Assembly: GCA_016218085.1 (NCBI GenBank)
Contig: JACREY010000012.1
Coordinates: forward strand, 124,001-188,000
Direction: 5' to 3'
Origin: Ignavibacteriota bacterium
Lineage (GTDB): Bacteria; Bacteroidota; Ignavibacteria; Tepidaquicellales; Tepidaquicellaceae
DNA length: 64,000 nt
In this document: positions 1-64,000 of the stretch, piece after piece
How the letters are laid out: each line of letters starts with the position of its first letter
How positions within the stretch are numbered: position 1 is the stretch's first letter
The notes under the pieces: generated by a model
Told to the model about the DNA's origin: nothing
Databases searched by the model: none
Seen by the model: only the letters and a program-made list of their open reading frames with translations
Program-made: the position numbers and the translations under genes

Positions 1-1
1 A

Positions 2-796
2 GAGGATAAACCGTTCATTAATTTCGGTTCGGAATATTACAAGCTCGATATTACCAATAAGGAAGAAGTAAAAGATGCAGTGCGCAGGTTCAATCCGAAA
101 ATAATCCTTAACTGCGCCGCATTCACCGATGTGGATAAATGCGAAACCGAAAGGGAACTTTGCTGGAAACTGAATGTCGATGCGGTTAAGAATCTGATAA
201 TTGCCTCGCGAATAAATGATGCAAAGATTATTCACTATTCCACCGATTACGTCTTCGACGGAAAAAACGGGCCTTATGATGAAACCGCTACTCCAAACCC
301 GATTTCCTTTTACGGTAGGTCAAAACTTGCAAGCGAAAATGCACTTATCGCAAGCGGAGCTGACTCAGCAATTATCAGGACCATGGTTCTCTTCGGACTG
401 GGCGTTAACGTAAAACCAAACTTTGCACTTTGGATGATTAACAAGCTTAAAGCAAAAGAGCCCATTAACATAGTTGACGATATGTCGGGAAACAGCACCA
501 TCTCCGATGACCTTGCATACGGCTCGCTTAAGCTCATAGAAAAAAACGCAAAGGGAATTTACCATATTGCAGGACGCGATATTGAATCGAGATATGACTT
601 TACGATGAAACTGTGTGATGTATTCGGATTCGATAAAAAACTCATTGCAAGAATTAAAACAAAAGACCTGAACCAGCCCGCACCAAGGCCGCTGAAATCA
701 GGACTGATAACACTTAAAGCAGAAACAGAGCTCGGATTTACCCCGATGGATACGGTAGAATCATTGAGATTTTTAAAATATCAGCTTGGAAATTAA
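2..796 (+). CDS. rmlD: dTDP-4-dehydrorhamnose reductase (5' truncated by window edge)
   Basis: NAD(P)H-dependent reductase for the last step of dTDP-L-rhamnose synthesis, a precursor of surface polysaccharides. The frame is open from the first bases of the window, so the start and the N-terminal Rossmann glycine motif lie outside; the GTG at base 80 is internal, not the start. Visible family marks are the YSTDYVFDG strand and the YGRSK segment carrying the catalytic Tyr-x3-Lys pair, followed by the substrate-domain stretch PRPLKSGL. Rhamnose precursor supply fits the glycan genes further right, though they are not contiguous. Assignment to the RmlD/SDR-extended family is firm; the exact sugar nucleotide is inferred. 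Confidence 0.9.
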   Translation, partial: EDKPFINFGSEYYKLDITNKEEVKDAVRRFNPKIILNCAAFTDVDKCETERELCWKLNVDAVKNLIIASRINDAKIIHYSTDYVFDGKNGPYDETATPNPISFYGRSKLASENALIASGADSAIIRTMVLFGLGVNVKPNFALWMINKLKAKEPINIVDDMSGNSTISDDLAYGSLKLIEKNAKGIYHIAGRDIESRYDFTMKLCDVFGFDKKLIARIKTKDLNQPAPRPLKSGLITLKAETELGFTPMDTVESLRFLKYQLGN

Positions 797-800
797 TTTT

Positions 801-822
801 ATTGCCACAGATTCACAGATTT
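801..822. repeat. left terminal repeat flanking the GxxExxY gene
   Basis: Contains ttgccacagat (802-812), which is the perfect inverted partner of atctgtggcaa at 1256-1266 on the other side of the small gene. The same wording recurs near 60010, so it is one of the dispersed intergenic repeats. Confidence 0.6.
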
Positions 823-829
823 AAAGCAT

Positions 830-1219
830 ATGGAGAAATATTCAAAAGATAATTATCCTCTTCAGGATGAAACTTTTCAGATAATAGGAATTTGTATGGA
901 AATACATAGAATTCTTGGCAAAGGTTTGTTGGAAATCGTTTATAAAGATGCAATTGAGTATGAATTAAAGAACAAAAACATTATATACGAAAGAGAAAAA
1001 AGATACGATATTAAATATAAGGATATAATATTACCTCATAATTTCTTTGCGGATTTTGTTGTTATGGATAAAATTATTTTAGAAATAAAAGCGCAAAAAA
1101 ATTTAGGTGAAGAACATTTTAATCAGGTTTTAAATTATTTAGCAATATCTAAGTGTAAAATTGGATTAATAGTTAATTTTGGTGAAAGTTCGTTAAAATA
1201 TAAAAGAGTGATTTTATAA
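830..1219 (+). CDS. GxxExxY family protein (PDDEXK-like)
   Basis: Small 129-residue protein of the GxxExxY family, whose members carry a PD-(D/E)XK nuclease-like fold and have no settled function. The defining motif is seen as GKGLLEIVY near residue 28, and a later D-x-I-I-L-E-I-K segment (residues about 79-86) resembles the nuclease core. The gene is more AT-rich than the flanking rmlD and serS, which differ in codon use, and it is bracketed by inverted copies of an 11-base repeat, suggesting it arrived as a unit. Family assignment is good; activity is unknown. Confidence 0.8.
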   Translation: MEKYSKDNYPLQDETFQIIGICMEIHRILGKGLLEIVYKDAIEYELKNKNIIYEREKRYDIKYKDIILPHNFFADFVVMDKIILEIKAQKNLGEEHFNQVLNYLAISKCKIGLIVNFGESSLKYKRVIL

Positions 1220-1231
1220 ATACACGGATTT

Positions 1232-1266
1232 AATCTGTGGGGTACCCCATGGGTCATCTGTGGCAA
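1232..1266. repeat. right terminal repeat flanking the GxxExxY gene
   Basis: Two CTGTGG words, the second forming the inverted partner of the repeat at 802-812, with the palindrome ggggtacccc (1239-1248) between them. Confidence 0.55.
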
Positions 1267-1278
1267 AAATATTAATAT

Positions 1279-2553
1279 ATGTTAGACATAAAACTTATCC
1301 GTGAGAATCCCGGTTACGTCAGGGAAAAACTCAAATTAAGAAACGAAGACGATGCAGTGATTCTAAAGCTTCAGGAAATCGATAAAAAACGTCTTGAAAT
1401 TATCAGGAAAGCAGAAGTGCTGAAGGAACTCAGGAATAAGGTTTCGGATGAAATCGGCACAATGAAAAAAGCTAAGCAGAATGCCGATGATAAAATTGCC
1501 GAAATGAAAAAAGTGTCGGACGAAATCAAGCAGTTCGACGAAGACCTCCGCAAAGTCGACGAGGAAATCGAAAAAGAGCTTTATTACATTCCCGCACTCC
1601 CTGCCGATGATATTCCGGTCGGAAAATCCGCAGATGAAAATGTTGAAAAAATCGTTTGCGGCGAAAAACTTAATTTCGATTTTAAAGTTAAAGACCACGT
1701 CGAGCTCGGCAAGTCGCTCGATATACTTGACTTCGAGCGCGGCACCAAGATTTCAGGAAGCGGATTCCCGCTATATAAAGGTAAAGGTGCAACGATTGAG
1801 AGAGCTTTAATCAATTTTATGCTCGATACTCATATTGCAAATGGATACAAAGAAGTGATGCCTCCCGTGCTTGTTAACCGCGCATCTATGGAAGCCGCGG
1901 AGAAAGTACCTAAATTCGAAGAGGATATGTACCGCACAGACCCTGATGATTTGTTTGCGATTCCAACTGCTGAAGTTCCGATTATCAATATTCACCGCGA
2001 TGAAATTTTCAGGCAGGACGAACTTCCGCTTAAATACTGCGGATTTACAAACTGCTTCCGTCGCGAAGCAGGAAGCTACGGAAAAGACACAAAAGGATTT
2101 TTAAGAGTCCACCAGTTTAATAAAGTAGAACTGATAAATTTCTGCACTCCGGAAAAATCCTACGAAGAAATGGAAAAGATGATGCTCGATGCGCGCAGAA
2201 TACTCGACGAGCTTAAAGTTCATTACAGAATCATCGAACTCTGCACCGGGGATATAGGATTTTCCGCAAGCAAATGCTATGACATTGAAGTCTGGTCTTA
2301 TGCGGAGGATAAATGGCTCGAAGCCTCATCGGTCAGCAACTGCACGGATTTCCAGTCGCGCAGAGCAAAAATCAGGTATAAAAAAGTTCTCGAAGGAGGC
2401 AAGACAAAAACCGAGCTTGTTCACATTCTAAACGGCTCAGGTCTCGCTACTTCGCGCCTTATGGTCTCATTGCTTGAATCAAACCAGACAAAGGACGGAC
2501 ACATAATTGTTCCGGAAGTTTTGAGGAAATATACAGGGTTTGATTTAATATAA
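1279..2553 (+). CDS. serS: Seryl-tRNA synthetase
   Basis: Class II aminoacyl-tRNA synthetase that charges tRNA-Ser in the cytoplasm. Its 424 residues match the usual length. The N-terminal 110 residues form the lysine- and glutamate-rich coiled-coil arm that grips the tRNA long variable arm; motif 2 is seen at TNCFRREAGSYGKDTKG and motif 3 at NGSGLATSRLMVSLLE near the C-terminus. The ATG start sits directly before the typical MLDIKLIRENP opening. It converges with nuoJ, with only two bases between the stops and no clear hairpin terminator there. Confidence 0.97.
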   Translation: MLDIKLIRENPGYVREKLKLRNEDDAVILKLQEIDKKRLEIIRKAEVLKELRNKVSDEIGTMKKAKQNADDKIAEMKKVSDEIKQFDEDLRKVDEEIEKELYYIPALPADDIPVGKSADENVEKIVCGEKLNFDFKVKDHVELGKSLDILDFERGTKISGSGFPLYKGKGATIERALINFMLDTHIANGYKEVMPPVLVNRASMEAAEKVPKFEEDMYRTDPDDLFAIPTAEVPIINIHRDEIFRQDELPLKYCGFTNCFRREAGSYGKDTKGFLRVHQFNKVELINFCTPEKSYEEMEKMMLDARRILDELKVHYRIIELCTGDIGFSASKCYDIEVWSYAEDKWLEASSVSNCTDFQSRRAKIRYKKVLEGGKTKTELVHILNGSGLATSRLMVSLLESNQTKDGHIIVPEVLRKYTGFDLI

Positions 2554-2555
2554 TA

Positions 2556-3074
2556 TTATTCGAACTTCTTCTTCGCCAGTACCACAGCGCCTATTATTGC
2601 TGCTGTCAGAAGTATTCCGACAACTAATACAGGAAATGAGTATGTTGTGAACAGTTCTTTTCCGAGAAACTCCGCCTTGCCGATATTCTCGGCGTTCATG
2701 TTCAGTTCGCTGTATTTCTTGTCGAATCCGAACCAGATTGTAACGGACATAAGGCCGAGCAGGGCAATCGAAAAAAGCACAGCTGTGATTTTTGTATATG
2801 TGAAATTTTCGGAAAGCTTTCTTTCGTCTTTAAGGTTCAGAAGCATTATTACGAACAGGAATAAAACCATTATGGCGCCCATGTATACAAGAACCTGTAT
2901 GATTGCAATGAACTGCGCTTTCAGCAGAAGGTAAATTCCCGATACCATTGCAAAATTCACTATAAGGTAAACCGCGCTTGCTACGGGATTTCTTCTGGTA
3001 ATCATCATTATGGCAGTGAAAACCGCTGCTGCGCTGAATACGATAAACAGTATGGTCTCTAATTTTAGTATCAT
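2556..3074 (-). CDS. nuoJ: NADH-quinone oxidoreductase subunit J
   Basis: Membrane subunit of respiratory complex I (NuoJ/ND6 family). The start chosen is the ATG before MILKLETILFIVF, giving 172 residues; a longer frame adds 21 unlikely residues upstream. Five hydrophobic segments are visible, and the conserved third helix with its signature VYMGAIMVLFLFVIML is present. Oddly, no other nuo gene adjoins it: it stands alone between serS and a TPR gene on the opposite strand, whereas nuoJ is normally inside the nuoA-N operon. Confidence 0.92.
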   Translation of the reverse strand: MILKLETILFIVFSAAAVFTAIMMITRRNPVASAVYLIVNFAMVSGIYLLLKAQFIAIIQVLVYMGAIMVLFLFVIMLLNLKDERKLSENFTYTKITAVLFSIALLGLMSVTIWFGFDKKYSELNMNAENIGKAEFLGKELFTTYSFPVLVVGILLTAAIIGAVVLAKKKFE

Positions 3075-3202
3075 AATTCGGAAATATTTTTGCTTTTGAA
3101 CGTTTCTTTTTAAATATAAGTTATAAAAATAAAACATTTAACTCTAAATATAATACCCCTTTTTTATCTTTAGAGTTACCTCAAATAATTATATTTTTAA
3201 GA

Positions 3203-4876
3203 GTGTATAAATATCTAATAATAATAACATTATTTATTGCCATTTGGTTTTCGCGCGCTTACCCGCAGGGCAGCTCTGATTCCCTGCGCTCGATTGAGTT
3301 TTTTATAGAAGGTAAGACAGAAGATATAAAAGGAAATAATCCGGCCGCTCTTGAAAACTACAAGACCGCACTGAAATTTTATAAATCCCCGGGAATTTAT
3401 TATGCCATCTCGCAGATTTATTCCGAACAGGGGAAAATGCAGGAAGCGCTAATAGAAATCAATAACGCTTTGAGAATGGCTCCCGATGACCTTGATTATC
3501 TCGACCATAAAGCGCGCATTTATTATACGATGGATAACCTTGTGAAGTCATCGGAAATATTCGAACAGATACTTTCAGCAGATTCAGGCAATACCTATGC
3601 GCTCTACAGCCTTGCCAGAATTTACGAAGAGCTTAAGCAGCCCTCTAAAGCTATCGTTGTTTACGAAAAGCTTACCGATGTTGCCGGATTCGACCTGGAA
3701 ATTTTAAGAAGAATGTATGATATTTATATCAGCTTCAAAGATTATGAAAATTGCCTGCTTGTTATTAAGTATGCTTTGAAGCTCGACCCGTTCAATTCCC
3801 AGTTTCTTCAGCAGCTCGGAGCACTTTATATAAAACTGAACCGCGACGATGAAGCAAAAAAAGTTCTTGAGGAAATATTTGCTCTTAATCCCGATAACAA
3901 AAATGTCCAGTCGGAACTTGTAAAGCTCTATTTCAAAGGAAAACAGACGGAAAAAGGATTCGAAAGCTTTGCGAAACTGCTGGGCAAAGATGCTCTTAAT
4001 TACGAAGAGAAAGTCCAGCTCGGCGAGCTTTATTTCAATACCATCTCGCAGGATGCCGCCGCGTCCGAAGTTGCAAAAAATATTTTCTTGCAACTGAACA
4101 ACCAGTACGAAAGCGAGTGGAAACCGTATTACTACCTCGGCGAACTGGATATTATTTCAGGCAATAATAATGCGGCGGCGGAAAAATTCGAAAGGGCAAT
4201 TCAGTATGCCGATACCGGCAGGGAAGCTTATATACAGGTGGGTTTTGCTCTTTACAGAATCTGGAAAAACCAGGAATCGTTTTCAATTCTTTCCAGGGGA
4301 ATAGAAATGTTTCCCGATGATTTCCGGATGAATTATTTCTACGGACTCGCGCTCCAGAGACAGGGTAGGGAAGCCGATGCCGTTTCTTATTTTGAAAAGG
4401 CGCTGACTATTTCTCCCGACGAAGTGAACTTATTGTCCACGCTCGCAATGGCATATAACGGATTAAAACGCTATGAGGAATCTGATAATGCATATGAGCG
4501 TGCGCTCAAGCTCGACCCAAACAATATCCTTGTTTTGAATAATTATGCTTATAATCTTTCCGAACGGGGAGTTAATCTGGACAAAGCCCTTGAAATGATA
4601 AAAAAAGTTATCGAGCGCGAGCCTAACAGCGCTTCCTACCTCGATACATACGGATGGGTTCTCTATAAACTTAAAAAATACAACGAAGCAAAAATATATA
4701 TTGAAAAGGCAGTCGGTATCAGCGGCTCGAGCGCAGTTCTGCTGGAGCATCTCGGCGATGTCTACCTTGAACTTAAAGATATTAAAAATGCAATAAATTT
4801 CTGGAGAAAAGCTTCCGAGCTTAATCCGAATAATATAATTTTGAAAGAAAAAATAAATTTTTATAAAGAAGATTAA
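3203..4876 (+). CDS. Secreted/periplasmic TPR-repeat protein
   Basis: A 557-residue protein starting at GTG, with an N-terminal signal peptide (hydrophobic LIIITLFIAIWF) and a long run of about 14 tetratricopeptide repeats from residue 25 to the end, recognisable by phrases such as YAISQIYSEQGKMQEAL, NYAYNLSERG and YLDTYGWVLYKLKKYNEA. The last repeats resemble those of Bacteroidota lipopolysaccharide-assembly-like TPR proteins. TPRs imply protein-protein scaffolding in the envelope; no enzyme domain is seen. It stands 30 bases ahead of trxB and could share its transcript. Confidence 0.8.
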   Translation: MYKYLIIITLFIAIWFSRAYPQGSSDSLRSIEFFIEGKTEDIKGNNPAALENYKTALKFYKSPGIYYAISQIYSEQGKMQEALIEINNALRMAPDDLDYLDHKARIYYTMDNLVKSSEIFEQILSADSGNTYALYSLARIYEELKQPSKAIVVYEKLTDVAGFDLEILRRMYDIYISFKDYENCLLVIKYALKLDPFNSQFLQQLGALYIKLNRDDEAKKVLEEIFALNPDNKNVQSELVKLYFKGKQTEKGFESFAKLLGKDALNYEEKVQLGELYFNTISQDAAASEVAKNIFLQLNNQYESEWKPYYYLGELDIISGNNNAAAEKFERAIQYADTGREAYIQVGFALYRIWKNQESFSILSRGIEMFPDDFRMNYFYGLALQRQGREADAVSYFEKALTISPDEVNLLSTLAMAYNGLKRYEESDNAYERALKLDPNNILVLNNYAYNLSERGVNLDKALEMIKKVIEREPNSASYLDTYGWVLYKLKKYNEAKIYIEKAVGISGSSAVLLEHLGDVYLELKDIKNAINFWRKASELNPNNIILKEKINFYKED

Positions 4877-4906
4877 TTATAAACTTAAACAAATAATAAT
4901 AATTAT

Positions 4907-5854
4907 ATGCAGGAAAATCATTATAAAGTACTTATTATCGGTTCAGGACCCGCAGGATTCACCGCAGGTATTTATGCTGCAAGAGCAAATTTAAACCCCG
5001 TAATCTTCGAAGGCTCCCAGCCCGGAGGCCAGCTTATGATTACAACCGATATAGAAAACTATCCCGGATTCGAGCACGGAATTGCAGGTCCCGTCCTGAT
5101 GGATACAATGAGAAAACAGGCACAGAGAGTCGGTGCTGCAACTATTTATAAAACTATCATCAAGGCTGATTTTTCCAAAAAACCTTTTGAGGTTTTCTCG
5201 GATGATAATAATAAATATACAGCTGATTCCGTAATCATTGCAACCGGTGCATCTGCTAGGTATCTTGGTATTCCGTCAGAACAGTTTTATATGGGTGCGG
5301 GTGTCTCTGCCTGCGCAACCTGCGACGGATTCTTTTTCAGGAATCAGAGAGTGGTAGTTGTTGGCGGCGGCGATACAGCCATGGAAGAAGCTACTTACCT
5401 TGCAAACCTCTGCTCGGAAGTTCTGCTTGTCCACAGAAGAGAAGGATTCCGCGCTTCACCTGCAATGCTGGAAAGAGCTCAAAAGCATCCTAAAATTAAA
5501 TTTGCCCTGAACTCAGTTATAGAGGAGATTACAGGCACAAATGAAAACGGAAGAAAATCTGTTACTGGCATTAAGCTGAAAAACGTGAATACAAATGAAG
5601 TGATTGACCACCCCTGCGAAGGAGTTTTCATTGCTATCGGCCACGACCCTAATACAAAAATTTTTAAAAATATATTAACACTTGACACCGCGGGATATAT
5701 TATTACTGAAAAGGGTTGCACTAAAACGAATATTCCCGGCGTGTTCGCTTGCGGCGATGCCCAGGATAACCACTACAGGCAGGCTGTTACTGCCGCAGGC
5801 ACGGGATGCATGGCGGCAAAAGATGCCGAACAGTATCTGGAGTCTCAGGAGTAG
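4907..5854 (+). CDS. trxB: Thioredoxin-disulfide reductase
   Basis: FAD- and NADPH-dependent reductase that keeps thioredoxin reduced in the cytoplasm. All signatures are visible: FAD-binding GSGPAGF (residues 12-18), redox-active Cys136-Ala-Thr-Cys139 followed by DGFF, NADPH-binding GGGDTAMEEA and HRR, and the C-terminal FACGDAQD FAD motif. The 315-residue length is standard. It follows the TPR gene closely and is followed by a hairpin. Confidence 0.97.
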   Translation: MQENHYKVLIIGSGPAGFTAGIYAARANLNPVIFEGSQPGGQLMITTDIENYPGFEHGIAGPVLMDTMRKQAQRVGAATIYKTIIKADFSKKPFEVFSDDNNKYTADSVIIATGASARYLGIPSEQFYMGAGVSACATCDGFFFRNQRVVVVGGGDTAMEEATYLANLCSEVLLVHRREGFRASPAMLERAQKHPKIKFALNSVIEEITGTNENGRKSVTGIKLKNVNTNEVIDHPCEGVFIAIGHDPNTKIFKNILTLDTAGYIITEKGCTKTNIPGVFACGDAQDNHYRQAVTAAGTGCMAAKDAEQYLESQE

Positions 5855-5873
5855 TAATATTATTTAAATTGCT

Positions 5874-5899
5874 CGTTCCCAAAGTCCTCTTTGGGAACG
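5874..5899. repeat. REP-like inverted repeat downstream of trxB
   Basis: Perfect 11-base stem cgttcccaaag / ctttgggaacg with a 4-base loop. No T-run follows, so it looks more like a dispersed palindromic repeat than a classical intrinsic terminator, though it sits where trxB transcription would end. Confidence 0.6.
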
Positions 5900-5960
5900 C
5901 AGTAATACATAAGAATATTATCAACGGCATCTGTATTTTCGGAATTATCGAAATCAATAA

Positions 5961-8030
5961 TTATTTAATCAAAATCATTTTCTTTATTTGCACAAAATCG
6001 TCCGCCTGGATTCTGTAAAAATATACTCCGCTGGCGAATTCAGAGCCGTTAAAGGAAATAATATAGCTGCCGGGGTTCTTTACTTCATTTACGAGTGTTT
6101 TTATTTCCCTACCTGTTATGGCGTAAATTTTCAGAGTTACCAATCCTGTTTTTTGAATCTGGTATTTGATGTTTGTAACGGGATTGAAAGGATTTGGATA
6201 GTTTTGATAGATATAATTTTTATCAGGAATTTTTTCTCCTTGGCTGCTTACCCAAACATTTCCGCCATTTGTTGTTTTAAATATCTCTCCACCGTTTCCT
6301 ACAACATAACCGATTAAAGTGTCAAGAAAATAAATATTATTTAATCCTTGCTTAGAGCTGGTAAATTGTGTTATCCAGTTTATGCCCTGGTTTGTTGTTT
6401 TAAGCACATTATAGCCGTTTGTAACGTAACCCGTGTTTTTATTTAAAAAATATAGTGTCCCTCCTCCAGGAGTTGTATAGCTCCAGTAAAATCCTCCGTT
6501 TGAAGTTTTAAGTATTTTATCATATAAAACTGCATGACCATTTAAAGAATCAGTAAAAAATAAATCTGTAACTTCGCTCCCATATTGCCCTGTGAAGATT
6601 GGTGTCCAGTTTTCACCATAATTTGTAGTCTTATAAAAATTATTATAGTCAATTCCCGCTACAGAAAATCCGGTAGATTCATTTATGAAAAATATGCTTG
6701 TTGGGTAAATATTTGTATTTATTAAAGCCCAGCTATCACCTTGGTTGGTTGATTTTGCTATGTAATGTGTCTGGCTTATGAAATAACAATAATCATTATA
6801 AAAGGAAGCTTTATACAATGAGCCATAATTTTCTTTAACTATCCAATTTAATCCTCCGTTTGTTGATTTTTGAATGGTGTTCCACTCTATTGCAACTATA
6901 GAGTTTGTATCATATAAATGAATACTCTGAAAAATACCACCATTGCTATAATTGAACGGTAACCAAATATTTCCGCCATTATTTGTTTTTACAATATCTT
7001 CTTCTCCGACAGCCAAACCTAAATTTTGATTTAAAAAATGAATTGAATATAAAGGTTTTCGTGTACCGGAAGAAATATAGTACCAGTTTAATCCGGCATT
7101 AGTTGTTTTTATAATTTTAGTTTGTGCATCTAAAATATAACCTGTATTTATATCAGGAAAGTCAAAAGATGTATAATTACCATATCCGGCAGAATTTTGT
7201 AAAACAGTCCAGTTATTACCTTTATCTGTTGTTTTATAAATATAGCATCCTCCTGCACCAAGTAAATAACCATTTAAAGAATCTAAAAAATTAATACCAT
7301 TTACTGTACACAATATTTGGGATTGGAATATCCAGCTTTCACCTGAATCAGTTGTTTTTAAAATATTACCTAAATAACCTGAAGCAATACCGGTATTCTG
7401 ATCGAAAAAATAAAGACAACGAACTTCATAAGGAGATACATCTTTTAAAAACCAATTTATTCCACCGTTGGTTGTTTTAAAAATATTTCCTCCAAAATAA
7501 AACCCTGTATTTTCATTAAAAAAATAAAGACTTTGAAGATATGAACCCCGCATTAAATCAGTACTTACTGAAAACCAGTTTTCACCTGCATTTGTAGTTT
7601 TAAGGAGAAAGTTGCACGTATCCCGATATGCGAATCCTGTATTTTGGTTAATAAAATAAATGCTATGAACTGAAGCTTTTGAGTTTGAAGCGTAAGAGAT
7701 AAACCAGTCATTTCCGGCATTTGTAGTTTTAATAATTATAGAAGAGTCACCTGTGGCAAATCCGGTTGTAGAATTAATAAAACAAATATATCTTAAGATT
7801 TTAGTAGTGTTTGAATTTACACTATTCCAGTTTATTCCGCCATTTGTAGTTTTAATTATATTTCCCATTTGGCCTACACAAAAACCTGTATTATTATTTA
7901 ATAATTTAATTGAGTAACCTGAAAATTGATATGGAACAGGACTTTGTCGTATCCATCCCGATTGGGAGAAAATATTTGAAGCGGAAAGAAACAAAAGAAA
8001 AGCAAGTGTTATTTTAATTTCTTTTTTCAT
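5961..8030 (-). CDS. T9SS type A sorting-domain protein with Ycf48-like propeller repeats
   Basis: Secreted cargo of the type IX system, 689 residues. It has a signal peptide (MKKEIKITLAFLLFLSASNIFSQ region), then about 13 repeats of the form TGFxxG....KTTNGGxNW spanning residues 25-590, which match the Ycf48/BNR-like beta-propeller family, and finally a sorting domain of about 85 residues starting at NYPNPFNPVTNIKYQI and ending SGVYFYRIQADDFVQIKKMILIK-like, so the C-terminal signal is complete. Ycf48 similarity is structural and says nothing about photosynthesis. The gene is more AT-rich than its neighbours. Ligand unknown. Confidence 0.85.
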   Translation of the reverse strand: MKKEIKITLAFLLFLSASNIFSQSGWIRQSPVPYQFSGYSIKLLNNNTGFCVGQMGNIIKTTNGGINWNSVNSNTTKILRYICFINSTTGFATGDSSIIIKTTNAGNDWFISYASNSKASVHSIYFINQNTGFAYRDTCNFLLKTTNAGENWFSVSTDLMRGSYLQSLYFFNENTGFYFGGNIFKTTNGGINWFLKDVSPYEVRCLYFFDQNTGIASGYLGNILKTTDSGESWIFQSQILCTVNGINFLDSLNGYLLGAGGCYIYKTTDKGNNWTVLQNSAGYGNYTSFDFPDINTGYILDAQTKIIKTTNAGLNWYYISSGTRKPLYSIHFLNQNLGLAVGEEDIVKTNNGGNIWLPFNYSNGGIFQSIHLYDTNSIVAIEWNTIQKSTNGGLNWIVKENYGSLYKASFYNDYCYFISQTHYIAKSTNQGDSWALINTNIYPTSIFFINESTGFSVAGIDYNNFYKTTNYGENWTPIFTGQYGSEVTDLFFTDSLNGHAVLYDKILKTSNGGFYWSYTTPGGGTLYFLNKNTGYVTNGYNVLKTTNQGINWITQFTSSKQGLNNIYFLDTLIGYVVGNGGEIFKTTNGGNVWVSSQGEKIPDKNYIYQNYPNPFNPVTNIKYQIQKTGLVTLKIYAITGREIKTLVNEVKNPGSYIISFNGSEFASGVYFYRIQADDFVQIKKMILIK

Positions 8031-8060
8031 ATTATAATTTTATTAATTATTAATATAAAT

Positions 8061-8093
8061 ATCAAGTCCCGAATTTAATATTCGGGACTTGAT
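8061..8093. terminator. hairpin, probable terminator of the CBS/receiver operon
   Basis: Perfect 14-base stem (atcaagtcccgaat, loop ttaat) located beyond the end of the receiver gene and upstream of the T9SS gene on the same strand. A short T-rich stretch lies on both sides, so it may work in either direction. Confidence 0.55.
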
Positions 8094-8231
8094 TTTAGAA
8101 TGATTATATAAAAATAAGTCAGGAGAAAAAAGAGAAGTCATTATTTATAAAAGGATACTACAACAACAACAACGAAGATCGAGGACTCACCGTGGGAGGG
8201 TTGAATATTTATTCGTACTGAATTATATAAA

Positions 8232-8561
8232 TTAATACATAAGTATATTATCCGCAGCAGGTGCGAATTCCTTTTTACTCATCACGGAGTCGCAGCCGCA
8301 GTCGAAAAAAATCTTTTTGTCGGTGAGGGCAGTAGCCACACCGACAATTTTTTTATTCTTAAATTCAGGATTTGCACGGATGGATTTCACTAAATCGAAA
8401 TTTTCTTTTATATCGAAATCTATTATAATCAGGTCAATGTCTTTACGGATTTCCTGAAATATATCTACCTGATAATTCAGCTTGGTCAGTGTCAGCGAAG
8501 ACATTTTTATTAGCATTTCAAAATCGCTGTCCTGAGTAATCAGCACAACTCTTCTTGTCAT
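8232..8561 (-). CDS. Stand-alone receiver-like protein
   Basis: A 109-residue single-domain protein resembling a response-regulator receiver: an acidic N-terminal pair (Asp11, Asp13), a hydrophobic strand ending in Asp48 (LIIIDFD) at the expected phospho-acceptor place, a GVATAL strand in the position of the conserved Thr/Ser, and GCDSVMSKKEF with a Lys near the end. No output domain follows. It lies 10 bases after the CBS gene on the same strand, so the two are probably co-transcribed. The receiver call rests on pattern and length; the usual MP after the Asp is missing. Confidence 0.65.
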   Translation of the reverse strand: MTRRVVLITQDSDFEMLIKMSSLTLTKLNYQVDIFQEIRKDIDLIIIDFDIKENFDLVKSIRANPEFKNKKIVGVATALTDKKIFFDCGCDSVMSKKEFAPAADNILMY

Positions 8562-8571
8562 AAATTGTTCT

Positions 8572-9003
8572 TTAACCGTTGTATTGAATGTATGTATTCA
8601 GCATTTCAATTTTCTCCTCCTTCAACTTCATATCGTATAATAGTAAATCCCTCATCGAAACCAACCCGATTAGCTTATGCTCCTCTATCACCGGCATATG
8701 TCTTATTTTTTGCTGCTTCATAATCTGCATACAGTATTCGGGAGTATCGGATATGTCTATCACATATACCTGCGAAGTCATTACGTCATCTATTTTTGTC
8801 GTTTTTAAATCCAGCTCTTTTGAAATGCATCTGCGCACGAGGTCCCTTTCGGAAAAAATGCCTTTCAGCTTGTTTTCATTGTCGAGCACAGGAACGGCTC
8901 CTATATTATGCAGGTCCATGTATTTTGCAACATCAAAAACGTTCATTCCTGTTTTTACAAAAAAAAGCCTTTTTTCTATTACCAATTCTTTTAATACTGC
9001 CAT
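8572..9003 (-). CDS. Tandem CBS-domain protein
   Basis: 143 residues made of two CBS domains (roughly 15-65 and 80-130), a module that usually binds adenosyl nucleotides such as AMP, ATP or SAM. Typical motifs are VFDVAKYMDLHNIGAVPVLD, GIFSERDLVRR and the second IRHMPVIEEHKLIGLVSMRDLL. A strong Shine-Dalgarno (ggaggt, spaced 6 bases from the ATG) marks the start, unlike most genes here. It heads a two-gene unit with the receiver protein; a role in energy- or nucleotide-sensing is inferred. Confidence 0.9.
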   Translation of the reverse strand: MAVLKELVIEKRLFFVKTGMNVFDVAKYMDLHNIGAVPVLDNENKLKGIFSERDLVRRCISKELDLKTTKIDDVMTSQVYVIDISDTPEYCMQIMKQQKIRHMPVIEEHKLIGLVSMRDLLLYDMKLKEEKIEMLNTYIQYNG

Positions 9004-9009
9004 TTTTTA

Positions 9010-9016
9010 CCTCCTT
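9010..9016 (-). promoter_or_regulatory. strong Shine-Dalgarno of the CBS gene
   Basis: On the minus strand ggaggt stands 6 bases before ATG. Most neighbouring genes show only AT-rich leaders, so this is unusual and fixes the start codon. Confidence 0.6.
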
Positions 9017-9212
9017 TTTTATAAAATAAATATTTCGGATTAATATAGCAAGATTACAGATATTAGATATTAATTCTTAGTGCTATTTTATCAATTATTA
9101 TTAAAAAATGATAAACCTCACTTCTCACGGCGTTATTTGGTGTCGAATATAATTTAATGAATTACTTTTAAAACATAATAATTCTATATTTAGAAAATTT
9201 TTTTGAAATAAT

Positions 9213-10307
9213 ATGCTCAAAATTACGGATTTGAAAACAGATTGCAGGTATTTCAGGGGAGATGTCCCTTGCCGCCAGAATAAGCAGTTCGGAGTGACCT
9301 GCGATAACTGCAGCTTTTTCAAAAAAACAAATGAAAAGATACTTATAATCAAGCTTGGTGCCGCAGGAGATGTAATCCGCACCACGCCCCTGCTCTATCC
9401 GATTAAAAACGATTTTCCGAAAGCAAAGATTTTTTGGCTGACATATTCGCCCGACCTCGTGCCGGTTAATTCCGATTTATGCGCGGATGTTGTTCTGATG
9501 TGCGATTTTAAAAGCGTGATGTACCTGAAGGAAGTCGAATTCGACATCGTGATTAATCTCGATAAAGACCGCGAAGCAATCAGCCTGATGAACTCCATTA
9601 AGGCAAGAAAGAAATACGGATATACCATAAAAGACGGAATCTGCTGGCCAATAAACCAGTATGCCGAGCATAAATTCCTTACAGGCGTGTTCGATAACCT
9701 TTCAAAGGAAAATACCAAAAGCTATCCGGAAGAAATTTTCGAAATATGCGGGCATAAATTCAACAAAGAAAAATATATAGTCGAACTCGATGATAAATTC
9801 GATATGAAATGGGATATGGATTTTTCCAAAAAAATAATCGGACTCAATACAGGATGCGGCGAGCGCTGGACCTCGAGACTGTGGAGCGATGATAACTGGA
9901 TTAACCTGATTCACAGACTCTATGATAAAGGATATGAGATAGTCCTTCTCGGCGGACCGCAGGAAGATGAGAAAAACAAATTATACGCAGGAAGCACCAG
10001 GGCAAAATATTTCGGATATTTCCCCTTGAAAACTTTTCTTCACCTTGTGAATAAATGCTCACTTGTAATTACGCAGGTTACCATGACCATGCATATTGCA
10101 ATCGGACTGGACAAGAAACTGCTCCTGATGAATAATATTTTCAACCCGAATGAATATGAACTTTACGGAAACGGTGAAATCATTCAGCCAAAAAAAGAAT
10201 GCAAGTGCTACTTCAGCCCTAAATGCGTGAATCCTGAATACAGCTGCATGGATTACCTTTTGCCCGAAGACGTTTTTGAGTCAGCTCTTAAATTATTGAA
10301 TTCGTAA
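9213..10307 (+). CDS. Glycosyltransferase family 9 (heptosyltransferase-like)
   Basis: GT-B enzyme of 364 residues related to ADP-heptose:LPS heptosyltransferases, which build lipopolysaccharide core at the inner membrane. Family signs are ILIIKLGAAGDVIRTTPLL at residues about 44-62, the acceptor-domain strand NTGCGERWTSRLWS and EIVLLGGPQEDEKN. An extra N-terminal extension of about 35 residues carries four cysteines (CRYFRGDVPC and VTCDNC), and the C-terminus adds a second cluster (CKCYFSPKC), suggesting a metal site not general to GT9. The gene abuts the next glycosyltransferase with no gap. Confidence 0.88.
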   Translation: MLKITDLKTDCRYFRGDVPCRQNKQFGVTCDNCSFFKKTNEKILIIKLGAAGDVIRTTPLLYPIKNDFPKAKIFWLTYSPDLVPVNSDLCADVVLMCDFKSVMYLKEVEFDIVINLDKDREAISLMNSIKARKKYGYTIKDGICWPINQYAEHKFLTGVFDNLSKENTKSYPEEIFEICGHKFNKEKYIVELDDKFDMKWDMDFSKKIIGLNTGCGERWTSRLWSDDNWINLIHRLYDKGYEIVLLGGPQEDEKNKLYAGSTRAKYFGYFPLKTFLHLVNKCSLVITQVTMTMHIAIGLDKKLLLMNNIFNPNEYELYGNGEIIQPKKECKCYFSPKCVNPEYSCMDYLLPEDVFESALKLLNS

Positions 10308-11459
10308 ATGAAGATTGTAATAATAGGCACGGCGTATCCGATGAGAGGAGGTATAGCTCAGTATAATTCCATACTGTACAAATACCTTTCCGAAAAAAAT
10401 GATGTTAAAGTTTTTTCATTCAAGAGGCAGTATCCCGAATTCCTCTTTCCCGGCAAAACCCAGTTTGAAACAGGCGAGCCCGCTTTCAAAATACCGGAAG
10501 ATAAAAATGTAATTGCAGTCGATTCGGTAAATCCTTTTAACTGGCTTTTCACTGCGCTTAAAATCAGAAAGGAAAATCCCGACCTGCTTATTTATAAGTA
10601 CTGGATTCCGTTCTTTGCTCCGTGTTTCTTTACGATTTCTTTAATCGTGAAGATGTTCAGTAAAACGAAAGTTCTTTTTATATGCGATAACGTCATCCCT
10701 CACGAGAAGAGAATAGGAGATAAGTTTTTTACGAAACTCGTTTTCTCCGTTGTAAATTATTTCATAGTCCAGTCTCAGACAGTTGAAAAGGATTTGAAAA
10801 TATTCAATAAAAAAAACAAGCCGTATAAACTTTCTCCTCATCCGCTATATAACATCTTCGGTGAAAAGATTGATAAAGCCGAAGCAAGAAAATATATCGA
10901 AGAAAATTATAATGTTAAATTCGGCACGGATAAGGTTCTTCTCTTTTTCGGATACATCAGGAAATATAAAGGCCTTATGTACCTGCTCGAAGCAATGCCG
11001 CAAATTCTGAAAGACAATAATGTAAAGCTTCTCATTGCGGGTGAGTTCTACGACGATGAAAAACCATACAGGGAAAAAATGAAACAGCTTGGTATCGAAG
11101 ATAATATATTTTTGCTCTCAGATTTTATGCCCGATGAAAAAGTGAGGTATTTCTTTTCCGCCTGCGACTGCCTCGTGCTGCCCTATACGGATGCAACCCA
11201 GAGCGGTATTGTGCAGATTGCATATTATTACGATAAACCCGCAATCGTAACGGATGTAGGCGGGCTTTCCGAAGTTGTGGTTAAGGATAAAACAGGAATT
11301 ATTATCAGTCCGGGTAGTGTTAATGAAATAGCCGGTGCTGTGAAGCGGTTCTACGAAGAAAACCTCGAAGAAAAATTCTCCGATAACATTAAAGAGGAAA
11401 AGAAAAAATATTCGTGGGAAACCTTTGTTGAAAACATTATGAATCTTGCAGAAAAGTGA
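10308..11459 (+). CDS. Glycosyltransferase family 4
   Basis: 383-residue GT-B retaining glycosyltransferase. The N-terminal domain opens with IVIIGTAYPMRGGIAQYNS and the nucleotide-sugar domain shows GYIRKYKGLMYLLEAMP and the DVGGLSEVV strand. The usual E-x7-E motif is altered: the region reads DATQSGIVQIAYYYDKP, a variant seen in some GT4 proteins. Its ATG directly follows the stop of the GT9 gene, so translation is probably coupled. Donor and acceptor sugars cannot be told from sequence. Confidence 0.88.
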   Translation: MKIVIIGTAYPMRGGIAQYNSILYKYLSEKNDVKVFSFKRQYPEFLFPGKTQFETGEPAFKIPEDKNVIAVDSVNPFNWLFTALKIRKENPDLLIYKYWIPFFAPCFFTISLIVKMFSKTKVLFICDNVIPHEKRIGDKFFTKLVFSVVNYFIVQSQTVEKDLKIFNKKNKPYKLSPHPLYNIFGEKIDKAEARKYIEENYNVKFGTDKVLLFFGYIRKYKGLMYLLEAMPQILKDNNVKLLIAGEFYDDEKPYREKMKQLGIEDNIFLLSDFMPDEKVRYFFSACDCLVLPYTDATQSGIVQIAYYYDKPAIVTDVGGLSEVVVKDKTGIIISPGSVNEIAGAVKRFYEENLEEKFSDNIKEEKKKYSWETFVENIMNLAEK

Positions 11460-11470
11460 TTTTGCTTATT

Positions 11471-11622
11471 GATGCAGCCCGGCTCTTTGCTTTAGCTCTT
11501 ACTATTTGCATTTTACGATTTACTATTTACCATTTTTTAAGTATTAAATTGATGCAGCCCGGCTCTTTGCTTTAGTTCTTACTATTTACATTTTACGATT
11601 TACAATTTACCCTTTTTAAGTA
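11471..11622. repeat. 80-base tandem duplication in a 3' intergenic region
   Basis: Two copies (starting 11471 and 11551) begin with gatgcagcccggctctttgc and continue into an AT-rich tail with words such as tttacgattta. They differ at a handful of bases. The tail belongs to a repeat family also seen near 16690 and 34230. Confidence 0.75.
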
Positions 11623-11659
11623 ATGAAAGTATAAAAATTTATATTTAAGTTTATTGATT

Positions 11660-12466
11660 ATGAAATACGACCCCATAAAAAGAACGTTTGGAAATATTGT
11701 ATCGAGAAATGCTTTTCTCAGAAAAGTGTTTTACCGGATTCTCGACCTGATGTTTCTCCGCTCCTGGCACGTGAGAAAAGAAATAAAAGATAAGATTAAA
11801 AATACGGGTAAGATGGACATCTTTGATGCAGGAATGGGGTTCGGACAATACACATATTTTCTTGCCAGACATTTCCCTGATGCCAATATATTCGCCGTGG
11901 ACGTGAAGGATGAACAGGTGGAGGACTGCAGGTACTTTTTTTCCAAATGCAAAATTGAAAAAGCAAAATTCGAAATTGCCGACCTTACAAAAATAGATTA
12001 TGAAAACCGTTTTGATTTTATACTCTCCGTTGACGTGATGGAGCATATTGTTGAAGATGAAATAGTATTCAAAAACTTTGCAAATGCATTAAAAAAAGGC
12101 GGAACACTTCTCGTGAATACACCCTCAGACCTTGGCGGCAGCGACGCTCACGACCACGACGACGAAAGCTTTATCGAAGAGCACGCAAGAGTCGGATATT
12201 CAAAACAGGATATCACCGAAAAGCTTGAACGGGCAGGACTGAAAGTAACCGACTTCCGCTATTCATACGGAAAGTTCGGAACAATCTCCTGGCGCCTCGG
12301 TATCAAGTATCCGATTTTGATTGCAGGTGTTTCCAAAATCCTTATACTGATTTTACCGTTGTACTATTTCTTTACGCTCTGGCTCGTGCTTATCCTGATG
12401 TGGCTGGATGTTAAGTCGGATAACAAAGAGGGAACAGGCGTTATAGTTCTTGCTGAAAAGCAGTAA
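11660..12466 (+). CDS. Class I SAM-dependent methyltransferase with C-terminal membrane segment
   Basis: 268 residues from the ATG at MKYDPIKRTF; an in-frame TTG two codons upstream is less likely. SAM-binding motif I reads IFDAGMGFGQYTYF, followed by the acidic strand IFAVDVKDEQV and the motif FDFILSVDVMEH, all typical of UbiG/methyltransferase-11 enzymes. Residues about 215-250 are strongly hydrophobic (ILILILPLYYFFTLW), so the enzyme is likely held at the inner membrane. Surrounded by glycosyltransferases, it may modify a lipid-linked glycan; the substrate is unknown. Confidence 0.82.
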   Translation: MKYDPIKRTFGNIVSRNAFLRKVFYRILDLMFLRSWHVRKEIKDKIKNTGKMDIFDAGMGFGQYTYFLARHFPDANIFAVDVKDEQVEDCRYFFSKCKIEKAKFEIADLTKIDYENRFDFILSVDVMEHIVEDEIVFKNFANALKKGGTLLVNTPSDLGGSDAHDHDDESFIEEHARVGYSKQDITEKLERAGLKVTDFRYSYGKFGTISWRLGIKYPILIAGVSKILILILPLYYFFTLWLVLILMWLDVKSDNKEGTGVIVLAEKQ

Positions 12467-12490
12467 ATGCAATTTTATTAAAAGATTGTT

Positions 12491-13831
12491 ATGACTAATT
12501 TCAAAAAACTATCTGCACAGCAGAGGAAATATTTTTTTCTTATCCTTCTCTCTGCATTTATAATAAAATTAATACTTGCATTTACTCTGCCCGCTGAAAT
12601 TCGCTCTGACAGCCTCGATTATCACAGGATTGCAGTTAACCTCGTTAAGTTCGGGGAATACTCCTTCGAATCAGGAAAGCCTACAGGCAACTTTGCCTGC
12701 GGTTACCCGCTTTTCCTTGCAGGAGTTTATAAAATATTCGGTACGGAACAGATTTGGGTGCGCATAATAAACTCTCTTCTCGAAATTATCACGGGTTTTT
12801 TCTTCTTCCTCATTTCGACGAAGTTCTTTAATGAAAAATGGTCGCTGGTTTCGCTTGCAATATTTACTTTCTTTCCGTCTAATGTTTTATTCTCGCAGAC
12901 GGTACTTACCGAGCCCGTTTTCGGTATGTTTGCAGTGATTCTGCTGTGGTACTGCATTAACGGCGTTATTAACAATAAAATTTTCTTTATCGGGCTGCTC
13001 TGGGGATATGCAGTGCTAATCCGCTCCTCGTTCGCGCTTTCGCTTTTCCTTATGCTGATATTTATTTTCAAGTACAGAAGACAGCTATTCGAAGGCTTCA
13101 AAACAAAAAGAATTAAACGCGTAATTCAGTATTCCATAATCTTTATTTTCGGAGCCGCACTCGTAATTGCTCCCTGGCTTATCAGGAATAAAACCGTCCT
13201 CGGCACATTTACCATTGCCACGCAGGGCGGATTCACTTTCTGGTCGGGAAGCAATCCGAATGCAACAGGAACCTGGTATTATAAAATAGAGGAATCAAAC
13301 CCGATGTTCAATATCACAGACGAGGTAGAGCGCGACAGGGCATTTTTCAAAGAGGGGATTGATTACGCATTGCACAATCCTCATAAATTCATAATCACGG
13401 GATTTAAAAAAATCGGTTACCTCTTTTCCTCCGAACGACTTATCCTGCTTTACTTTACGCAGGGCGAAAAAACCGGGATGACTTCTACCGAAGTCTATAA
13501 ATCCATAAATCCGCTATTCATAGCGCTTGTGAATATTCCTTACTTTGCTGTGATGTTGCTTGGTACCTGGGGATTGTTTGCATTTAAAAAACATAAGTTC
13601 TTTCTCTACGGATTTATTGTAACCTGGATGATTACTTTCTTCCTCTTCGTTGCTCTTGCAAGGTATCATTATGTTCTTATTCCTTTCTTTATTCTCGGTA
13701 CGGTTAAATTTATTTCCGAAAGACAAATTATTTGGAAAGAACTTTCTTTGACAAAAAAAATATCGGCAATAGCATTCAATATATTCCTGCTCGGTGTATG
13801 GACATCCGAATTTTATTTGATGTATAAATGA
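12491..13831 (+). CDS. Membrane glycosyltransferase, GT39/ArnT-like
   Basis: 446-residue polytopic protein with about ten hydrophobic helices. The first extracytoplasmic loop carries DSLDYHRIAVNL with acidic residues in the place of the catalytic Asp of GT-C enzymes (PMT/ArnT superfamily), which use polyprenyl-phosphate sugars and act on the periplasmic side. The gene overlaps the next membrane glycosyltransferase by four bases (ATGA), so the two are made together. Confidence 0.82.
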   Translation: MTNFKKLSAQQRKYFFLILLSAFIIKLILAFTLPAEIRSDSLDYHRIAVNLVKFGEYSFESGKPTGNFACGYPLFLAGVYKIFGTEQIWVRIINSLLEIITGFFFFLISTKFFNEKWSLVSLAIFTFFPSNVLFSQTVLTEPVFGMFAVILLWYCINGVINNKIFFIGLLWGYAVLIRSSFALSLFLMLIFIFKYRRQLFEGFKTKRIKRVIQYSIIFIFGAALVIAPWLIRNKTVLGTFTIATQGGFTFWSGSNPNATGTWYYKIEESNPMFNITDEVERDRAFFKEGIDYALHNPHKFIITGFKKIGYLFSSERLILLYFTQGEKTGMTSTEVYKSINPLFIALVNIPYFAVMLLGTWGLFAFKKHKFFLYGFIVTWMITFFLFVALARYHYVLIPFFILGTVKFISERQIIWKELSLTKKISAIAFNIFLLGVWTSEFYLMYK

Positions 13832-15186
13832 AATTAAACGTAAGTAAAATATTGCTGACTTTTTTTCTTCTGGTGATACTCGCAATATCTCTTTTCCGTA
13901 CGGTTAACTATGCGATAATATTTTCAGAGCAGAGTATTCAAATGGATTTCACCGCATACTACGCAGCAGGGAAGTCGCTGAATAGCGGACTCTCTCCTTA
14001 TGTGAACCATATCCTGACAAACTGGGAACTCTGGGACGGAATTGCTTCCTTTAAACACAGCCGATTCCTCTATCCTCCGCTCGTGGCAAATCTCTTTCAG
14101 CCCCTTGCGTCCGTGCCTTATATAAATGCAAAATACATATGGAATTTCTTTAACCTGTTGTGTTATATCATTTGCTTTGCACTTCTTACGTTTATTTTTC
14201 TTCGGAATGATAAAAGCGAAAGGTACAAGAAGTTTAATAAAATACTGGTATCGGCAATTCTTGCTTTTAATTTCTTCCCGTTCCTGGCATTGCTGGAAAG
14301 AGGACAGATTGATTTGGTCACATTGTTTTTTATTCTTCTCGGCTTCTCATTCTTTCTTAAAAAAAATAAAAACGAATTCTTCTCCGGCGTATTCTTCGGA
14401 ATTGCCACGCTGTTCAAGCTATACAGCTTCCTGCTTATTCCGTTCTTCTTAGTGCAGAAAAAATATAAAGTGATTTACGGATACCTTACGGGTATAACTG
14501 TTCTGGTATTGCTTACGATTGTATTCAGCGGGACAAAACTATCCTATGAATACCTTGCAACCGAAGCTCCCAGAATTGCAAAATTCGGAAGCAGCGGAAC
14601 ACCGGAAATGCAGCTCCCCGTGTGGATTCTGCAGGCATACCTGCCTATGACTCCGACCTCTATATCCATCATAGACGGACGTATGTACCTGACTGAATCT
14701 ATCAGCTTTAACTCGAAAGCATCTTTCATCCGCCTGTTCGAAGTTACTCTGCCGAATTTATTTTCGAATTCAATTTACTCCTTCTTCGTCTTCGCCGTAT
14801 TCTTCCTGCTCTTTCTTTATTTTAAAAAGAAAAACAAAATCGGCGAATTTGAAAATAAATTCATTTTCTGGCAGATGATTCTGATTGTAATAACACTATC
14901 CAGCCCTTACACATGGCTGATGAACCTCGTCTGGCTTATGCCACTTTCATTTGTGATTGTCGGTGAACTGCCCGGTATGATTAAAGAAAAAAAATATGCA
15001 GTTGCGGTAATTCTTATCGCAGGATTTATACTTCTCGCATATCCCGATAATTTGCTCGTAACTAAAAATATTAAAATAATCGGTGAGTTTTTTAAAAGCA
15101 GATTTGTGATTTCAGAATTTCTTCTTGCCCTTTCACTCTTCCTGATTCTAAAGTATAAAAAAAATTCTGAAGAAATTATTCCCTGA
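13828..15186 (+). CDS. Membrane glycosyltransferase, GT87-like (DUF2029)
   Basis: 452 residues with about eleven hydrophobic segments and the DFTAYYAAGKSLNSGLSPY loop after helix 1, the hallmark of GT87 polyprenyl-phosphate-mannose-type transferases (GT-C). The ERGQIDLVTLFFILLGF segment in the middle is also characteristic. Starts inside the stop of the preceding gene and ends 11 bases inside the convergent FkbM gene. Sugar specificity not deducible. Confidence 0.85.
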   Translation: MKLNVSKILLTFFLLVILAISLFRTVNYAIIFSEQSIQMDFTAYYAAGKSLNSGLSPYVNHILTNWELWDGIASFKHSRFLYPPLVANLFQPLASVPYINAKYIWNFFNLLCYIICFALLTFIFLRNDKSERYKKFNKILVSAILAFNFFPFLALLERGQIDLVTLFFILLGFSFFLKKNKNEFFSGVFFGIATLFKLYSFLLIPFFLVQKKYKVIYGYLTGITVLVLLTIVFSGTKLSYEYLATEAPRIAKFGSSGTPEMQLPVWILQAYLPMTPTSISIIDGRMYLTESISFNSKASFIRLFEVTLPNLFSNSIYSFFVFAVFFLLFLYFKKKNKIGEFENKFIFWQMILIVITLSSPYTWLMNLVWLMPLSFVIVGELPGMIKEKKYAVAVILIAGFILLAYPDNLLVTKNIKIIGEFFKSRFVISEFLLALSLFLILKYKKNSEEIIP

Positions 15187-15907
15187 AAAATATCGCGTCT
15201 ATCTGAAGCATTCTTCCTGTTTCTTTGTTTATAAATGCAGGCTGCACTCCGAATAAACTGAATCCCGATTTTGTTACCCGCTCGAATATCTGCGGAAACA
15301 GCGCTTGTCCCGCATACAGCGGCACCAGTGAAGTTTCCACAAGTAATCCTTTTGCCCTGCTTATGAAATGTCCGGCTCCGTTTAAAATCTTTTCTTCGAA
15401 TCCCTGCGTGTCAATTTTTATGAAAATGTTTTTTGCGTCACCCGAATATTTGTCTCCGATTGTATCCAGCCTGTAAATCTTTGTCTTTTCGCTTCCGATG
15501 TATTTGGATTCAGGCGCCGCATTCACGTGCTCGTCCATTATCTTCATCACCGAACTGCTTATCGAGTTTTTTGAAATATTAATCTCAATCTCTCCGTCCT
15601 CGTCGCCGATTGCGCATCTCTCTGCTATTGCCCACATTGCATTGCCTGCGCTTCTCTTTGTCAATGCTTCGTGAGCAGATGATAGCGGCTCGAATGAAAC
15701 AATCTTACCACCGTAGCCCAGCTTGAATATCATGTTCGAAAACTGCCCTGCGTTTGCGCCGATATCAAAAATCAAATCAATCTTATTATGAGCGAGCTGC
15801 TTCATCAGCACCTCTTCGTCTGTCATCTTTACGTCCACTCCGAGCCTGTTTCCGATTTTCCTGGAAAGCATTTCGGATTTTATTTTCAAAAGTTTTAAGT
15901 CGGGCAT
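15176..15907 (-). CDS. FkbM family methyltransferase
   Basis: 243-residue SAM-dependent methyltransferase of the FkbM family. Motif I is LIFDIGANAGQFS, followed by KIVSFEPLSSAHE and the family-typical IKIDTQGFEEKIL. FkbM enzymes O-methylate sugars or natural products, and here the glycan neighbours point to sugar methylation. It lies one base downstream of a GT2 gene on the same strand, so they form a unit. The 3' ends of this and the convergent GT87 gene overlap. Confidence 0.9.
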   Translation of the reverse strand: MPDLKLLKIKSEMLSRKIGNRLGVDVKMTDEEVLMKQLAHNKIDLIFDIGANAGQFSNMIFKLGYGGKIVSFEPLSSAHEALTKRSAGNAMWAIAERCAIGDEDGEIEINISKNSISSSVMKIMDEHVNAAPESKYIGSEKTKIYRLDTIGDKYSGDAKNIFIKIDTQGFEEKILNGAGHFISRAKGLLVETSLVPLYAGQALFPQIFERVTKSGFSLFGVQPAFINKETGRMLQIDAIFFRE

Positions 15908-15908
15908 A

Positions 15909-16676
15909 CTATAAAATTTTTCTGTATTTAATAATGTGAATTATAAATTTAAAAGCCAGCTTCACGTGATTCAATAATACGTAAAATATATTGAAATGTC
16001 TCGATAATATTTTTATTCTCTCCACCAGCGAACTTATCGTGTTCTTTCTCGAATAACCTCCAAGCAGGAATCTTGAAATTATTTTTTTAGTATTGATAAT
16101 TTTATTACTGCTCTTTAAAACCTTGATTGTCCAGTCTATATCCGCGCAGTGTCTGTAGCTCAAATCGTAATCTACTACGGCACTTTTCTTTATAATCAGC
16201 GACTGGTGCGTGATTACCATTCCGTCTATCATATTTCTCCAGGTAAGGTTTTCAGGTGGAGTCTTAAGCTTTCTTCTGCCGAAACTTTTTCCTTCTTCAT
16301 CCACAAGTTCCGTATCGCCGTAATAAACATCTGCATTTTCTCCCGACACAAAAACTTCATTGAGAGTATTCCCGGAATAAATCATATCCCCGCCGTTTAA
16401 AAACCAAAGATATTCTCCCGTTGCCATTTTTATTCCCTTATTCATAGCGTCGTATATTCCATTGTCGGGCTCGGATATCCATTTCGTGATTATGTCTCCG
16501 CTCTGCTTTATCACATCTATTGTTCCGTCCTTCGAGCCGCCGTCAACCACAATGTACTCGATGTCGGGATAGCTCTGCTTCCTCACGCTGTCCATTGTTT
16601 TAGTAAAATTATCCCTGTTGTTAAAAACAATAGTGATAATGCTTACTTTGGGTTTATATATATTATTATTGTTCAA
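15909..16676 (-). CDS. Glycosyltransferase family 2
   Basis: 255-residue GT-A inverting glycosyltransferase. The fold signature VSIITIVFNNRDNF opens the domain; the YIVVDGGSKDGT strand and the EPDNGIYDAMNKGI and LWFLNGGD (DxD-equivalent) motifs follow in order, identical in layout to WcaA/WbbL-like colanic-acid-type enzymes. Directly upstream of the FkbM gene. Confidence 0.92.
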   Translation of the reverse strand: MNNNNIYKPKVSIITIVFNNRDNFTKTMDSVRKQSYPDIEYIVVDGGSKDGTIDVIKQSGDIITKWISEPDNGIYDAMNKGIKMATGEYLWFLNGGDMIYSGNTLNEVFVSGENADVYYGDTELVDEEGKSFGRRKLKTPPENLTWRNMIDGMVITHQSLIIKKSAVVDYDLSYRHCADIDWTIKVLKSSNKIINTKKIISRFLLGGYSRKNTISSLVERIKILSRHFNIFYVLLNHVKLAFKFIIHIIKYRKIL

Positions 16677-16751
16677 TTATATTTTTAATAATCTATTAAG
16701 CGTAAAATGTAAAACGTAAAAAGTGAATCGTCAATCGTAAATTAGAGCATT

Positions 16752-16880
16752 CTTGCTCTCTTCGTGTTCCTTTGTGAAATCCTCTCTTGCTCTCTTCGTG
16801 TTCCTTTGTGAAATCCTCTCTTGCTCTCTTCGTGTTCCTTCGTGAAATCCTTCGTGCTCCTTCGTGAAATCCGCTCCTCA
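16752..16880. repeat. 34-base tandem repeat, three copies
   Basis: Copies start at 16752, 16786 and 16820 with the wording cttgctctcttcgtgttcct; a partial, diverged copy follows. It lies directly 3' of the GT4 gene and before the GT2 gene. An open frame through it encodes only repeated RxxRExxK-like residues and is not a gene. Confidence 0.8.
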
Positions 16881-16895
16881 AAATATCCGCTCTTG

Positions 16896-16933
16896 CTCTT
16901 CTACTATCTACTGACTACTATCTACTAACTACT
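16896..16933. repeat. TAGTTAGTAGATAG-family repeat at the end of the GT4 gene
   Basis: On the minus strand the words gtagttagtagatagtag run through the end of the coding region and supply its last codons (Val-Val-Ser-Arg) and stop. Same family at 18036-18136, 23757-23792, 23895-23925, 24344-24373, 24556-24593 and 30944-30977. Confidence 0.75.
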
Positions 16934-18018
16934 TCTTTATAAAATTCAAAAGTCTCTTCTGCGCACTTGTCCCACCCGAACATCTTCTCCCTCACATACC
17001 CGTTTTTAATCAGCCTCTCTCTCGCTTCCGTATCATTTATCACTTTCTCTATCGCTACCGACAGTTCCTCCTCGCTCCCAGGATTGAAATACTCCGCCGC
17101 ATCTCCTGCCACCTCCGGAAAACAGCTCGAGTCGCTTGCCGCTATCGGGCACCCGTAATGCATTGCCTCCAGCAGCGGAATCCCGAATCCCTCGTACAGC
17201 GATGGATAAATAAAAACACTTGCATACTTATACGCATTCGCAAGCTCCCTGTCGCTTCCTTCCGTCTGAAACACCTTTCCTTCCAGCCCGAAACTGCTTA
17301 TCATTTCCGCTTCATTCTTCCTGAACTCGCCTCCGCCAAAACATAAAAGGTCGAAATTATTTTTTATAAAATCCGAATCCCTGAATGCCTTTAGCACTAA
17401 TCCGAAATTTTTATATGCCCGCCTGTCGCCGACATAAAACAGGTAAGGCTTTTCGAATATCGGCTTCTCCGTCACCTCGTGCTTCAGCGAGTTCCCGTGA
17501 TATATCACCTTTATCTTTTCTTCGGGAATGTGATACAGCTCCAGCAGGTCCTTCTTTGTCGTTTCCGAAATGCAGATTATCCCGTCTGAATTCATCACTG
17601 CATTTTTCTTCCTCTCTATTGTTGCGTCCAGCCCGGAAAAGTTATCCGGAAATTTCTCGTGCGTAAAATCGTGCACCGTAATTATATCCCTTGTGCCGAT
17701 CTTCTTTTTATAATCCGCGTAATATGTGTGATGAAAAATGTCGTAATCAGTTTTCTTCCTGAACTTCTCGAATACAGGCTTCTGCAGTTTTGTCGATATC
17801 AGCTTTGTCTTCGGCAGTTGCGGAATTTTCTTCCCGTGGAATTTGTAATACTTTTCCTTCAAGTCATCCAGCCCGTACCTGTTTATATGATACCCCATAT
17901 AAAGTATAATATCCATATCTTTTTTTTCTGCAAGCCGCGAAATTATTTCATAAAAATACCTCGTGGCACCGCCGTACTTCTGAATCAGGAATATTTCGTA
18001 ATCATATAATACTTTCAT
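16918..18018 (-). CDS. Glycosyltransferase family 4
   Basis: 366-residue GT-B enzyme. The N-terminal domain shows YGGATRYFYEIISRLAEK; the C-terminal domain has YVGDRRAYKNFGLVLKAF and the donor-binding E-x7-E motif SLYEGFGIPLLEAM, intact here. It resembles mannosyl/glucosyl transferases of O-antigen clusters. The last four residues and the stop codon are read from an intergenic repeat, suggesting the original 3' end has been replaced. Confidence 0.92.
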   Translation of the reverse strand: MKVLYDYEIFLIQKYGGATRYFYEIISRLAEKKDMDIILYMGYHINRYGLDDLKEKYYKFHGKKIPQLPKTKLISTKLQKPVFEKFRKKTDYDIFHHTYYADYKKKIGTRDIITVHDFTHEKFPDNFSGLDATIERKKNAVMNSDGIICISETTKKDLLELYHIPEEKIKVIYHGNSLKHEVTEKPIFEKPYLFYVGDRRAYKNFGLVLKAFRDSDFIKNNFDLLCFGGGEFRKNEAEMISSFGLEGKVFQTEGSDRELANAYKYASVFIYPSLYEGFGIPLLEAMHYGCPIAASDSSCFPEVAGDAAEYFNPGSEEELSVAIEKVINDTEARERLIKNGYVREKMFGWDKCAEETFEFYKEVVSR

Positions 18019-18035
18019 TCAAAAAATATAAAATG

Positions 18036-18136
18036 TTCTTAGTTCTTCTGCTAACCTCTATCTCTAACTTCTGTCTTCTGACTTCTGCTCTAGTCAGCTC
18101 TTCTACTAACTACTATCTACTGACTACTAACTACTT
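18036..18136. repeat. TAGTTAGTAG-family repeat at the end of the GT-A gene
   Basis: Pyrimidine-rich low-complexity tract of ctaactactatctactgact words and looser cttctgac variants. On the minus strand it provides the TAG stop of the gene that ends at 18131. Confidence 0.7.
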
Positions 18137-19048
18137 CTTAAAAATACTCTTTACCTTAGTTTTCACTTTACTCCATTTACTCTGATATATCTTACGATAA
18201 AAAGTGTACAAATCAGCTTCCTCGTCCGCCTGCATTTTCTCCGGATGAACTATCTCTTCCAGCTTGCCCGTCTTATTCTCCGCCAGCACGTGAGCCGAAT
18301 CCAGCGTATGTGTAGCATCCTCGCCGAATCCTATGTTCGAAACAAAATTCACATTCGGAATCACGCTCATTCCGCCCTGCTCCCATACGGAGTAAACCCA
18401 TTGAAAATCCCACGTATCCAGCGCATTATCATAAACCGTCCGGAACAGCTTCATCCAGTGCGCCTGCATCTTCTCGTCTTTCAGTATTTTTGATATTCCG
18501 TTTTCAGTTTTGAATTTCTCAAATGTCTTTATCTGCACATCGTAATGCTTCCACGCCCTTCTCCAGGTTGCCCAGCCCCACACGTGGCACAGCTTCGAAA
18601 AGTAATAGCTCGCATCCCCGCGTATCTTTCCATCCTGAAAGTTCGCCGCGCCGATATGCATAATCCTCTCGTCGTTTCTGTATCTTGCCAGCATTTCCTC
18701 CGCAAATGCAAAAAAAGATTCCTCCAAAATGCAGTCGTCCTCTATTATTATTCCCTCTTCCGCGTTTTCAAAAAACCACGTAATGCCCTTCACCACTCCG
18801 CGTTTGCACCCCAGGTTTTCACTGCTGAAATTCCTGTGCACTTCGCATTCCCAGTCCACGCCGTCTATAATGCGCCGCGTCTCCTCGCAGCGCTCCGCCT
18901 CGCCGGGCTTGTTCGTCCGCGGACCGTCCGCCGATACGAAAAGTTTTTTCGGTTTAATTTCTCTTATCCGCTCGAATACCTTTGCAGTCGTATCCGGCCT
19001 GTTGAATATCAGGAATAATATGGGGGTGTGGAATTGGGGGGTTGGCAT
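18131..19048 (-). CDS. GT-A-fold glycosyltransferase (HlpA-like)
   Basis: 305 residues of the nucleotide-diphospho-sugar transferase group often labelled HlpA-like. Opening strand is ILFLIFNRPDTTAKVF, then KLFVSADGPR, the GCKRGVVKGITWFFEN helix and the acidic IIIEDDCILEESFF that stands in for the DxD motif; the later CHVWGWATWRRAW is typical of the group. It lies one base from the FkbM gene on the same strand. Acceptor unknown. Confidence 0.82.
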   Translation of the reverse strand: MPTPQFHTPILFLIFNRPDTTAKVFERIREIKPKKLFVSADGPRTNKPGEAERCEETRRIIDGVDWECEVHRNFSSENLGCKRGVVKGITWFFENAEEGIIIEDDCILEESFFAFAEEMLARYRNDERIMHIGAANFQDGKIRGDASYYFSKLCHVWGWATWRRAWKHYDVQIKTFEKFKTENGISKILKDEKMQAHWMKLFRTVYDNALDTWDFQWVYSVWEQGGMSVIPNVNFVSNIGFGEDATHTLDSAHVLAENKTGKLEEIVHPEKMQADEEADLYTFYRKIYQSKWSKVKTKVKSIFKK

Positions 19049-19049
19049 A

Positions 19050-19859
19050 TTATGTCAATTTGAAATTTAAATCTTTTCTTACAGCTACAATATTTTGATA
19101 TGCAAAAATTTCACAATGAATTGGTTCGTATTTTTTTATGTGAATAAAACTTTTTGGCAGAAGTCTGTATAAATCAAAATTACTTAATAATTCGAAAAAA
19201 TCCCTGAAATATACTCTGCTATATACATTCATAGAATTAAATTCAAAATGTATAATATCAATTTTGCCGTTTGTTAAACTTTCTTTTGCGCCGAGTAAAA
19301 CATTGTAATCATTACCCTCAGTATCAATTTTTAAAAGGTTTATTGTGCCTATATTATTCTCTTTTACAAATTTATCAAGTGTAATTACATCAACTTCATA
19401 AGAGGTAACCTTTTCGTTATAAAATTTTTCAAATGTTTCTTTGAATAAAGAGGCGTGCTCTGTCCCTTCGGTATTATTTTCGTAATCATAAAGCATTAAT
19501 TTAGATTCTTCTTTTCCTAAAGCAATATTAAAAGCTTTGTATTTGCTCTTCTTAGAACTGGCTTCTAAAGATTTATAAATTTTTGGATGAGGCTCAAATG
19601 AGAAAAGAGTAGAATCGGGAGAAAGCAGTTTTATTGATTCAGAATAATTACCAACATTTGCTCCTATATCAAATATTACTGGATTTTTATATTTAATAAG
19701 AATTTTATCTAATAAATTCTTTTCTCCGCTTAATTTGTCGCTTTCGAAGTTGTTAATTCCGATTCCTTTAACAATTAAATTATAAATTGCTTTATTAATA
19801 TTGTAGAATTTGCCCCTGGCAAATATCACTCTGTAAATCTTGTATATTATTTTTCTCAT
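19050..19859 (-). CDS. FkbM family methyltransferase
   Basis: 269-residue SAM-dependent methyltransferase: VIFDIGANVGNYSE motif I, LFSFEPHPKIYKSL, and NLLKIDTEGNDYNVLLGA, the FkbM hallmark. It is clearly more AT-rich than the adjoining glycosyltransferase and the first FkbM gene in this region, so the two were probably acquired separately. Likely sugar O-methylation of the surface glycan. Confidence 0.9.
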   Translation of the reverse strand: MRKIIYKIYRVIFARGKFYNINKAIYNLIVKGIGINNFESDKLSGEKNLLDKILIKYKNPVIFDIGANVGNYSESIKLLSPDSTLFSFEPHPKIYKSLEASSKKSKYKAFNIALGKEESKLMLYDYENNTEGTEHASLFKETFEKFYNEKVTSYEVDVITLDKFVKENNIGTINLLKIDTEGNDYNVLLGAKESLTNGKIDIIHFEFNSMNVYSRVYFRDFFELLSNFDLYRLLPKSFIHIKKYEPIHCEIFAYQNIVAVRKDLNFKLT

Positions 19860-20074
19860 TGCAGAAAATACGTTTAATATAAAAATACTTCTATATAAAA
19901 ATTCAGTTTATATAAATAAATTTATAATAAATAAATAATTATATCGCAACTAATTTTAATGCGAATACTGAAAAATATAACTTGATTAATATTAAAAAAA
20001 TAGTTAAATATTGTATAAATCTTGTAATTACAGATAATATAATTTATTATTTGTAAACTTAATAAATTACAAAC

Positions 20075-21919
20075 ATGAAAAAGTTTATTCGTTTTACAAG
20101 GCTTTCCATTTTTTTAATATTCTCTCTTGTTTTATTTTCAAATAATGTGTCATATGCGCAACTCGGTTGGTATTTCCAGAATAGCGGTACAACACAATTA
20201 TTAACATGCATAAGGTTTTTGAATAGTAATACTGCTTGGGCAGTTGGATGGGGTTCGAATATTTTAAGAACAACAAATGGTGGGGCAAATTGGCAACAAG
20301 TACCATCAGGTACAAGCTCAAGTTTCCAAAATACATTTTTTGTTAATGTAAATACAGGGTGGGTAGTTGGAGAAAATGGAACAATAATTAAAACAACAAA
20401 CGCAGGAACAAGTTGGTTTACACAATATTCTCCTGTGTCATCTCGTTTGATGTACACACATTTTTTTAATGAAAATACAGGTTGGATTTGTGGCTATTCT
20501 GGTGTTGTCTTAAAAACTACGAATAGCGGAGTAAATTGGATTTCTAAAACTTCAGGTGCATCTTATAATCTAAATTGTATTTATTTTATTAATGGTACCA
20601 CTGGTTTTATTGATGGAGATAATGGGACGATAAGAAAAACAACTAACGGAGGAGAAAACTGGTATAATATAACAACTCCTTTGACTTATAATTTAGACAA
20701 GTTCTTCTTTATTAACGACTATACTGGTTGGGTAACCGGGATTAATGGTACAGTTCTTAAAACAACTAACGGTGGAAATAACTGGCTGTTTACATATACG
20801 GGTGTATTTTGTTGGATTACAGCAGTGCATTTCTTTGATATATATACTGGGTATGCTTGCGGTGGAGATTATAGTAATCAAACAAGCGGAATAATATTAA
20901 AAACAATTAACGGTGGAATTAATTGGACATCAACAACTCATCCTGTAGTGCCATGGATGTCTTTCATTAGTTTTATTTCACCAGATACAGGATGGTGTGT
21001 GGGACAAAACGGAACTATAATGAAAACTATAGACGGTGGACTGGCACTTCCGGCTGCACCAATTTTAAATACACCGGCAAACAATTCTACTTTAAATACA
21101 ATGACTCCTTATTTAACGTGGTATTCATCAGGGGGGGCTACAAATTATACAGTGCAGATTTCACCTGACCAAAATTTTTCTTCAATAACAGATTCTATTA
21201 CTACAATTAATACAGGATATTATATTCCATCAGGTAAATTGACTAATGGACTATCTTATTACTGGAGAGTTAAAGCAAATAATTCAATGGGCTCAAGTCC
21301 CTGGTCAACAACTTGGAAATTTACAATTCAATATATCCCGCAGGCACCTGTATTAATATATCCGGCAAATACTAGCATTATTTATACATTAATACCAAAT
21401 TTTGACTGGGAAAATGTTATAGGTGCTTCAAGTTACCATATTCAGGTTTCGTTAACCTCAGGCTTTGCTACTCTTGTTGATTCAGCAACGGTTTCAACCA
21501 GCAATTACCTGATTCCTTTTGGTAAACTACTAAATATGCATACGTATTTTTGGAGAGTAAAAGCAAAATCAGGTTCAACAGATAGCCCATGGTCCAGTAT
21601 TTGGTATTTCTCAATTGAAGTTACAAATATTAATCAGTTAAGTTCTTCCACCCCCTCCGACTTCAAGCTTTATTCGAACTATCCGAATCCGTTTAATCCG
21701 GCTACAAAAATTAAATTCGACCTGCCGAAAAAATCTCATACGAGCCTCGTCGTCTATGATGCTCTCGGCAGGGCAGTGCAGACTCTGGTTAATACGGAAC
21801 TGAAAGAAGGGACTTATGAATATGCCTGGGATGCCTCGAAGTATAACAGCGGAGTTTATTTCGTAAGAATCATCAGCGATAACTTCGCCGATACAAAGAA
21901 AATGATGCTGATAAAATAA
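20075..21919 (+). CDS. T9SS type A sorting-domain protein, Ycf48-like repeats plus FnIII-like modules
   Basis: 614 residues: signal peptide to about residue 29 (VSYAQ), a seven-bladed-type propeller of TGWAVGxxGTILKTTNGGxNW repeats (30-325), two fibronectin-like modules with the phrase YYWRVKANNSMGSSPWS (330-525), and a C-terminal T9SS domain from NYPNPFNPATKIKF to the end. Export across the outer membrane and anchoring by the T9SS is expected. The last ~85 codons are almost identical in DNA to those of the next gene, while the bodies differ. A strong terminator follows. Confidence 0.87.
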   Translation: MKKFIRFTRLSIFLIFSLVLFSNNVSYAQLGWYFQNSGTTQLLTCIRFLNSNTAWAVGWGSNILRTTNGGANWQQVPSGTSSSFQNTFFVNVNTGWVVGENGTIIKTTNAGTSWFTQYSPVSSRLMYTHFFNENTGWICGYSGVVLKTTNSGVNWISKTSGASYNLNCIYFINGTTGFIDGDNGTIRKTTNGGENWYNITTPLTYNLDKFFFINDYTGWVTGINGTVLKTTNGGNNWLFTYTGVFCWITAVHFFDIYTGYACGGDYSNQTSGIILKTINGGINWTSTTHPVVPWMSFISFISPDTGWCVGQNGTIMKTIDGGLALPAAPILNTPANNSTLNTMTPYLTWYSSGGATNYTVQISPDQNFSSITDSITTINTGYYIPSGKLTNGLSYYWRVKANNSMGSSPWSTTWKFTIQYIPQAPVLIYPANTSIIYTLIPNFDWENVIGASSYHIQVSLTSGFATLVDSATVSTSNYLIPFGKLLNMHTYFWRVKAKSGSTDSPWSSIWYFSIEVTNINQLSSSTPSDFKLYSNYPNPFNPATKIKFDLPKKSHTSLVVYDALGRAVQTLVNTELKEGTYEYAWDASKYNSGVYFVRIISDNFADTKKMMLIK

Positions 21920-21930
21920 ATTTTTGTAAT

Positions 21931-21961
21931 ACGGGAGTCATAAACGACTCCCGTTTTTTTA
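21931..21961 (+). terminator. intrinsic terminator
   Basis: Stem acgggagtc / gactcccgt with a 6-base loop, followed by eight T, 11 bases after the stop codon of the preceding T9SS gene. Confidence 0.9.
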
Positions 21962-21999
21962 TTCATTTCTTAAAATTATCATTATCATTCATTAAAAAA

Positions 22000-23538
22000 A
22001 TGAAAAGAATTACTTCGGTTTTTTTATTATCCATCCTTTTTGTGTTTAATTATGTTTTTCCCCAGACTGGCTGGTTCCAGCAAAGCAGCGGTACAAATTA
22101 CGAACTCCGCTCAGTCTGTTTTGTAAATGCAAATACAGGATGGGCTGTCGGATTTTATAATACGGTTCTGAAAACAACAAACGGAGGTACAAACTGGTTT
22201 GCTCAAACTACGGGCGTATCGAACAGCTTTATCAATTGCAGGTTTATAAACAGTAATACGGGTTGGCTTGCAGGGGAAAGCGGAATTATTTTAAAAACGA
22301 CTAACAGCGGCACAATCTGGCAAAACCAGTCTTTTTCAACTTCAGGCAGGAATTTCGGTCTGTCATTTCCCGATTCTCTTAACGGTTTTCTCGTCGGGGA
22401 TTACGGTCGTGTATTAAAAACAACGAACGGAGGTCAAAATTGGCAGCAAAAAACAATCGGCATAACAAATCATCTTGTCGATGTGAAATTTTTGAATATC
22501 TTAACCGGCTGGATTGTCGGTGACAACGGAATTATCTGTAAAACCACCGACGGCGGTAACACCTGGTCCCTGCAGTCTTCAGGCATTACACTTAATTTGC
22601 AAAGCTGTTTTTTTATTAATGAAAATACAGGATGGATTGCTTCGGACGGAGGAAGAATTCTTAAAACCACAAACAGCGGAAACGTTTGGGAAACAAAATA
22701 TAATTACGGCAGTTCAATCTGGCTCGGCTGTGTCTTTTTTCCAAATGCTAACACGGGTTATGTTGTAGGTGGTAATTACAGCTCTGCCAATAATCCGGTA
22801 TTGCTTAAATCAACTAACGGCGGTGAAAACTGGTTTACGCAATCTTCACCCGTTACTGCGTGGTTCGGCAGTTGCTTCTTTATTAATGAAAATACGGGGT
22901 GGGCAGTCGGTAAACCGGGAATGATTATAAAAACCGTGACAGGCGGATTAAATACACCCGCTCCGCCAACCTTGATATATCCGTCTAACGGGGCAACGAA
23001 TATTCCGCTTACACCCGCTATGACATGGAGCACAGTCAGCGGTGCTACGAGCTATAAAATTCAGATTTCATCGGTGAGCAATTTTTCAATAATAACTGAT
23101 TCTGCAACTTTATCTACAAATCAGAGACTGGTGCCCGCAGGCAGACTTGCTGTCTCTTCCACTTATTTCTGGCGCGTGAATGCAACAGGACCGGTCGGAA
23201 CAAGCCCCTGGTCGGATGTCTGGTATTTTTCAACAACTTCTGTGGGAATTTCACTGATTTCATCTGTCGTTCCCCTGGACTTCAAGCTATATTCAAACTA
23301 TCCGAATCCGTTTAACCCGGCAACGAAAATTAAATTCGACCTGCCGAAAAAATCTCATACGAGCCTCGTCGTCTATGACGCTCTCGGCAGGGCAGTGCAG
23401 ACTCTGGTTAATACGGAACTGAAAGAGGGGACTTATGAATATACCTGCGATGCATCAAAATATAACAGCGGAGTTTATTTCGTAAGAATCATCAGCGATA
23501 ACTTCGCCGATACAAAAAAGATGGTTTTAATAAAATAA
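22000..23538 (+). CDS. T9SS type A sorting-domain protein, paralogue of preceding gene
   Basis: 512 residues with signal peptide (LLSILFVFNYVFPQ), a Ycf48-like propeller (25-320, TGWxVGxxGxILKTTNGG repeats), one FnIII-like module with TYFWRVNATGPVGTSPWS, and the C-terminal sorting domain. Compared with its left neighbour it lacks one FnIII-like module and is less AT-rich, yet the final 250 bases match nearly base for base, indicating recent duplication or gene conversion limited to the sorting domain. No hairpin is seen after it; an 8-base repeat tract begins 13 bases downstream. Confidence 0.87.
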   Translation: MKRITSVFLLSILFVFNYVFPQTGWFQQSSGTNYELRSVCFVNANTGWAVGFYNTVLKTTNGGTNWFAQTTGVSNSFINCRFINSNTGWLAGESGIILKTTNSGTIWQNQSFSTSGRNFGLSFPDSLNGFLVGDYGRVLKTTNGGQNWQQKTIGITNHLVDVKFLNILTGWIVGDNGIICKTTDGGNTWSLQSSGITLNLQSCFFINENTGWIASDGGRILKTTNSGNVWETKYNYGSSIWLGCVFFPNANTGYVVGGNYSSANNPVLLKSTNGGENWFTQSSPVTAWFGSCFFINENTGWAVGKPGMIIKTVTGGLNTPAPPTLIYPSNGATNIPLTPAMTWSTVSGATSYKIQISSVSNFSIITDSATLSTNQRLVPAGRLAVSSTYFWRVNATGPVGTSPWSDVWYFSTTSVGISLISSVVPLDFKLYSNYPNPFNPATKIKFDLPKKSHTSLVVYDALGRAVQTLVNTELKEGTYEYTCDASKYNSGVYFVRIISDNFADTKKMVLIK

Positions 23539-23550
23539 TATTTTCTTAAA

Positions 23551-23687
23551 CACAAAGTCACAAAGTCACAAAGTCACAAAGTCACAAAGTCACAAAGTCA
23601 CAAAGTCACAAAGTCACAAAGTCACAAAGTCACAAAGTCACAAAGTCACAAAGTCACAAAGTCACAAAGTCACAAAGCCGCAAAGAA
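23551..23687. repeat. 8-base microsatellite-like array
   Basis: Fifteen perfect head-to-tail copies of cacaaagt followed by variant copies. No spacers, so not CRISPR. Copy number is likely to vary between strains. Confidence 0.95.
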
Positions 23688-23739
23688 TTAAATTTCCTTG
23701 TGGCTTTTTCTTTTTAATAAAAATCTTAGTGATTTAAAA

Positions 23740-24600
23740 AATTGAAAGCTCTTGCTCTTCTACTGACTACTAACTACTATCTACTAACTACTTTTAAATT
23801 GTGTTTTTGTGATTCGAAAAAAAGAATTGCTCTTATAAATAAAAAAACCTCAGTGCCCTTAGTGTCTTAATGGTTAGAGTTTTTGCTCCTGCTCTTCTAC
23901 TAACTACTATCTACTAACTACTTTTAAATTGTGTCTTTGTGATTAAAAAATAAGAAATGCTCTTGCTCTTATAAATAAAAAAACCTTAGTGCGCTAAATG
24001 TTCTCAGTGGTGAAAGTTCTTGCTCTTCTGCATAATGTAATGCTCTTATAAATAAAAAAACCTTAGTGCCCTAAATGTTCTCAGTGGTGAAAGTTCTTGC
24101 TCTTCTGCATAATGTAATGCTCTTATAAATAAAAAAACCTTAGTGCCCTTAGTGCCTTAGTGGTTAGAGTTTTTGCTCTTGCTCTTCTGCATAATGTAAT
24201 GCTCTTATAAATAAAAAAACCTTAGTGCGCTAAATGTTCTCAGTGGTGAAAGTTCTTGCTCTTCTGCATAATGTAATGCTCTTATAAATAAAAAAACCTT
24301 AGTGCCCTTAGTGCCTTAGTGGTTAGAGTTTTTGCTCCTGCTCTTCTACTAACTACTATCTACTAACTACTTTTAAATTGTGTCTTTGTGATTAAAAAAT
24401 AAGAAATGCTCTTGCTCTTAAAAATAAAAAAACCTTAGTGCCCTTAGTGCCTTAGTGGTTAGAGTTTTTGCTCTTGCTCTTCTGCATAATGTAATGCTCT
24501 TATAAATAAAAAAACCTTAGTGCGCTTAGTGCCTTAGTGGTGGAAGTTTTTACTCTTCTACTGACTACTAACTACTATCTACTAACTACTTTCAAAATTG
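23740..24600. repeat. composite intergenic repeat field
   Basis: Eight copies of a unit around ataaaaaaaccttagtg, each preceded by tgctcttataa-like words and followed by variants of cttagtgccttagtgg or taaatgttctcagtgg; unit spacing is mostly 75-85 bases, with TAGTTAGTAG-family blocks inserted. No coding frame or transposase. It fills the gap between the convergent 3' ends of the T9SS gene and the flippase gene. Confidence 0.9.
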
Positions 24601-24606
24601 TTAAAA

Positions 24607-26097
24607 TTACTTACGGCGAAGAATAAGGTTTTTATAAACAAAAAACCTCTCGTTCAAATCCGGCGAGACTTTCAGCCAGAGTGTAAGCACCGCGTACACC
24701 GCAACCGCCGCTCCGCTCCTGACGGCAATATCGATGAAAACATTATCCATAACAGGAATTATAACTCCTGTTAAATACGTAATAACCGATATTAAAATAA
24801 CCAATAACTGCTTTAGACCCAGCGGCTGCATCTTAAACTGCTTTACTATAAACAGCCACTTGATAAAATTGAATGCAAAGAAAGAAGCCACTGCCGCAAG
24901 CGCCGCGCCCACTCCGCCAAAAATGGGAATCAGCAGATAATTCATCAGCACGCTGACAAATAATAGTATAATATTAAACAGCGGATCGAATTTATATTTC
25001 GGTGAGTTTACTATTATCTCCGAATTTAACCCGACAGAAATATCTATCAGCACTGCCAGCCCTACAAAATAAAATATGCTGAAGCTGTCTATGTATTCGG
25101 GCTTTTTCAGGAATACAAATAAATTATGCTTGTTGATAATTACTCCTACATAAATCAAACATCCCAGCACAAGCTGTATCAGCGAAGTCCGCTTGTAAAT
25201 ATCGGCAATCTGCTTTAAATTATTTTCCTTGAAGCTCGTGGCTATTATCGGAACCGAAATCCTCGATAGCGCCCGCATCGGTCCGTAAATCAATGTTGCA
25301 ATCTTCATGTAAATCGAATATGCGCCGACCACAGATAGCCCCACCATCGAACCAAGGAATAGCGCATCCGCTCCTCCCTGCCCGATTATCATAGACGCGC
25401 TGGATATGTAAAGAAATCCGCCGTACTTCATTATCTCTTTGAACTTTTCTTTTGTCAAATCTTTGAAGCTGAACTTAAGCACAAACTCTTTCGAAAAAAT
25501 TATCTGGAAGAAAAGCATCACCGCGCAAACCGCATTCGATATCACGAAGAAATATATGAACCGGTGAAAGTCTATTACATTCAGCATAAACAGCAGAATG
25601 CCCGCAGTCGTTAATAATCTCAGGAGCGTCTCTCTCAGAAATGTCGCAAATGCAGTTTTGTAAACAGCCCGTGTAATTGCTTCGAATATATTAAACAGCA
25701 TCGTGAACATTCCCAGCGGTATCAGGAAATAATAATACTCCGTAAACTCTGATGATTTTTCTATGAATGCGGAAATTATCAGAGGCTTGAATATCAGCAT
25801 CAAAGCAGTGATAATAACATATCCCGCAATGCCTATCAGCAGCACATAAGACAGGAACCAATTGTGTAGCCTGTCATCGGTTTTAAAAAAAGGAAAAAAT
25901 CTCGGAACTGTGTTTGCAAGACCTACCTGCGAAAGGTAAGCGTAAATTGTCGAAACGTATATTATTAAACTCAACAGCCCGAACTGGTCTGCCGTGAAAA
26001 ATGCAGGAATTAAAATAATAAGATTAAGGTAACCGAGTGCTACTCCTGAATAATAAAATATCGAATTTGCCAGCGCTTCTTTTCTTACTATACCCAA
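24607..26097 (-). CDS. Wzx-like oligosaccharide flippase
   Basis: 496-residue integral membrane protein with about 14 hydrophobic helices and the MOP-superfamily polysaccharide-transporter pattern: N-terminal ANSIFYYSGVALGYLNLIILIPAFF, then FGLLSLIIYVSTIYAYLSQVGL. Such proteins move undecaprenyl-linked repeat units across the inner membrane. Its place among glycosyltransferases supports this. There is no Wzy-like polymerase that I can name with certainty nearby, though the GT39/GT87-like membrane proteins overlap in appearance with polymerases. Confidence 0.85.
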   Translation of the reverse strand: MGIVRKEALANSIFYYSGVALGYLNLIILIPAFFTADQFGLLSLIIYVSTIYAYLSQVGLANTVPRFFPFFKTDDRLHNWFLSYVLLIGIAGYVIITALMLIFKPLIISAFIEKSSEFTEYYYFLIPLGMFTMLFNIFEAITRAVYKTAFATFLRETLLRLLTTAGILLFMLNVIDFHRFIYFFVISNAVCAVMLFFQIIFSKEFVLKFSFKDLTKEKFKEIMKYGGFLYISSASMIIGQGGADALFLGSMVGLSVVGAYSIYMKIATLIYGPMRALSRISVPIIATSFKENNLKQIADIYKRTSLIQLVLGCLIYVGVIINKHNLFVFLKKPEYIDSFSIFYFVGLAVLIDISVGLNSEIIVNSPKYKFDPLFNIILLFVSVLMNYLLIPIFGGVGAALAAVASFFAFNFIKWLFIVKQFKMQPLGLKQLLVILISVITYLTGVIIPVMDNVFIDIAVRSGAAVAVYAVLTLWLKVSPDLNERFFVYKNLILRRK

Positions 26098-26131
26098 ATT
26101 ATTTTTATATTTTACTTAGTTCATGGATTTT

Positions 26132-26170
26132 AAAATCAGTGGAATCAGTGAAATCATTAAATCAGTGATT
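26132..26170. repeat. ATCAGTG-type repeat overlapping a gene end
   Basis: Repeated atcagtg(g/a)a words every ~10 bases. On the minus strand the tract supplies the last two codons and the TGA of the methyltransferase gene. The same wording lies 3' of the sigma factor gene near 34345. Confidence 0.7.
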
Positions 26171-26944
26171 ACTTTTTAATTTATACAGTATCATTTTATA
26201 ATCTTCATCCAGCAGAGATTTCTTTCCCAGCAGGGGACTGATTATCTTTGCCGCATAAGGAAACGTAATCACTCTGAAAAGAAAATCATTCTTTGCTTTC
26301 CTTGAAAAAAGGTGAATGTTTTTTCCGTTTGAATAAAAATTAAGATTGAATTTCTTTCCGAGTTTCTCCAGTGATTTTCTCGAATATAATGCAATATGCT
26401 GTCCGTGGTCAGTTGCATAATACCACCACTCCCCGGGCTTCGGATTATTTGCAGGTATAAGAAAAGTACTGAACAAAATATTATCCGAATACTTCAGCAT
26501 TATTTCAAGCTCTTCGCACGGGTTTACAAGATGCTCGAATACTTCGTAAGCGGTCAGTACTTCGTACTTCTGTGTCAGGTCTGCCTCAAAATCTTTTGCA
26601 AAAAGATTATCGGAGTATTTATCCGTCCAGTAAAAATCAAATCCATAGTCACGCATCAGCCGCACGAATACACCGTATCCCGCGCCGTAGTCGATATATT
26701 TCCCCCCGGGTTTGAAAACGAATTTCAATACGGCTCTTGTGATTCTTGAAAGGTCAAGGTTCCTTGCCAGAAGCCCGATATCACTGCGGTTTATCACTTC
26801 CGAATATGCTTCTTCCAGCCAGTACGGCTCTTCCGTCTGGATGAATCCGCATTCGGGACATTTAAAATATTGTATGCTGTATTTGTTAAGAATCTCTGCT
26901 TTCGAGAATGCTTCCGCATTGGATGAGCATATTTTGCAAATCAT
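26162..26944 (-). CDS. Class I SAM-dependent methyltransferase with N-terminal zinc-knuckle-like motif
   Basis: 260 residues. The N-terminus has two CxxC pairs (Cys3-x2-Cys6 and Cys29-x2-Cys32), as in sugar C-methyltransferase-type proteins with an N-terminal zinc-binding domain. A methyltransferase core follows: KYIDYGAGYGVFVRLM, then the YEVFEHLVNP motif. It probably methylates a sugar nucleotide or glycan. The C-terminal Asn-His and stop come from an intergenic repeat, so the native end may be lost. Confidence 0.82.
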   Translation of the reverse strand: MICKICSSNAEAFSKAEILNKYSIQYFKCPECGFIQTEEPYWLEEAYSEVINRSDIGLLARNLDLSRITRAVLKFVFKPGGKYIDYGAGYGVFVRLMRDYGFDFYWTDKYSDNLFAKDFEADLTQKYEVLTAYEVFEHLVNPCEELEIMLKYSDNILFSTFLIPANNPKPGEWWYYATDHGQHIALYSRKSLEKLGKKFNLNFYSNGKNIHLFSRKAKNDFLFRVITFPYAAKIISPLLGKKSLLDEDYKMILYKLKSNH

Positions 26945-27071
26945 ATATTAATCAGAAAACTTAAAATGAAATATTAATTTCAGTAAAACACGAAGTAAAG
27001 AAAGTTAATCAATCCTAAAGTTTTAAAGTTCATAAAGTTTATAAAGTTTGTAAAGTAAGAAAAGCTCTTAC

Positions 27072-27153
27072 TTTATAACCTTATAACCTTATAACCTTAT
27101 AACTTTATAACCTTATAACTTTATAACCTTATAACTTTATAACCTTATAACTA
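27072..27153. repeat. 8-base tandem array at a gene end
   Basis: Ten alternating copies of cttataac and tttataac run right up to, and contribute the TAG stop of, the zinc-ribbon gene on the minus strand. A related looser tract of ataaagttt words precedes it (27020-27058). Confidence 0.85.
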
Positions 27154-27762
27154 ATTTATTTCCAATCCCAGCACCGCATCTTTAAACCTGCCGTCCTGCT
27201 CTTTGTAAAACGGTATTCCGAGAATTTCGAATGAATTGAAGTCAATATTATACCTGAATGTCTTCATTGTATCGCTCTTTTCCGCTTCAAATGAAATCAG
27301 AAGGAATTCGCAGAGTTTTTTTGCATCTTCCTTTCCGTAGGCAAATCCCGTCAGCTTTGCGTTGTATTTCTGCGGTGAAGCAACCGGATTTTTCTGTGTA
27401 AAGACAGTTGCCAGGTTTTTCATAGCATCGAGGGTACAGTAAAATGCAGGAATGTAAAATGCTATTGTACCCGAAGTTTCGCTTCCCGAGCCTCCGAAGA
27501 GATTTTTCATAAAACCGCCCGCTGCAGTGCGCTCGAGAATCTGCACATTTGTCTTTATGAGCCAGAACGGCTTGTAAACAACTTCAGCATTTCCGGGAAT
27601 CGCTATCGATGAAAAATTAATCTCAATCGGCTGAAGTTCTCCGTGTACTATTTCAAAGCCGCTGCCGCAGCTGCCGCAGTATGTAATGCAGTCATTTATT
27701 TCCACCACCAGACCGCTCCCGCAGTTCTTGCACTTTATTGCTTCTAATTTAAAATCTGCCAT
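27151..27762 (-). CDS. Zinc-ribbon protein, last gene of SPFH/zinc-ribbon operon
   Basis: 203 residues. A zinc ribbon (Cys11-x2-Cys14 ... Cys29-x2-Cys32) precedes a domain with VVYKPFWLIKTNV, which matches the yxPxW segment of its two upstream paralogues. No transmembrane helix is evident, unlike those paralogues. Function unknown; the shared layout suggests the three proteins form one complex with the SPFH protein. It lies 24 bases downstream of the next zinc-ribbon gene. Confidence 0.75.
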   Translation of the reverse strand: MADFKLEAIKCKNCGSGLVVEINDCITYCGSCGSGFEIVHGELQPIEINFSSIAIPGNAEVVYKPFWLIKTNVQILERTAAGGFMKNLFGGSGSETSGTIAFYIPAFYCTLDAMKNLATVFTQKNPVASPQKYNAKLTGFAYGKEDAKKLCEFLLISFEAEKSDTMKTFRYNIDFNSFEILGIPFYKEQDGRFKDAVLGLEIN

Positions 27763-27786
27763 AAAATTAAAAATAAAAAATTTTAA

Positions 27787-28932
27787 TTAATCATCACTGC
27801 CGCTCAGCAGCGAACCTAAAATTGAACCTACAGCCACGGATGCAACCGCAGATTTTGCTATGCTTCCCGCCTCACTGTTCAGGAAGCCGGATACGCTTCC
27901 GGAATCCTTTGTCAGGCTGAAGCTTGACTTCTCGTCTTCAACAAGTCCTGTTCCGTCTTCAATCTCGCCGCCGTACCTGAACTTCTTCCAGCCCCATCTC
28001 ATCAGGAAAATCCCGATTACAAGACAGAATATATAAGCGGCAAATGCCCCCTTCGATGTCGAGTACCTGAAAATTTCAAAAATAGTTGCCATGAACATTC
28101 CCGCTGCTGTTGCAAATATTCCCGCAATTGCCCTGAACAGGTTGCTGCCCGGGGCTTTTCCGTAGCAGATGTTTCCGTCTTCTCCGTCGACAACTACCTG
28201 GTAAGTCCTGTTTGCAAAAACATATCTGATTATCCAAAGCGGATAATATACAATATTAATATCTTCTCTTACAAGATCCATATGCTCGAAAGAAACCCTG
28301 TCCAGTTTTGAGGCTTTTCTGGAGTCATCCACAAAAAAGGTTTTTGCTTTTCCGACTATTTCTTCTTCGGAGGAAATTATGTTGAATACCATTCCCTGCG
28401 CCTGAAGGTTTTCAAAATCAACGGGAAGAATTTCATCTCCCTGCAGATTGATTTTTCTGACGCCCAGTTCAGCAACATCGCAGGCAGGAAATGTGCTGTC
28501 GTATGTTCTCTGTATTTTAATTTCCTTGTCTTCATAAGTCGTACCGTTGCTTGTGCTTTTCTGTTCCTGTCCGAAAACCCATCCTACTACATCCGCCCTT
28601 ACACGCCAGTAAGGAATATATGTAAGGAATGCCTCGTCTATTTTTGAATTAGCCTGCAGTCCCTTTGCCTTTGCAAGTCCCGAACCGAGCCACTGGCGCG
28701 CTTTCTGGATTGCCGCATCGCGGTTGATTTTTTTCGGAACGTGGTATTTAATTGTACCGCTTTCGCCTTTTGCTACCAGCAGTGTACCGCAGTATTTGCA
28801 GTTGAAATTCCGAAGCCCCTCTTTCAAATCAAGTGCACCGCCGCACGAAGGACAGGTTATGCCCTTAACAACTTTCTCTTTTTTAAGCTTTATTGCCTGT
28901 GCAGTGGTTTGCGCTGAAGTATCCTGTTCCAT
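27787..28932 (-). CDS. YdjG-like zinc-ribbon membrane protein
   Basis: 381 residues. TFIIB-type zinc ribbon at Cys27-x2-Cys30 ... Cys45-x2-Cys48, then two repeats of a domain containing TYIPYWRVRADV and YYPLWIIRYVF, two membrane helices at about 265-310 (AIAGIFATAAGMF; AAYIFCLVIGIFLM) and a Gly/Ser-rich C-terminal tail. This is the architecture of Bacillus YdjG/YdjH-type proteins that recruit an SPFH partner to the membrane; homology is inferred from layout, not from a search. Same operon as the SPFH gene. Confidence 0.75.
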   Translation of the reverse strand: MEQDTSAQTTAQAIKLKKEKVVKGITCPSCGGALDLKEGLRNFNCKYCGTLLVAKGESGTIKYHVPKKINRDAAIQKARQWLGSGLAKAKGLQANSKIDEAFLTYIPYWRVRADVVGWVFGQEQKSTSNGTTYEDKEIKIQRTYDSTFPACDVAELGVRKINLQGDEILPVDFENLQAQGMVFNIISSEEEIVGKAKTFFVDDSRKASKLDRVSFEHMDLVREDINIVYYPLWIIRYVFANRTYQVVVDGEDGNICYGKAPGSNLFRAIAGIFATAAGMFMATIFEIFRYSTSKGAFAAYIFCLVIGIFLMRWGWKKFRYGGEIEDGTGLVEDEKSSFSLTKDSGSVSGFLNSEAGSIAKSAVASVAVGSILGSLLSGSDD

Positions 28933-28962
28933 AATTTATTATTTAAACTCTTTGAAATATTT

Positions 28963-29769
28963 TTAAACTTTTTTAGCAATAAAATATGCGATTATGATTA
29001 AAGGTATCGCCGCAAATCCGTAACCGAAAATCTTTATTCCCATATCGAATGCAAGAAAATGATTCATCGAAGCGCCCACAACCAGCGCCAGAAGGCTTAT
29101 CAGGAAAAACGCAACTATGCAAAGCGCAAACAGTATCCTGAACGGCGCTTCGCTCTTTGCGGGCCAAAGGTTTGCATACACCTTTCCCGATGATGACTCC
29201 ACAAGCGCCGCATATTGCTTTCCGCTGTAATCATAATGGAACTGGTAAAAGGGAATGTGTACAAGGTTTGAAGTTGCTATCGAATCCATATTTACCCCTG
29301 TTTCCTTCAGCCAGCTCTGTGCCGAATCGAACAGCACGTCCGGCGGGACAAATTCACTTTCGTTGAATTCTTTTTTATTATACACCTTCAGGTTTCCGGC
29401 CGGTATGTTTATCTTTTTAATTTCTGAAATTGAAGTGGAAGTTGCAGGCTGAAGGTAAATTGTCTCACCTGCCGACTTATCCGTCTTGAAATACCACATC
29501 GGAAAATAATAAAAAGATGACTGCGATATCTTTGCAAGCTTATCCAGGTCTTTCACCTGAAAATTTCCCGCCATCCACCTTCTGAGGTTTCCTTCCGCAT
29601 CTTCTTTTTTGAAATTGGAATTAATCACGAAATGGGATACGATTTTTCTCTTGTCTATGTATATTGCAGAGCCGCAGAAAACGCATTCCGTAAACTTCTC
29701 GTCTATCGGTACTTCGTTTTCGCCCGCACACTGCGGACATACTATCTTCGAAGAAGTTAATTCGTTCAT
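28963..29769 (-). CDS. YdjG/H-like zinc-ribbon membrane protein
   Basis: 268 residues: zinc ribbon (Cys11-x2-Cys14 ... Cys29-x2-Cys32), the shared FYYFPMWYFKTD and LVHIPFYQFHYDY segments, an AALVESSSGKVYANL strand, and two C-terminal hydrophobic helices (about 205-230 and 243-264). A shorter paralogue of the next gene in the operon. It probably places the ribbon on the cytoplasmic face as a docking site. 30 bases separate it from its neighbour. Confidence 0.75.
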   Translation of the reverse strand: MNELTSSKIVCPQCAGENEVPIDEKFTECVFCGSAIYIDKRKIVSHFVINSNFKKEDAEGNLRRWMAGNFQVKDLDKLAKISQSSFYYFPMWYFKTDKSAGETIYLQPATSTSISEIKKINIPAGNLKVYNKKEFNESEFVPPDVLFDSAQSWLKETGVNMDSIATSNLVHIPFYQFHYDYSGKQYAALVESSSGKVYANLWPAKSEAPFRILFALCIVAFFLISLLALVVGASMNHFLAFDMGIKIFGYGFAAIPLIIIAYFIAKKV

Positions 29770-29788
29770 ATCACTGATTATATTTTAA

Positions 29789-29878
29789 ACCGCAGATTAC
29801 CGCCGATTAAACAGATTAACACAGTTAATAAAATAAAAATCTGCGGAAATCAGTTACATCAGTTTTTATCTGTGGTGA
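29789..29878. repeat. CAGATTA/CTGCGG-type repeat
   Basis: Words such as ccgcagatta, cagattaaca and aaatctgcgg form an imperfect dyad between the SPFH gene and the downstream zinc-ribbon gene. It belongs to the same family as the tracts at 801-822 and 60008-60181. Confidence 0.55.
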
Positions 29879-29893
29879 ATTAATAAAATTAAT

Positions 29894-30889
29894 TTACATT
29901 TTTGCCAGCAATTCTTTCTTCTTTGTATCAAACTCGTCCTGCGTAATCAACCCTGCTTCTTTCATCTTTCCGAGCTTTTCTATTGCGCTCATTATCTCGT
30001 CAACTGACATCTTCTGCGCTGCGGGCTGCTGCTGCTGGTTCTGATTCATATTCTGCATTGTCTGCCCCATCATATTTGCCATCATCATTCCCGCGCCCAT
30101 TCCTGCGCCCATTCCCGCCATTCCGCCGCCGCCTTCGTTTTCAGCCGCCTTTTCGAGAGATTGCGCCGCTTTGAATTTCATGTATGCATCCAGGTTTCCG
30201 ACTGCACCCATCGAGCTTCTTTCGTTGATTTTTTCCTGTACTTCTTCCGGAGGAACAATGCCGGAAATTATCAGGTCTGTCAGCTCAATTCCCATTGAGT
30301 TGAAAAATTCCGTTACTTCCGATTTCACTCCCGATTCTATCTGAGGGTAAAACTGTCCTAATTCGAACATTGTTTTCAGGTTCTTTCCGAGTACAGTGTT
30401 CAGTCTCGATACAATTCCGTCCCTTAAATAATCTTCAATTTCGTTAGTGGTGAAAAGCCCCTGGGTCGAAACGATTTCCATCATGAACATTCTCGGGTCT
30501 TTGATTCTTATCGAGAATTTTCCCGATGCCCTTAACTGCACGAATGATAATTCCGAATCGCGGAAGTTAATAGGAGATTTTGTGCCCCACCTTAAATCGA
30601 TGAACTTCTTCATCGAAATGAAATATACCTGCGCCTGGAACGGTGATGTTCCGCCGAAGGGAAGGCTGATAAGCTTTGTCAGAAGCGGGATGTTCTCGGT
30701 TGTTAATGTGTGCCTACCCGCCTGGAATACATCCAATGCTTTTCCGTCCCTGTAAAAAATTGCACATTGCGAATCCTGCACGATTAACTGAGTGCCCATC
30801 CTGAATGCCGCCGAACCGTCCTGGGGCTCGCGGTGTACCATTGTTTTTCCTGTTTCGTCAAAAAATTGAATTACGTCTATGAGTGCCAT
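29894..30889 (-). CDS. SPFH-domain protein with C-terminal SHOCT domain (YdjI-like)
   Basis: 331 residues. An SPFH/Band-7 domain of the virion-core/YdjI type covers residues 30-235 (RDGKALDVFQAGRHTLTTENIP and LTDLIISGIVPPEEVQ), followed by a Gly/Met-rich linker (GMGAGMGAGMMM) and a SHOCT module at the end (LGKMKEAGLITQDEFDTKKKELL). There is no signal or membrane helix, so it must be recruited to the membrane, presumably by the zinc-ribbon proteins encoded downstream. In Bacillus the equivalent YdjI works with PspA in membrane stress. Confidence 0.88.
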   Translation of the reverse strand: MALIDVIQFFDETGKTMVHREPQDGSAAFRMGTQLIVQDSQCAIFYRDGKALDVFQAGRHTLTTENIPLLTKLISLPFGGTSPFQAQVYFISMKKFIDLRWGTKSPINFRDSELSFVQLRASGKFSIRIKDPRMFMMEIVSTQGLFTTNEIEDYLRDGIVSRLNTVLGKNLKTMFELGQFYPQIESGVKSEVTEFFNSMGIELTDLIISGIVPPEEVQEKINERSSMGAVGNLDAYMKFKAAQSLEKAAENEGGGGMAGMGAGMGAGMMMANMMGQTMQNMNQNQQQQPAAQKMSVDEIMSAIEKLGKMKEAGLITQDEFDTKKKELLAKM

Positions 30890-30943
30890 AATATTATATT
30901 TTTTAATTTAATTTTATTTTTAACTTCAGAAAGAAGTTTTTAA

Positions 30944-30977
30944 ATGCTGACTACTAACTACTGTCTACTGACTACAA
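30944..30977. repeat. TAGTCAGTAG-family repeat at a gene end
   Basis: Low-complexity ctgactactaactactgtc tract; on the minus strand it supplies the TAG of the helical protein gene. Confidence 0.65.
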
Positions 30978-31499
30978 AGCTCTTAAAGCCGCTTCTCTTT
31001 CGTCAAACTTGTTTATTAAAGCAGAAAGTGCATTCGATACTTTATCTTCTGCATCCTTGGTTTCCTGGTTTGCACCGCTAAGGCTCAGCAAGTTATCGAA
31101 CATTGCGCTGATTTCTTCAACACTGCCCAGTAATGATACGTCAAAATTGTAAATCTGTTCCAGCTTTTCATCCTTGATTTTCACTACATCGAATGCTCCG
31201 CTGTAACCCCTCGCCGCCGAACGGAATTTTGCTATTGCAGTGTCGTTCTTCTTTTCGATTTTTTCCATATCGCTTGCCTGGAAAAGCCTGCCGTTCTTCG
31301 AATAATTCGAAACCGTTTCCCTGATTTTGCTCCGGTTCTGCTCCAGTTTCAAGGCAAGTTGATTCCTGAGCTGTGTATCCAGTTCCCTGGAGTTGTCCCT
31401 GTTTACATAACCGTCGTAACCGGGTATGATTCTCTTTATCTTTTCGAGAAATGATTCTTTCGATTTTATGAAATCGAGTTTTGATTTTAAGTCGCTCAT
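30972..31499 (-). CDS. Small helical protein heading the SPFH operon
   Basis: 175 residues from the ATG at MSDLKSKLDF; a longer frame is less likely. It is highly charged and almost wholly helical by composition, with coiled-coil-like stretches (LRNQLALKLEQNRSKI and SNALSALINKFDEREA). I do not recognise the family. Its position at the head of the SPFH/zinc-ribbon genes is that of PspA in the Bacillus operon, but it is shorter and no PspA signature was seen, so any equivalence is only positional. Confidence 0.7.
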   Translation of the reverse strand: MSDLKSKLDFIKSKESFLEKIKRIIPGYDGYVNRDNSRELDTQLRNQLALKLEQNRSKIRETVSNYSKNGRLFQASDMEKIEKKNDTAIAKFRSAARGYSGAFDVVKIKDEKLEQIYNFDVSLLGSVEEISAMFDNLLSLSGANQETKDAEDKVSNALSALINKFDEREAALRAL

Positions 31500-31564
31500 T
31501 TTGTTTTTTTTAGTTTTATTGCCGTAATATAATAATACCGTTTTAAACAAACAAACATTAAAAA

Positions 31565-34171
31565 TCAGTTAATTGTATCTTTAAGTTTTTTCAGCAAGTT
31601 CAGTGCTTCTATGGGTGTGATATTGTCAAGGTTTACCTTGTTCAGCTCCTTGCGTATTTTATCGTCTTCGTTGATTTCAAAAAGGCTTATCTGGAATTCA
31701 TCATTCTTCTTCCTCCTTGCCTCTTTTGCCTCGAATGAATGCAGAATTTCCTTGGCCCTCTCCGTAACCGATTCGGGCAGTCCTGCCATCTGTGCCACCT
31801 GAATTCCGTAGCTGTGGTCTGCCGTTCCCTCTGTAATGGTTCTTAAGAAAAGCACTTTGTCTCCGTATTCCCTGACTTCCACCCTGTAATTCTTAATCCT
31901 GTCATAAAGGGTTGCAAGAGCGTTTAATTCGTGGTAGTGAGTTGCAAAAAGCGTCTTTGCTCTTATCTCCGGATTTTCGTGAAGGTATTCCGTGATTGCC
32001 CAGGCAATCGAAATTCCGTCATACGTGCTCGTGCCTCTTCCTATTTCATCCAGCAAAATCAAACTCTTCGATGTAGCATTGTTCATTATGTTTGCCGCTT
32101 CGTGCATTTCCACGAGGAATGTACTTTCGCCTTTTGCTATGTTATCCGATGCTCCGACTCTCGTAAAAATCTTATCAACAATTCCTATCTTCGCCGACTC
32201 CGCAGGTACAAAACATCCAATCTGTGCAAGCAGAACTATCAGTCCCGTCTGCCTTAAGTAGCTTGATTTTCCGCTCATATTCGGACCTGTCAGGATTATT
32301 ATCTGGTTGTCGCTAGTGTCCAGCACGGAATCGTTTGCAATGTATTTCTCTCCCGCCGGAAGCAGCCTCTCTATCACCGGATGCCTTCCTTTTATAATCT
32401 CAATCCTGTCTGTTTCGTCTATATCGGGCATTATGTAATTATATGCCTCTGAAATTTCCGCGAAGCTTATCAGCGAATCTATAGTAGCTATCATCATTGC
32501 ATTCTTTTGTATCTCATCAGTGAATTGTAAAATGAAATTTCTCAGTTCCGTAAAAATCTTATTCTCTATTACGTTTATTTTCTCTTCGGCATTGAAAATT
32601 TTGTCCTCGTAAATTTTCAGTTCCTCAGTTATGAATCTTTCGTTGTTTACAAGCGTCTGCTTTCTGACATAATCCGCAGGAGCCTTGTCCAGATTGGCTT
32701 TCGTGATTTCTATATAATATCCGAATACCTTGTTAAAGTCCACCTTCAGCGAGCTTATTCCCGTCCGCTTCCTTTCCTTGCTCTGGAAATTCTCTATCCA
32801 GGTTTTCCCGTTTATGTGAATATCCTTTATTTCGTCGAGTTCTTTATCGCACCCTTTGTTAATAATTCCGTATGAATCCGTTCCCGCCAGGTAATTATCG
32901 TTTATGATTCTTTCTATCTCGTTTATAAGCGCGGGAATGTCAACGAGATTTTCTTTTAAGCTCTTTATCGAAGAAGAAGTGAAATTTTCCAGCGTCTTTT
33001 TTATTCCGGAAATTTTCCTCTGCGAAATCTTCAGCTGTACTATGTCTCTCGGAACTGCCTTGCCTGTGGCAACTTTCGATAAAAGTCTCTCCAGGTCCGC
33101 TATTGATTTTAAATCCTCTGTCAGGCTTTTTCTAAGATTTTTGTTTTCAAAAAATTCTCTCACCGCATCCAGCCTTTTCAGAATATTTTCCTTCTTTTTC
33201 AGCGGTCTCGAAATCCATTTCTTCATGAGCCTTCCACCCATTGAGGTTTCGGTACGGTCCAAAATTGAAATCAGCGTTCCCTCTCTTCCGCCTTCATTTA
33301 TGGAAGCGGTAATTTCGAGATTCCTTTTTGTAGAAGGGTCGAGTATTATATAATCCGTGTAATCGTAATTGTAAATTTTCTTGATGTGAGATAACTTGTT
33401 TTTCTGAGTTTCGTTCAGGTAATTCATTACGCACCCTGCCGCTATTATTCCCTCGTGCATATCATCTATCCCGAATCCCTTGAGCGATTGCGTTCCGAAC
33501 TGGTTTGTCAGCAGTTCACGAGCATAGTCCAGATTAAAAACCCATTCGTCAACTTTTGTGAAAATTTGTTTTGGCTTATCGCTTCCAAATGTATCTTCGA
33601 TTTCTATATTCAGTGCCTTGTAAATTTTCTCTTTCTCTCTTTTTGAAATCAGGATTTCCGTAGGGTTAATTATGTCTATCTGTCCTGCAAGCTGTTTGAT
33701 GTGAATTTCCGAAGTTGCAAATTCTCCCGTAGATACATCGCAGAAAGAGAAACCGCATCTTTCGTCTCTTATATAAATTGCAGCAAGAAAATTATTAGAT
33801 TTGTGGCTGAGAAGTTTATCCGAAAAAGTCGCGCCGGGAGTTACCACTTCCACCACGTCACGCTTTACTATTCCCTTTGCAAACTTCGGGTCCTCCAGCT
33901 GTTCGCATACCGCAACCCTGTAACCTGCTTTTACAAGTTTAGGCAGGTAATTATCCAGTGCATGATGAGGAAATCCGGCAAGCGGCACCTCTGAAGCCGC
34001 GCCGTTACTGCGTTTCGTGAGCGTTATGCCGAGCACCTTCGATGTTGTTATGGCATCTTCTTCAAAAGTCTCAAAGAAATCTCCCATCCTGAAAAGCAGA
34101 AGCATATCGGGATACTTTTCCTTCACCTTTCTGTATTGCCTCATCAAAGGAGTCTCGCTCTTAGTACTCAC
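31565..34171 (-). CDS. mutS: DNA mismatch repair protein MutS
   Basis: 868 residues, standard length for MutS, which binds mismatches and starts repair. The GTG start is followed by the mismatch-reading motif FRMGDFFETF (Phe-x-Glu). Walker A is GPNMSGKSSYLRQT, Walker B LILLDEIGRGTSTYDG, and FATHYHEL completes the ATPase site; the C-terminal tail is the usual dimerisation helix pair. mutL is not in the window. The SPFH operon follows on the same strand after 65 bases. Confidence 0.97.
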   Translation of the reverse strand: MSTKSETPLMRQYRKVKEKYPDMLLLFRMGDFFETFEEDAITTSKVLGITLTKRSNGAASEVPLAGFPHHALDNYLPKLVKAGYRVAVCEQLEDPKFAKGIVKRDVVEVVTPGATFSDKLLSHKSNNFLAAIYIRDERCGFSFCDVSTGEFATSEIHIKQLAGQIDIINPTEILISKREKEKIYKALNIEIEDTFGSDKPKQIFTKVDEWVFNLDYARELLTNQFGTQSLKGFGIDDMHEGIIAAGCVMNYLNETQKNKLSHIKKIYNYDYTDYIILDPSTKRNLEITASINEGGREGTLISILDRTETSMGGRLMKKWISRPLKKKENILKRLDAVREFFENKNLRKSLTEDLKSIADLERLLSKVATGKAVPRDIVQLKISQRKISGIKKTLENFTSSSIKSLKENLVDIPALINEIERIINDNYLAGTDSYGIINKGCDKELDEIKDIHINGKTWIENFQSKERKRTGISSLKVDFNKVFGYYIEITKANLDKAPADYVRKQTLVNNERFITEELKIYEDKIFNAEEKINVIENKIFTELRNFILQFTDEIQKNAMMIATIDSLISFAEISEAYNYIMPDIDETDRIEIIKGRHPVIERLLPAGEKYIANDSVLDTSDNQIIILTGPNMSGKSSYLRQTGLIVLLAQIGCFVPAESAKIGIVDKIFTRVGASDNIAKGESTFLVEMHEAANIMNNATSKSLILLDEIGRGTSTYDGISIAWAITEYLHENPEIRAKTLFATHYHELNALATLYDRIKNYRVEVREYGDKVLFLRTITEGTADHSYGIQVAQMAGLPESVTERAKEILHSFEAKEARRKKNDEFQISLFEINEDDKIRKELNKVNLDNITPIEALNLLKKLKDTIN

Positions 34172-34229
34172 AACTTTTTTCTATTTATTAAATTTATTTT
34201 AAAAAAATATTTCGTTTTATTCTATTTAA

Positions 34230-34375
34230 GATTGTAAATAGTAAATTGTAAAAAGTAAAATGTTATTGTTCGATTATTCTTTCTGCTCTTCCCATTTACA
34301 ATTTACGTTTTTCGTTCTCTTATTAACTCCTTAACTTCCAAAAATCAGCGCAATCAGCGAAATCAGTGATTTAAA
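34230..34375. repeat. GTAAATTGTAAA and ATCAGCG-type repeats 3' of the sigma factor gene
   Basis: Words gtaaatagtaaattgtaaa and acaatttacg form a loose dyad, followed by aatcagcgcaatcagcgaaa that starts right at the sigma gene stop codon. Both families occur elsewhere at 3' gene ends. Confidence 0.65.
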
Positions 34376-34982
34376 ACGTCCCCAGTCTGTCTTTTAAATA
34401 CTTATTCAGCAGCTCCCGTCCCCTGAATATATGCGCCTTCACCGTGCCAAGCGGAAGTTTCAGCTTCTTGGCAATCTCTTCATAATCCTTCTCATCCCTG
34501 TGCCTTAGGAGTATTACTGATTTGTACTTGCTCGGCAGGTTCTCTATTGCCTCTTCGAGGATTTTTTTCCGCTCACTTTCCATCAGGTTCTTATCGGGAG
34601 TTCTATCGCTGTCGGGAATCTCAAATTGGTAATCATCATCCTCTCCGCCAAGTTCCTTGTCTATGGAAAAAGTATTCAGCTTTTTCTTTCTCAGGTAATC
34701 TATGCAGTTATTCGTTGCAATTTTAAAAAGCCACGTGGAAAAAGAAAACTGCTTGTCGAACTTATCCAGCGAATTAAATGCCTTGATAAATGCCTCCTGT
34801 GTAAGGTCCTCCACATCCTCCTTATTCCTTATCATTCTGAATATGAGATTATAAATCAACTGTCTGTATTTAGTCATAAGCCGCCGGTAAGCTTCCTGCT
34901 TTCCCGCTATTGCATCATCTATAAGGATGATATCCTCGGCTTTGGAATCTTTCTTCGTATTTTCGCTAACCCCGTTGGACAT
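34371..34982 (-). CDS. ECF-type RNA polymerase sigma factor
   Basis: 203-residue sigma-70 family factor with regions 2 and 4 only. Region 2 shows YNLIFRMIRNKEDVEDLTQE and the FSTWLFKIATNNCIDYLRKK core; region 4 ends with the helix-turn-helix YEEIAKKLKLPLGTVKAHIFRG. It is of the general RpoE/SigW-like group. No anti-sigma gene adjoins, and its regulon cannot be deduced. Confidence 0.93.
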   Translation of the reverse strand: MSNGVSENTKKDSKAEDIILIDDAIAGKQEAYRRLMTKYRQLIYNLIFRMIRNKEDVEDLTQEAFIKAFNSLDKFDKQFSFSTWLFKIATNNCIDYLRKKKLNTFSIDKELGGEDDDYQFEIPDSDRTPDKNLMESERKKILEEAIENLPSKYKSVILLRHRDEKDYEEIAKKLKLPLGTVKAHIFRGRELLNKYLKDRLGTF

Positions 34983-35427
34983 ATTAATTATCGTTTCAGC
35001 AATTTTGAATATAATCAGTAAATTTATAAAAATACACTTAAATACTAAATGCTAAATGGAATAAGAGAAATATTAATCTTTTCTCTGAAAATCCCCTTTC
35101 TTTTGCATCTCGCACCCCAACAACATTGTCATTTCTGCACCCCAACAACATTGTCATCCCCGCATGATTTAGGCGGGGATCTCGTTCTTAAACTCTACCG
35201 CATTGTCATCCCTCACACCAACAACATTGTCATCCCCGCATGTTTTAAGTCGAAGATGCGCCGTGGCGTGCGGGGATCTAGAATGAGTTTAAAATTCTTA
35301 CTCAGTTTATCTTAAATCCTTTATTTTATATAGGGAAAGATAATGAAAAATTCATTAAATTATCAACAGTAACATTAACGGCAAAAGAAAAACCTTGTGT
35401 TTTAATAATTGTAAAATTAAAAATAAT
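34983..35427. other. non-coding gap with REP-like palindromic words
   Basis: No gene seen. Between 35104 and 35280, three cattgtcat words and two blocks of the type tcatccccgcatg ... gcggggatct form palindromic repeats common in bacterial intergenic DNA. The rest is AT-rich and probably holds the promoter of the downstream two-gene cassette. Confidence 0.7.
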
Positions 35428-36252
35428 ATGTGTTTAATACCAGATAATCAAACTGAATCTATAATTAAGACAGCAATTTATAAATATTATAAGGAAAATA
35501 ATTTTATCGGTGCGATAAATATATTAGATGAAGAGATTATTAAAAACAAAAATCAAAATCTTTTTTATCATAAAGCAAAAATATATTTAGAAGAAAGTAA
35601 AATAAACGAATCGTTTGAAATAATTTTAGAAGGTTTAAAACATAATTCAAAAGCTTATTTATTAATTCAATTAAGAATCGAAATTGTTCAACAGGAATCT
35701 TTAAATATGAATACGGATGAAGCGTTAAAAATTCTAAACGAAGCATATAAAGATGTAAAAAGGACTTTTGAGTATTTTAAAGAAGACAAAGAAGAGAATT
35801 TAGGTAATAGCGAAGGTGGTATTAATTATACTGAATATTTATTTAAAGAAAATGAACTTAAATTATTAGAAAGTAATGTTAAAAACCTTATTTATTCGAA
35901 TCGAGTTTTACAGGAAGTTAATAATACAAAAGCTATAATAAATAACGAAGTAACAAGTCTAACAAAGAGAATTGAAAATGAAAGAAAGAGTATATTTGAA
36001 TTATTAGGCCTGTTTACCGCTTTAATTGCTTTTTTAATTTCGGGTGTTAATATTGCAAAAGATAAACCAACATTAGATGGAATTATATTAATAACTGCAG
36101 TAGGGTTAATTTTAATGACATTTTTATTGGGAATTCATATGGTAGAGTTTATTCCACGGAGAACTAAGGATTTATGGTGGATAATATTAATTTATATGTT
36201 TATTCTTTTTTGCTTACCCTTTATTCCGAAAATAATAAATTTTATTAATTAA
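35428..36252 (+). CDS. TPR-like, coiled-coil, three-TM protein (candidate effector)
   Basis: 274 residues from the ATG at MCLIPDNQTES (an in-frame TTG 33 bases earlier is possible). Residues 1-120 look like TPR helices (AIYKYYKENNFIGAINIL, NLFYHKAKIYLEES), 150-190 form a coiled coil (NNEVTSLTKRIENERKS), and three hydrophobic helices end the protein (LLGLFTALIAFLISG; GIILITAVGLILMTFLLG; WIILIYMFILFCLPF). The family is not recognised. It is very AT-rich, 18 bases upstream of the cyclase-like gene, and would fit a membrane-acting effector; this is inference from layout. Confidence 0.7.
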   Translation: MCLIPDNQTESIIKTAIYKYYKENNFIGAINILDEEIIKNKNQNLFYHKAKIYLEESKINESFEIILEGLKHNSKAYLLIQLRIEIVQQESLNMNTDEALKILNEAYKDVKRTFEYFKEDKEENLGNSEGGINYTEYLFKENELKLLESNVKNLIYSNRVLQEVNNTKAIINNEVTSLTKRIENERKSIFELLGLFTALIAFLISGVNIAKDKPTLDGIILITAVGLILMTFLLGIHMVEFIPRRTKDLWWIILIYMFILFCLPFIPKIINFIN

Positions 36253-36270
36253 GTTGCAAAAAATAATAAT

Positions 36271-37023
36271 TTGAATTATAAAAATATAGATAACTCAATA
36301 AATAATTTTAGTGGATTTATAATTGTTTTAGATATTTTAGGATTCGGAGATTTATTAAAAAATCATAGTTCTAAATACATTAAAGATAATATTGTTGATA
36401 ACATAATTTGCTCATCAAATATTAGTAATTATATTATAAATCGAGATATAAATAGATTTGCAAAATTTTCAAATGTTAACGAATCAGAATGTAAATTTAT
36501 TGAATTTATATATTTTTCAGATACGATTATTTCTTTTCTTAAAACTAATAATGAAAAAAATATAAACAATCCGGAATTATCGATTGAATCTGTATGTTAT
36601 TTTTGTAATTTATTAATATCAAAAGCTTTTGAAATTAATATTCCTTTAAGAGGTGCTATTAGTTATGGCGATTGTTTTATAAATAAAAACCCTTTATTTT
36701 TTCTTGGTTATCCTATTTTTGAAGCTTTCCAAATGGAAAAAATTCAAGAGTGGGCAGGGATTGTAGTAACAGAAAGTGCTATTAAATTTTGTAGGGAAAA
36801 CACTGAATTACATTTAGTTGAATATGATGTACCAATAAAACAAAGTAAAACAAAGAGAATGAAAGTAATAAATTGGCCAATGCATTATAATCTATATCAT
36901 AAAGAAATGCCGAACTTTGAATATTGTTTTAACTCAAAAAATAAAGATGTAATTAGAAAAAAAGAAAATACAATTCAATTTTACAATACCTTTTCCCGTC
37001 TCTCAGAGTCTCCTGTTCTTTAG
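36271..37023 (+). CDS. Class III nucleotidyl-cyclase-like protein (candidate Pycsar-type cyclase)
   Basis: 250 residues, TTG start (no ATG available before the core). The class III adenylate/guanylate cyclase pattern is present: FIIVLDILGF with Asp21, YFSDTII with Asp84 (the two metal-binding Asp), and LRGAISYGDC with Arg127. The length, single-domain form and pairing with a membrane protein gene match Pycsar PycC enzymes, which make cCMP or cUMP when phage infects. There is no search to confirm this, and substrate choice is unknown. Base composition is far more AT-rich than rimO or mutS, suggesting horizontal arrival. Confidence 0.65.
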   Translation: MNYKNIDNSINNFSGFIIVLDILGFGDLLKNHSSKYIKDNIVDNIICSSNISNYIINRDINRFAKFSNVNESECKFIEFIYFSDTIISFLKTNNEKNINNPELSIESVCYFCNLLISKAFEINIPLRGAISYGDCFINKNPLFFLGYPIFEAFQMEKIQEWAGIVVTESAIKFCRENTELHLVEYDVPIKQSKTKRMKVINWPMHYNLYHKEMPNFEYCFNSKNKDVIRKKENTIQFYNTFSRLSESPVL

Positions 37024-37608
37024 GGACTCTCGAAATAAATACCTATATTCTCAGTGTATTCCTTTGTGCTCTCCGTTCCTTATTGGTGAAAGATCTCACC
37101 TTTCCCCCCCTTGCTTTTTATTTTTAAATACCATATATTAATATGGGTGCATTGTTCTTTGATATAAAATACAAAACCCTGTACCGGTTTTCCCGTGACT
37201 CCCCGGGAACATTCCCCACGTTCCGGAAACATTTGTTCCCCGGAAAAAAGGTTGTAAGTAAATGTTTAATCACGTAAATATATGGGAGTTGCCGAAATCG
37301 GGAAACGCAGAAACGCAAAAAAATTTTCCATCTTTGTACCAAAACTGTAGCAAAACTGTATGTATCCTGACATAAATCACGAACCCTCTGTAAATCAATA
37401 ACTTAGCCCTGTAACGCGCGATACTGTTACATTTCTCAAAATGATTTCGTCAGTGTTTCTCCGTGCAAAACTCTGTATCACTCTGTGAAAAGTTCTTAAA
37501 AGAAGCTCTTTTGGGATTTTCGTTTTTAGAATTTGTTTAGTATTTAGATATTAGAATTTAGGATCTTTTTTACCTCTTAAATTCAAATTTTATGAATTAA
37601 ATTGTATT
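37024..37608. other. 585-base gap after the cyclase cassette
   Basis: No supported gene. It holds an imperfect dyad rich in ccgg/gttcccc words (about 37195-37250), loose fragments of the dispersed ttcctttgtg and ctctgtgaaa repeat wording, and an AT-rich stretch before rimO. A 72-residue minus-strand frame here has no homology I recognise. Confidence 0.6.
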
Positions 37609-38916
37609 ATGAAAGTAAAGAAAAACAGAATAAAAGTAATTACCCTCGGCTGTTCCAAAAACCTCGTGGATTCAGAATTCCTGATGGCTCAGCTGAAATC
37701 GAATAACGTCGAACTCGTGGATGATGAAAAAAAGTGCGAAAGCGTGATAATAAACACCTGCGGATTCATAGATACTGCAAAAGAGGAGTCAATTAATACT
37801 ATTCTGAAAGCCGTAGAAAGAAAAGAAAAAGGCAAACTGAAAAATATCTACGTAGCAGGATGCCTCTCCGACCGCTACAAATCCGAACTCGAAAAGGAAA
37901 TTCCCGAAGTTAATAAATATTTCGGCGCTACGGATAAGCATAAGACAGTCGTGCAGATTCTGAACGAATTCGGCATTGATTATAAAAAAGAGCTATTGGG
38001 CGAAAGACTGGTAACAACTCCGTCGCATTTTGCGTATATAAAAATAAGTGAAGGGTGCGATAACCCGTGTTCTTTTTGTGCTATTCCGATTATGAGAGGT
38101 GCTCATAAATCCAAACCGCTTGAAGAAATCCTTATGGAAGCTCAAAAACTTGCATCTTCGGGAGTGAAAGAATTGATTATCATTGGTCAGGATACTACTT
38201 ATTGGGGACTCGACTTGAATAATAAAAGAGGTCTTGCAGGTGTTTTAGATGAACTCTCGAAAATAAACGGGATTGAATGGCTGCGACTGATGTATGCATA
38301 TCCCTCGAGGTTTCCGCTCGATGCTCTAAATGAAATCAGGGATAATGAAAAAGTATGCAAATATCTCGATATCCCCGTTCAGCACGTTTCCGATAATATG
38401 CTTAAATCTATGAGAAGGGGAATTACGAAGAAAAATCAGATAGCTTTACTCGAAAAAATCAGAAATGAAATACCCGGAATTGCAATCAGAACTTCCGTGA
38501 TGGTCGGCTATCCCGGAGAAACGGAAAAAGATTTCGAAGAGCTTCTTGAGTTTATTAAAGAATTCAGGTTCGACAGGCTCGGTGTCTTTACATACTCCCA
38601 CGAAGAAGGTACTGCCGCTTTTAAACTGAAAGATGACGTTCCTAAAAAAGAAAAAATGCTCAGGCAAAAACTCGTTCTCGAAGCGCAGAAGAAAATTGCA
38701 GATGAAAATAATTCCGAATCTGTCGGAAAGGATTTTAAAGTCATTATAGACAGAAAAGAAGGCGAGCACTTTATCGGCAGGTCATACAAAGATGCTCCCG
38801 AAGTTGACCAGGAGGTGTTTGTGACCGATAACGGGAAAATCAAAACAGGGGAGTTCTATAATGTCAGGATTTTCGACAGCGAGGAATTTGACATCTTCGG
38901 CGAGGTTATTAAATAA
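37609..38916 (+). CDS. rimO: Ribosomal protein S12 methylthiotransferase RimO
   Basis: Radical-SAM enzyme that adds a methylthio group to an Asp of ribosomal protein S12. The 435 residues contain the UPF0004 domain with cysteines 15, 51 and 85 (one Fe-S cluster), the radical-SAM motif Cys150-x3-Cys154-x2-Cys157, and a C-terminal TRAM domain (about 370-435). The ITLGCSKNLVDSE opening and AYIKISEGCDNPCSFC separate RimO from MiaB. Confidence 0.96.
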   Translation: MKVKKNRIKVITLGCSKNLVDSEFLMAQLKSNNVELVDDEKKCESVIINTCGFIDTAKEESINTILKAVERKEKGKLKNIYVAGCLSDRYKSELEKEIPEVNKYFGATDKHKTVVQILNEFGIDYKKELLGERLVTTPSHFAYIKISEGCDNPCSFCAIPIMRGAHKSKPLEEILMEAQKLASSGVKELIIIGQDTTYWGLDLNNKRGLAGVLDELSKINGIEWLRLMYAYPSRFPLDALNEIRDNEKVCKYLDIPVQHVSDNMLKSMRRGITKKNQIALLEKIRNEIPGIAIRTSVMVGYPGETEKDFEELLEFIKEFRFDRLGVFTYSHEEGTAAFKLKDDVPKKEKMLRQKLVLEAQKKIADENNSESVGKDFKVIIDRKEGEHFIGRSYKDAPEVDQEVFVTDNGKIKTGEFYNVRIFDSEEFDIFGEVIK

Positions 38917-38967
38917 TAACTATTATAATTACAGAAAGCATTATATATTTACTAAAATAGAAAAAAT

Positions 38968-40263
38968 ATGAATCTGAAAACAATTACATATTTTACGGTC
39001 TTAGTGGTTTTGGTTCCGCTTTTATCCTTTTCGCAGGTAAAGGACAGAAGCCTGGATAATATTGATTTGAACAAGGAGTTTTTCTATCTCGACCCGCTTG
39101 TTTTCAGCAGCAAGGACAGCACGAATGCAAGGCTGGACCTGTATATACAGCTGCCGCTCGAAAATATTCAGTTCAAGAGAAATAATGCAGCCGACAGGTA
39201 CGATGCATACATAGATTATATTATTGTGATTAAAAACTCCGCAGGACATATCGTTTATAACAATACCTTTTCAGAAACAATGTCCAATACGGAAAACGAG
39301 CAGAAAAAAATTTCAGAGAAAAGCGTCTATGCAATCAAGCAGTTCTTCCTGATGCCCGATAAATACAAACTGAATTTTTCGCTAAGGGATAAAAACAGCC
39401 AGAAGGAATATTCAAAGGATTACGAGTTCTCGGTTAAGGATTACACCAAAAAGAAAGTTACTTTCAGTGATGTTATGATAGTGAGCAATTACAGGGAGGA
39501 TGCAAGCGGACAAAAGGAAATTTCTCCCCTTGTAAACGGTAATGTCGGCAATCTTAAGGATTTTTATCTTTTCTTCGAAATTTATAACAGCCGGGAAAAT
39601 CTCTACGAAGGGGCTTACACATATAAAATTCTGGACGAAAAAGATAAAACTGTTATCGAGGGAAATTATTCTTACTTTCTCGATTCAGGAGTCAACAAAA
39701 AAGTTGAAAAACTCTCGACTAACCTTTTTATTATAGGAAATTACAAATACCAGATAACCGAAAAAAAGACGAATGAGATTGTGGCATCGAAGGATTTCAG
39801 CTACAGGTGGGATTTTCTTCCGGTAAGCCTGAAAAACCTTGACCTTGCTATCTCGCAGCTTGTTTATCTTGCAACCTCGACTGAGCTGGATAATATAAAA
39901 GACGCCCCTACGCGCGAAGAAAAAGAAAGAAGATTCCTGAAATTCTGGAAAGATAAGGACCCCTCACCCGGAACACCCAAAAATGAACTGTTGATGGAGT
40001 ATTATAACAGAATCAAAATTGCAAACGAAAGATATTCCCACTATGTTGACGGCTGGAAAACCGATATGGGCATGGTCTATATTATCTACGGCAATCCGAG
40101 CAATATCGACAGGCATCCTTTCGAAAGCGACGCAAAGCCATATGAAGTATGGGATTACTATGACCTGAAAAAAAGATTTGTGTTTGTTGATTATACGGGG
40201 TTCGGGGATTACAGGCTGACTACCCCGATCTGGGACGAAGAAGGGCACAGGATTTATTATTAA
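38968..40263 (+). CDS. GWxTD-domain secreted protein
   Basis: 431 residues with a signal peptide (LVVLVPLLSFSQ) and a C-terminal GWxTD domain whose name-giving motif is Gly362-Trp-Lys-Thr-Asp366, followed by GMVYIIYGNPSNID. The family is common in Bacteroidota and Ignavibacteria and its function is not settled. The C-terminal region before it includes FLKFWKDKDPSPGTP, typical of the family. Its stop overlaps by four bases with the convergent DUF58 gene. Confidence 0.88.
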   Translation: MNLKTITYFTVLVVLVPLLSFSQVKDRSLDNIDLNKEFFYLDPLVFSSKDSTNARLDLYIQLPLENIQFKRNNAADRYDAYIDYIIVIKNSAGHIVYNNTFSETMSNTENEQKKISEKSVYAIKQFFLMPDKYKLNFSLRDKNSQKEYSKDYEFSVKDYTKKKVTFSDVMIVSNYREDASGQKEISPLVNGNVGNLKDFYLFFEIYNSRENLYEGAYTYKILDEKDKTVIEGNYSYFLDSGVNKKVEKLSTNLFIIGNYKYQITEKKTNEIVASKDFSYRWDFLPVSLKNLDLAISQLVYLATSTELDNIKDAPTREEKERRFLKFWKDKDPSPGTPKNELLMEYYNRIKIANERYSHYVDGWKTDMGMVYIIYGNPSNIDRHPFESDAKPYEVWDYYDLKKRFVFVDYTGFGDYRLTTPIWDEEGHRIYY

Positions 40264-41252
40264 ACAATCCGGCTTCTCTTATTCAGGTATCTCATCAGCG
40301 AAATGTCAAAAGGTGTTTCGGTAGTCAGCAGTACATAGTCTATGTTGTTTTTCCTGCACTCGGTCTTGTATTTATCTATGAACTCTTTCATCGCTTCCCT
40401 GTATGACTTCTGAACTGCGAACGGCTGGGAATACATCTCCTCGCGGGTTTCCAAGTCCACAATAGTCATCGGATTTCCCTCAAGAAAAGAAAGCTCTGCA
40501 GGGTCCAGAACCTGGAAAATTATTACTTCGTTTCTTTTGTACCTGAAATGCTTTAATGCATTCATCACTTCTTCCTGCCTGTCGAAAAAATCACTGATTA
40601 CTATTACCAGTCCTTTTCTTTTGATTTTTTCTGCAATTGAATTGAGGCTTGCTGCAGTTCCGGTCTCATATCCGGATTTGACTCCCGAAAGTTCTTTTAG
40701 TATTAGCTTAAGGTTTGTCTTTGTTGAATGCGGAGGTACATAATTTCTCACCTTTGTGTCGTAGGTAGTCAGCGATACGGCATCTTTCTGCAGCACCATC
40801 AGGTATGAAAGAGATGCTGCCAGATAGGAAGAATATTCAAGCTTTGAGATTTTTTCGGTTTTTTCTGAAGTGTTGGTTTTTACCTTTGCACCCGTCAGTT
40901 TTCTGAATATGCTCCCTGACTTTATTTCTTTTATGTCCGCGGATTTTGAGTTGTAAGTCATTGACTTGCTGATGTCCATCAGTATATACGACTTCAGGTT
41001 TGTCTCTTCCTCGAACTGCTTTATATAATACCTGTTTGTACGGGCAAAAACTTTCCAGTCCAGGTGTTTCAGGTCATCGCCGGGCATATATTGTCTGTGC
41101 TCGGCAAACTCCACGCTGAATCCGTGATAGGGAGACTTGTGAAGTCCCGCCATAAATCCCTCGACCACCTGTTTTGCTTTCAGCTCCATATTGGAAAGCC
41201 GTGCTATTACAGAGGGAATTAGATACTTCCTGTAATCGGAATCCCGGACCAA
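40260..41252 (-). CDS. DUF58 domain protein
   Basis: About 330 residues with the DUF58 core HKSPYHGFSVEFAEHRQYMPGDDLKHLDWKVFART (conserved RxYxxGDDxxxIDW pattern) and a VWA-like domain (YILMDISKSM). DUF58 proteins usually pair with a MoxR AAA ATPase in chaperone-like systems; none is adjacent. Start: no ATG precedes the core. A TTG at 41252 fits the family N-terminus (DSDYRKYLIPSVIARL); a longer frame from 41297 would begin inside the neighbouring gene's terminator and is rejected. Confident of the family, less of the exact start. Confidence 0.85.
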   Translation of the reverse strand: MVRDSDYRKYLIPSVIARLSNMELKAKQVVEGFMAGLHKSPYHGFSVEFAEHRQYMPGDDLKHLDWKVFARTNRYYIKQFEEETNLKSYILMDISKSMTYNSKSADIKEIKSGSIFRKLTGAKVKTNTSEKTEKISKLEYSSYLAASLSYLMVLQKDAVSLTTYDTKVRNYVPPHSTKTNLKLILKELSGVKSGYETGTAASLNSIAEKIKRKGLVIVISDFFDRQEEVMNALKHFRYKRNEVIIFQVLDPAELSFLEGNPMTIVDLETREEMYSQPFAVQKSYREAMKEFIDKYKTECRKNNIDYVLLTTETPFDISLMRYLNKRSRIV

Positions 41253-41285
41253 GTTATTTAATTTAGTTTGTATGGTTATAAAAAA

Positions 41286-41321
41286 AATGCAGGTCAAAGC
41301 CGGATTACTCTGACCTACATT
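41286..41321 (-). terminator. intrinsic terminator of the TPR lipoprotein gene
   Basis: Eleven-base arms (aatgcaggtca / tgacctacatt, one mismatch) with a 14-base loop; on the minus strand the stem is followed by a run of seven T (41281-41287). It sits 20 bases beyond the stop of the gene at 41342. Confidence 0.8.
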
Positions 41322-41341
41322 CTGAAATTATTTAAAGATAA

Positions 41342-42019
41342 TTACTTTTTCTTCTTTGTATCGTCGCCCGGCTTCTGTGTGCTTACCGGAACATCAGTCT
41401 TGGTATCGGGCTGTTCTTTCTTTTCGTCCTTTACCCCATCTTTTTTCTCTATCTTGATTTCATCTTTCTTGGTGTCCTTGTTTTCGTTAGCTTCTATCTT
41501 TTTTATGATGTCTTCGATTGAACTTCCTGATTCAAGGGTCTGGAGCATTACCTTTGCTGATTCGCTTAGCTTTTCCTTGTCGTCTGTATCGGTCGGATAT
41601 TTTTCCAGAAATTTCCTGTATGATAAAATTGCGTTTTCCTTATCTTTCATTTTTTCGTCATATATGAAAGCTACAAGAAACATCGACTGCTTTGCATCCT
41701 TAGTGCCCGGGAATTTTTCCACTACTTCATTATATGTCTTAACTGCATCCGGATAGCTGTTCAGGTTTTCATCGTAGATTTTTGCAATCTGTAAATATGC
41801 AAATACTGCTTTTTCGGATTTCGGGTAATCTTTAAGGAAATCTTTATACGTCTTTATCGATTCGTTGAACATGTTATTGTCCTTTTTCACTACCGCGCTG
41901 TCATATAATGTTTTTGCGGTTGACAGGTAATCTTCTTCGGTCTTCGATGAATTTGAACATGAAGCCAGCGTAAAAATGAGTGCAATACTTAAAAGTATTT
42001 GAAATGTTGATTTTAGCAT
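41342..42019 (-). CDS. TPR lipoprotein (BamD/YbgF-like)
   Basis: 225 residues with a lipoprotein signal (LIFTLASCS, Cys21) and three TPR-like units (SIKTYKDFLKDYPKSEKAVFA; YPDAVKTYNEVVEKFPG; NAILSYRKFLEKYPTD), the pattern of the outer-membrane lipoproteins BamD and YbgF. The last 60 residues are low-complexity Lys/Glu/Asp. A scaffold in outer-membrane assembly or the Tol-Pal region is inferred only. Confidence 0.8.
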   Translation of the reverse strand: MLKSTFQILLSIALIFTLASCSNSSKTEEDYLSTAKTLYDSAVVKKDNNMFNESIKTYKDFLKDYPKSEKAVFAYLQIAKIYDENLNSYPDAVKTYNEVVEKFPGTKDAKQSMFLVAFIYDEKMKDKENAILSYRKFLEKYPTDTDDKEKLSESAKVMLQTLESGSSIEDIIKKIEANENKDTKKDEIKIEKKDGVKDEKKEQPDTKTDVPVSTQKPGDDTKKKK

Positions 42020-42083
42020 ATTTTTTTTATATTAAATTATACGAAAAATTACATTAATTTAAAGAAATATAATCACATTTTTA

Positions 42084-43490
42084 ATGAAAAAACTAAACCT
42101 GAATGAAAATTTTATTTCCCGCATTTGGGCTGAAAAAATGTATTATTCCGGCCTGAAAACAACCGATGGTAAAAATGTGGAAATTCTTGACTACGGCATC
42201 AGAAATAAAGATTCCGGAGCAGATTTCAGGAATGCAAGGATTAACATCGGAGGAAATATTTTTAAAGGAGACATTGAAATCCACAGGTCAAAGAAAGACT
42301 GGTTTCTCCACATGCATAAAGGCGACGATAAATATAATAAGGTGATTCTGCAGGTTGTGTTCTGGGAAGATGAATTTTCAGATGAAAATGCAATCCCGAA
42401 AGTTTCAAAGTCCAGAATAGTTCCTACTGTAATTCTTTCAAAATTCCTTACTAAATCCATTCACGAAATCTGGAAAGAGATTATAGAAAATCCATCCTCA
42501 GAGTTCAAGCTTCCTTGCTGGCCCGAAAATGGAAAAGTTGACAATGAAATAAAAAAAGACTGGATAAAAAAACTTAGCCTGAAAAGGCTCGAATACAGGT
42601 CGGGAAGGATAAACAGCAGGCTTAATGCAATATCAGAACAGACGGGAAGTCCCGAAAAAAAAGCAAACTGGGAGAAGCTTTTTTTTGAGTTTACACTCGA
42701 AGCTCTGGGATTTTCAAAAAACAAAGAGCAGTTTTTAAGGTTTGCTGAAATACTTGACTATAATAAAATTAAAAAATATCCTCTTCAAAAAGAAGAGCCG
42801 GAAGCACTTTTCTTTGGTACATCCGGGCTTTTGTCGGGTTTGAAATATAGAGATGAATATATCTCACGGCTGAAAAGCACCTGGGAAGAAATTAAAGAAA
42901 CATATAAACCGCAGGTAATGAATAAAGCGGAATGGAATTTTTTCCGTCTTCGTCCTCAGAACTTCCCAACCATAAGAATGGCTTACGCAGTTTCTCTTTT
43001 CAGAGAGCTTGTTCATAATGATTTTTTTAAAAGGGCAGTTTTGTGTTTTGAAAACAGCAAAAGCATAAAAAAGGATATTTCCGGATTGTTCCTCGGCATA
43101 AGGCTTACGGGCTACTGGTCGAATCATTATGTTTTCGGCAGGCAGGTAAAAACCGAAATTAAATCAATCGGGGAGGAAAGAGTAAGGGATATTGTTACGA
43201 ATGTGGTTCTGCCGCTTCTTTTTCTCTATTCTGAAAAATTCAACAGGAATCTCCTCAAGGAGAAAGTTCTTCATTATTACCTGGCCACGAAGGAGAAAAA
43301 TAAAAACGAAGTCACAAAAATAATGCAGGTCCAGACAGGCATTTCTGCAGCCACTGTTTCCGAAAATCAGGGGTTAATACATCTGCATAATTTCTATTGT
43401 GTTGAGGGAAAATGCAAGGACTGTGCAATAGGCGGGGAAGTACTGAAAGCAGCGAAAGACAGCGAATTATTAAGGATAATTCTTTATTAA
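42084..43490 (+). CDS. DUF2851 family protein
   Basis: 468 residues of the DUF2851 family, widespread in Bacteroidota and related groups and of unknown function. Recognisable segments are ILDYGIRNKDSGADFRNARI and KGDIEIHRSKKDWFLHMH near the N-terminus, and the C-terminal cysteine-rich HNFYCVEGKCKDCAIG, a probable metal site. It may act on nucleic acid, but that is speculation. 46 bases upstream of the Crp/Fnr gene. Confidence 0.85.
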   Translation: MKKLNLNENFISRIWAEKMYYSGLKTTDGKNVEILDYGIRNKDSGADFRNARINIGGNIFKGDIEIHRSKKDWFLHMHKGDDKYNKVILQVVFWEDEFSDENAIPKVSKSRIVPTVILSKFLTKSIHEIWKEIIENPSSEFKLPCWPENGKVDNEIKKDWIKKLSLKRLEYRSGRINSRLNAISEQTGSPEKKANWEKLFFEFTLEALGFSKNKEQFLRFAEILDYNKIKKYPLQKEEPEALFFGTSGLLSGLKYRDEYISRLKSTWEEIKETYKPQVMNKAEWNFFRLRPQNFPTIRMAYAVSLFRELVHNDFFKRAVLCFENSKSIKKDISGLFLGIRLTGYWSNHYVFGRQVKTEIKSIGEERVRDIVTNVVLPLLFLYSEKFNRNLLKEKVLHYYLATKEKNKNEVTKIMQVQTGISAATVSENQGLIHLHNFYCVEGKCKDCAIGGEVLKAAKDSELLRIILY

Positions 43491-43536
43491 TTTATTCTTA
43501 TGAAATGAATGATTAATTTATAAGTCCGGTATTTAT

Positions 43537-44244
43537 ATGCGTAAAACTGTTGATAATAAATATTGCGAAAACTGCGGTTTCGGAAGGAAATCAATTTTCA
43601 GGGAACTTTCAAAAAATGATTTTGAAAAACTGAGCCTGAACATGAACTGCAATTTTTATAAAAAAGGCCAGGTAATTTTCTTTGAAGGCAATTATCCCGG
43701 GGGTCTCTTTTGCATAAAAGAAGGCAAGGTAAAAGTATATAAAATCGGCTCTGCCGGCAAGGAGCAGATTATCCGCTTTGCCAAAAGCGGTGATGCGCTT
43801 GGCTACAGGGCTTTGCTGGTAGGGGAAACTTACAGTGCCTCTGCATCAGCACTTGAAGATTCGCACATCTGTTTTATTGGGAAGGAAACCGTATTCGAAC
43901 TTTTCAAAACCAACAGCAGTTTTTCATTCACAATGCTGAAGCTCCTCTCCCGCGATCTGGAAGATGTGGAGAATAAAATGGTAAAACTTGCCCAGAAGCC
44001 CGTAAGGGAAAGGCTTGCAGAAGCATTGCTGATTCTCAAAGAGACCTACGGAACCGATAAACAGGAATATATAAATGTATCGCTTTCACGGGAAGATTTT
44101 GCAGGCATAGTAGGAACAGCTACTGAAACAGTAATACGTCTTTTAGCGGATTTTAAAAAAGAAAACCTTATCGACACAAAGGGCAAAAAAATAAAAATAA
44201 CCGACTTAAAAAATCTTGTCAGCACCGGCAGGTTAAACGATTAA
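43537..44244 (+). CDS. Crp/Fnr family transcriptional regulator
   Basis: 235 residues: an N-terminal Cys10-x2-Cys13 pair, a cyclic-nucleotide-like beta-barrel (about 35-130; FFEGNYPGGLFCIKEGKVKVYK), a dimer helix and a winged helix ending with EDFAGIVGTATETVIRLLADFK, the FNR-type recognition helix. It lacks the full FNR cysteine set, so Fe-S sensing is uncertain. Together with the next gene it forms a co-directional pair, 8 bases apart. Confidence 0.92.
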   Translation: MRKTVDNKYCENCGFGRKSIFRELSKNDFEKLSLNMNCNFYKKGQVIFFEGNYPGGLFCIKEGKVKVYKIGSAGKEQIIRFAKSGDALGYRALLVGETYSASASALEDSHICFIGKETVFELFKTNSSFSFTMLKLLSRDLEDVENKMVKLAQKPVRERLAEALLILKETYGTDKQEYINVSLSREDFAGIVGTATETVIRLLADFKKENLIDTKGKKIKITDLKNLVSTGRLND

Positions 44245-44252
44245 TTCCGATT

Positions 44253-45098
44253 ATGCAGAAACAGAGAATCGAAGAACTTCAGCAAATTACTCTCAGGGTG
44301 AGGGAAAGAATAATACGGATGTCCGTTAACGGGGGAAGCTTTATAGGGGCATCTTTCTCCTGTGTTGATTTTATTGTTTACCTCTATAAGGAATTTTTGA
44401 ACGTTAATAAATCGAACCTGAACGACCCGAACAGGGATTATTTTTTCATGTCGAAAGGTCACGATGTTCCCGCGCTTTACGGATTGTTTGTCGAGCTTGG
44501 ATTCCTTTCCGAAGAAAGACTAATAAATCATCTCAAACCGGAAGATTTTATTTACTGGCATCCGAATGTAAACATTCCCGGTATAGAATTTCATTCCGGC
44601 TCGCTTGGACATTTGCTCAGTGTAGCTCTTGGAGTTGCTCTTGACTGCAAAATACAAAGAGCTAAAAATAAAATTATTGTCGTACTCGGTGACGGTGAAC
44701 TGAACGAAGGCTCTAACTGGGAAGCGGCACTCGTAGCTGCTTCCAAAAAACTCGATAACCTGATCGCAGTTGTTGACCGGAATAAATTCCAGGCAAACGC
44801 AGAAACCGAAGATATTATTAAACTCGAACCTCTTGCCGAAAAATTCAAATCATTCGGATGGGGAGTAAGAACAGTAAACGGACACGATTTCCGGGACATT
44901 AAAAAAGCATTTACCCGACTACCTATTGTAAACGGAAGACCAAACCTTGTTATTGCCAATACAATCCGCGGAAAAGGCTTACCTTCAATTGAATCCCGCG
45001 TCGATAAATGGTTTGCCGAGTTCACACCCGAAGAAGCGGAAAAGTTAAAAGAAGAACTAAAATCAGAAGCTAATAAAGAGATGAAGTATGAAGTGTGA
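44253..45098 (+). CDS. Transketolase N-terminal subunit (lone)
   Basis: 281 residues corresponding to the thiamine-diphosphate-binding half of transketolase. The GDG-N motif VVLGDGELNEGSNWEAAL ... VVDRN and HSGSLGHLLSVALG are present. Two-subunit transketolases need a separate C-terminal (pyrimidine-binding) subunit, normally the next gene; here the next gene is a convergent AIPR gene 18 bases away and no C-terminal half follows. The partner must lie elsewhere, or the pair has been broken. Confidence 0.9.
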   Translation: MQKQRIEELQQITLRVRERIIRMSVNGGSFIGASFSCVDFIVYLYKEFLNVNKSNLNDPNRDYFFMSKGHDVPALYGLFVELGFLSEERLINHLKPEDFIYWHPNVNIPGIEFHSGSLGHLLSVALGVALDCKIQRAKNKIIVVLGDGELNEGSNWEAALVAASKKLDNLIAVVDRNKFQANAETEDIIKLEPLAEKFKSFGWGVRTVNGHDFRDIKKAFTRLPIVNGRPNLVIANTIRGKGLPSIESRVDKWFAEFTPEEAEKLKEELKSEANKEMKYEV

Positions 45099-45116
45099 AA
45101 AAACCTATCATTTATC

Positions 45117-46811
45117 TTAAACTTCCTTGCAAACTTTTTCAGTAAAGGGTTCTGTCCTTATATTATCACTATGTAAATTTCCATCTGCAACTTTTATTAC
45201 AATCTCGGATGCTTTAACGAAAGTATCTTTAACATATTGATCATTCCATAATTTATTCATAAAATCTTCGCAAGCCTTTCCCATTTCGTGAGAATTGGGC
45301 CTTGGTAATGGGCTATTTTTAGTAAGTAATCTGAATAAATAAAGAAGATGATATCTAGCAGGTTTTAAAGTTGCGCTTATGATGCCGCTTCTATATAAAT
45401 ATTCTAATTTGTAATGTGCATAAGCTGAGACATAATACATTTCAAGTCTGTGTTCTTTATTAAAAATTTCATTTCCTATAGATTTTAAAAGAGCTTTGTA
45501 GTTACGAGTCGTTCTATGTGGAAATCCCAAAAAAAATGATGCATACGCTCTGACTAATGTGGTAATATTTATTACTCTTACTTTCTCTATTCCTTCTTCC
45601 GAAGAATATTGTCTGGATCTTCTTTCATAAAATAATTTCTTAAAACCTTCAAATGTTGGAAAATATGCCTCTAGTTTTTTGGGGAATTCCGTAGATGCAA
45701 ATAATTGTTCTTCTGATATCTCGGTTTGCCTATTAGTTGCTTTTGTAATTAAGTTTTTAATCTCGGGGTTATTGGTAGCTATAAACCTAACCGGAATAAA
45801 AATTTCTTTAGCTAAGTTTTCTTTGCATTCATGCAAAACATAACTTGTTTGACATCCGTTAACGATTTGGTAATCCTCTATTATAAATTTATTTCCAGTA
45901 GGTAATATCCTTTTTGCAATTATAGTTATACCATTATTAAGTAGTGGGAAATAATATTTTTGGTTTTCATTTTCTAATGTTGATTTTATTTCTTTATTAA
46001 CAGGATTCCATTCTTGCCAATGTCTTACATTATCATAAAAAATTGATGTAATTACTTCTTCGTCTGAATTTTGAATTAATTTAAGATATTCAGTTGAGCT
46101 TAATAACCCTAAATAAGCCTGTTCGACACCTTTTAGTTCTGGGATTACGGTTCTATCTGGAAAATTTATTTCTGTTGACAAGGCGTTTTTTGTTTCCCTA
46201 AATAGAATTTGAATTTTTTCGGAATCAATAAATTCAAAATCTACTTTTCTGAATAAATTTAAATCTTGAATATCTTTTACGAGTGCAGTTTTTCTTGCTG
46301 TTAAATTTGTGTCGCCTGTCCATTTTCCCGTAGTAGTATAATACAAAAAGCATTGAGGATTTCCTTTTTTGAATTTACTACTTTTAGAAATTATTTCATT
46401 TATAATTTTAGATTTCTTTTTTATCATTTCATTTTGAGGGAGTGATGGTTTTGTTGACAAAAAATCCGTAACACCAAAACTGATTTGTCCTATCTTTTGT
46501 GTTTCAAAATTACTTGATCTTTCTGCCTGGTTAAAAATAAAAGTTGCATCAATATAACCATTTGTTTCGGCTAAATCATTAATTTCCTCTGGTTCTGTTA
46601 CCAAACAACCATTTACTAATATTGAGATGCTATCTATGCCACAATCACCTCCAGCACCTACATGTATATCGTCAGAAGAAAAGCTTTCTGTGTAGTGTTT
46701 AGATGTAACTAGAAATCCGGTAAAGTGTTCAAATGCTGTTTCTTCGCTAAGTTTTTCAATACCGTTTTCCTTTACAAATTCGTTTAATAAAGATGAGGTT
46801 ATTCTATCCAT
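45117..46811 (-). CDS. AIPR (abortive infection phage resistance) family protein
   Basis: 564 residues matching the AIPR family (PF10592), named for a plasmid-borne phage-resistance gene. Family signatures: YFPLLNNGITIIAKRI, YQIVNGCQTSYVLHE and the ATNRQTEISEEQLFAS helix, in that order. The N-terminal ~110 residues are variable in the family. It is clearly more AT-rich than both neighbours and stands on the minus strand between a split transketolase subunit and a full transketolase, so it is probably a recent arrival. Mechanism unknown. Confidence 0.85.
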   Translation of the reverse strand: MDRITSSLLNEFVKENGIEKLSEETAFEHFTGFLVTSKHYTESFSSDDIHVGAGGDCGIDSISILVNGCLVTEPEEINDLAETNGYIDATFIFNQAERSSNFETQKIGQISFGVTDFLSTKPSLPQNEMIKKKSKIINEIISKSSKFKKGNPQCFLYYTTTGKWTGDTNLTARKTALVKDIQDLNLFRKVDFEFIDSEKIQILFRETKNALSTEINFPDRTVIPELKGVEQAYLGLLSSTEYLKLIQNSDEEVITSIFYDNVRHWQEWNPVNKEIKSTLENENQKYYFPLLNNGITIIAKRILPTGNKFIIEDYQIVNGCQTSYVLHECKENLAKEIFIPVRFIATNNPEIKNLITKATNRQTEISEEQLFASTEFPKKLEAYFPTFEGFKKLFYERRSRQYSSEEGIEKVRVINITTLVRAYASFFLGFPHRTTRNYKALLKSIGNEIFNKEHRLEMYYVSAYAHYKLEYLYRSGIISATLKPARYHLLYLFRLLTKNSPLPRPNSHEMGKACEDFMNKLWNDQYVKDTFVKASEIVIKVADGNLHSDNIRTEPFTEKVCKEV

Positions 46812-46969
46812 AGGTAAAATAGTATAAATTTATTTTTTAAATTTACTAATATATATCAAATAATACAATTAATAACCATTGTTGTTATAATATTTATGAC
46901 ATATAAATTAATATAATAAATAGGTTATTTGTTGAAAATAAATTATTTAATAATAGAAAAACGTTTATA

Positions 46970-46996
46970 AAAAAGCCCGCCATAAGCGGGCTTTTT
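46970..46996. terminator. bidirectional intrinsic terminator
   Basis: Perfect stem aaaaagcccgc / gcgggcttttt with loop cataa, 20 bases beyond the transketolase stop; T-runs occur on both strands. Confidence 0.88.
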
Positions 46997-47015
46997 AATT
47001 TCTAAATTGCCTGTC

Positions 47016-49436
47016 TTATGCTTTAAATCTCTTTATATATTCGATTGTTTCTTTGTAGAGGCTATCCCCATCGAGTCCCGCTTGTTTAAGCACTGCTTCT
47101 GCCTGTCCGCTACCGAGGAACCAGCCGCCTCTGAAAGGATGGAGAATGCGTCTTCTTTCTCCGCGTCCTGTTATCCATTTGAACATAGTTGAAAGCGTGA
47201 ACCCCGTAATACCGAACGCTGTTAGCGCTACTGATTCGGGGAATATTTCTTCTCTCTTTTCTTGAGGGAGCAGTTCGAATAATTCCGCACTCGATACATA
47301 ATATACATTCAGGTTATATCCTTCCTTGTCGAGTTTCGGAAGCACCTTTGTTACGAATTCGATTGTTACACCTGACTCCTGAAGAACTATAGAGCCGTCA
47401 AGTTTTGCTTTCGGGTCGGTTTTTCTCAATGCGTAAAGTCCGTATGCCGCATCTTCTGCCGGAGCAAGGTTCATTGCTTTCCTGTCAACTATTACTTCAT
47501 TTGGCCTGGTTACGAATGGCGATAATACTGCCGGTCTCTTTTTCAATCCCGCTACTATCAAAGGCCAAACTTCACCGGGTTCCCAGGGAGTTAATGTAAT
47601 AACAACACCCTTCGGGAAGTTGCCGGAAAGTAATTGTAAGCATTGCGGGTCTGCGTGTGTAGGACCGTCTTCTCCTGTCTTTAATCCTGCATGTGCATTC
47701 ACAAGTATCCACGGATTGTATTCACCACCGTATGCTTCGACTTTATTCTGTTCGCCAATTCCGTGTAATCTTGCCGCAGTGTGTTCCATCGCAGAGATGA
47801 ATGCACCGTATGAGGAACTTGCTCCGATATTCTTTCCGTATGCCCCGAGTCCTGCCATCATTGCTCCCATTGCATCTTCGCAGATTCCTCCGATAGAAAG
47901 AATTCTTGATTTGGGATTGTCAACTGAATCGTAAAAGCCTGCTTCAAATCCTGTTCCGACAAGATTTATACTGGTTGAACCGAGCAGGTCGGCAGCCACT
48001 CCGAAGAAGGCACCTTTTGTTACCGTGTTTAAATATCCGAGCGAGGAACCGAGTACTGCGCGTATTGTAGTTGTTGCACCGGGGGTTACTTTTAGTTCCG
48101 AAGGAATTATTCTTTCGTTTACCTTTTCGTCTCTGTATAGATTTTCAAGCTGAGGACGGTTTTCCCGTGGCTTTCTATCGAGTGATTTTAATCTTGTTTT
48201 TGATTCGTATATAGCATCCGCAAAGAAAGATAAATCCTTATTTTTTGCAATCACATCTCTGACCATAAGCAAGGTATCCCAGTAATTCTTTTCTATATTA
48301 ATTGCATTCCAGTCGCCATCGAATTTCGGAACCATTGCACCGAATTCGTTTTTCAGAACTTCTGTTGCTTTTGCCTCGAAGCGCGGGAATTGCACGCCGA
48401 ATTCTTTTTCGAACGTGCTTACAAATTCGTAATATTCGGGCGAGCAGAATTTATGTCCGGCGCCGTGCGAGCCTTTTCCTTCTATACCGTATTTCCATCC
48501 TTTAACTGTTCTGTACACAATTGATGTCGGCATTTTATTATCGAGTGATTTTGCAAATGTCTGTGCCGCAAGCACTTTTTTATAATCTTTTCCGTCGTCC
48601 ACATAAATAACATTAAAATCGTGCAAGTAAGCAAATTCCATCGGATTCCATTGAACGTAATCACCTTTTGATTCACCCTCGCGGCAGACTTTATTGCTGT
48701 CGATTGATGCCTGGTTGAAATCTATATGAATAATAATATTGTGAAGTCTCATGGCTGATGCTGCTGCAAATGCTTCGGCTACTCTGCCGGGAGTCATTCC
48801 GCCTTCGCCTTCTACAACGTGAACTTTCGGAGCGTTTTCTCCGAAGTAATCCATTGCTCCGAGTGCAAGTCCAAACGAAGCAGGAACACCAACACCGCTT
48901 GCGCCTGTAGCAACTTTTACAAATGGTGTTGCAGGTGTCGGATGTCCGTCAAGAGCTTTCGATTTAAAATTTACAAATAACGGTGCCTGGTTTGTAGGGT
49001 TTCTCCTGAATCCGAGCAGGTCTTCGAACCTCATCTGATTTTTTTCGTCCGGTAATTCCGATACCCTGAATGTTCTCATCAGTTCGTTTCTGAGGGCGTA
49101 CATTGCATACAGACCCATTGCTTTGTGTCCTGCGGCATATACAACCATATCATTGGCATCAAGCATTGGATTCTTTATGTCATAATCTGCAGTTTTATAA
49201 ACAACACCCTGAACGAATCTACCGGATGAAATTGAGCCACCCGGATGTCCGCTTGTGGGTACGAAGTTGTATAATATTCCGCAAAGTGTTCTGTAAATTA
49301 AATCAAGTTTTTCGAATTTCTTAACTTCATCATCAGTTATTAGAGTTGAATTTTTTATGATGTCATTAATGTCGTAATACTTTCCTCTTCTTGGCCCGAA
49401 AGTAAAGTCTTTTGGTTTTATATTTTGTGTACTCAT
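47016..49436 (-). CDS. Transketolase family protein (full length)
   Basis: 806 residues, longer than standard transketolase (about 660). The TPP-binding part has TSGHPGGSISSG and VVEGEGGMTPGRVAEAF, where the usual GDG reads GEG, followed by IDFN; the pyrimidine-binding part has GEDGPTHADPQ with the catalytic Glu, and the C-terminal domain ends in EYIKRF. It resembles the larger transketolase/PDH-E1-like group seen in Bacteroidota-like genomes. Exact donor substrate is uncertain. It transfers two-carbon units in the pentose phosphate pathway by family. Confidence 0.9.
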   Translation of the reverse strand: MSTQNIKPKDFTFGPRRGKYYDINDIIKNSTLITDDEVKKFEKLDLIYRTLCGILYNFVPTSGHPGGSISSGRFVQGVVYKTADYDIKNPMLDANDMVVYAAGHKAMGLYAMYALRNELMRTFRVSELPDEKNQMRFEDLLGFRRNPTNQAPLFVNFKSKALDGHPTPATPFVKVATGASGVGVPASFGLALGAMDYFGENAPKVHVVEGEGGMTPGRVAEAFAAASAMRLHNIIIHIDFNQASIDSNKVCREGESKGDYVQWNPMEFAYLHDFNVIYVDDGKDYKKVLAAQTFAKSLDNKMPTSIVYRTVKGWKYGIEGKGSHGAGHKFCSPEYYEFVSTFEKEFGVQFPRFEAKATEVLKNEFGAMVPKFDGDWNAINIEKNYWDTLLMVRDVIAKNKDLSFFADAIYESKTRLKSLDRKPRENRPQLENLYRDEKVNERIIPSELKVTPGATTTIRAVLGSSLGYLNTVTKGAFFGVAADLLGSTSINLVGTGFEAGFYDSVDNPKSRILSIGGICEDAMGAMMAGLGAYGKNIGASSSYGAFISAMEHTAARLHGIGEQNKVEAYGGEYNPWILVNAHAGLKTGEDGPTHADPQCLQLLSGNFPKGVVITLTPWEPGEVWPLIVAGLKKRPAVLSPFVTRPNEVIVDRKAMNLAPAEDAAYGLYALRKTDPKAKLDGSIVLQESGVTIEFVTKVLPKLDKEGYNLNVYYVSSAELFELLPQEKREEIFPESVALTAFGITGFTLSTMFKWITGRGERRRILHPFRGGWFLGSGQAEAVLKQAGLDGDSLYKETIEYIKRFKA

Positions 49437-49484
49437 ATAAAAAAGTTATATTTAAAAAATGTTTATATTAATAAGAAAATAATT

Positions 49485-50429
49485 TTATATCCCGAATCCA
49501 AATCCTGCAGTGAAGGCAAATATTGAACCGAAATTCATGTCCGCATTGAATCTTGCCGGACCTAATGATACTGTTGCTCCTGCTATTCCTCTGAAATGGT
49601 TATCGCCTTTCTGGCTGAACGATAACATTGTTGAGCCGTATTTGTAATTAACATCTACGTTGTATGTTTCGTATTGCAGACCTCCGTAAATAGAGACAAT
49701 AGGAAAGCTTTTATTAATCTGCAAGTTCGTGAACATCGAGCTTGCGTCAACGAATTTATTATTGTTTACATCTTTTATGGAAAAGTTTTGAAAACCAAAC
49801 TGAACGGCAATATCAAAAGGCATTTTTGCATAGGACCCTATACAATGCCTTATGGCTCCTCCGACTAAAGAGAATTTTCCGTAATCCCCGACTTTTATTC
49901 CGGGAATTGTTCTGAAGATAATATCGGTACCAAGTATAGTTCCCACTCCAATCTGAGGAATCACAAGCGGTATAAATTTTGTATCTTCAATTCCTCCTAT
50001 CATTTCCTGATAAATAACCTGATGTGTCTGGCGGCTTACACCCTTCGCTAATGCCGGTTTGGAATTTCCGAAAACCGTTGGAGCGTCTTCAACAATCCAG
50101 TCTATTGTCTGATGGACTCCTCCTATAACAGTGTCGGTAGTAAAAGCATAATCGAAAAACTTATCATTGTTTTTCATCATTACTCCGGTAAATTTGACTC
50201 CTGCGTATACGTGCGGCCATATTGGGATTTTGCTGTATCCAGAGGGACTGTATCCCCCTAAAAACCCTGAATTGAGATTTGTTCCCAGACCTGTTGTGAA
50301 AGGCGAAAGATATTTTGCTGCATAATCAGGTCCTACTTTTTGTATTACTGTTCCCAGGTCAAATTGTGCAAAAGAAATGTTAAGGGAACAGAATAAAAAA
50401 ATAATGATGATTGTAAGATTTTTTTTCAT
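49485..50429 (-). CDS. Outer-membrane beta-barrel-type protein (DUF6588-like)
   Basis: 314 residues with a signal peptide (IIIIFLFCSLNISFAQ), then alternating beta-strand sequence ending in aromatic/hydrophobic strands and a C-terminal Phe-Gly-Ile run. The opening FDLGTVIQKVGPDYAAKYLSPFTTGLGTNLNSGF resembles DUF6588 proteins of Bacteroidota; that family link is from memory and moderate. A surface or outer-membrane role is inferred. Confidence 0.65.
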   Translation of the reverse strand: MKKNLTIIIIFLFCSLNISFAQFDLGTVIQKVGPDYAAKYLSPFTTGLGTNLNSGFLGGYSPSGYSKIPIWPHVYAGVKFTGVMMKNNDKFFDYAFTTDTVIGGVHQTIDWIVEDAPTVFGNSKPALAKGVSRQTHQVIYQEMIGGIEDTKFIPLVIPQIGVGTILGTDIIFRTIPGIKVGDYGKFSLVGGAIRHCIGSYAKMPFDIAVQFGFQNFSIKDVNNNKFVDASSMFTNLQINKSFPIVSIYGGLQYETYNVDVNYKYGSTMLSFSQKGDNHFRGIAGATVSLGPARFNADMNFGSIFAFTAGFGFGI

Positions 50430-50502
50430 ACAAAAAAAATTAAATATTGTGCGGATATTAATTAAAATTACAAATTGTTAGATTTAAAAAACAGGTATAT
50501 TG

Positions 50503-52905
50503 CTATCTTTTTCCCCATTTTTCTATTGCATTCTGAACTGCTTCAGGCAGAACAGGTTTCGGAATATAGTCAAGCATTCCAGCATTCAGACACCTTTCCC
50601 TGTCGCCTTTCATTACAGCTGCAGTCATTGCAATTATAACCGGGCATTTGTCTTTCGGAAACATCTTCAGAATTTTTTCTGTTGCTTCAATCCCATCCAT
50701 TTCAGGCATTTGAATGTCCATGAAAATTATATCGTAATGCTTCTTTTTAACTGCGTCAATCGCTTTTAATCCGTTTTCTGCCAGGTCGATATTGTAACCA
50801 AATCTTTTCATAAGCCTGATTGTAACTTTTTGATTAATCAGGTTATCCTCTACAAGCAAAATACTTAACGGAATTTCATCCGCAAGATTGAAATTTATCG
50901 GTTTTTTCACAAAATCAAGCTTGTGATTTTCACTATCCTGCTTGCAGGAAATTGTAAAAATAAATTCGGAACCTTTGCCGGACTGACTCCTGACGGTAAT
51001 TTTCCCCTTCATCATTTCAACAAGATTCCTGCAAATAATCAGCCCCAGTCCTGTTCCTCCGTATTTTCTTGTAGAAGAAGAATCAAGCTGGCTGAAAGGT
51101 TGAAAAAGTTGAGGTATAGATTCCTTTGGAATTCCAATGCCTGTATCTTTTACATTAAACTTCAACTCTAAATTATCTTTTTCCATTTTCTCGCTTTCAA
51201 CATCGATTGTTATTCCCCCCTTATCCGTATATTTTATCGCATTACTTATAAGGTTCGATAAAATTTGTTTGAGCCTTGCTGAATCTGTAATTACTGAATC
51301 AGGTATATTATTACTGAAATCCCATTTTATAAAAAGTTTCTTCTCCTTTGCGGGAATCTGGAAAGAATTTAATAAATCTTCAGCGCATTTTTTTATATTG
51401 CAGGGATGATTTTCAAGTTTAAGTTTTCCGGATTCAATTTTTGAAAAATCAAGTATGTCGTTTATCAGGGATAAAAGAATTTCACCGCTGCTTTTTATTG
51501 TGTCAACAAAATCTCTTTGCTCAGAATCCAAATTTGTATTAAGGAGAAGGTTTGTCATTCCGATAACCCCGTTCATCGGAGTTCTTATTTCGTGGCTGAT
51601 AGTTGCGAGAAAATCGGATTTGATTTTTGCGGCAGATTCGGCTTCTTCTTTTGCACGTTTTAGTTCTTCTTCGGCTTGTTTTTTAAGGGTTATATCAATC
51701 ATTACGCCGTATAAGCCTACAGGGTTATCGTTATCAAACTGCAACTTGCTTGTCGTTCTGACAAACTTGATATTACCTGTCTTATCTAAAACCCTGAATT
51801 CGTGAGGTTCCGATATTCCCGTCAGGGATTTCTGAAAACTTTCCATCAGATTTTCTATGTCATCAGGATAAATGTAATCGGTAAAAGGTGTTCCGATAAT
51901 CTCTTCTACATCATAACCGGCAAACTGGTTTATTAAAGGGCTTATATAAGAGAACTTGCCTTCAAGGTCCACCGAAAAGATTACTTCGTTTATGTTTTCA
52001 ACAAGCGACCGGTACTTTTCTTCGCTTTGTCTCAGTGCAATCTCAATCTCTCTTCTTTTTGTGATATCATTTATGATTACCTGAATACCGTACTCACCAT
52101 CAGGAAGAAGTATCTTGGTTTCCCTGAGGGAGAGAAAGCAATATGAGCCGTCTTTTCGGATATTTGTTACAACGTGATCCAGAACTTTTCCCGAAAGAAT
52201 TTTTCTGATATTATCCTCAACCTCATCCTTAAAAACTCTAGGAGCCAGATCCATCACGCTTTTTCCCACGAACTCAAATTTTGAGTAACCGAAAATTTTT
52301 AATACCGCATTATTACAGTCAATAATTTCACCTTTTGAATTTTCGTAAATAATTCCGCTTGGTGAATTTTCAAAAAGTGTTTTGTAAATCGATTCTTTGT
52401 CTAGCAGTTCTTTTTCGGTTCTCTTCCTGTCCTCTTCTGTTCCAATGGCAGAGCCTATCAGGGTCATTATTTCCAAATCTTCTTTTGAGGGAGAGAAATT
52501 ATTTTTAAATACCACACATAATGAACCTATCGTCTCTCCTTTTCTTTTAACGGCAATTCCCAGATATGATTTCAGATTAAATAAAGATACATTCGGGTCG
52601 GTTTTAAGATAATTCGTTTTATTTAAATCATTAATTAAGACGGGGCTGATGTTTCCGTTTCTTATTACATCATAACATATATGTCCTTCCGGATTGCTGG
52701 CAGTGATATAATCAGAAGGGGTATTCCATTGCCCGAGTGAACACAGGAGATGGTTCTGCAGATTATTGTATAATGCACAAGTGGCTCCAAACATTTCACC
52801 GCAAAGCCTGACAAGACTATTAATGTTTTCGTCTGTATCCGTTCCGAAATTCAGGAAACATTCGTTGATTTTTGCTATTCTGTTTTGATTCTTTGTATTA
52901 TCCAT
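50503..52905 (-). CDS. Hybrid sensor histidine kinase (GAF-PAS-PAS-HisKA-HATPase-REC)
   Basis: 800 residues with no membrane helix, so a cytoplasmic sensor. Domains in order: GAF (about 15-160), two PAS (165-290 and 295-415), HisKA with phospho-acceptor His438 in ISHEIRTPMNG, HATPase (N-box LISNAIKYTDKG; DTGIGIPKES; GTGLGL) and a receiver with Asp730 in FMDIQMPEMDG. No HPt domain is in the protein. Target unknown; the zinc-ribbon gene follows nearby but not in an obvious operon. Confidence 0.93.
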   Translation of the reverse strand: MDNTKNQNRIAKINECFLNFGTDTDENINSLVRLCGEMFGATCALYNNLQNHLLCSLGQWNTPSDYITASNPEGHICYDVIRNGNISPVLINDLNKTNYLKTDPNVSLFNLKSYLGIAVKRKGETIGSLCVVFKNNFSPSKEDLEIMTLIGSAIGTEEDRKRTEKELLDKESIYKTLFENSPSGIIYENSKGEIIDCNNAVLKIFGYSKFEFVGKSVMDLAPRVFKDEVEDNIRKILSGKVLDHVVTNIRKDGSYCFLSLRETKILLPDGEYGIQVIINDITKRREIEIALRQSEEKYRSLVENINEVIFSVDLEGKFSYISPLINQFAGYDVEEIIGTPFTDYIYPDDIENLMESFQKSLTGISEPHEFRVLDKTGNIKFVRTTSKLQFDNDNPVGLYGVMIDITLKKQAEEELKRAKEEAESAAKIKSDFLATISHEIRTPMNGVIGMTNLLLNTNLDSEQRDFVDTIKSSGEILLSLINDILDFSKIESGKLKLENHPCNIKKCAEDLLNSFQIPAKEKKLFIKWDFSNNIPDSVITDSARLKQILSNLISNAIKYTDKGGITIDVESEKMEKDNLELKFNVKDTGIGIPKESIPQLFQPFSQLDSSSTRKYGGTGLGLIICRNLVEMMKGKITVRSQSGKGSEFIFTISCKQDSENHKLDFVKKPINFNLADEIPLSILLVEDNLINQKVTIRLMKRFGYNIDLAENGLKAIDAVKKKHYDIIFMDIQMPEMDGIEATEKILKMFPKDKCPVIIAMTAAVMKGDRERCLNAGMLDYIPKPVLPEAVQNAIEKWGKR

Positions 52906-53001
52906 TAGGAGTAAAATGAAAAAGATAATATTAGATATTTAATTTAAATGAATTTTGAAACTTTATAAAGGAAAAAGATATAATACCGGTTTTTAAAAGA
53001 A

Positions 53002-53922
53002 CTATCCGAACAGCGGTTTTATGAGCCTGTTTTCTGTTCCGCAATACAAACAATCAATCGGCTTTGCCGGATTATCCGGAACGTGACCTTCTGCTCCACA
53101 GCTCGAACAAGTGAAAAAAGTTCTTATTACATTTTTCCTGTGACAGCTTTCGCAGTAAACTTTGTACGACCCTTCGGGAATAAAGAGTTCTGCTTTGCAG
53201 AAAGTGCAGTTACTTTTTTTACCTGTTGGTTTTTCTATATCCATATATTGCAGTGCGAATCCCGTCATCTTCAGGAATTTATCTGCATCTTCTTCAGTAA
53301 GATAAGGAAGCCAGATCTGAACAAACATTGATAACTTCATTTTTAAATGAACACCCGGCGGAAGCAACTCGTGCATTATTTCGTATTCCTTGCTTTCGTA
53401 AAAATCTCTTATGCCTTCCTTTGTATAATCAATATAATATTCAGCCATTTCAAAAAAACACTTTGTATTCACTTTTGACCCGCTGTCTGTTTTAAAATAA
53501 GTCAGATTCTGCTGCAACCGGTTCATACCGATTCCTTTTTCCTCCCATTTTGGATTAAAGGCATATTTTGTCGTTGAGTCTGCACAGATTTTCATATACA
53601 ATTTGTATTTATCATCGCTGTCTATAGAAGGCGGCAGGTATTCGGGAAATGTACGGTAATAATAATTCCAGAATTCATATTGGAGTTCTCTGTATACTCT
53701 TTCATCTTTTTTCTGCAATGCAAACTGCATTTTTCCGTACAGATCGATTTTTTTCGTCTGATAAGTTTGAGTCTTTTCAGGAGATTCTTTCCAAAAATCC
53801 AAACCGAGCGTATAGTCTACGTCTGTGAATGATCCGCAGTAATCACAAACTACATAGGGAGATTTGTATTCGTTAATTTTAGGAGCTCCGCAATTTATAC
53901 AAGTGAATTTTTTTATCCGCAT
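53002..53922 (-). CDS. Soluble protein with two or more zinc ribbons
   Basis: 306 residues. N-terminal zinc ribbon (Cys8-x2-Cys11 ... Cys26-x2-Cys29), a helical middle with several aromatic residues (EYYIDYTKEGIRDFYESKEY), and a C-terminal array of CxxC pairs (CTFC, CESC, CSSCG, CLYCG) that would bind one or two more zincs. No membrane helix. Its first ribbon resembles those in the SPFH operon, but the rest does not. Function not recognised. Confidence 0.75.
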   Translation of the reverse strand: MRIKKFTCINCGAPKINEYKSPYVVCDYCGSFTDVDYTLGLDFWKESPEKTQTYQTKKIDLYGKMQFALQKKDERVYRELQYEFWNYYYRTFPEYLPPSIDSDDKYKLYMKICADSTTKYAFNPKWEEKGIGMNRLQQNLTYFKTDSGSKVNTKCFFEMAEYYIDYTKEGIRDFYESKEYEIMHELLPPGVHLKMKLSMFVQIWLPYLTEEDADKFLKMTGFALQYMDIEKPTGKKSNCTFCKAELFIPEGSYKVYCESCHRKNVIRTFFTCSSCGAEGHVPDNPAKPIDCLYCGTENRLIKPLFG

Positions 53923-54308
53923 TCCAAATTTCTGTTGTTTCGGTCAAGTTATTGAAAAATTTTCGCTATAAAAAGAGGAAAGTTTAAGCACTCTTATTTT
54001 TATACGTAAACTATTTTAATTATTAATAAAATAATAAAATATGATTTTCAAAGTCCGTTTTTTTATAAAAAAACAAATTTTTTTTCAAAAAACACTCTTT
54101 TTTGCTAAAAAAGCCCTGATTCTCATTTTAAGAATATCTGTCGCAAATTAAAACAATTTTCTTATATTTTAAAAAGTTATTTTATACATATTGATTAATA
54201 AGTTATTGTTAATACTGTGAATTATTTAATATTAATATTTCGAAATATTTTTTTTATTTAGGTATAATATTTGCAAGCATTATTAAAATATCTAAAACGG
54301 GGGTCTAA
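53923..54308. other. AT-rich promoter gap
   Basis: 386 bases between divergent genes, with T-rich and A-rich runs and no gene or clear hairpin. The start of the T9SS gene is preceded by gggggtcta. Promoters for both directions are expected here, but none is confidently placed. Confidence 0.5.
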
Positions 54309-56423
54309 ATGAAAAAAATTACAGCTTTATTTCTTCTGATTTCTTCCTTATTATTTTCTTCCATTGTTATTGCTCAGCCATACGGATGGTTTACACAAAC
54401 AAGCGGTACAACGAGCAATTTAAATAATGTAAAGTTTGTCAATCCAACTACGGGTACTATAGTTGGACAAAACGGTAAAATATTAAGAACTACCAATGCC
54501 GGAGCAAACTGGATTTCACAAACAAGTGGAACCACAAATCATTTGTTTGGTGTATTTTTTATCAATGCAAATACAGGTTGGGCAGTAGGTGATATTGGTA
54601 CGATTTTATATACAAACAACGGGGGCAGTAGCTGGAGCTCTCAAACAAGCAATACTTTTTATCAGTTAAGGCAAATTACATTCCTTAATTCTACTACCGG
54701 GTTTATAGTCGCATGGTACGGAACAATTTTAAAGACAACAAATGCGGGAACAAACTGGGTAAGTCTGAATACAGGTACCGGTAATAATCTTCTCGGTATT
54801 TCGTTTGCAAACAGTTCTACCGGATTTGCAGTAGGATGGTACGGTACAATAATAAAGACAACAAACGGAGGCAGTATCTGGGCGACTCTTTCAAGCGGGA
54901 CAACAAACACACTTGAAGATGTGACATTTTTCAATACCCAGACAGGCTTGATTGTTGGTGAAAACGGTAATACACAAAGGACCACAAATGGAGGTATAAA
55001 CTGGACTTCACAATCCAGCGGTACGGGAAACTGGATTTCGGGAATTACTTCCCCGCATACAAATTTTGCTACTATGATCGGGGAGCTCGGAATAATCAGA
55101 ACCACAACAAACGCAGGTGCAAACTGGCACCCGCAGGTAAGCAACACAGGAAACTGGCTTCATAAAATAAGTTATGTTGATACGCTTAACGGATGGGCAG
55201 TCGGGGATTATGGTACTATCATCCATACAACAACGGGTGGGTGGCTTCTTCCCACGGCACCGGGGTTAAGCGGACCTTCGAATAACTCGAGCTGTGTTTC
55301 ACTCACGCCAAATATTGCATGGAATGTTGTATTTCCGCCTGTTTGCACGTACAGGGTTCAGATCGCAACATCAAGTTCGTTTTCTTCGCCTCTACTTGAC
55401 AGCGCCGGAATACTTTATCTTAATATAAATATACCTATTTCAAGACTGAATTACGGAACACAGTACTTCTGGAGAGTAATGGCAACAAATCAGGTTGGTC
55501 CGGGACCATGGTCAGGAACAAGAAGTTTTACAACAACATATCCGACGCCTTCTTCACCTGCACTGGTTTCACCCTTAAATAATTCATACATCAGCGTACT
55601 GAATCCTTTGCTTGACTGGGATAGTGTACCGAATGCATATTCGTTCAGGATAAGGATTTCAACAGATTCAACATTTTCTTCTTCGGTAATAGATACAAAT
55701 AATCTTAATGTTTCTAAATATCAGGTTCCAAACGGGAGATTGCAGAACGGAGTAAAATATTACTGGCGAGTAAATGCCTCTAATTCTTGCGTAACCAGTA
55801 CCTGGTCAGCAGGATGGAGTTTCCGTCCGTTGCTTGCTCCAGCTGCGCCAAATTTAGTCGCACCATTGAATAATAGTTTTATCAATAGTCTTACTCCATT
55901 ATTCGACTGGGACAGCGTCACTTCTGCAAATTCTTTCAGAATTATAATTTCTTCGGATTCATTATTTGCATCATCAGTAGTTGATTCAGCTGGAATTACT
56001 TTAACAAGGTATCAGATTCCAACCGGAAAACTACAATACGGAACTAAATATTTCTGGAGAGTGAATGCCTCAAATCCAAATCTGACAGGTCCGTGGTCAC
56101 AGGTATGGAATTTCAAGGCAACACTTACCAATACAGGCAACATCGCAAATGAAATACCAAAGGTATTCAAATTATACGAAAATTATCCGAACCCCTTCAA
56201 TCCCGTTACAAAAATCAAATTTGATTTACCTGTGGCAGGAACCGTAAAAATTAAAATTTATGATATTACCGGCAGGGAAGTATTTGAGCTGATTAATGCC
56301 GAAGTCAGCGCGGGTTCTTATGAAATTCCATTTAATGCATCGGACCTTTCAAGCGGAATATATTTCTACAGAATTGAAGCAGGCAGCTTTACGGATGTAA
56401 AACGGATGGTTTTTGTAAAATAA
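54309..56423 (+). CDS. T9SS type A sorting-domain protein, Ycf48-like plus three FnIII-like modules
   Basis: 704 residues: signal peptide (LISSLLFSSIVIAQ), propeller of seven TGxxVGxxGTIxKTTNGGxxW blades (25-315), three modules with the YFWRVxAxNxxGxxxWS pattern (about 315-620), and a complete C-terminal sorting domain from NYPNPFNPVTKIKFDL. It is followed 27 bases on by a smaller T9SS gene, so the two probably share a transcript. Surface-exposed; ligand unknown. Confidence 0.87.
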   Translation: MKKITALFLLISSLLFSSIVIAQPYGWFTQTSGTTSNLNNVKFVNPTTGTIVGQNGKILRTTNAGANWISQTSGTTNHLFGVFFINANTGWAVGDIGTILYTNNGGSSWSSQTSNTFYQLRQITFLNSTTGFIVAWYGTILKTTNAGTNWVSLNTGTGNNLLGISFANSSTGFAVGWYGTIIKTTNGGSIWATLSSGTTNTLEDVTFFNTQTGLIVGENGNTQRTTNGGINWTSQSSGTGNWISGITSPHTNFATMIGELGIIRTTTNAGANWHPQVSNTGNWLHKISYVDTLNGWAVGDYGTIIHTTTGGWLLPTAPGLSGPSNNSSCVSLTPNIAWNVVFPPVCTYRVQIATSSSFSSPLLDSAGILYLNINIPISRLNYGTQYFWRVMATNQVGPGPWSGTRSFTTTYPTPSSPALVSPLNNSYISVLNPLLDWDSVPNAYSFRIRISTDSTFSSSVIDTNNLNVSKYQVPNGRLQNGVKYYWRVNASNSCVTSTWSAGWSFRPLLAPAAPNLVAPLNNSFINSLTPLFDWDSVTSANSFRIIISSDSLFASSVVDSAGITLTRYQIPTGKLQYGTKYFWRVNASNPNLTGPWSQVWNFKATLTNTGNIANEIPKVFKLYENYPNPFNPVTKIKFDLPVAGTVKIKIYDITGREVFELINAEVSAGSYEIPFNASDLSSGIYFYRIEAGSFTDVKRMVFVK

Positions 56424-56450
56424 AAAAAGTAATTCAATAAAAAAAACTAT

Positions 56451-57764
56451 ATGAAAACTTTTTTCAGAAATATTATCCCGTTGTTAATGCTGATAATGAT
56501 ATCTATAAATTCAGCCAATGCACAGCAATGGATATTAGCAGGAACGGTTCCCGTTCCCGGACAAACGCCGAGTATTTCGGTAGTGGATGCAAACATTGCT
56601 TGGATTGCCGGTGGTAGTTCAAATGCACCTGCAATATACAGAACATCAGACGGCGGAGTTACCTGGTCACAAATAACTACAAACGGAACATTAAACGAAC
56701 TTTTTTGTATTTGGGCTATCAGTGCCACCTCCGCAATAGTTGGTGAGGGTGCCATTAATTCTTATGCAAAACTTTATAAATTTGCATCCGACGGCTCAAA
56801 ATGGAATGTAGTTTTGCAGACCGGACAAAATGACGGAGGATTCAATAATATAATTTTCTCCAGAAGCAATCCTTTGATTGGCGGCACACTTGCAGATGAA
56901 ATATATGTCACTACAAACGGCGGGAATAACTGGACAATGAAGTCAACCGGTGTGGTTGGAGTTTCTTCGGCGCAAAATTCCCTTATGTTTATTGACCAGA
57001 ATTTCTTTGGTTTCGGTTTGAAAAATGGTGCCCCGAGAGTCAGAATGTCTCCTGACGGCGGAGTTACCTGGTCAACAAAAAACCTTAATCTTACCGGTAA
57101 TTACACAAGTGGGTTTACATTTAAAAACGACAAGATGATTGGGCTTTCCTCTACATCTTCTTCAATGCCCTATATTGCAAGAACAACTGACGGCGGAACG
57201 ACCTGGAATACAGTCAACATTGGAACCGGATTAACGGGAACAACGACAATCAAATGGGTACCCGGTACAAGCGTTGTTTATATTCTTGGCTCGAACGGTT
57301 CAATAAAAAGAAGCGTTAATGACGGTCTTACCTGGGTATCACTTCCAACTGCAGGTATTACGGGATTGAATCATTTCGATTTCAATAAAGTAAATAATGT
57401 AATCTGCGGATATGCCGTTTCCACAAACGGAAGTGTAATAAAGCTTCAGGACAGTATTTTATATTACCTTACGGGTGTAGGTAATTCAGGTGAAGTTCCG
57501 ACACGGTATAAGTTGCATCAGAATTATCCGAATCCTTTCAACCCGTCAACCACTATAAAATTTTCTGTTCCCGAAAAGTCAAATGTAATGATCAATCTTT
57601 ATGATTTAACGGGAAGAAAAGTTATGGAAATCATTAACAAAGAATTCACTGCGGGCAATCACGAATTTCAGTTTAATGCAGGAAGCCTGTCCAGTGGTTC
57701 ATATTTCTACAGAATAAATGCCGGAAGTTTTACAGATGTAAAGCAGATGGTGTTAATAAAATAA
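56451..57764 (+). CDS. T9SS type A sorting-domain protein with short propeller
   Basis: 437 residues: signal peptide to about residue 25 (INSANAQ), a propeller-like region with YRTSDGGVTWSQI, MSPDGGVTWS and ARTTDGGTTWNT blades (30-340), and the C-terminal T9SS domain from NYPNPFNPSTTIKFSV, ending KQMVLIK. No FnIII-like modules. Sits behind another T9SS gene and before a shared terminator. Confidence 0.86.
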   Translation: MKTFFRNIIPLLMLIMISINSANAQQWILAGTVPVPGQTPSISVVDANIAWIAGGSSNAPAIYRTSDGGVTWSQITTNGTLNELFCIWAISATSAIVGEGAINSYAKLYKFASDGSKWNVVLQTGQNDGGFNNIIFSRSNPLIGGTLADEIYVTTNGGNNWTMKSTGVVGVSSAQNSLMFIDQNFFGFGLKNGAPRVRMSPDGGVTWSTKNLNLTGNYTSGFTFKNDKMIGLSSTSSSMPYIARTTDGGTTWNTVNIGTGLTGTTTIKWVPGTSVVYILGSNGSIKRSVNDGLTWVSLPTAGITGLNHFDFNKVNNVICGYAVSTNGSVIKLQDSILYYLTGVGNSGEVPTRYKLHQNYPNPFNPSTTIKFSVPEKSNVMINLYDLTGRKVMEIINKEFTAGNHEFQFNAGSLSSGSYFYRINAGSFTDVKQMVLIK

Positions 57765-57793
57765 TATGTGCAACCATATCATTAATTAAAATT

Positions 57794-57829
57794 AAAAAAG
57801 GAAGCCGTAAAAAAGCTTCCTTTTTTTTA
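57794..57829. terminator. bidirectional intrinsic terminator between convergent genes
   Basis: Twelve-base stem (aaaaaaggaagc / gcttcctttttt), 9-base loop, and T-runs both ways. It ends the T9SS gene from the left and the S46 peptidase gene from the right. Confidence 0.9.
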
Positions 57830-57846
57830 TATATGAAATTCAAAAT

Positions 57847-59919
57847 TTAATTACCAAGCTTACCGTTTAAAATTTCATTGCTTAATCTTGACGCTTTATA
57901 AAGATTTTTTATTGCTTCGAGCAATCCCCTGGAATCCACTGCCACCGTGCGGTTCAGCTCGGTTGTGTAAATATATCTTCCCGGCAGGCTTTCGATGTTG
58001 CCGTCGAATACGAGACCAACAACTTCCGCATTAGTATTAATAAGCGGACTTCCTGAATTGCCACCAATAATATCATTTGTGGTTACAAGGTTGTATTCGG
58101 TTGCAAGGTTAAATTCCTTTGGCGGATTCAGCCATCTTTCGGGAAGCAGCCAGGGATATTTCTTGCCATGGGAATAATACCTGTCATATATTCCGTAGAA
58201 AGTCGTGAAAGGAGGGGCAATTGTTCCGTTATACGGATACGATTTAATTTCACCGTCGGAGATTCTGAGTGTAAGTGTTGCATCAGGCGGAATGGTAGTC
58301 CCGTAAATATCGAATAACACTCTTCCGAGCATTGAAGAGTTGACATCTATCCTTGCCTGAATATCCTTGTACCTTGCAAGGAGTTCATCGTGCTTTGGTT
58401 TTGCTTCAGCGAGATATTTTATAAGCGGGTCGTTCGAAGATAAAATATTCTGTGTTCCTGATTTAGAAAATTCGAGAGCTTTTTCTAAGCTTCTGAAATT
58501 TGAAGTTGCAAGAATATAATCCACAATTTCATCTTTACTTCTGTTTCCGAATGCTTTTACAACTGCCTGATTATCTTTTCCGAGCTTGTTCAGCATTAAT
58601 TCAATTTCTTTATCGAGGATTACTTTGTTGTATTCCGGGTCAAAATTTTTGTAAAGTAAATTTATCAGGGAGTCCGAAGTCTCTTTTCCTTCACTTGCAT
58701 TTTTGAAAACTAACCATGCCCCCAGATAATATTTGGATGCGTTTCTCAGGAGCTCATACCCCTGAAGTTCCGTATAGAACTTCCTGTATTCGTCGAGAGC
58801 TTTTTCGATTTCGCTCCAGACGTTACCGTATTTTGCTTTAAGGTTTGCATCAGCAAAGACTTTTGATTTAATATTATCTTCAAAGTCTTTTTTCCTAGCC
58901 ATCATCACGGGGTCATTAAGTGCTTTTTTCTGTCCGACAAAAACCTTCTGTGAATTCTGGTTTCCGAAGAGTGCATCCTGATATCGCTGAGTTCTTTCGG
59001 GATACTTATCGAGGAAATCTGAAAGAAACTCGCACATAAAGTCCAGAGTTTCGAGTCTTGTGGGAACGGTAAAGTCACGGGCAAACTCAAGCTGGGCATA
59101 TGTTTTCAGTCTTTCGGTGCTTCCCGGGTTACCAATAACAAAAACAGGTTCTCCGACTTTTGCGCCGTTTTTGCTCCACCTGAAGTAATTCGGGGATTTC
59201 ATCGGCTTGCCGTTATCATAAACGCGGAAGAACATACAGTCGAAATCATATCTCGGGTAAGTGAAATTATCCGGGTCTCCGCCGTAATGAGCCACATAGT
59301 TTTCGGGTGCGAAAACCAGTCTCACGTCGGTATATCTTTTATAGCAATAAAGTGAATACATTCCGCCGTTATAAAAAGTTATCACATTACATTTCAGATT
59401 TAGTTCAGCGGAATATTTTTTTTCTATTTCCTTAATCTTATCAGTTTTCATCTTACTTTTTTCTGCATCTGTACCACCTGTTTCCATAGCATCCTGAATT
59501 TCCTTTGTAACGTCGATGACTTTAATAAGCTGGTCAACGAATAGTCCGGGCACGGGTCTTTCATCTTCGAGCTTAGCGGCTATAAAACCTGTCTTGCTGA
59601 GTTCTTCACCGGGTTTTGAAATCTGCGTAACATAACCCCTGCCGCAGTGGTGGTTAGTCATAACGAGTCCGTCTTCGGAAATAAATGAAGACGAGCATCC
59701 GTTTCCGAATCGCATTGCGGAAAGGCGTACGTTATCGAGCCATTCCTGAGTCGGGCGGAAGTTATAGGTTTGGGCAAAGTAATCTACAGGAGCCGATTCG
59801 AAAGTCCACATCTTGCCGATGTCGAACCTGTCGGATTTGGTTTCCTGCGAGAAGGAAGTGTTAACAAACAGAATGAATGTTAACAGAAGAAAACGTAATA
59901 AGTAATTTTTTCTGGTCAT
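57847..59919 (-). CDS. S46 family dipeptidyl-peptidase (DPP7-like)
   Basis: 690 residues with signal peptide (LLLTFILFVNTSFSQ). The family removes dipeptides from peptides in the periplasm. Catalytic motifs: SEDGLVMTNHHCG with His90-His91, GGDPDNFTYPRYDFD and GGNSGSP with Ser622. The residue 18 places after the Ser is Gly640 in GLVFDGN, which corresponds to Gly673 of P. gingivalis DPP7 rather than Arg673 of DPP11, so broad or hydrophobic specificity is likely. In a peptide-using anaerobe it would feed amino-acid uptake. Confidence 0.92.
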   Translation of the reverse strand: MTRKNYLLRFLLLTFILFVNTSFSQETKSDRFDIGKMWTFESAPVDYFAQTYNFRPTQEWLDNVRLSAMRFGNGCSSSFISEDGLVMTNHHCGRGYVTQISKPGEELSKTGFIAAKLEDERPVPGLFVDQLIKVIDVTKEIQDAMETGGTDAEKSKMKTDKIKEIEKKYSAELNLKCNVITFYNGGMYSLYCYKRYTDVRLVFAPENYVAHYGGDPDNFTYPRYDFDCMFFRVYDNGKPMKSPNYFRWSKNGAKVGEPVFVIGNPGSTERLKTYAQLEFARDFTVPTRLETLDFMCEFLSDFLDKYPERTQRYQDALFGNQNSQKVFVGQKKALNDPVMMARKKDFEDNIKSKVFADANLKAKYGNVWSEIEKALDEYRKFYTELQGYELLRNASKYYLGAWLVFKNASEGKETSDSLINLLYKNFDPEYNKVILDKEIELMLNKLGKDNQAVVKAFGNRSKDEIVDYILATSNFRSLEKALEFSKSGTQNILSSNDPLIKYLAEAKPKHDELLARYKDIQARIDVNSSMLGRVLFDIYGTTIPPDATLTLRISDGEIKSYPYNGTIAPPFTTFYGIYDRYYSHGKKYPWLLPERWLNPPKEFNLATEYNLVTTNDIIGGNSGSPLINTNAEVVGLVFDGNIESLPGRYIYTTELNRTVAVDSRGLLEAIKNLYKASRLSNEILNGKLGN

Positions 59920-60007
59920 AAAATTTATTTTTATTTGCTTTTGTAAATTAACTTATATGCATTTTTATAAAAAGAGCAAAATATACGAACGAAGAAGAGC
60001 GAAGAGC

Positions 60008-60181
60008 ATTTGCCACAGATGCACAGATTTTCTTTAATGTTTAAGAGTGAAGAGCATTGACCGCTGATTACGCTGATTTGGACGGATGACCGCAGATTTT
60101 TTTTAAAGTTAGAGAGCGAAGAACAGGAGCATTGGACGCAGATTACGCTGATTTGGACGGATGACCGCAGATTTTTTTTAA
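60008..60181. repeat. 75-base-spaced direct repeat, CAGATT family
   Basis: A 41-base unit beginning gattacgctgatttggacg occurs identically at 60066-60106 and 60141-60181. A gccacagat word at 60010-60018 matches the repeat near 805. Confidence 0.85.
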
Positions 60182-60200
60182 TGCTTAAGAGTGGAAAGCA

Positions 60201-60231
60201 AAATGGCTTCGGAAAAAATCCGAAGCCATTT
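60201..60231 (-). terminator. hairpin terminator of the NmrA-like gene
   Basis: Perfect 13-base stem (aaatggcttcgga / tccgaagccattt) with a 5-base A loop, 20 bases beyond the stop; the T-run on the minus strand is short. Confidence 0.75.
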
Positions 60232-60250
60232 AGTATTAACCGTTTAATTT

Positions 60251-61201
60251 TTATTCCATCGGAATTTTATCTTTATGGCTTTTGAGCCAGAATTCAAATG
60301 ACTGAAGGTCCGGATTAAGAGATTTACTTTCGTCGAGTTTTCTTATACCACAGAAATAGTCTTCGAAGTCGTGTTTGAACTGGAACATATTGCCAAGGTC
60401 TTCTGCGCCCGGGAATCCGAATCCGCGGAACACATCAAAGGGTACGGCATTATAGACAAATTCTTTTCCGTAGACTCTAGAAAAAGCATCTGCCATTTCT
60501 TTTCCCGTGAGGTGTTCGCCTGCAATGCCTACTTTTTTACCGATATATTCGTTTCCGTTTTTAAAAATACCGTATGCGCATTTTCCGATATCTTCGGCTG
60601 CAATGCCCGGAAGTTTTTTATTACCCATAGGAATATTCAGCGCATACTTGCCATCTTCGCCTTTTTTCGGTTCCATTCCGAAGTAAATAAAGTTATCCCA
60701 GTAGAAAGACGTAAGCAGAAAAGTTACGGGCACATTCAAATCAGTAAAGAAATGTTCTGCTTCACCTTTGCCGTCGAAGTGTGGGACTTTATATTTTCCC
60801 ATCAGGGTCGGCATTCTGCCGTCTTCCAGTGAAACCCAGTTTCTGGTATCTTCGAGTGTGGAAAAGATTACGTGTTTTACGCCTGAAGATTTTGCGGCTT
60901 CCGCGATATTTTTTATCTGGGATATTTCTTTTTCCGGTGAAAAGTGCTCCCAGAAGTTCGTGACTGCAAAAACTCCGTATGCGTTTTTAAAAGCATCTTT
61001 AATGCTTTCGGCATTATCCAGGTCAGCGGAAACCACCTCAGCGCCTGACATTGCCAGAGCTCTGGCTTTATCCGAATCGACATTTCTGGTAATTGCTCTT
61101 ACTCTGAAGTCTCCGTTATTATCGTTTAAAATTGAGCGTACAAGTCCGCCTCCCTGCGCGCCTGTAGCCCCGATAACGGCAATAGTTTTTTTATCTGACA
61201 T
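60251..61201 (-). CDS. NmrA/HSCARG-like NAD(P)-binding protein
   Basis: 316 residues with a Rossmann fold opening AVIGATGAQGGGLVRSIL (GxxGxxG type), typical of NmrA-like redox-sensing proteins and related atypical SDRs. The catalytic Tyr-x3-Lys is not obvious, so it may sense or use NADPH in a non-standard way. A ggag Shine-Dalgarno (rc at about 61214) supports the ATG. No operon partners. Confidence 0.87.
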   Translation of the reverse strand: MSDKKTIAVIGATGAQGGGLVRSILNDNNGDFRVRAITRNVDSDKARALAMSGAEVVSADLDNAESIKDAFKNAYGVFAVTNFWEHFSPEKEISQIKNIAEAAKSSGVKHVIFSTLEDTRNWVSLEDGRMPTLMGKYKVPHFDGKGEAEHFFTDLNVPVTFLLTSFYWDNFIYFGMEPKKGEDGKYALNIPMGNKKLPGIAAEDIGKCAYGIFKNGNEYIGKKVGIAGEHLTGKEMADAFSRVYGKEFVYNAVPFDVFRGFGFPGAEDLGNMFQFKHDFEDYFCGIRKLDESKSLNPDLQSFEFWLKSHKDKIPME

Positions 61202-61732
61202 TTTGTTCTCTCCTTTTGTAGTGTTAATTTTTTACTATGAAACAGAGAAAAAGGGTAAATAATTCGGAAGAATATCAGCCATTGATTTTTTAATGTTATA
61301 ATCCGTACCGGATTGAAAATTAACGATGACAGAACGCACAAAACCGTTAAAAACGGTTAAGAGGTATTGTTTTACAATACCCACGGCTGAAGCCGTGGGC
61401 TACATTTTGAGAGCCGGTAAAGAATATAATTTATTAAATATATTTTATTTTCGGGAAAGAACATAATCGAAACAAAATTTTCTACTATATCGGATTTGGT
61501 TAGGGGCTAAAGCCCGAATGGGGGAATCCTTTACCACGACCTAAAGGTCGTGGCAATTGAGCAAAATCCGGTTGCGGCAACTGAGCGAAAGGCAGATATA
61601 TTTCAATGAAATGTTTCAACAAATTTAGAAAGAACTATTGGGATTAAGATGAAATAAAAAACCCTCTTGTAATTTCTTACAAGGGGGATGGAAAAATTCA
61701 GTTAAATTATTTTATTAAGATTATTTAGAAAT
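61202..61732. other. gap with three short hairpins
   Basis: No gene seen. Perfect short dyads: aaccgtt/aacggtt at 61342-61358, cccacggct/agccgtggg at 61380-61399, and gggct/agccc (61503-61514) and ccacgacct/aggtcgtgg (61534-61553). They resemble REP-type palindromes scattered in this kind of genome. Confidence 0.75.
61662..61687 (-). terminator. terminator of the last T9SS gene
   Basis: Stem ccctcttgtaa / ttacaaggggg with one G-T pair, 4-base loop, and an A-rich flank that reads as T-run on the minus strand. Confidence 0.75.
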
Positions 61733-64000
61733 TTATTTTAATAATACCATTTTTTTCGTTTCGGTAAAGTTATCGGTTGCCAGTCTGTAGAAATATGTTC
61801 CGCTCGGGTAACCGGAAGCATCCCATTTCACCTGGTAATGTCCTGCATTCAGGTTTCCGTTTACGAGTTGCTGAATTGATTTTCCGTTTATATCGAAAAT
61901 TTCGAGAACGGTATTTCCGTATTTTATAATATCGAATTCGATATTGGTAACGGGATTGAACGGGTTGGGATAGTTTTGTCCGAGTTTATAGTCTGTTGGT
62001 ATCTGACCGAAGGGGTCAATGCCGAGTGAAGCATTGAAGTCAAAAGTCCAGCAGCCTCTGCCGTGAGTCGCGGCGAGGAGCAATCCCACCGACTGCTTAT
62101 ACTTCAGGTCATAGACCTGGACAGACGGGAATCCGTTATTTATCGATACCCAGTTCGCACCATCGTTTGAGGATTTGAATACACCTATGTCAGTTCCGAC
62201 AATCAGAGTACGGGGAGCGGCAGTTCTTAAAATTATTGAGTTTGCCGCAATATTCGGGAGGTTACCCGTAATATTTGTCCAGTTCGTTCCGTAGTTAGTT
62301 GTTTTCCAAACGTGTATTCCGCCTGTGCCTGTAATGGTGGCATAGCAGACGGCATCATTTGTGTTATCAACCGCAAAATCGCTTACATAGGAAAATCCGG
62401 TTTGAGTCTGCCAGTTTGCGCCGTTGTTCGTGGTAACGTGGATTTTTCCGTTAGATGTTCCGATGTAAATTTTATTAATATCGGTAGAGCTTATTCCTAT
62501 TGCAGATACGCTTCCGCCTATGATAGTAGTAGTTGCAATTTGTGTCCAGCCCGATGAAGTTGTTGCAGTTTGAGCGTTTGTGGTTTTCCAAACATCAGCT
62601 CTTCCGAATACAATTGTATTATGGTCGCCGGGAGCCATTTCATAAGGGTTGTAGAATAATCCTCCCGATGAACCGCTGGGAGTAAAGTTTGTGTATGAAG
62701 TACCTGAATTAGCCGAACGCTGAACAGAGCCGTTTACATACTGTCCGTAAATGTAGTTTGGAGTAACGGGGTCAACCACTGTATATCCGCCGTCGCCGGT
62801 ACTTCTCTGTACCCAGTTTGTTCCTCCGTTATTAGTATATTCTTTATTATTATCCTGTGTACCTCCGTGGAAATTCAACAGGTTTGTGGGGTCATAATCA
62901 GCGCTTTGAAATTGTAGAGTCGAAATTGTTCTATTCAAATCCGTCCAATTTGTTCCGTCATTTGTAGATTTATAAACTCCGCCGTCCGAACAGCAATAAA
63001 GAATACTGCCTCTGTATTCGAGACGGTGTATATCGGCGTGGCACATAAGTGATGCGTTAGAAGTTGACCACCAGGATTTTTGTGTTAAGCTTGTTCCGCC
63101 TGTAGATGAGGCATAAACATCTATACCGCCGACGAGAACATAATTTTCGTTTGTTGGTTTTACCGTAACGGAATTGTCATACCATCCCTGAGAGCTAAGG
63201 TAGTTTGGAGTTGAAGCCTGCACAGTCCAGTTTGCTCCAGCATTAGTGGTTCTGTAAAGTCCTATTAAAGCTCCGCTTGAATTTGCAATGCTTGCGTAGA
63301 GAACATTCGGATTGCTTTTTGCCATAGCTAGGTGGATTCTGCCAAACGAGCCGGAAAGTCCGCCCGTAAGTGTAGTCCAGGAAGTTCCTCCGTCAGTTGA
63401 TTTTTTTATAACTCCCGCGCTTGTACCGCCGGCTGCAATGTAAATTATTTGGGGAGTTGTCGGATGAAGAATAATGCAGTTTACATTATTTCCGCTTCCT
63501 GTATTTGTCCAGTTAACTCCTGCATTGGTTGATTTAAATACTGCGGTGTTTGTAGCCGCAAAAACTATATTTGAATTTGTCGGGTCAATAGCCATCATCG
63601 AGCACCTATTACCAACCTGGCTTGAAGTTGCAACCTGCACCCAGGTAGCGCCTGCATTGGTTGATTTATATATACCGTTTCCGTATTGGCTATCCAGAGA
63701 GTAATTCAATTCGCCTGTACCGAGGTAAACTACATTCGGATTCATCTGGTCAACCACCACATCACCGCATGCAAGGGTGGCGAGGTTGAAGGTAAGCTCT
63801 GTCCAGGTAACTCCTCCGTCTATAGTTTTCCATACACCGCCCTGAGCCGCGGCAATATACATTATATTCGGATCAGTGGGATGGAATGCAATTGAATTTG
63901 TTCTTCCCGAAATATAATTATTTCCGGTAACATTATAAAATAAACCCGTGGGATTTATGCTAACCCAGTTAGTTGCTCTTGTTAAGCTTCCCTGAATGTA
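61733..64000 (-). CDS. T9SS type A sorting-domain protein, sortilin/VPS10-like propeller (5' truncated by window edge)
   Basis: The frame stays open from the ATG at 63862 to the window edge, where it still encodes a propeller-type ATNWVSINPTGLFYN segment, so the true start lies beyond the window. It holds about 15 blades of the form VxxSxDGGxxWxxx with phrases GVWKTIDGG and GVYKSTNDGTNW (all propeller), and ends in a C-terminal T9SS domain from NYPNPFNPVTNIEFDI to TKKMVLLK. Related to sortilin-like exo-glycanase-type propellers (xyloglucanase/GH74-like blades), but no catalytic Asp pair could be identified, so only binding is suggested. Confidence 0.86.
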   Translation of the reverse strand, partial: YIQGSLTRATNWVSINPTGLFYNVTGNNYISGRTNSIAFHPTDPNIMYIAAAQGGVWKTIDGGVTWTELTFNLATLACGDVVVDQMNPNVVYLGTGELNYSLDSQYGNGIYKSTNAGATWVQVATSSQVGNRCSMMAIDPTNSNIVFAATNTAVFKSTNAGVNWTNTGSGNNVNCIILHPTTPQIIYIAAGGTSAGVIKKSTDGGTSWTTLTGGLSGSFGRIHLAMAKSNPNVLYASIANSSGALIGLYRTTNAGANWTVQASTPNYLSSQGWYDNSVTVKPTNENYVLVGGIDVYASSTGGTSLTQKSWWSTSNASLMCHADIHRLEYRGSILYCCSDGGVYKSTNDGTNWTDLNRTISTLQFQSADYDPTNLLNFHGGTQDNNKEYTNNGGTNWVQRSTGDGGYTVVDPVTPNYIYGQYVNGSVQRSANSGTSYTNFTPSGSSGGLFYNPYEMAPGDHNTIVFGRADVWKTTNAQTATTSSGWTQIATTTIIGGSVSAIGISSTDINKIYIGTSNGKIHVTTNNGANWQTQTGFSYVSDFAVDNTNDAVCYATITGTGGIHVWKTTNYGTNWTNITGNLPNIAANSIILRTAAPRTLIVGTDIGVFKSSNDGANWVSINNGFPSVQVYDLKYKQSVGLLLAATHGRGCWTFDFNASLGIDPFGQIPTDYKLGQNYPNPFNPVTNIEFDIIKYGNTVLEIFDINGKSIQQLVNGNLNAGHYQVKWDASGYPSGTYFYRLATDNFTETKKMVLLK

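Follow-up and report, generated by a model that had tools for sequence, protein, structure and literature searches.

A variant SPFH/YdjG-type membrane module without PspA in Ignavibacteria, and a little-known helical protein tied to it by inheritance

We find that a five-gene operon of an Ignavibacteriota bacterium encodes a variant of the SPFH/YdjG-type membrane module from which PspA is missing, and that a little-known helical protein, LEAD, is tied to this module by inheritance. Within the window, by which we mean the whole 64,000-nucleotide stretch of DNA analysed, an ORF check places all five genes on the minus strand, in one direction, between 27151 and 31499, as the earlier note on this sequence had reported. 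The note had also put the operon after mutS, which is the case in the window, where mutS lies directly upstream of LEAD, but in only some of the relatives. The features, in the order of transcription of the operon followed by its upstream neighbours, are these:

30972..31499, minus strand: LEAD, 175 aa, all-helical, first gene of the operon, with a conserved IPGYDGYVNRDNSRELDT motif (orthologues, structure model, NF047596 match)
29894..30889, minus strand: SPFH protein (Band_7_1, YdjI-type) with C-terminal SHOCT, 331 aa (Pfam, hydropathy)
28963..29769, minus strand: ZR1, zinc ribbon, paired yPxW-type units and C-terminal membrane pair, 268 aa
27787..28932, minus strand: ZR2, zinc ribbon, two helix/beta units with yPxW and C-terminal membrane pair, 381 aa
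27151..27762, minus strand: ZR3, soluble zinc-ribbon protein with YKPFW, 203 aa
31565..34171, minus strand: mutS, a neighbour here and in some relatives, not counted as part of the system
34371..34982, minus strand: RNA polymerase sigma factor, ECF type, beside mutS (translation read by eye)

The start of LEAD is the ATG at 31499, as in the orthologues; extension to a TTG at 31550 is possible, but that start is not conserved.

We examined the SPFH protein and the zinc-ribbon proteins by Pfam, hydropathy and profile comparison. The SPFH protein matches Band_7_1 (PF13421; E=7e-56) and SHOCT at residues 302-328 (E=1e-8), in agreement with the SPFH-SHOCT architecture proposed earlier, and SHOCT stands where a C-terminal zinc ribbon is absent; as a Band_7_1 protein without a hydrophobic membrane segment, it is of the soluble YdjI type. 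The CxxC...CxxC signature is intact in ZR1, ZR2 and ZR3, with both CxxC pairs invariant among the respective orthologues, and all three proteins do carry the yxPxW-type segments ascribed to them, namely FYYFPMW in ZR1 (86-92), IPYW and YYPLW in ZR2 (106-109 and 229-233) and YKPFW in ZR3 (63-67). Hydropathy likewise bears out the C-terminal membrane pairs of ZR1 (206-241 and 243-266) and ZR2 (268-288 and 292-315), and finds no membrane segment in ZR3, LEAD or the SPFH protein.

Pfam gave no firm match for LEAD, ZR1, ZR2 or ZR3. Profile comparison relates ZR1 to ZR2 over 192 columns (E=3e-13). ZR2 aligns with the profile of SPFH-linked zinc-ribbon relatives over 223 columns (E=1e-19), taking in the C-terminal segment PxW...Y...VNGQTGKVxGxxP, and ZR1 aligns with it over 94 columns that comprise the ribbon and the first yPxW unit (E=2e-12). 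Judged by these alignments, ZR1 and ZR2 are members of the YdjG-type SPFH-partner family, a link made by synteny through the SPFH-linked relative in an Enterococcus SPFH-ZnR-TPM locus and not with B. subtilis YdjG itself, and of the three proteins ZR2 comes closest to the YdjG type. ZR3 is called only a possible member because its match to the profile of YdjG-type relatives is short (78 columns, E=2.5e-5, probability 75%), and its kinship to ZR1 and ZR2 likewise depends on a short alignment; the proposed set of three zinc-ribbon proteins is therefore firm for two and suggestive for the third. A classification of ZR3 as a DUF4178 protein was rejected, the alignment being confined to the ribbon. 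The structure model of ZR2 was poor (mean pLDDT 55) and unfit for fold search. The likeness to YdjG and YdjH that the note had drawn holds for the YdjG half, whereas no counterpart of YdjH (TPM, PF04536) was found by Pfam among the five operon proteins.

PspA (PF04012) matched none of the five operon proteins and none of 30 genomes of the lineage, in a search that detected it in 9 of the 14 control genomes. The idea of a PspA hidden elsewhere in the genome was rejected on these results, and the absence remarked on earlier proves to extend beyond the operon: the sampled lineage as a whole is without recognisable PspA.

The protein in the position of PspA is LEAD, which had been described as unrecognised. 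The window protein indeed has no Pfam match at E<=1, but all 30 orthologues match NCBIfam NF047596, the LIMLP_15305 family of Leptospira (best E=2.5e-11). We take LEAD, on this profile match, to be a distant relative of that uncharacterised family, with the window protein at 28.5 bits, far under the family cut-off of 210. The LEAD model, built from 30 sequences (mean pLDDT 82), has four main helices at 37-68, 72-97, 110-142 and 148-174. The N-terminal 40 residues are of low model confidence and hold the most conserved motif. Foldseek returned nothing below E=0.001, the best structural match being chlamydial IncA (E=0.03, Z 13.4), a level expected for helical bundles, and the matches listed by Foldseek and VIA-align are generic helical bundles with no PspA among them. 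A weak Cas11a match (E=0.007), the sole hint of an anti-phage component, was taken as chance, and that assignment was set aside.

These results bear on whether LEAD truly replaces PspA in function, that is, as a membrane-binding, self-assembling protein that would stabilise the membrane via its amphipathic N-terminus. LEAD is first in the operon, like pspA in B. subtilis, it is lost together with the core in a lineage that has no PspA, and its residues 15-25, ESFLEKIKRII, are strongly amphipathic (moment 0.79). However, the profile search that the note had proposed gave no PF04012 match for the 175-residue window protein, and PF04012 is not among the best 25 of the 52 Pfam families listed for the LEAD orthologues; kinship with PspA is without sequence support, the structural matches are generic, and the model shows four short helices, not a long hairpin, with the N-terminal region at low confidence. 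We accordingly keep the place of LEAD in PspA's stead as one of position, with a PspA-like job not supported, and consider a functional replacement decidedly unlikely.

Next, we investigated the conservation of the neighbourhood. The same gene order was found again in many genera, far beyond chance, and the survey confirms the conserved neighbourhood on which the earlier note had made its reading depend: the block SPFH-ZR1-ZR2-ZR3 is kept in both sampled families of one Ignavibacteria order. LEAD lies immediately upstream of the SPFH block in most of the first family (f1), whereas in the second (f2) it is unlinked, elsewhere in the genome, yet retained. Among 44 genomes of the order, LEAD was found in 37 and ZR2 in 36, with both present in 35, neither in 6, and 3 discordant; all six genomes without LEAD and ZR2 are also without SPFH and ZR1. 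The co-occurrence of LEAD and ZR2 is significant (Fisher p=3e-5, with the genomes related and kinship uncorrected). Since the genomes are related, better evidence than this p-value comes from two genera, g13 and g16, each of which has species holding the whole set and species holding none. Two of the discordant cases are probably assembly gaps, as one genome (G279) has, besides ZR2, just a 109-residue fragment of ZR1, which a contig end at that point would explain, and another (G276) is 64% complete. The third (G027; 94% complete) seems to retain LEAD without SPFH, ZR1 and ZR2.

Outside the order, a 247-genome phylum-wide sample contained no LEAD, bar its two genomes of this order, and only distant zinc-ribbon relatives. 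Scans of plasmids and viral contigs found no LEAD, viral scans found nothing of the zinc-ribbon family, and a narrow-pattern LEAD scan of genome contigs returned only records titled Ignavibacteria or related Bacteroidetes/Chlorobi MAGs. The pattern of presence and loss within the order contradicts the view that the genes are neighbours through history alone, for example as mutS hitch-hikers with no common function. Although mutS is directly upstream in the window and in some relatives, the block persists without adjacent mutS, LEAD persists unlinked, and the set is lost whole in several genera, a joint loss at odds with mere neighbourhood; we hold this view to be extremely improbable.

We also looked at possible regulation. 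In family f2, a site of the form TGAAACA-N17-TTCTATAATTG, with variable spacer, lies upstream of SPFH, and one close match per genome was found in 9 of the 10 genomes searched; its left half, TGAAACA, is identical to the sigma-W promoter -35 element of B. subtilis. In family f1, the region upstream of LEAD showed no site of the TGAAACA type. The f2 site gave no evidence of a shared regulon, at most one close match occurring per genome. Furthermore, the order sigma-mutS-LEAD was found again in several relatives, and the ECF-type sigma factor beside mutS is a possible candidate regulator.

Taken with this evidence, the reading that we favour, and hold to be somewhat more probable than its contrary, is that the operon encodes a YdjI/YdjG-like membrane platform with LEAD as a lineage-specific helical partner, likely for membrane integrity under envelope stress. 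ZR1 and ZR2 would be YdjG-type membrane adaptors, anchored in the membrane by their C-termini and with their zinc ribbon and beta units in the cytosol, and their homology makes them the expected anchors of a soluble SPFH oligomer, which they would hold at the inner membrane; ZR3 would be a soluble accessory in the same set. The position of LEAD and its joint inheritance make it the likeliest cytosolic partner of the SPFH platform, and this four-helix protein may be recruited or organised by the platform in the way that PspA is brought to the stressed membrane by YdjG/YdjH and YdjI in Bacillus subtilis, where PspA foci require YdjI, YdjG and YdjH, and where the soluble SPFH protein YdjI reaches the membrane only with the membrane proteins YdjG and YdjH (PMC8581546). 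We infer the physical complex, the recruitment of LEAD and the stress role, and by analogy with Bacillus the system would maintain the integrity of the membrane, or of membrane complexes, during envelope stress in this PspA-less lineage. Counted against the platform reading are the encoding of LEAD apart from the core in f2 and the LEAD without core in G027, together with the lack, unlike in B. subtilis, of a TPM protein and of a C-terminal zinc ribbon on SPFH; the indirect route of the YdjG link, by way of Enterococcus, and the weak ZR2 model count against it as well.

The partners of the core elsewhere allow a different interpretation. Distant relatives of ZR2 adjoin an SPFH gene in Bacteroidota G124 (L105) and on plasmids of Vibrio, Comamonas, Paracoccus, Tsukamurella and Enterococcus, the Enterococcus cluster having the order SPFH - zinc ribbon - TPM (TPM E=8e-20), with the same make-up as YdjI, YdjG and YdjH of B. 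subtilis, and in Rhodobacterales the SPFH-zinc-ribbon pair follows telA on two plasmids (E=1e-105 and 1e-106). In this survey, which covers a handful of plasmids and gives no frequencies, the core is accompanied by TelA and DUF2927 in Rhodobacterales and by TPM in Enterococcus, and is apparently alone in Vibrio and Comamonas. Such changing partners, and the proposal that SPFH proteins are chaperones for complexes (PMC11237479, PMC8581546), agree with a core that serves generally as chaperone or assembly platform to particular membrane protein complexes, with LEAD a regulator or client adaptor and envelope stress beside the point; against this, the best studied member works with PspA on membrane stress, and telA and an xpaC-like gene of L. 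lactis are induced in a cell-envelope response (PMC3139573). We find such a general role rather unlikely. Additionally, if the core could take one helical partner or another, the Bacillus, Rhodobacterales and Ignavibacteria cases would all be accounted for. The broader proposal, that platforms of SPFH and zinc-ribbon proteins form a general membrane module whose helical effector can be exchanged (PspA in Bacilli, TelA in Rhodobacterales, LEAD in Ignavibacteria) and that LEAD is a membrane-repair effector arisen independently of the ESCRT-III fold, is speculative and quite unlikely.

In the usual view, PspA is the centre of the phage-shock response, and SPFH and zinc-ribbon proteins are its accessories. 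Here the accessory platform is kept, PspA is dropped and another helical protein is co-inherited, suggesting that it is perhaps the platform that forms the conserved centre, with an effector that can be exchanged. We found no context for the LEAD / LIMLP_15305 family, Leptospira included, described in the literature, and the family gains a testable one from the present operon.

Finally, we compared the operon with known systems. With pspA-ydjGHI of B. subtilis (PMC8581546, PMC9239133, PMC11237479) it shares a YdjI-type SPFH protein, a YdjG-type zinc-ribbon membrane protein and a helical first gene. YdjI, YdjG and YdjH have the composition SPFH, zinc ribbon and TPM (PMC11237479), whereas the five genes here include no TPM protein, LEAD occupies the position of PspA, the zinc-ribbon set is expanded to two clear members and one possible, and the SPFH protein ends in SHOCT and not in the zinc finger of its B. 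subtilis counterpart. The SPFH-ZnR(-TPM) clusters of Enterococcus, Vibrio, Comamonas, Paracoccus, Tsukamurella and G124 have homologous SPFH and zinc-ribbon genes adjacent, as here, but their single zinc-ribbon protein has two ribbons and one membrane segment, LEAD is missing, and the extra partners differ or are absent. In Novosphingobium, an SPFH-SHOCT gene with DUF4178, DUF350 and spermidine synthase, for which a related context has been described (PMC11237479), adjoins zinc-ribbon-bearing proteins, as here; that set is of the DUF4178 family, to which ZR3 has a weak link through the ribbon only, and its polyamine genes are absent from our operon. NF047596 of Leptospira is equal in length to LEAD (175) and aligns with it over nearly the full length, with the window protein well below the 210-bit cut-off.

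We observed that repeats lie at the end of the gene for the zinc-ribbon protein ZR3, in spacers of the operon and elsewhere in the window:

27074-27151: 8-base unit, TATAACCT / TATAACTT, repeated in a tandem array whose end coincides with the ZR3 stop
23763-23786, 24561-24584 and 30947-30970: copies of a dispersed intergenic repeat, [CT]AGTAGA[CT]AGTAGTTAGTAGTCAG
29790-29846: inverted repeat, CCGCAGATT ... AATCTGCGG, in the SPFH/ZR1 spacer, found by direct reading of the sequence

Within the tandem array, a 22-base pattern has 8 overlapping matches, against 0 expected from shuffles. Separately, the spacer between SPFH and LEAD, the gene of the 175-residue helical protein, holds one copy of the dispersed repeat.

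In the genome of the closest relative, the SPFH gene (L014:3502-4444) consists of two overlapping ORFs, a split that reflects either a frameshift or a sequence error. Outside the order, SPFH-zinc-ribbon pairs are found on plasmids beside other genes:

L111:2762-7188 and L115:1545-6263: pair immediately preceded by TelA and DUF2927 genes, on Pseudorhodobacter and Paracoccus plasmids
L102:2839-8900: pair on a Vibrio coralliilyticus plasmid, with a TIR-domain gene and a WD-repeat protein in its vicinity; this region may represent an island for defence or stress

Upstream of SPFH in family f2 of the same order (loci L027-L038), we find a conserved site, TGAAACA-N17-TTCTATAATTG, with a single close match per genome in 9 of 10 genomes searched. 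Shortly upstream of LEAD, which is unlinked in f2, TTTG-N19-TATTTTTG is conserved in many members (loci L045-L057), and this site resembles the Bacteroidota housekeeping promoter.
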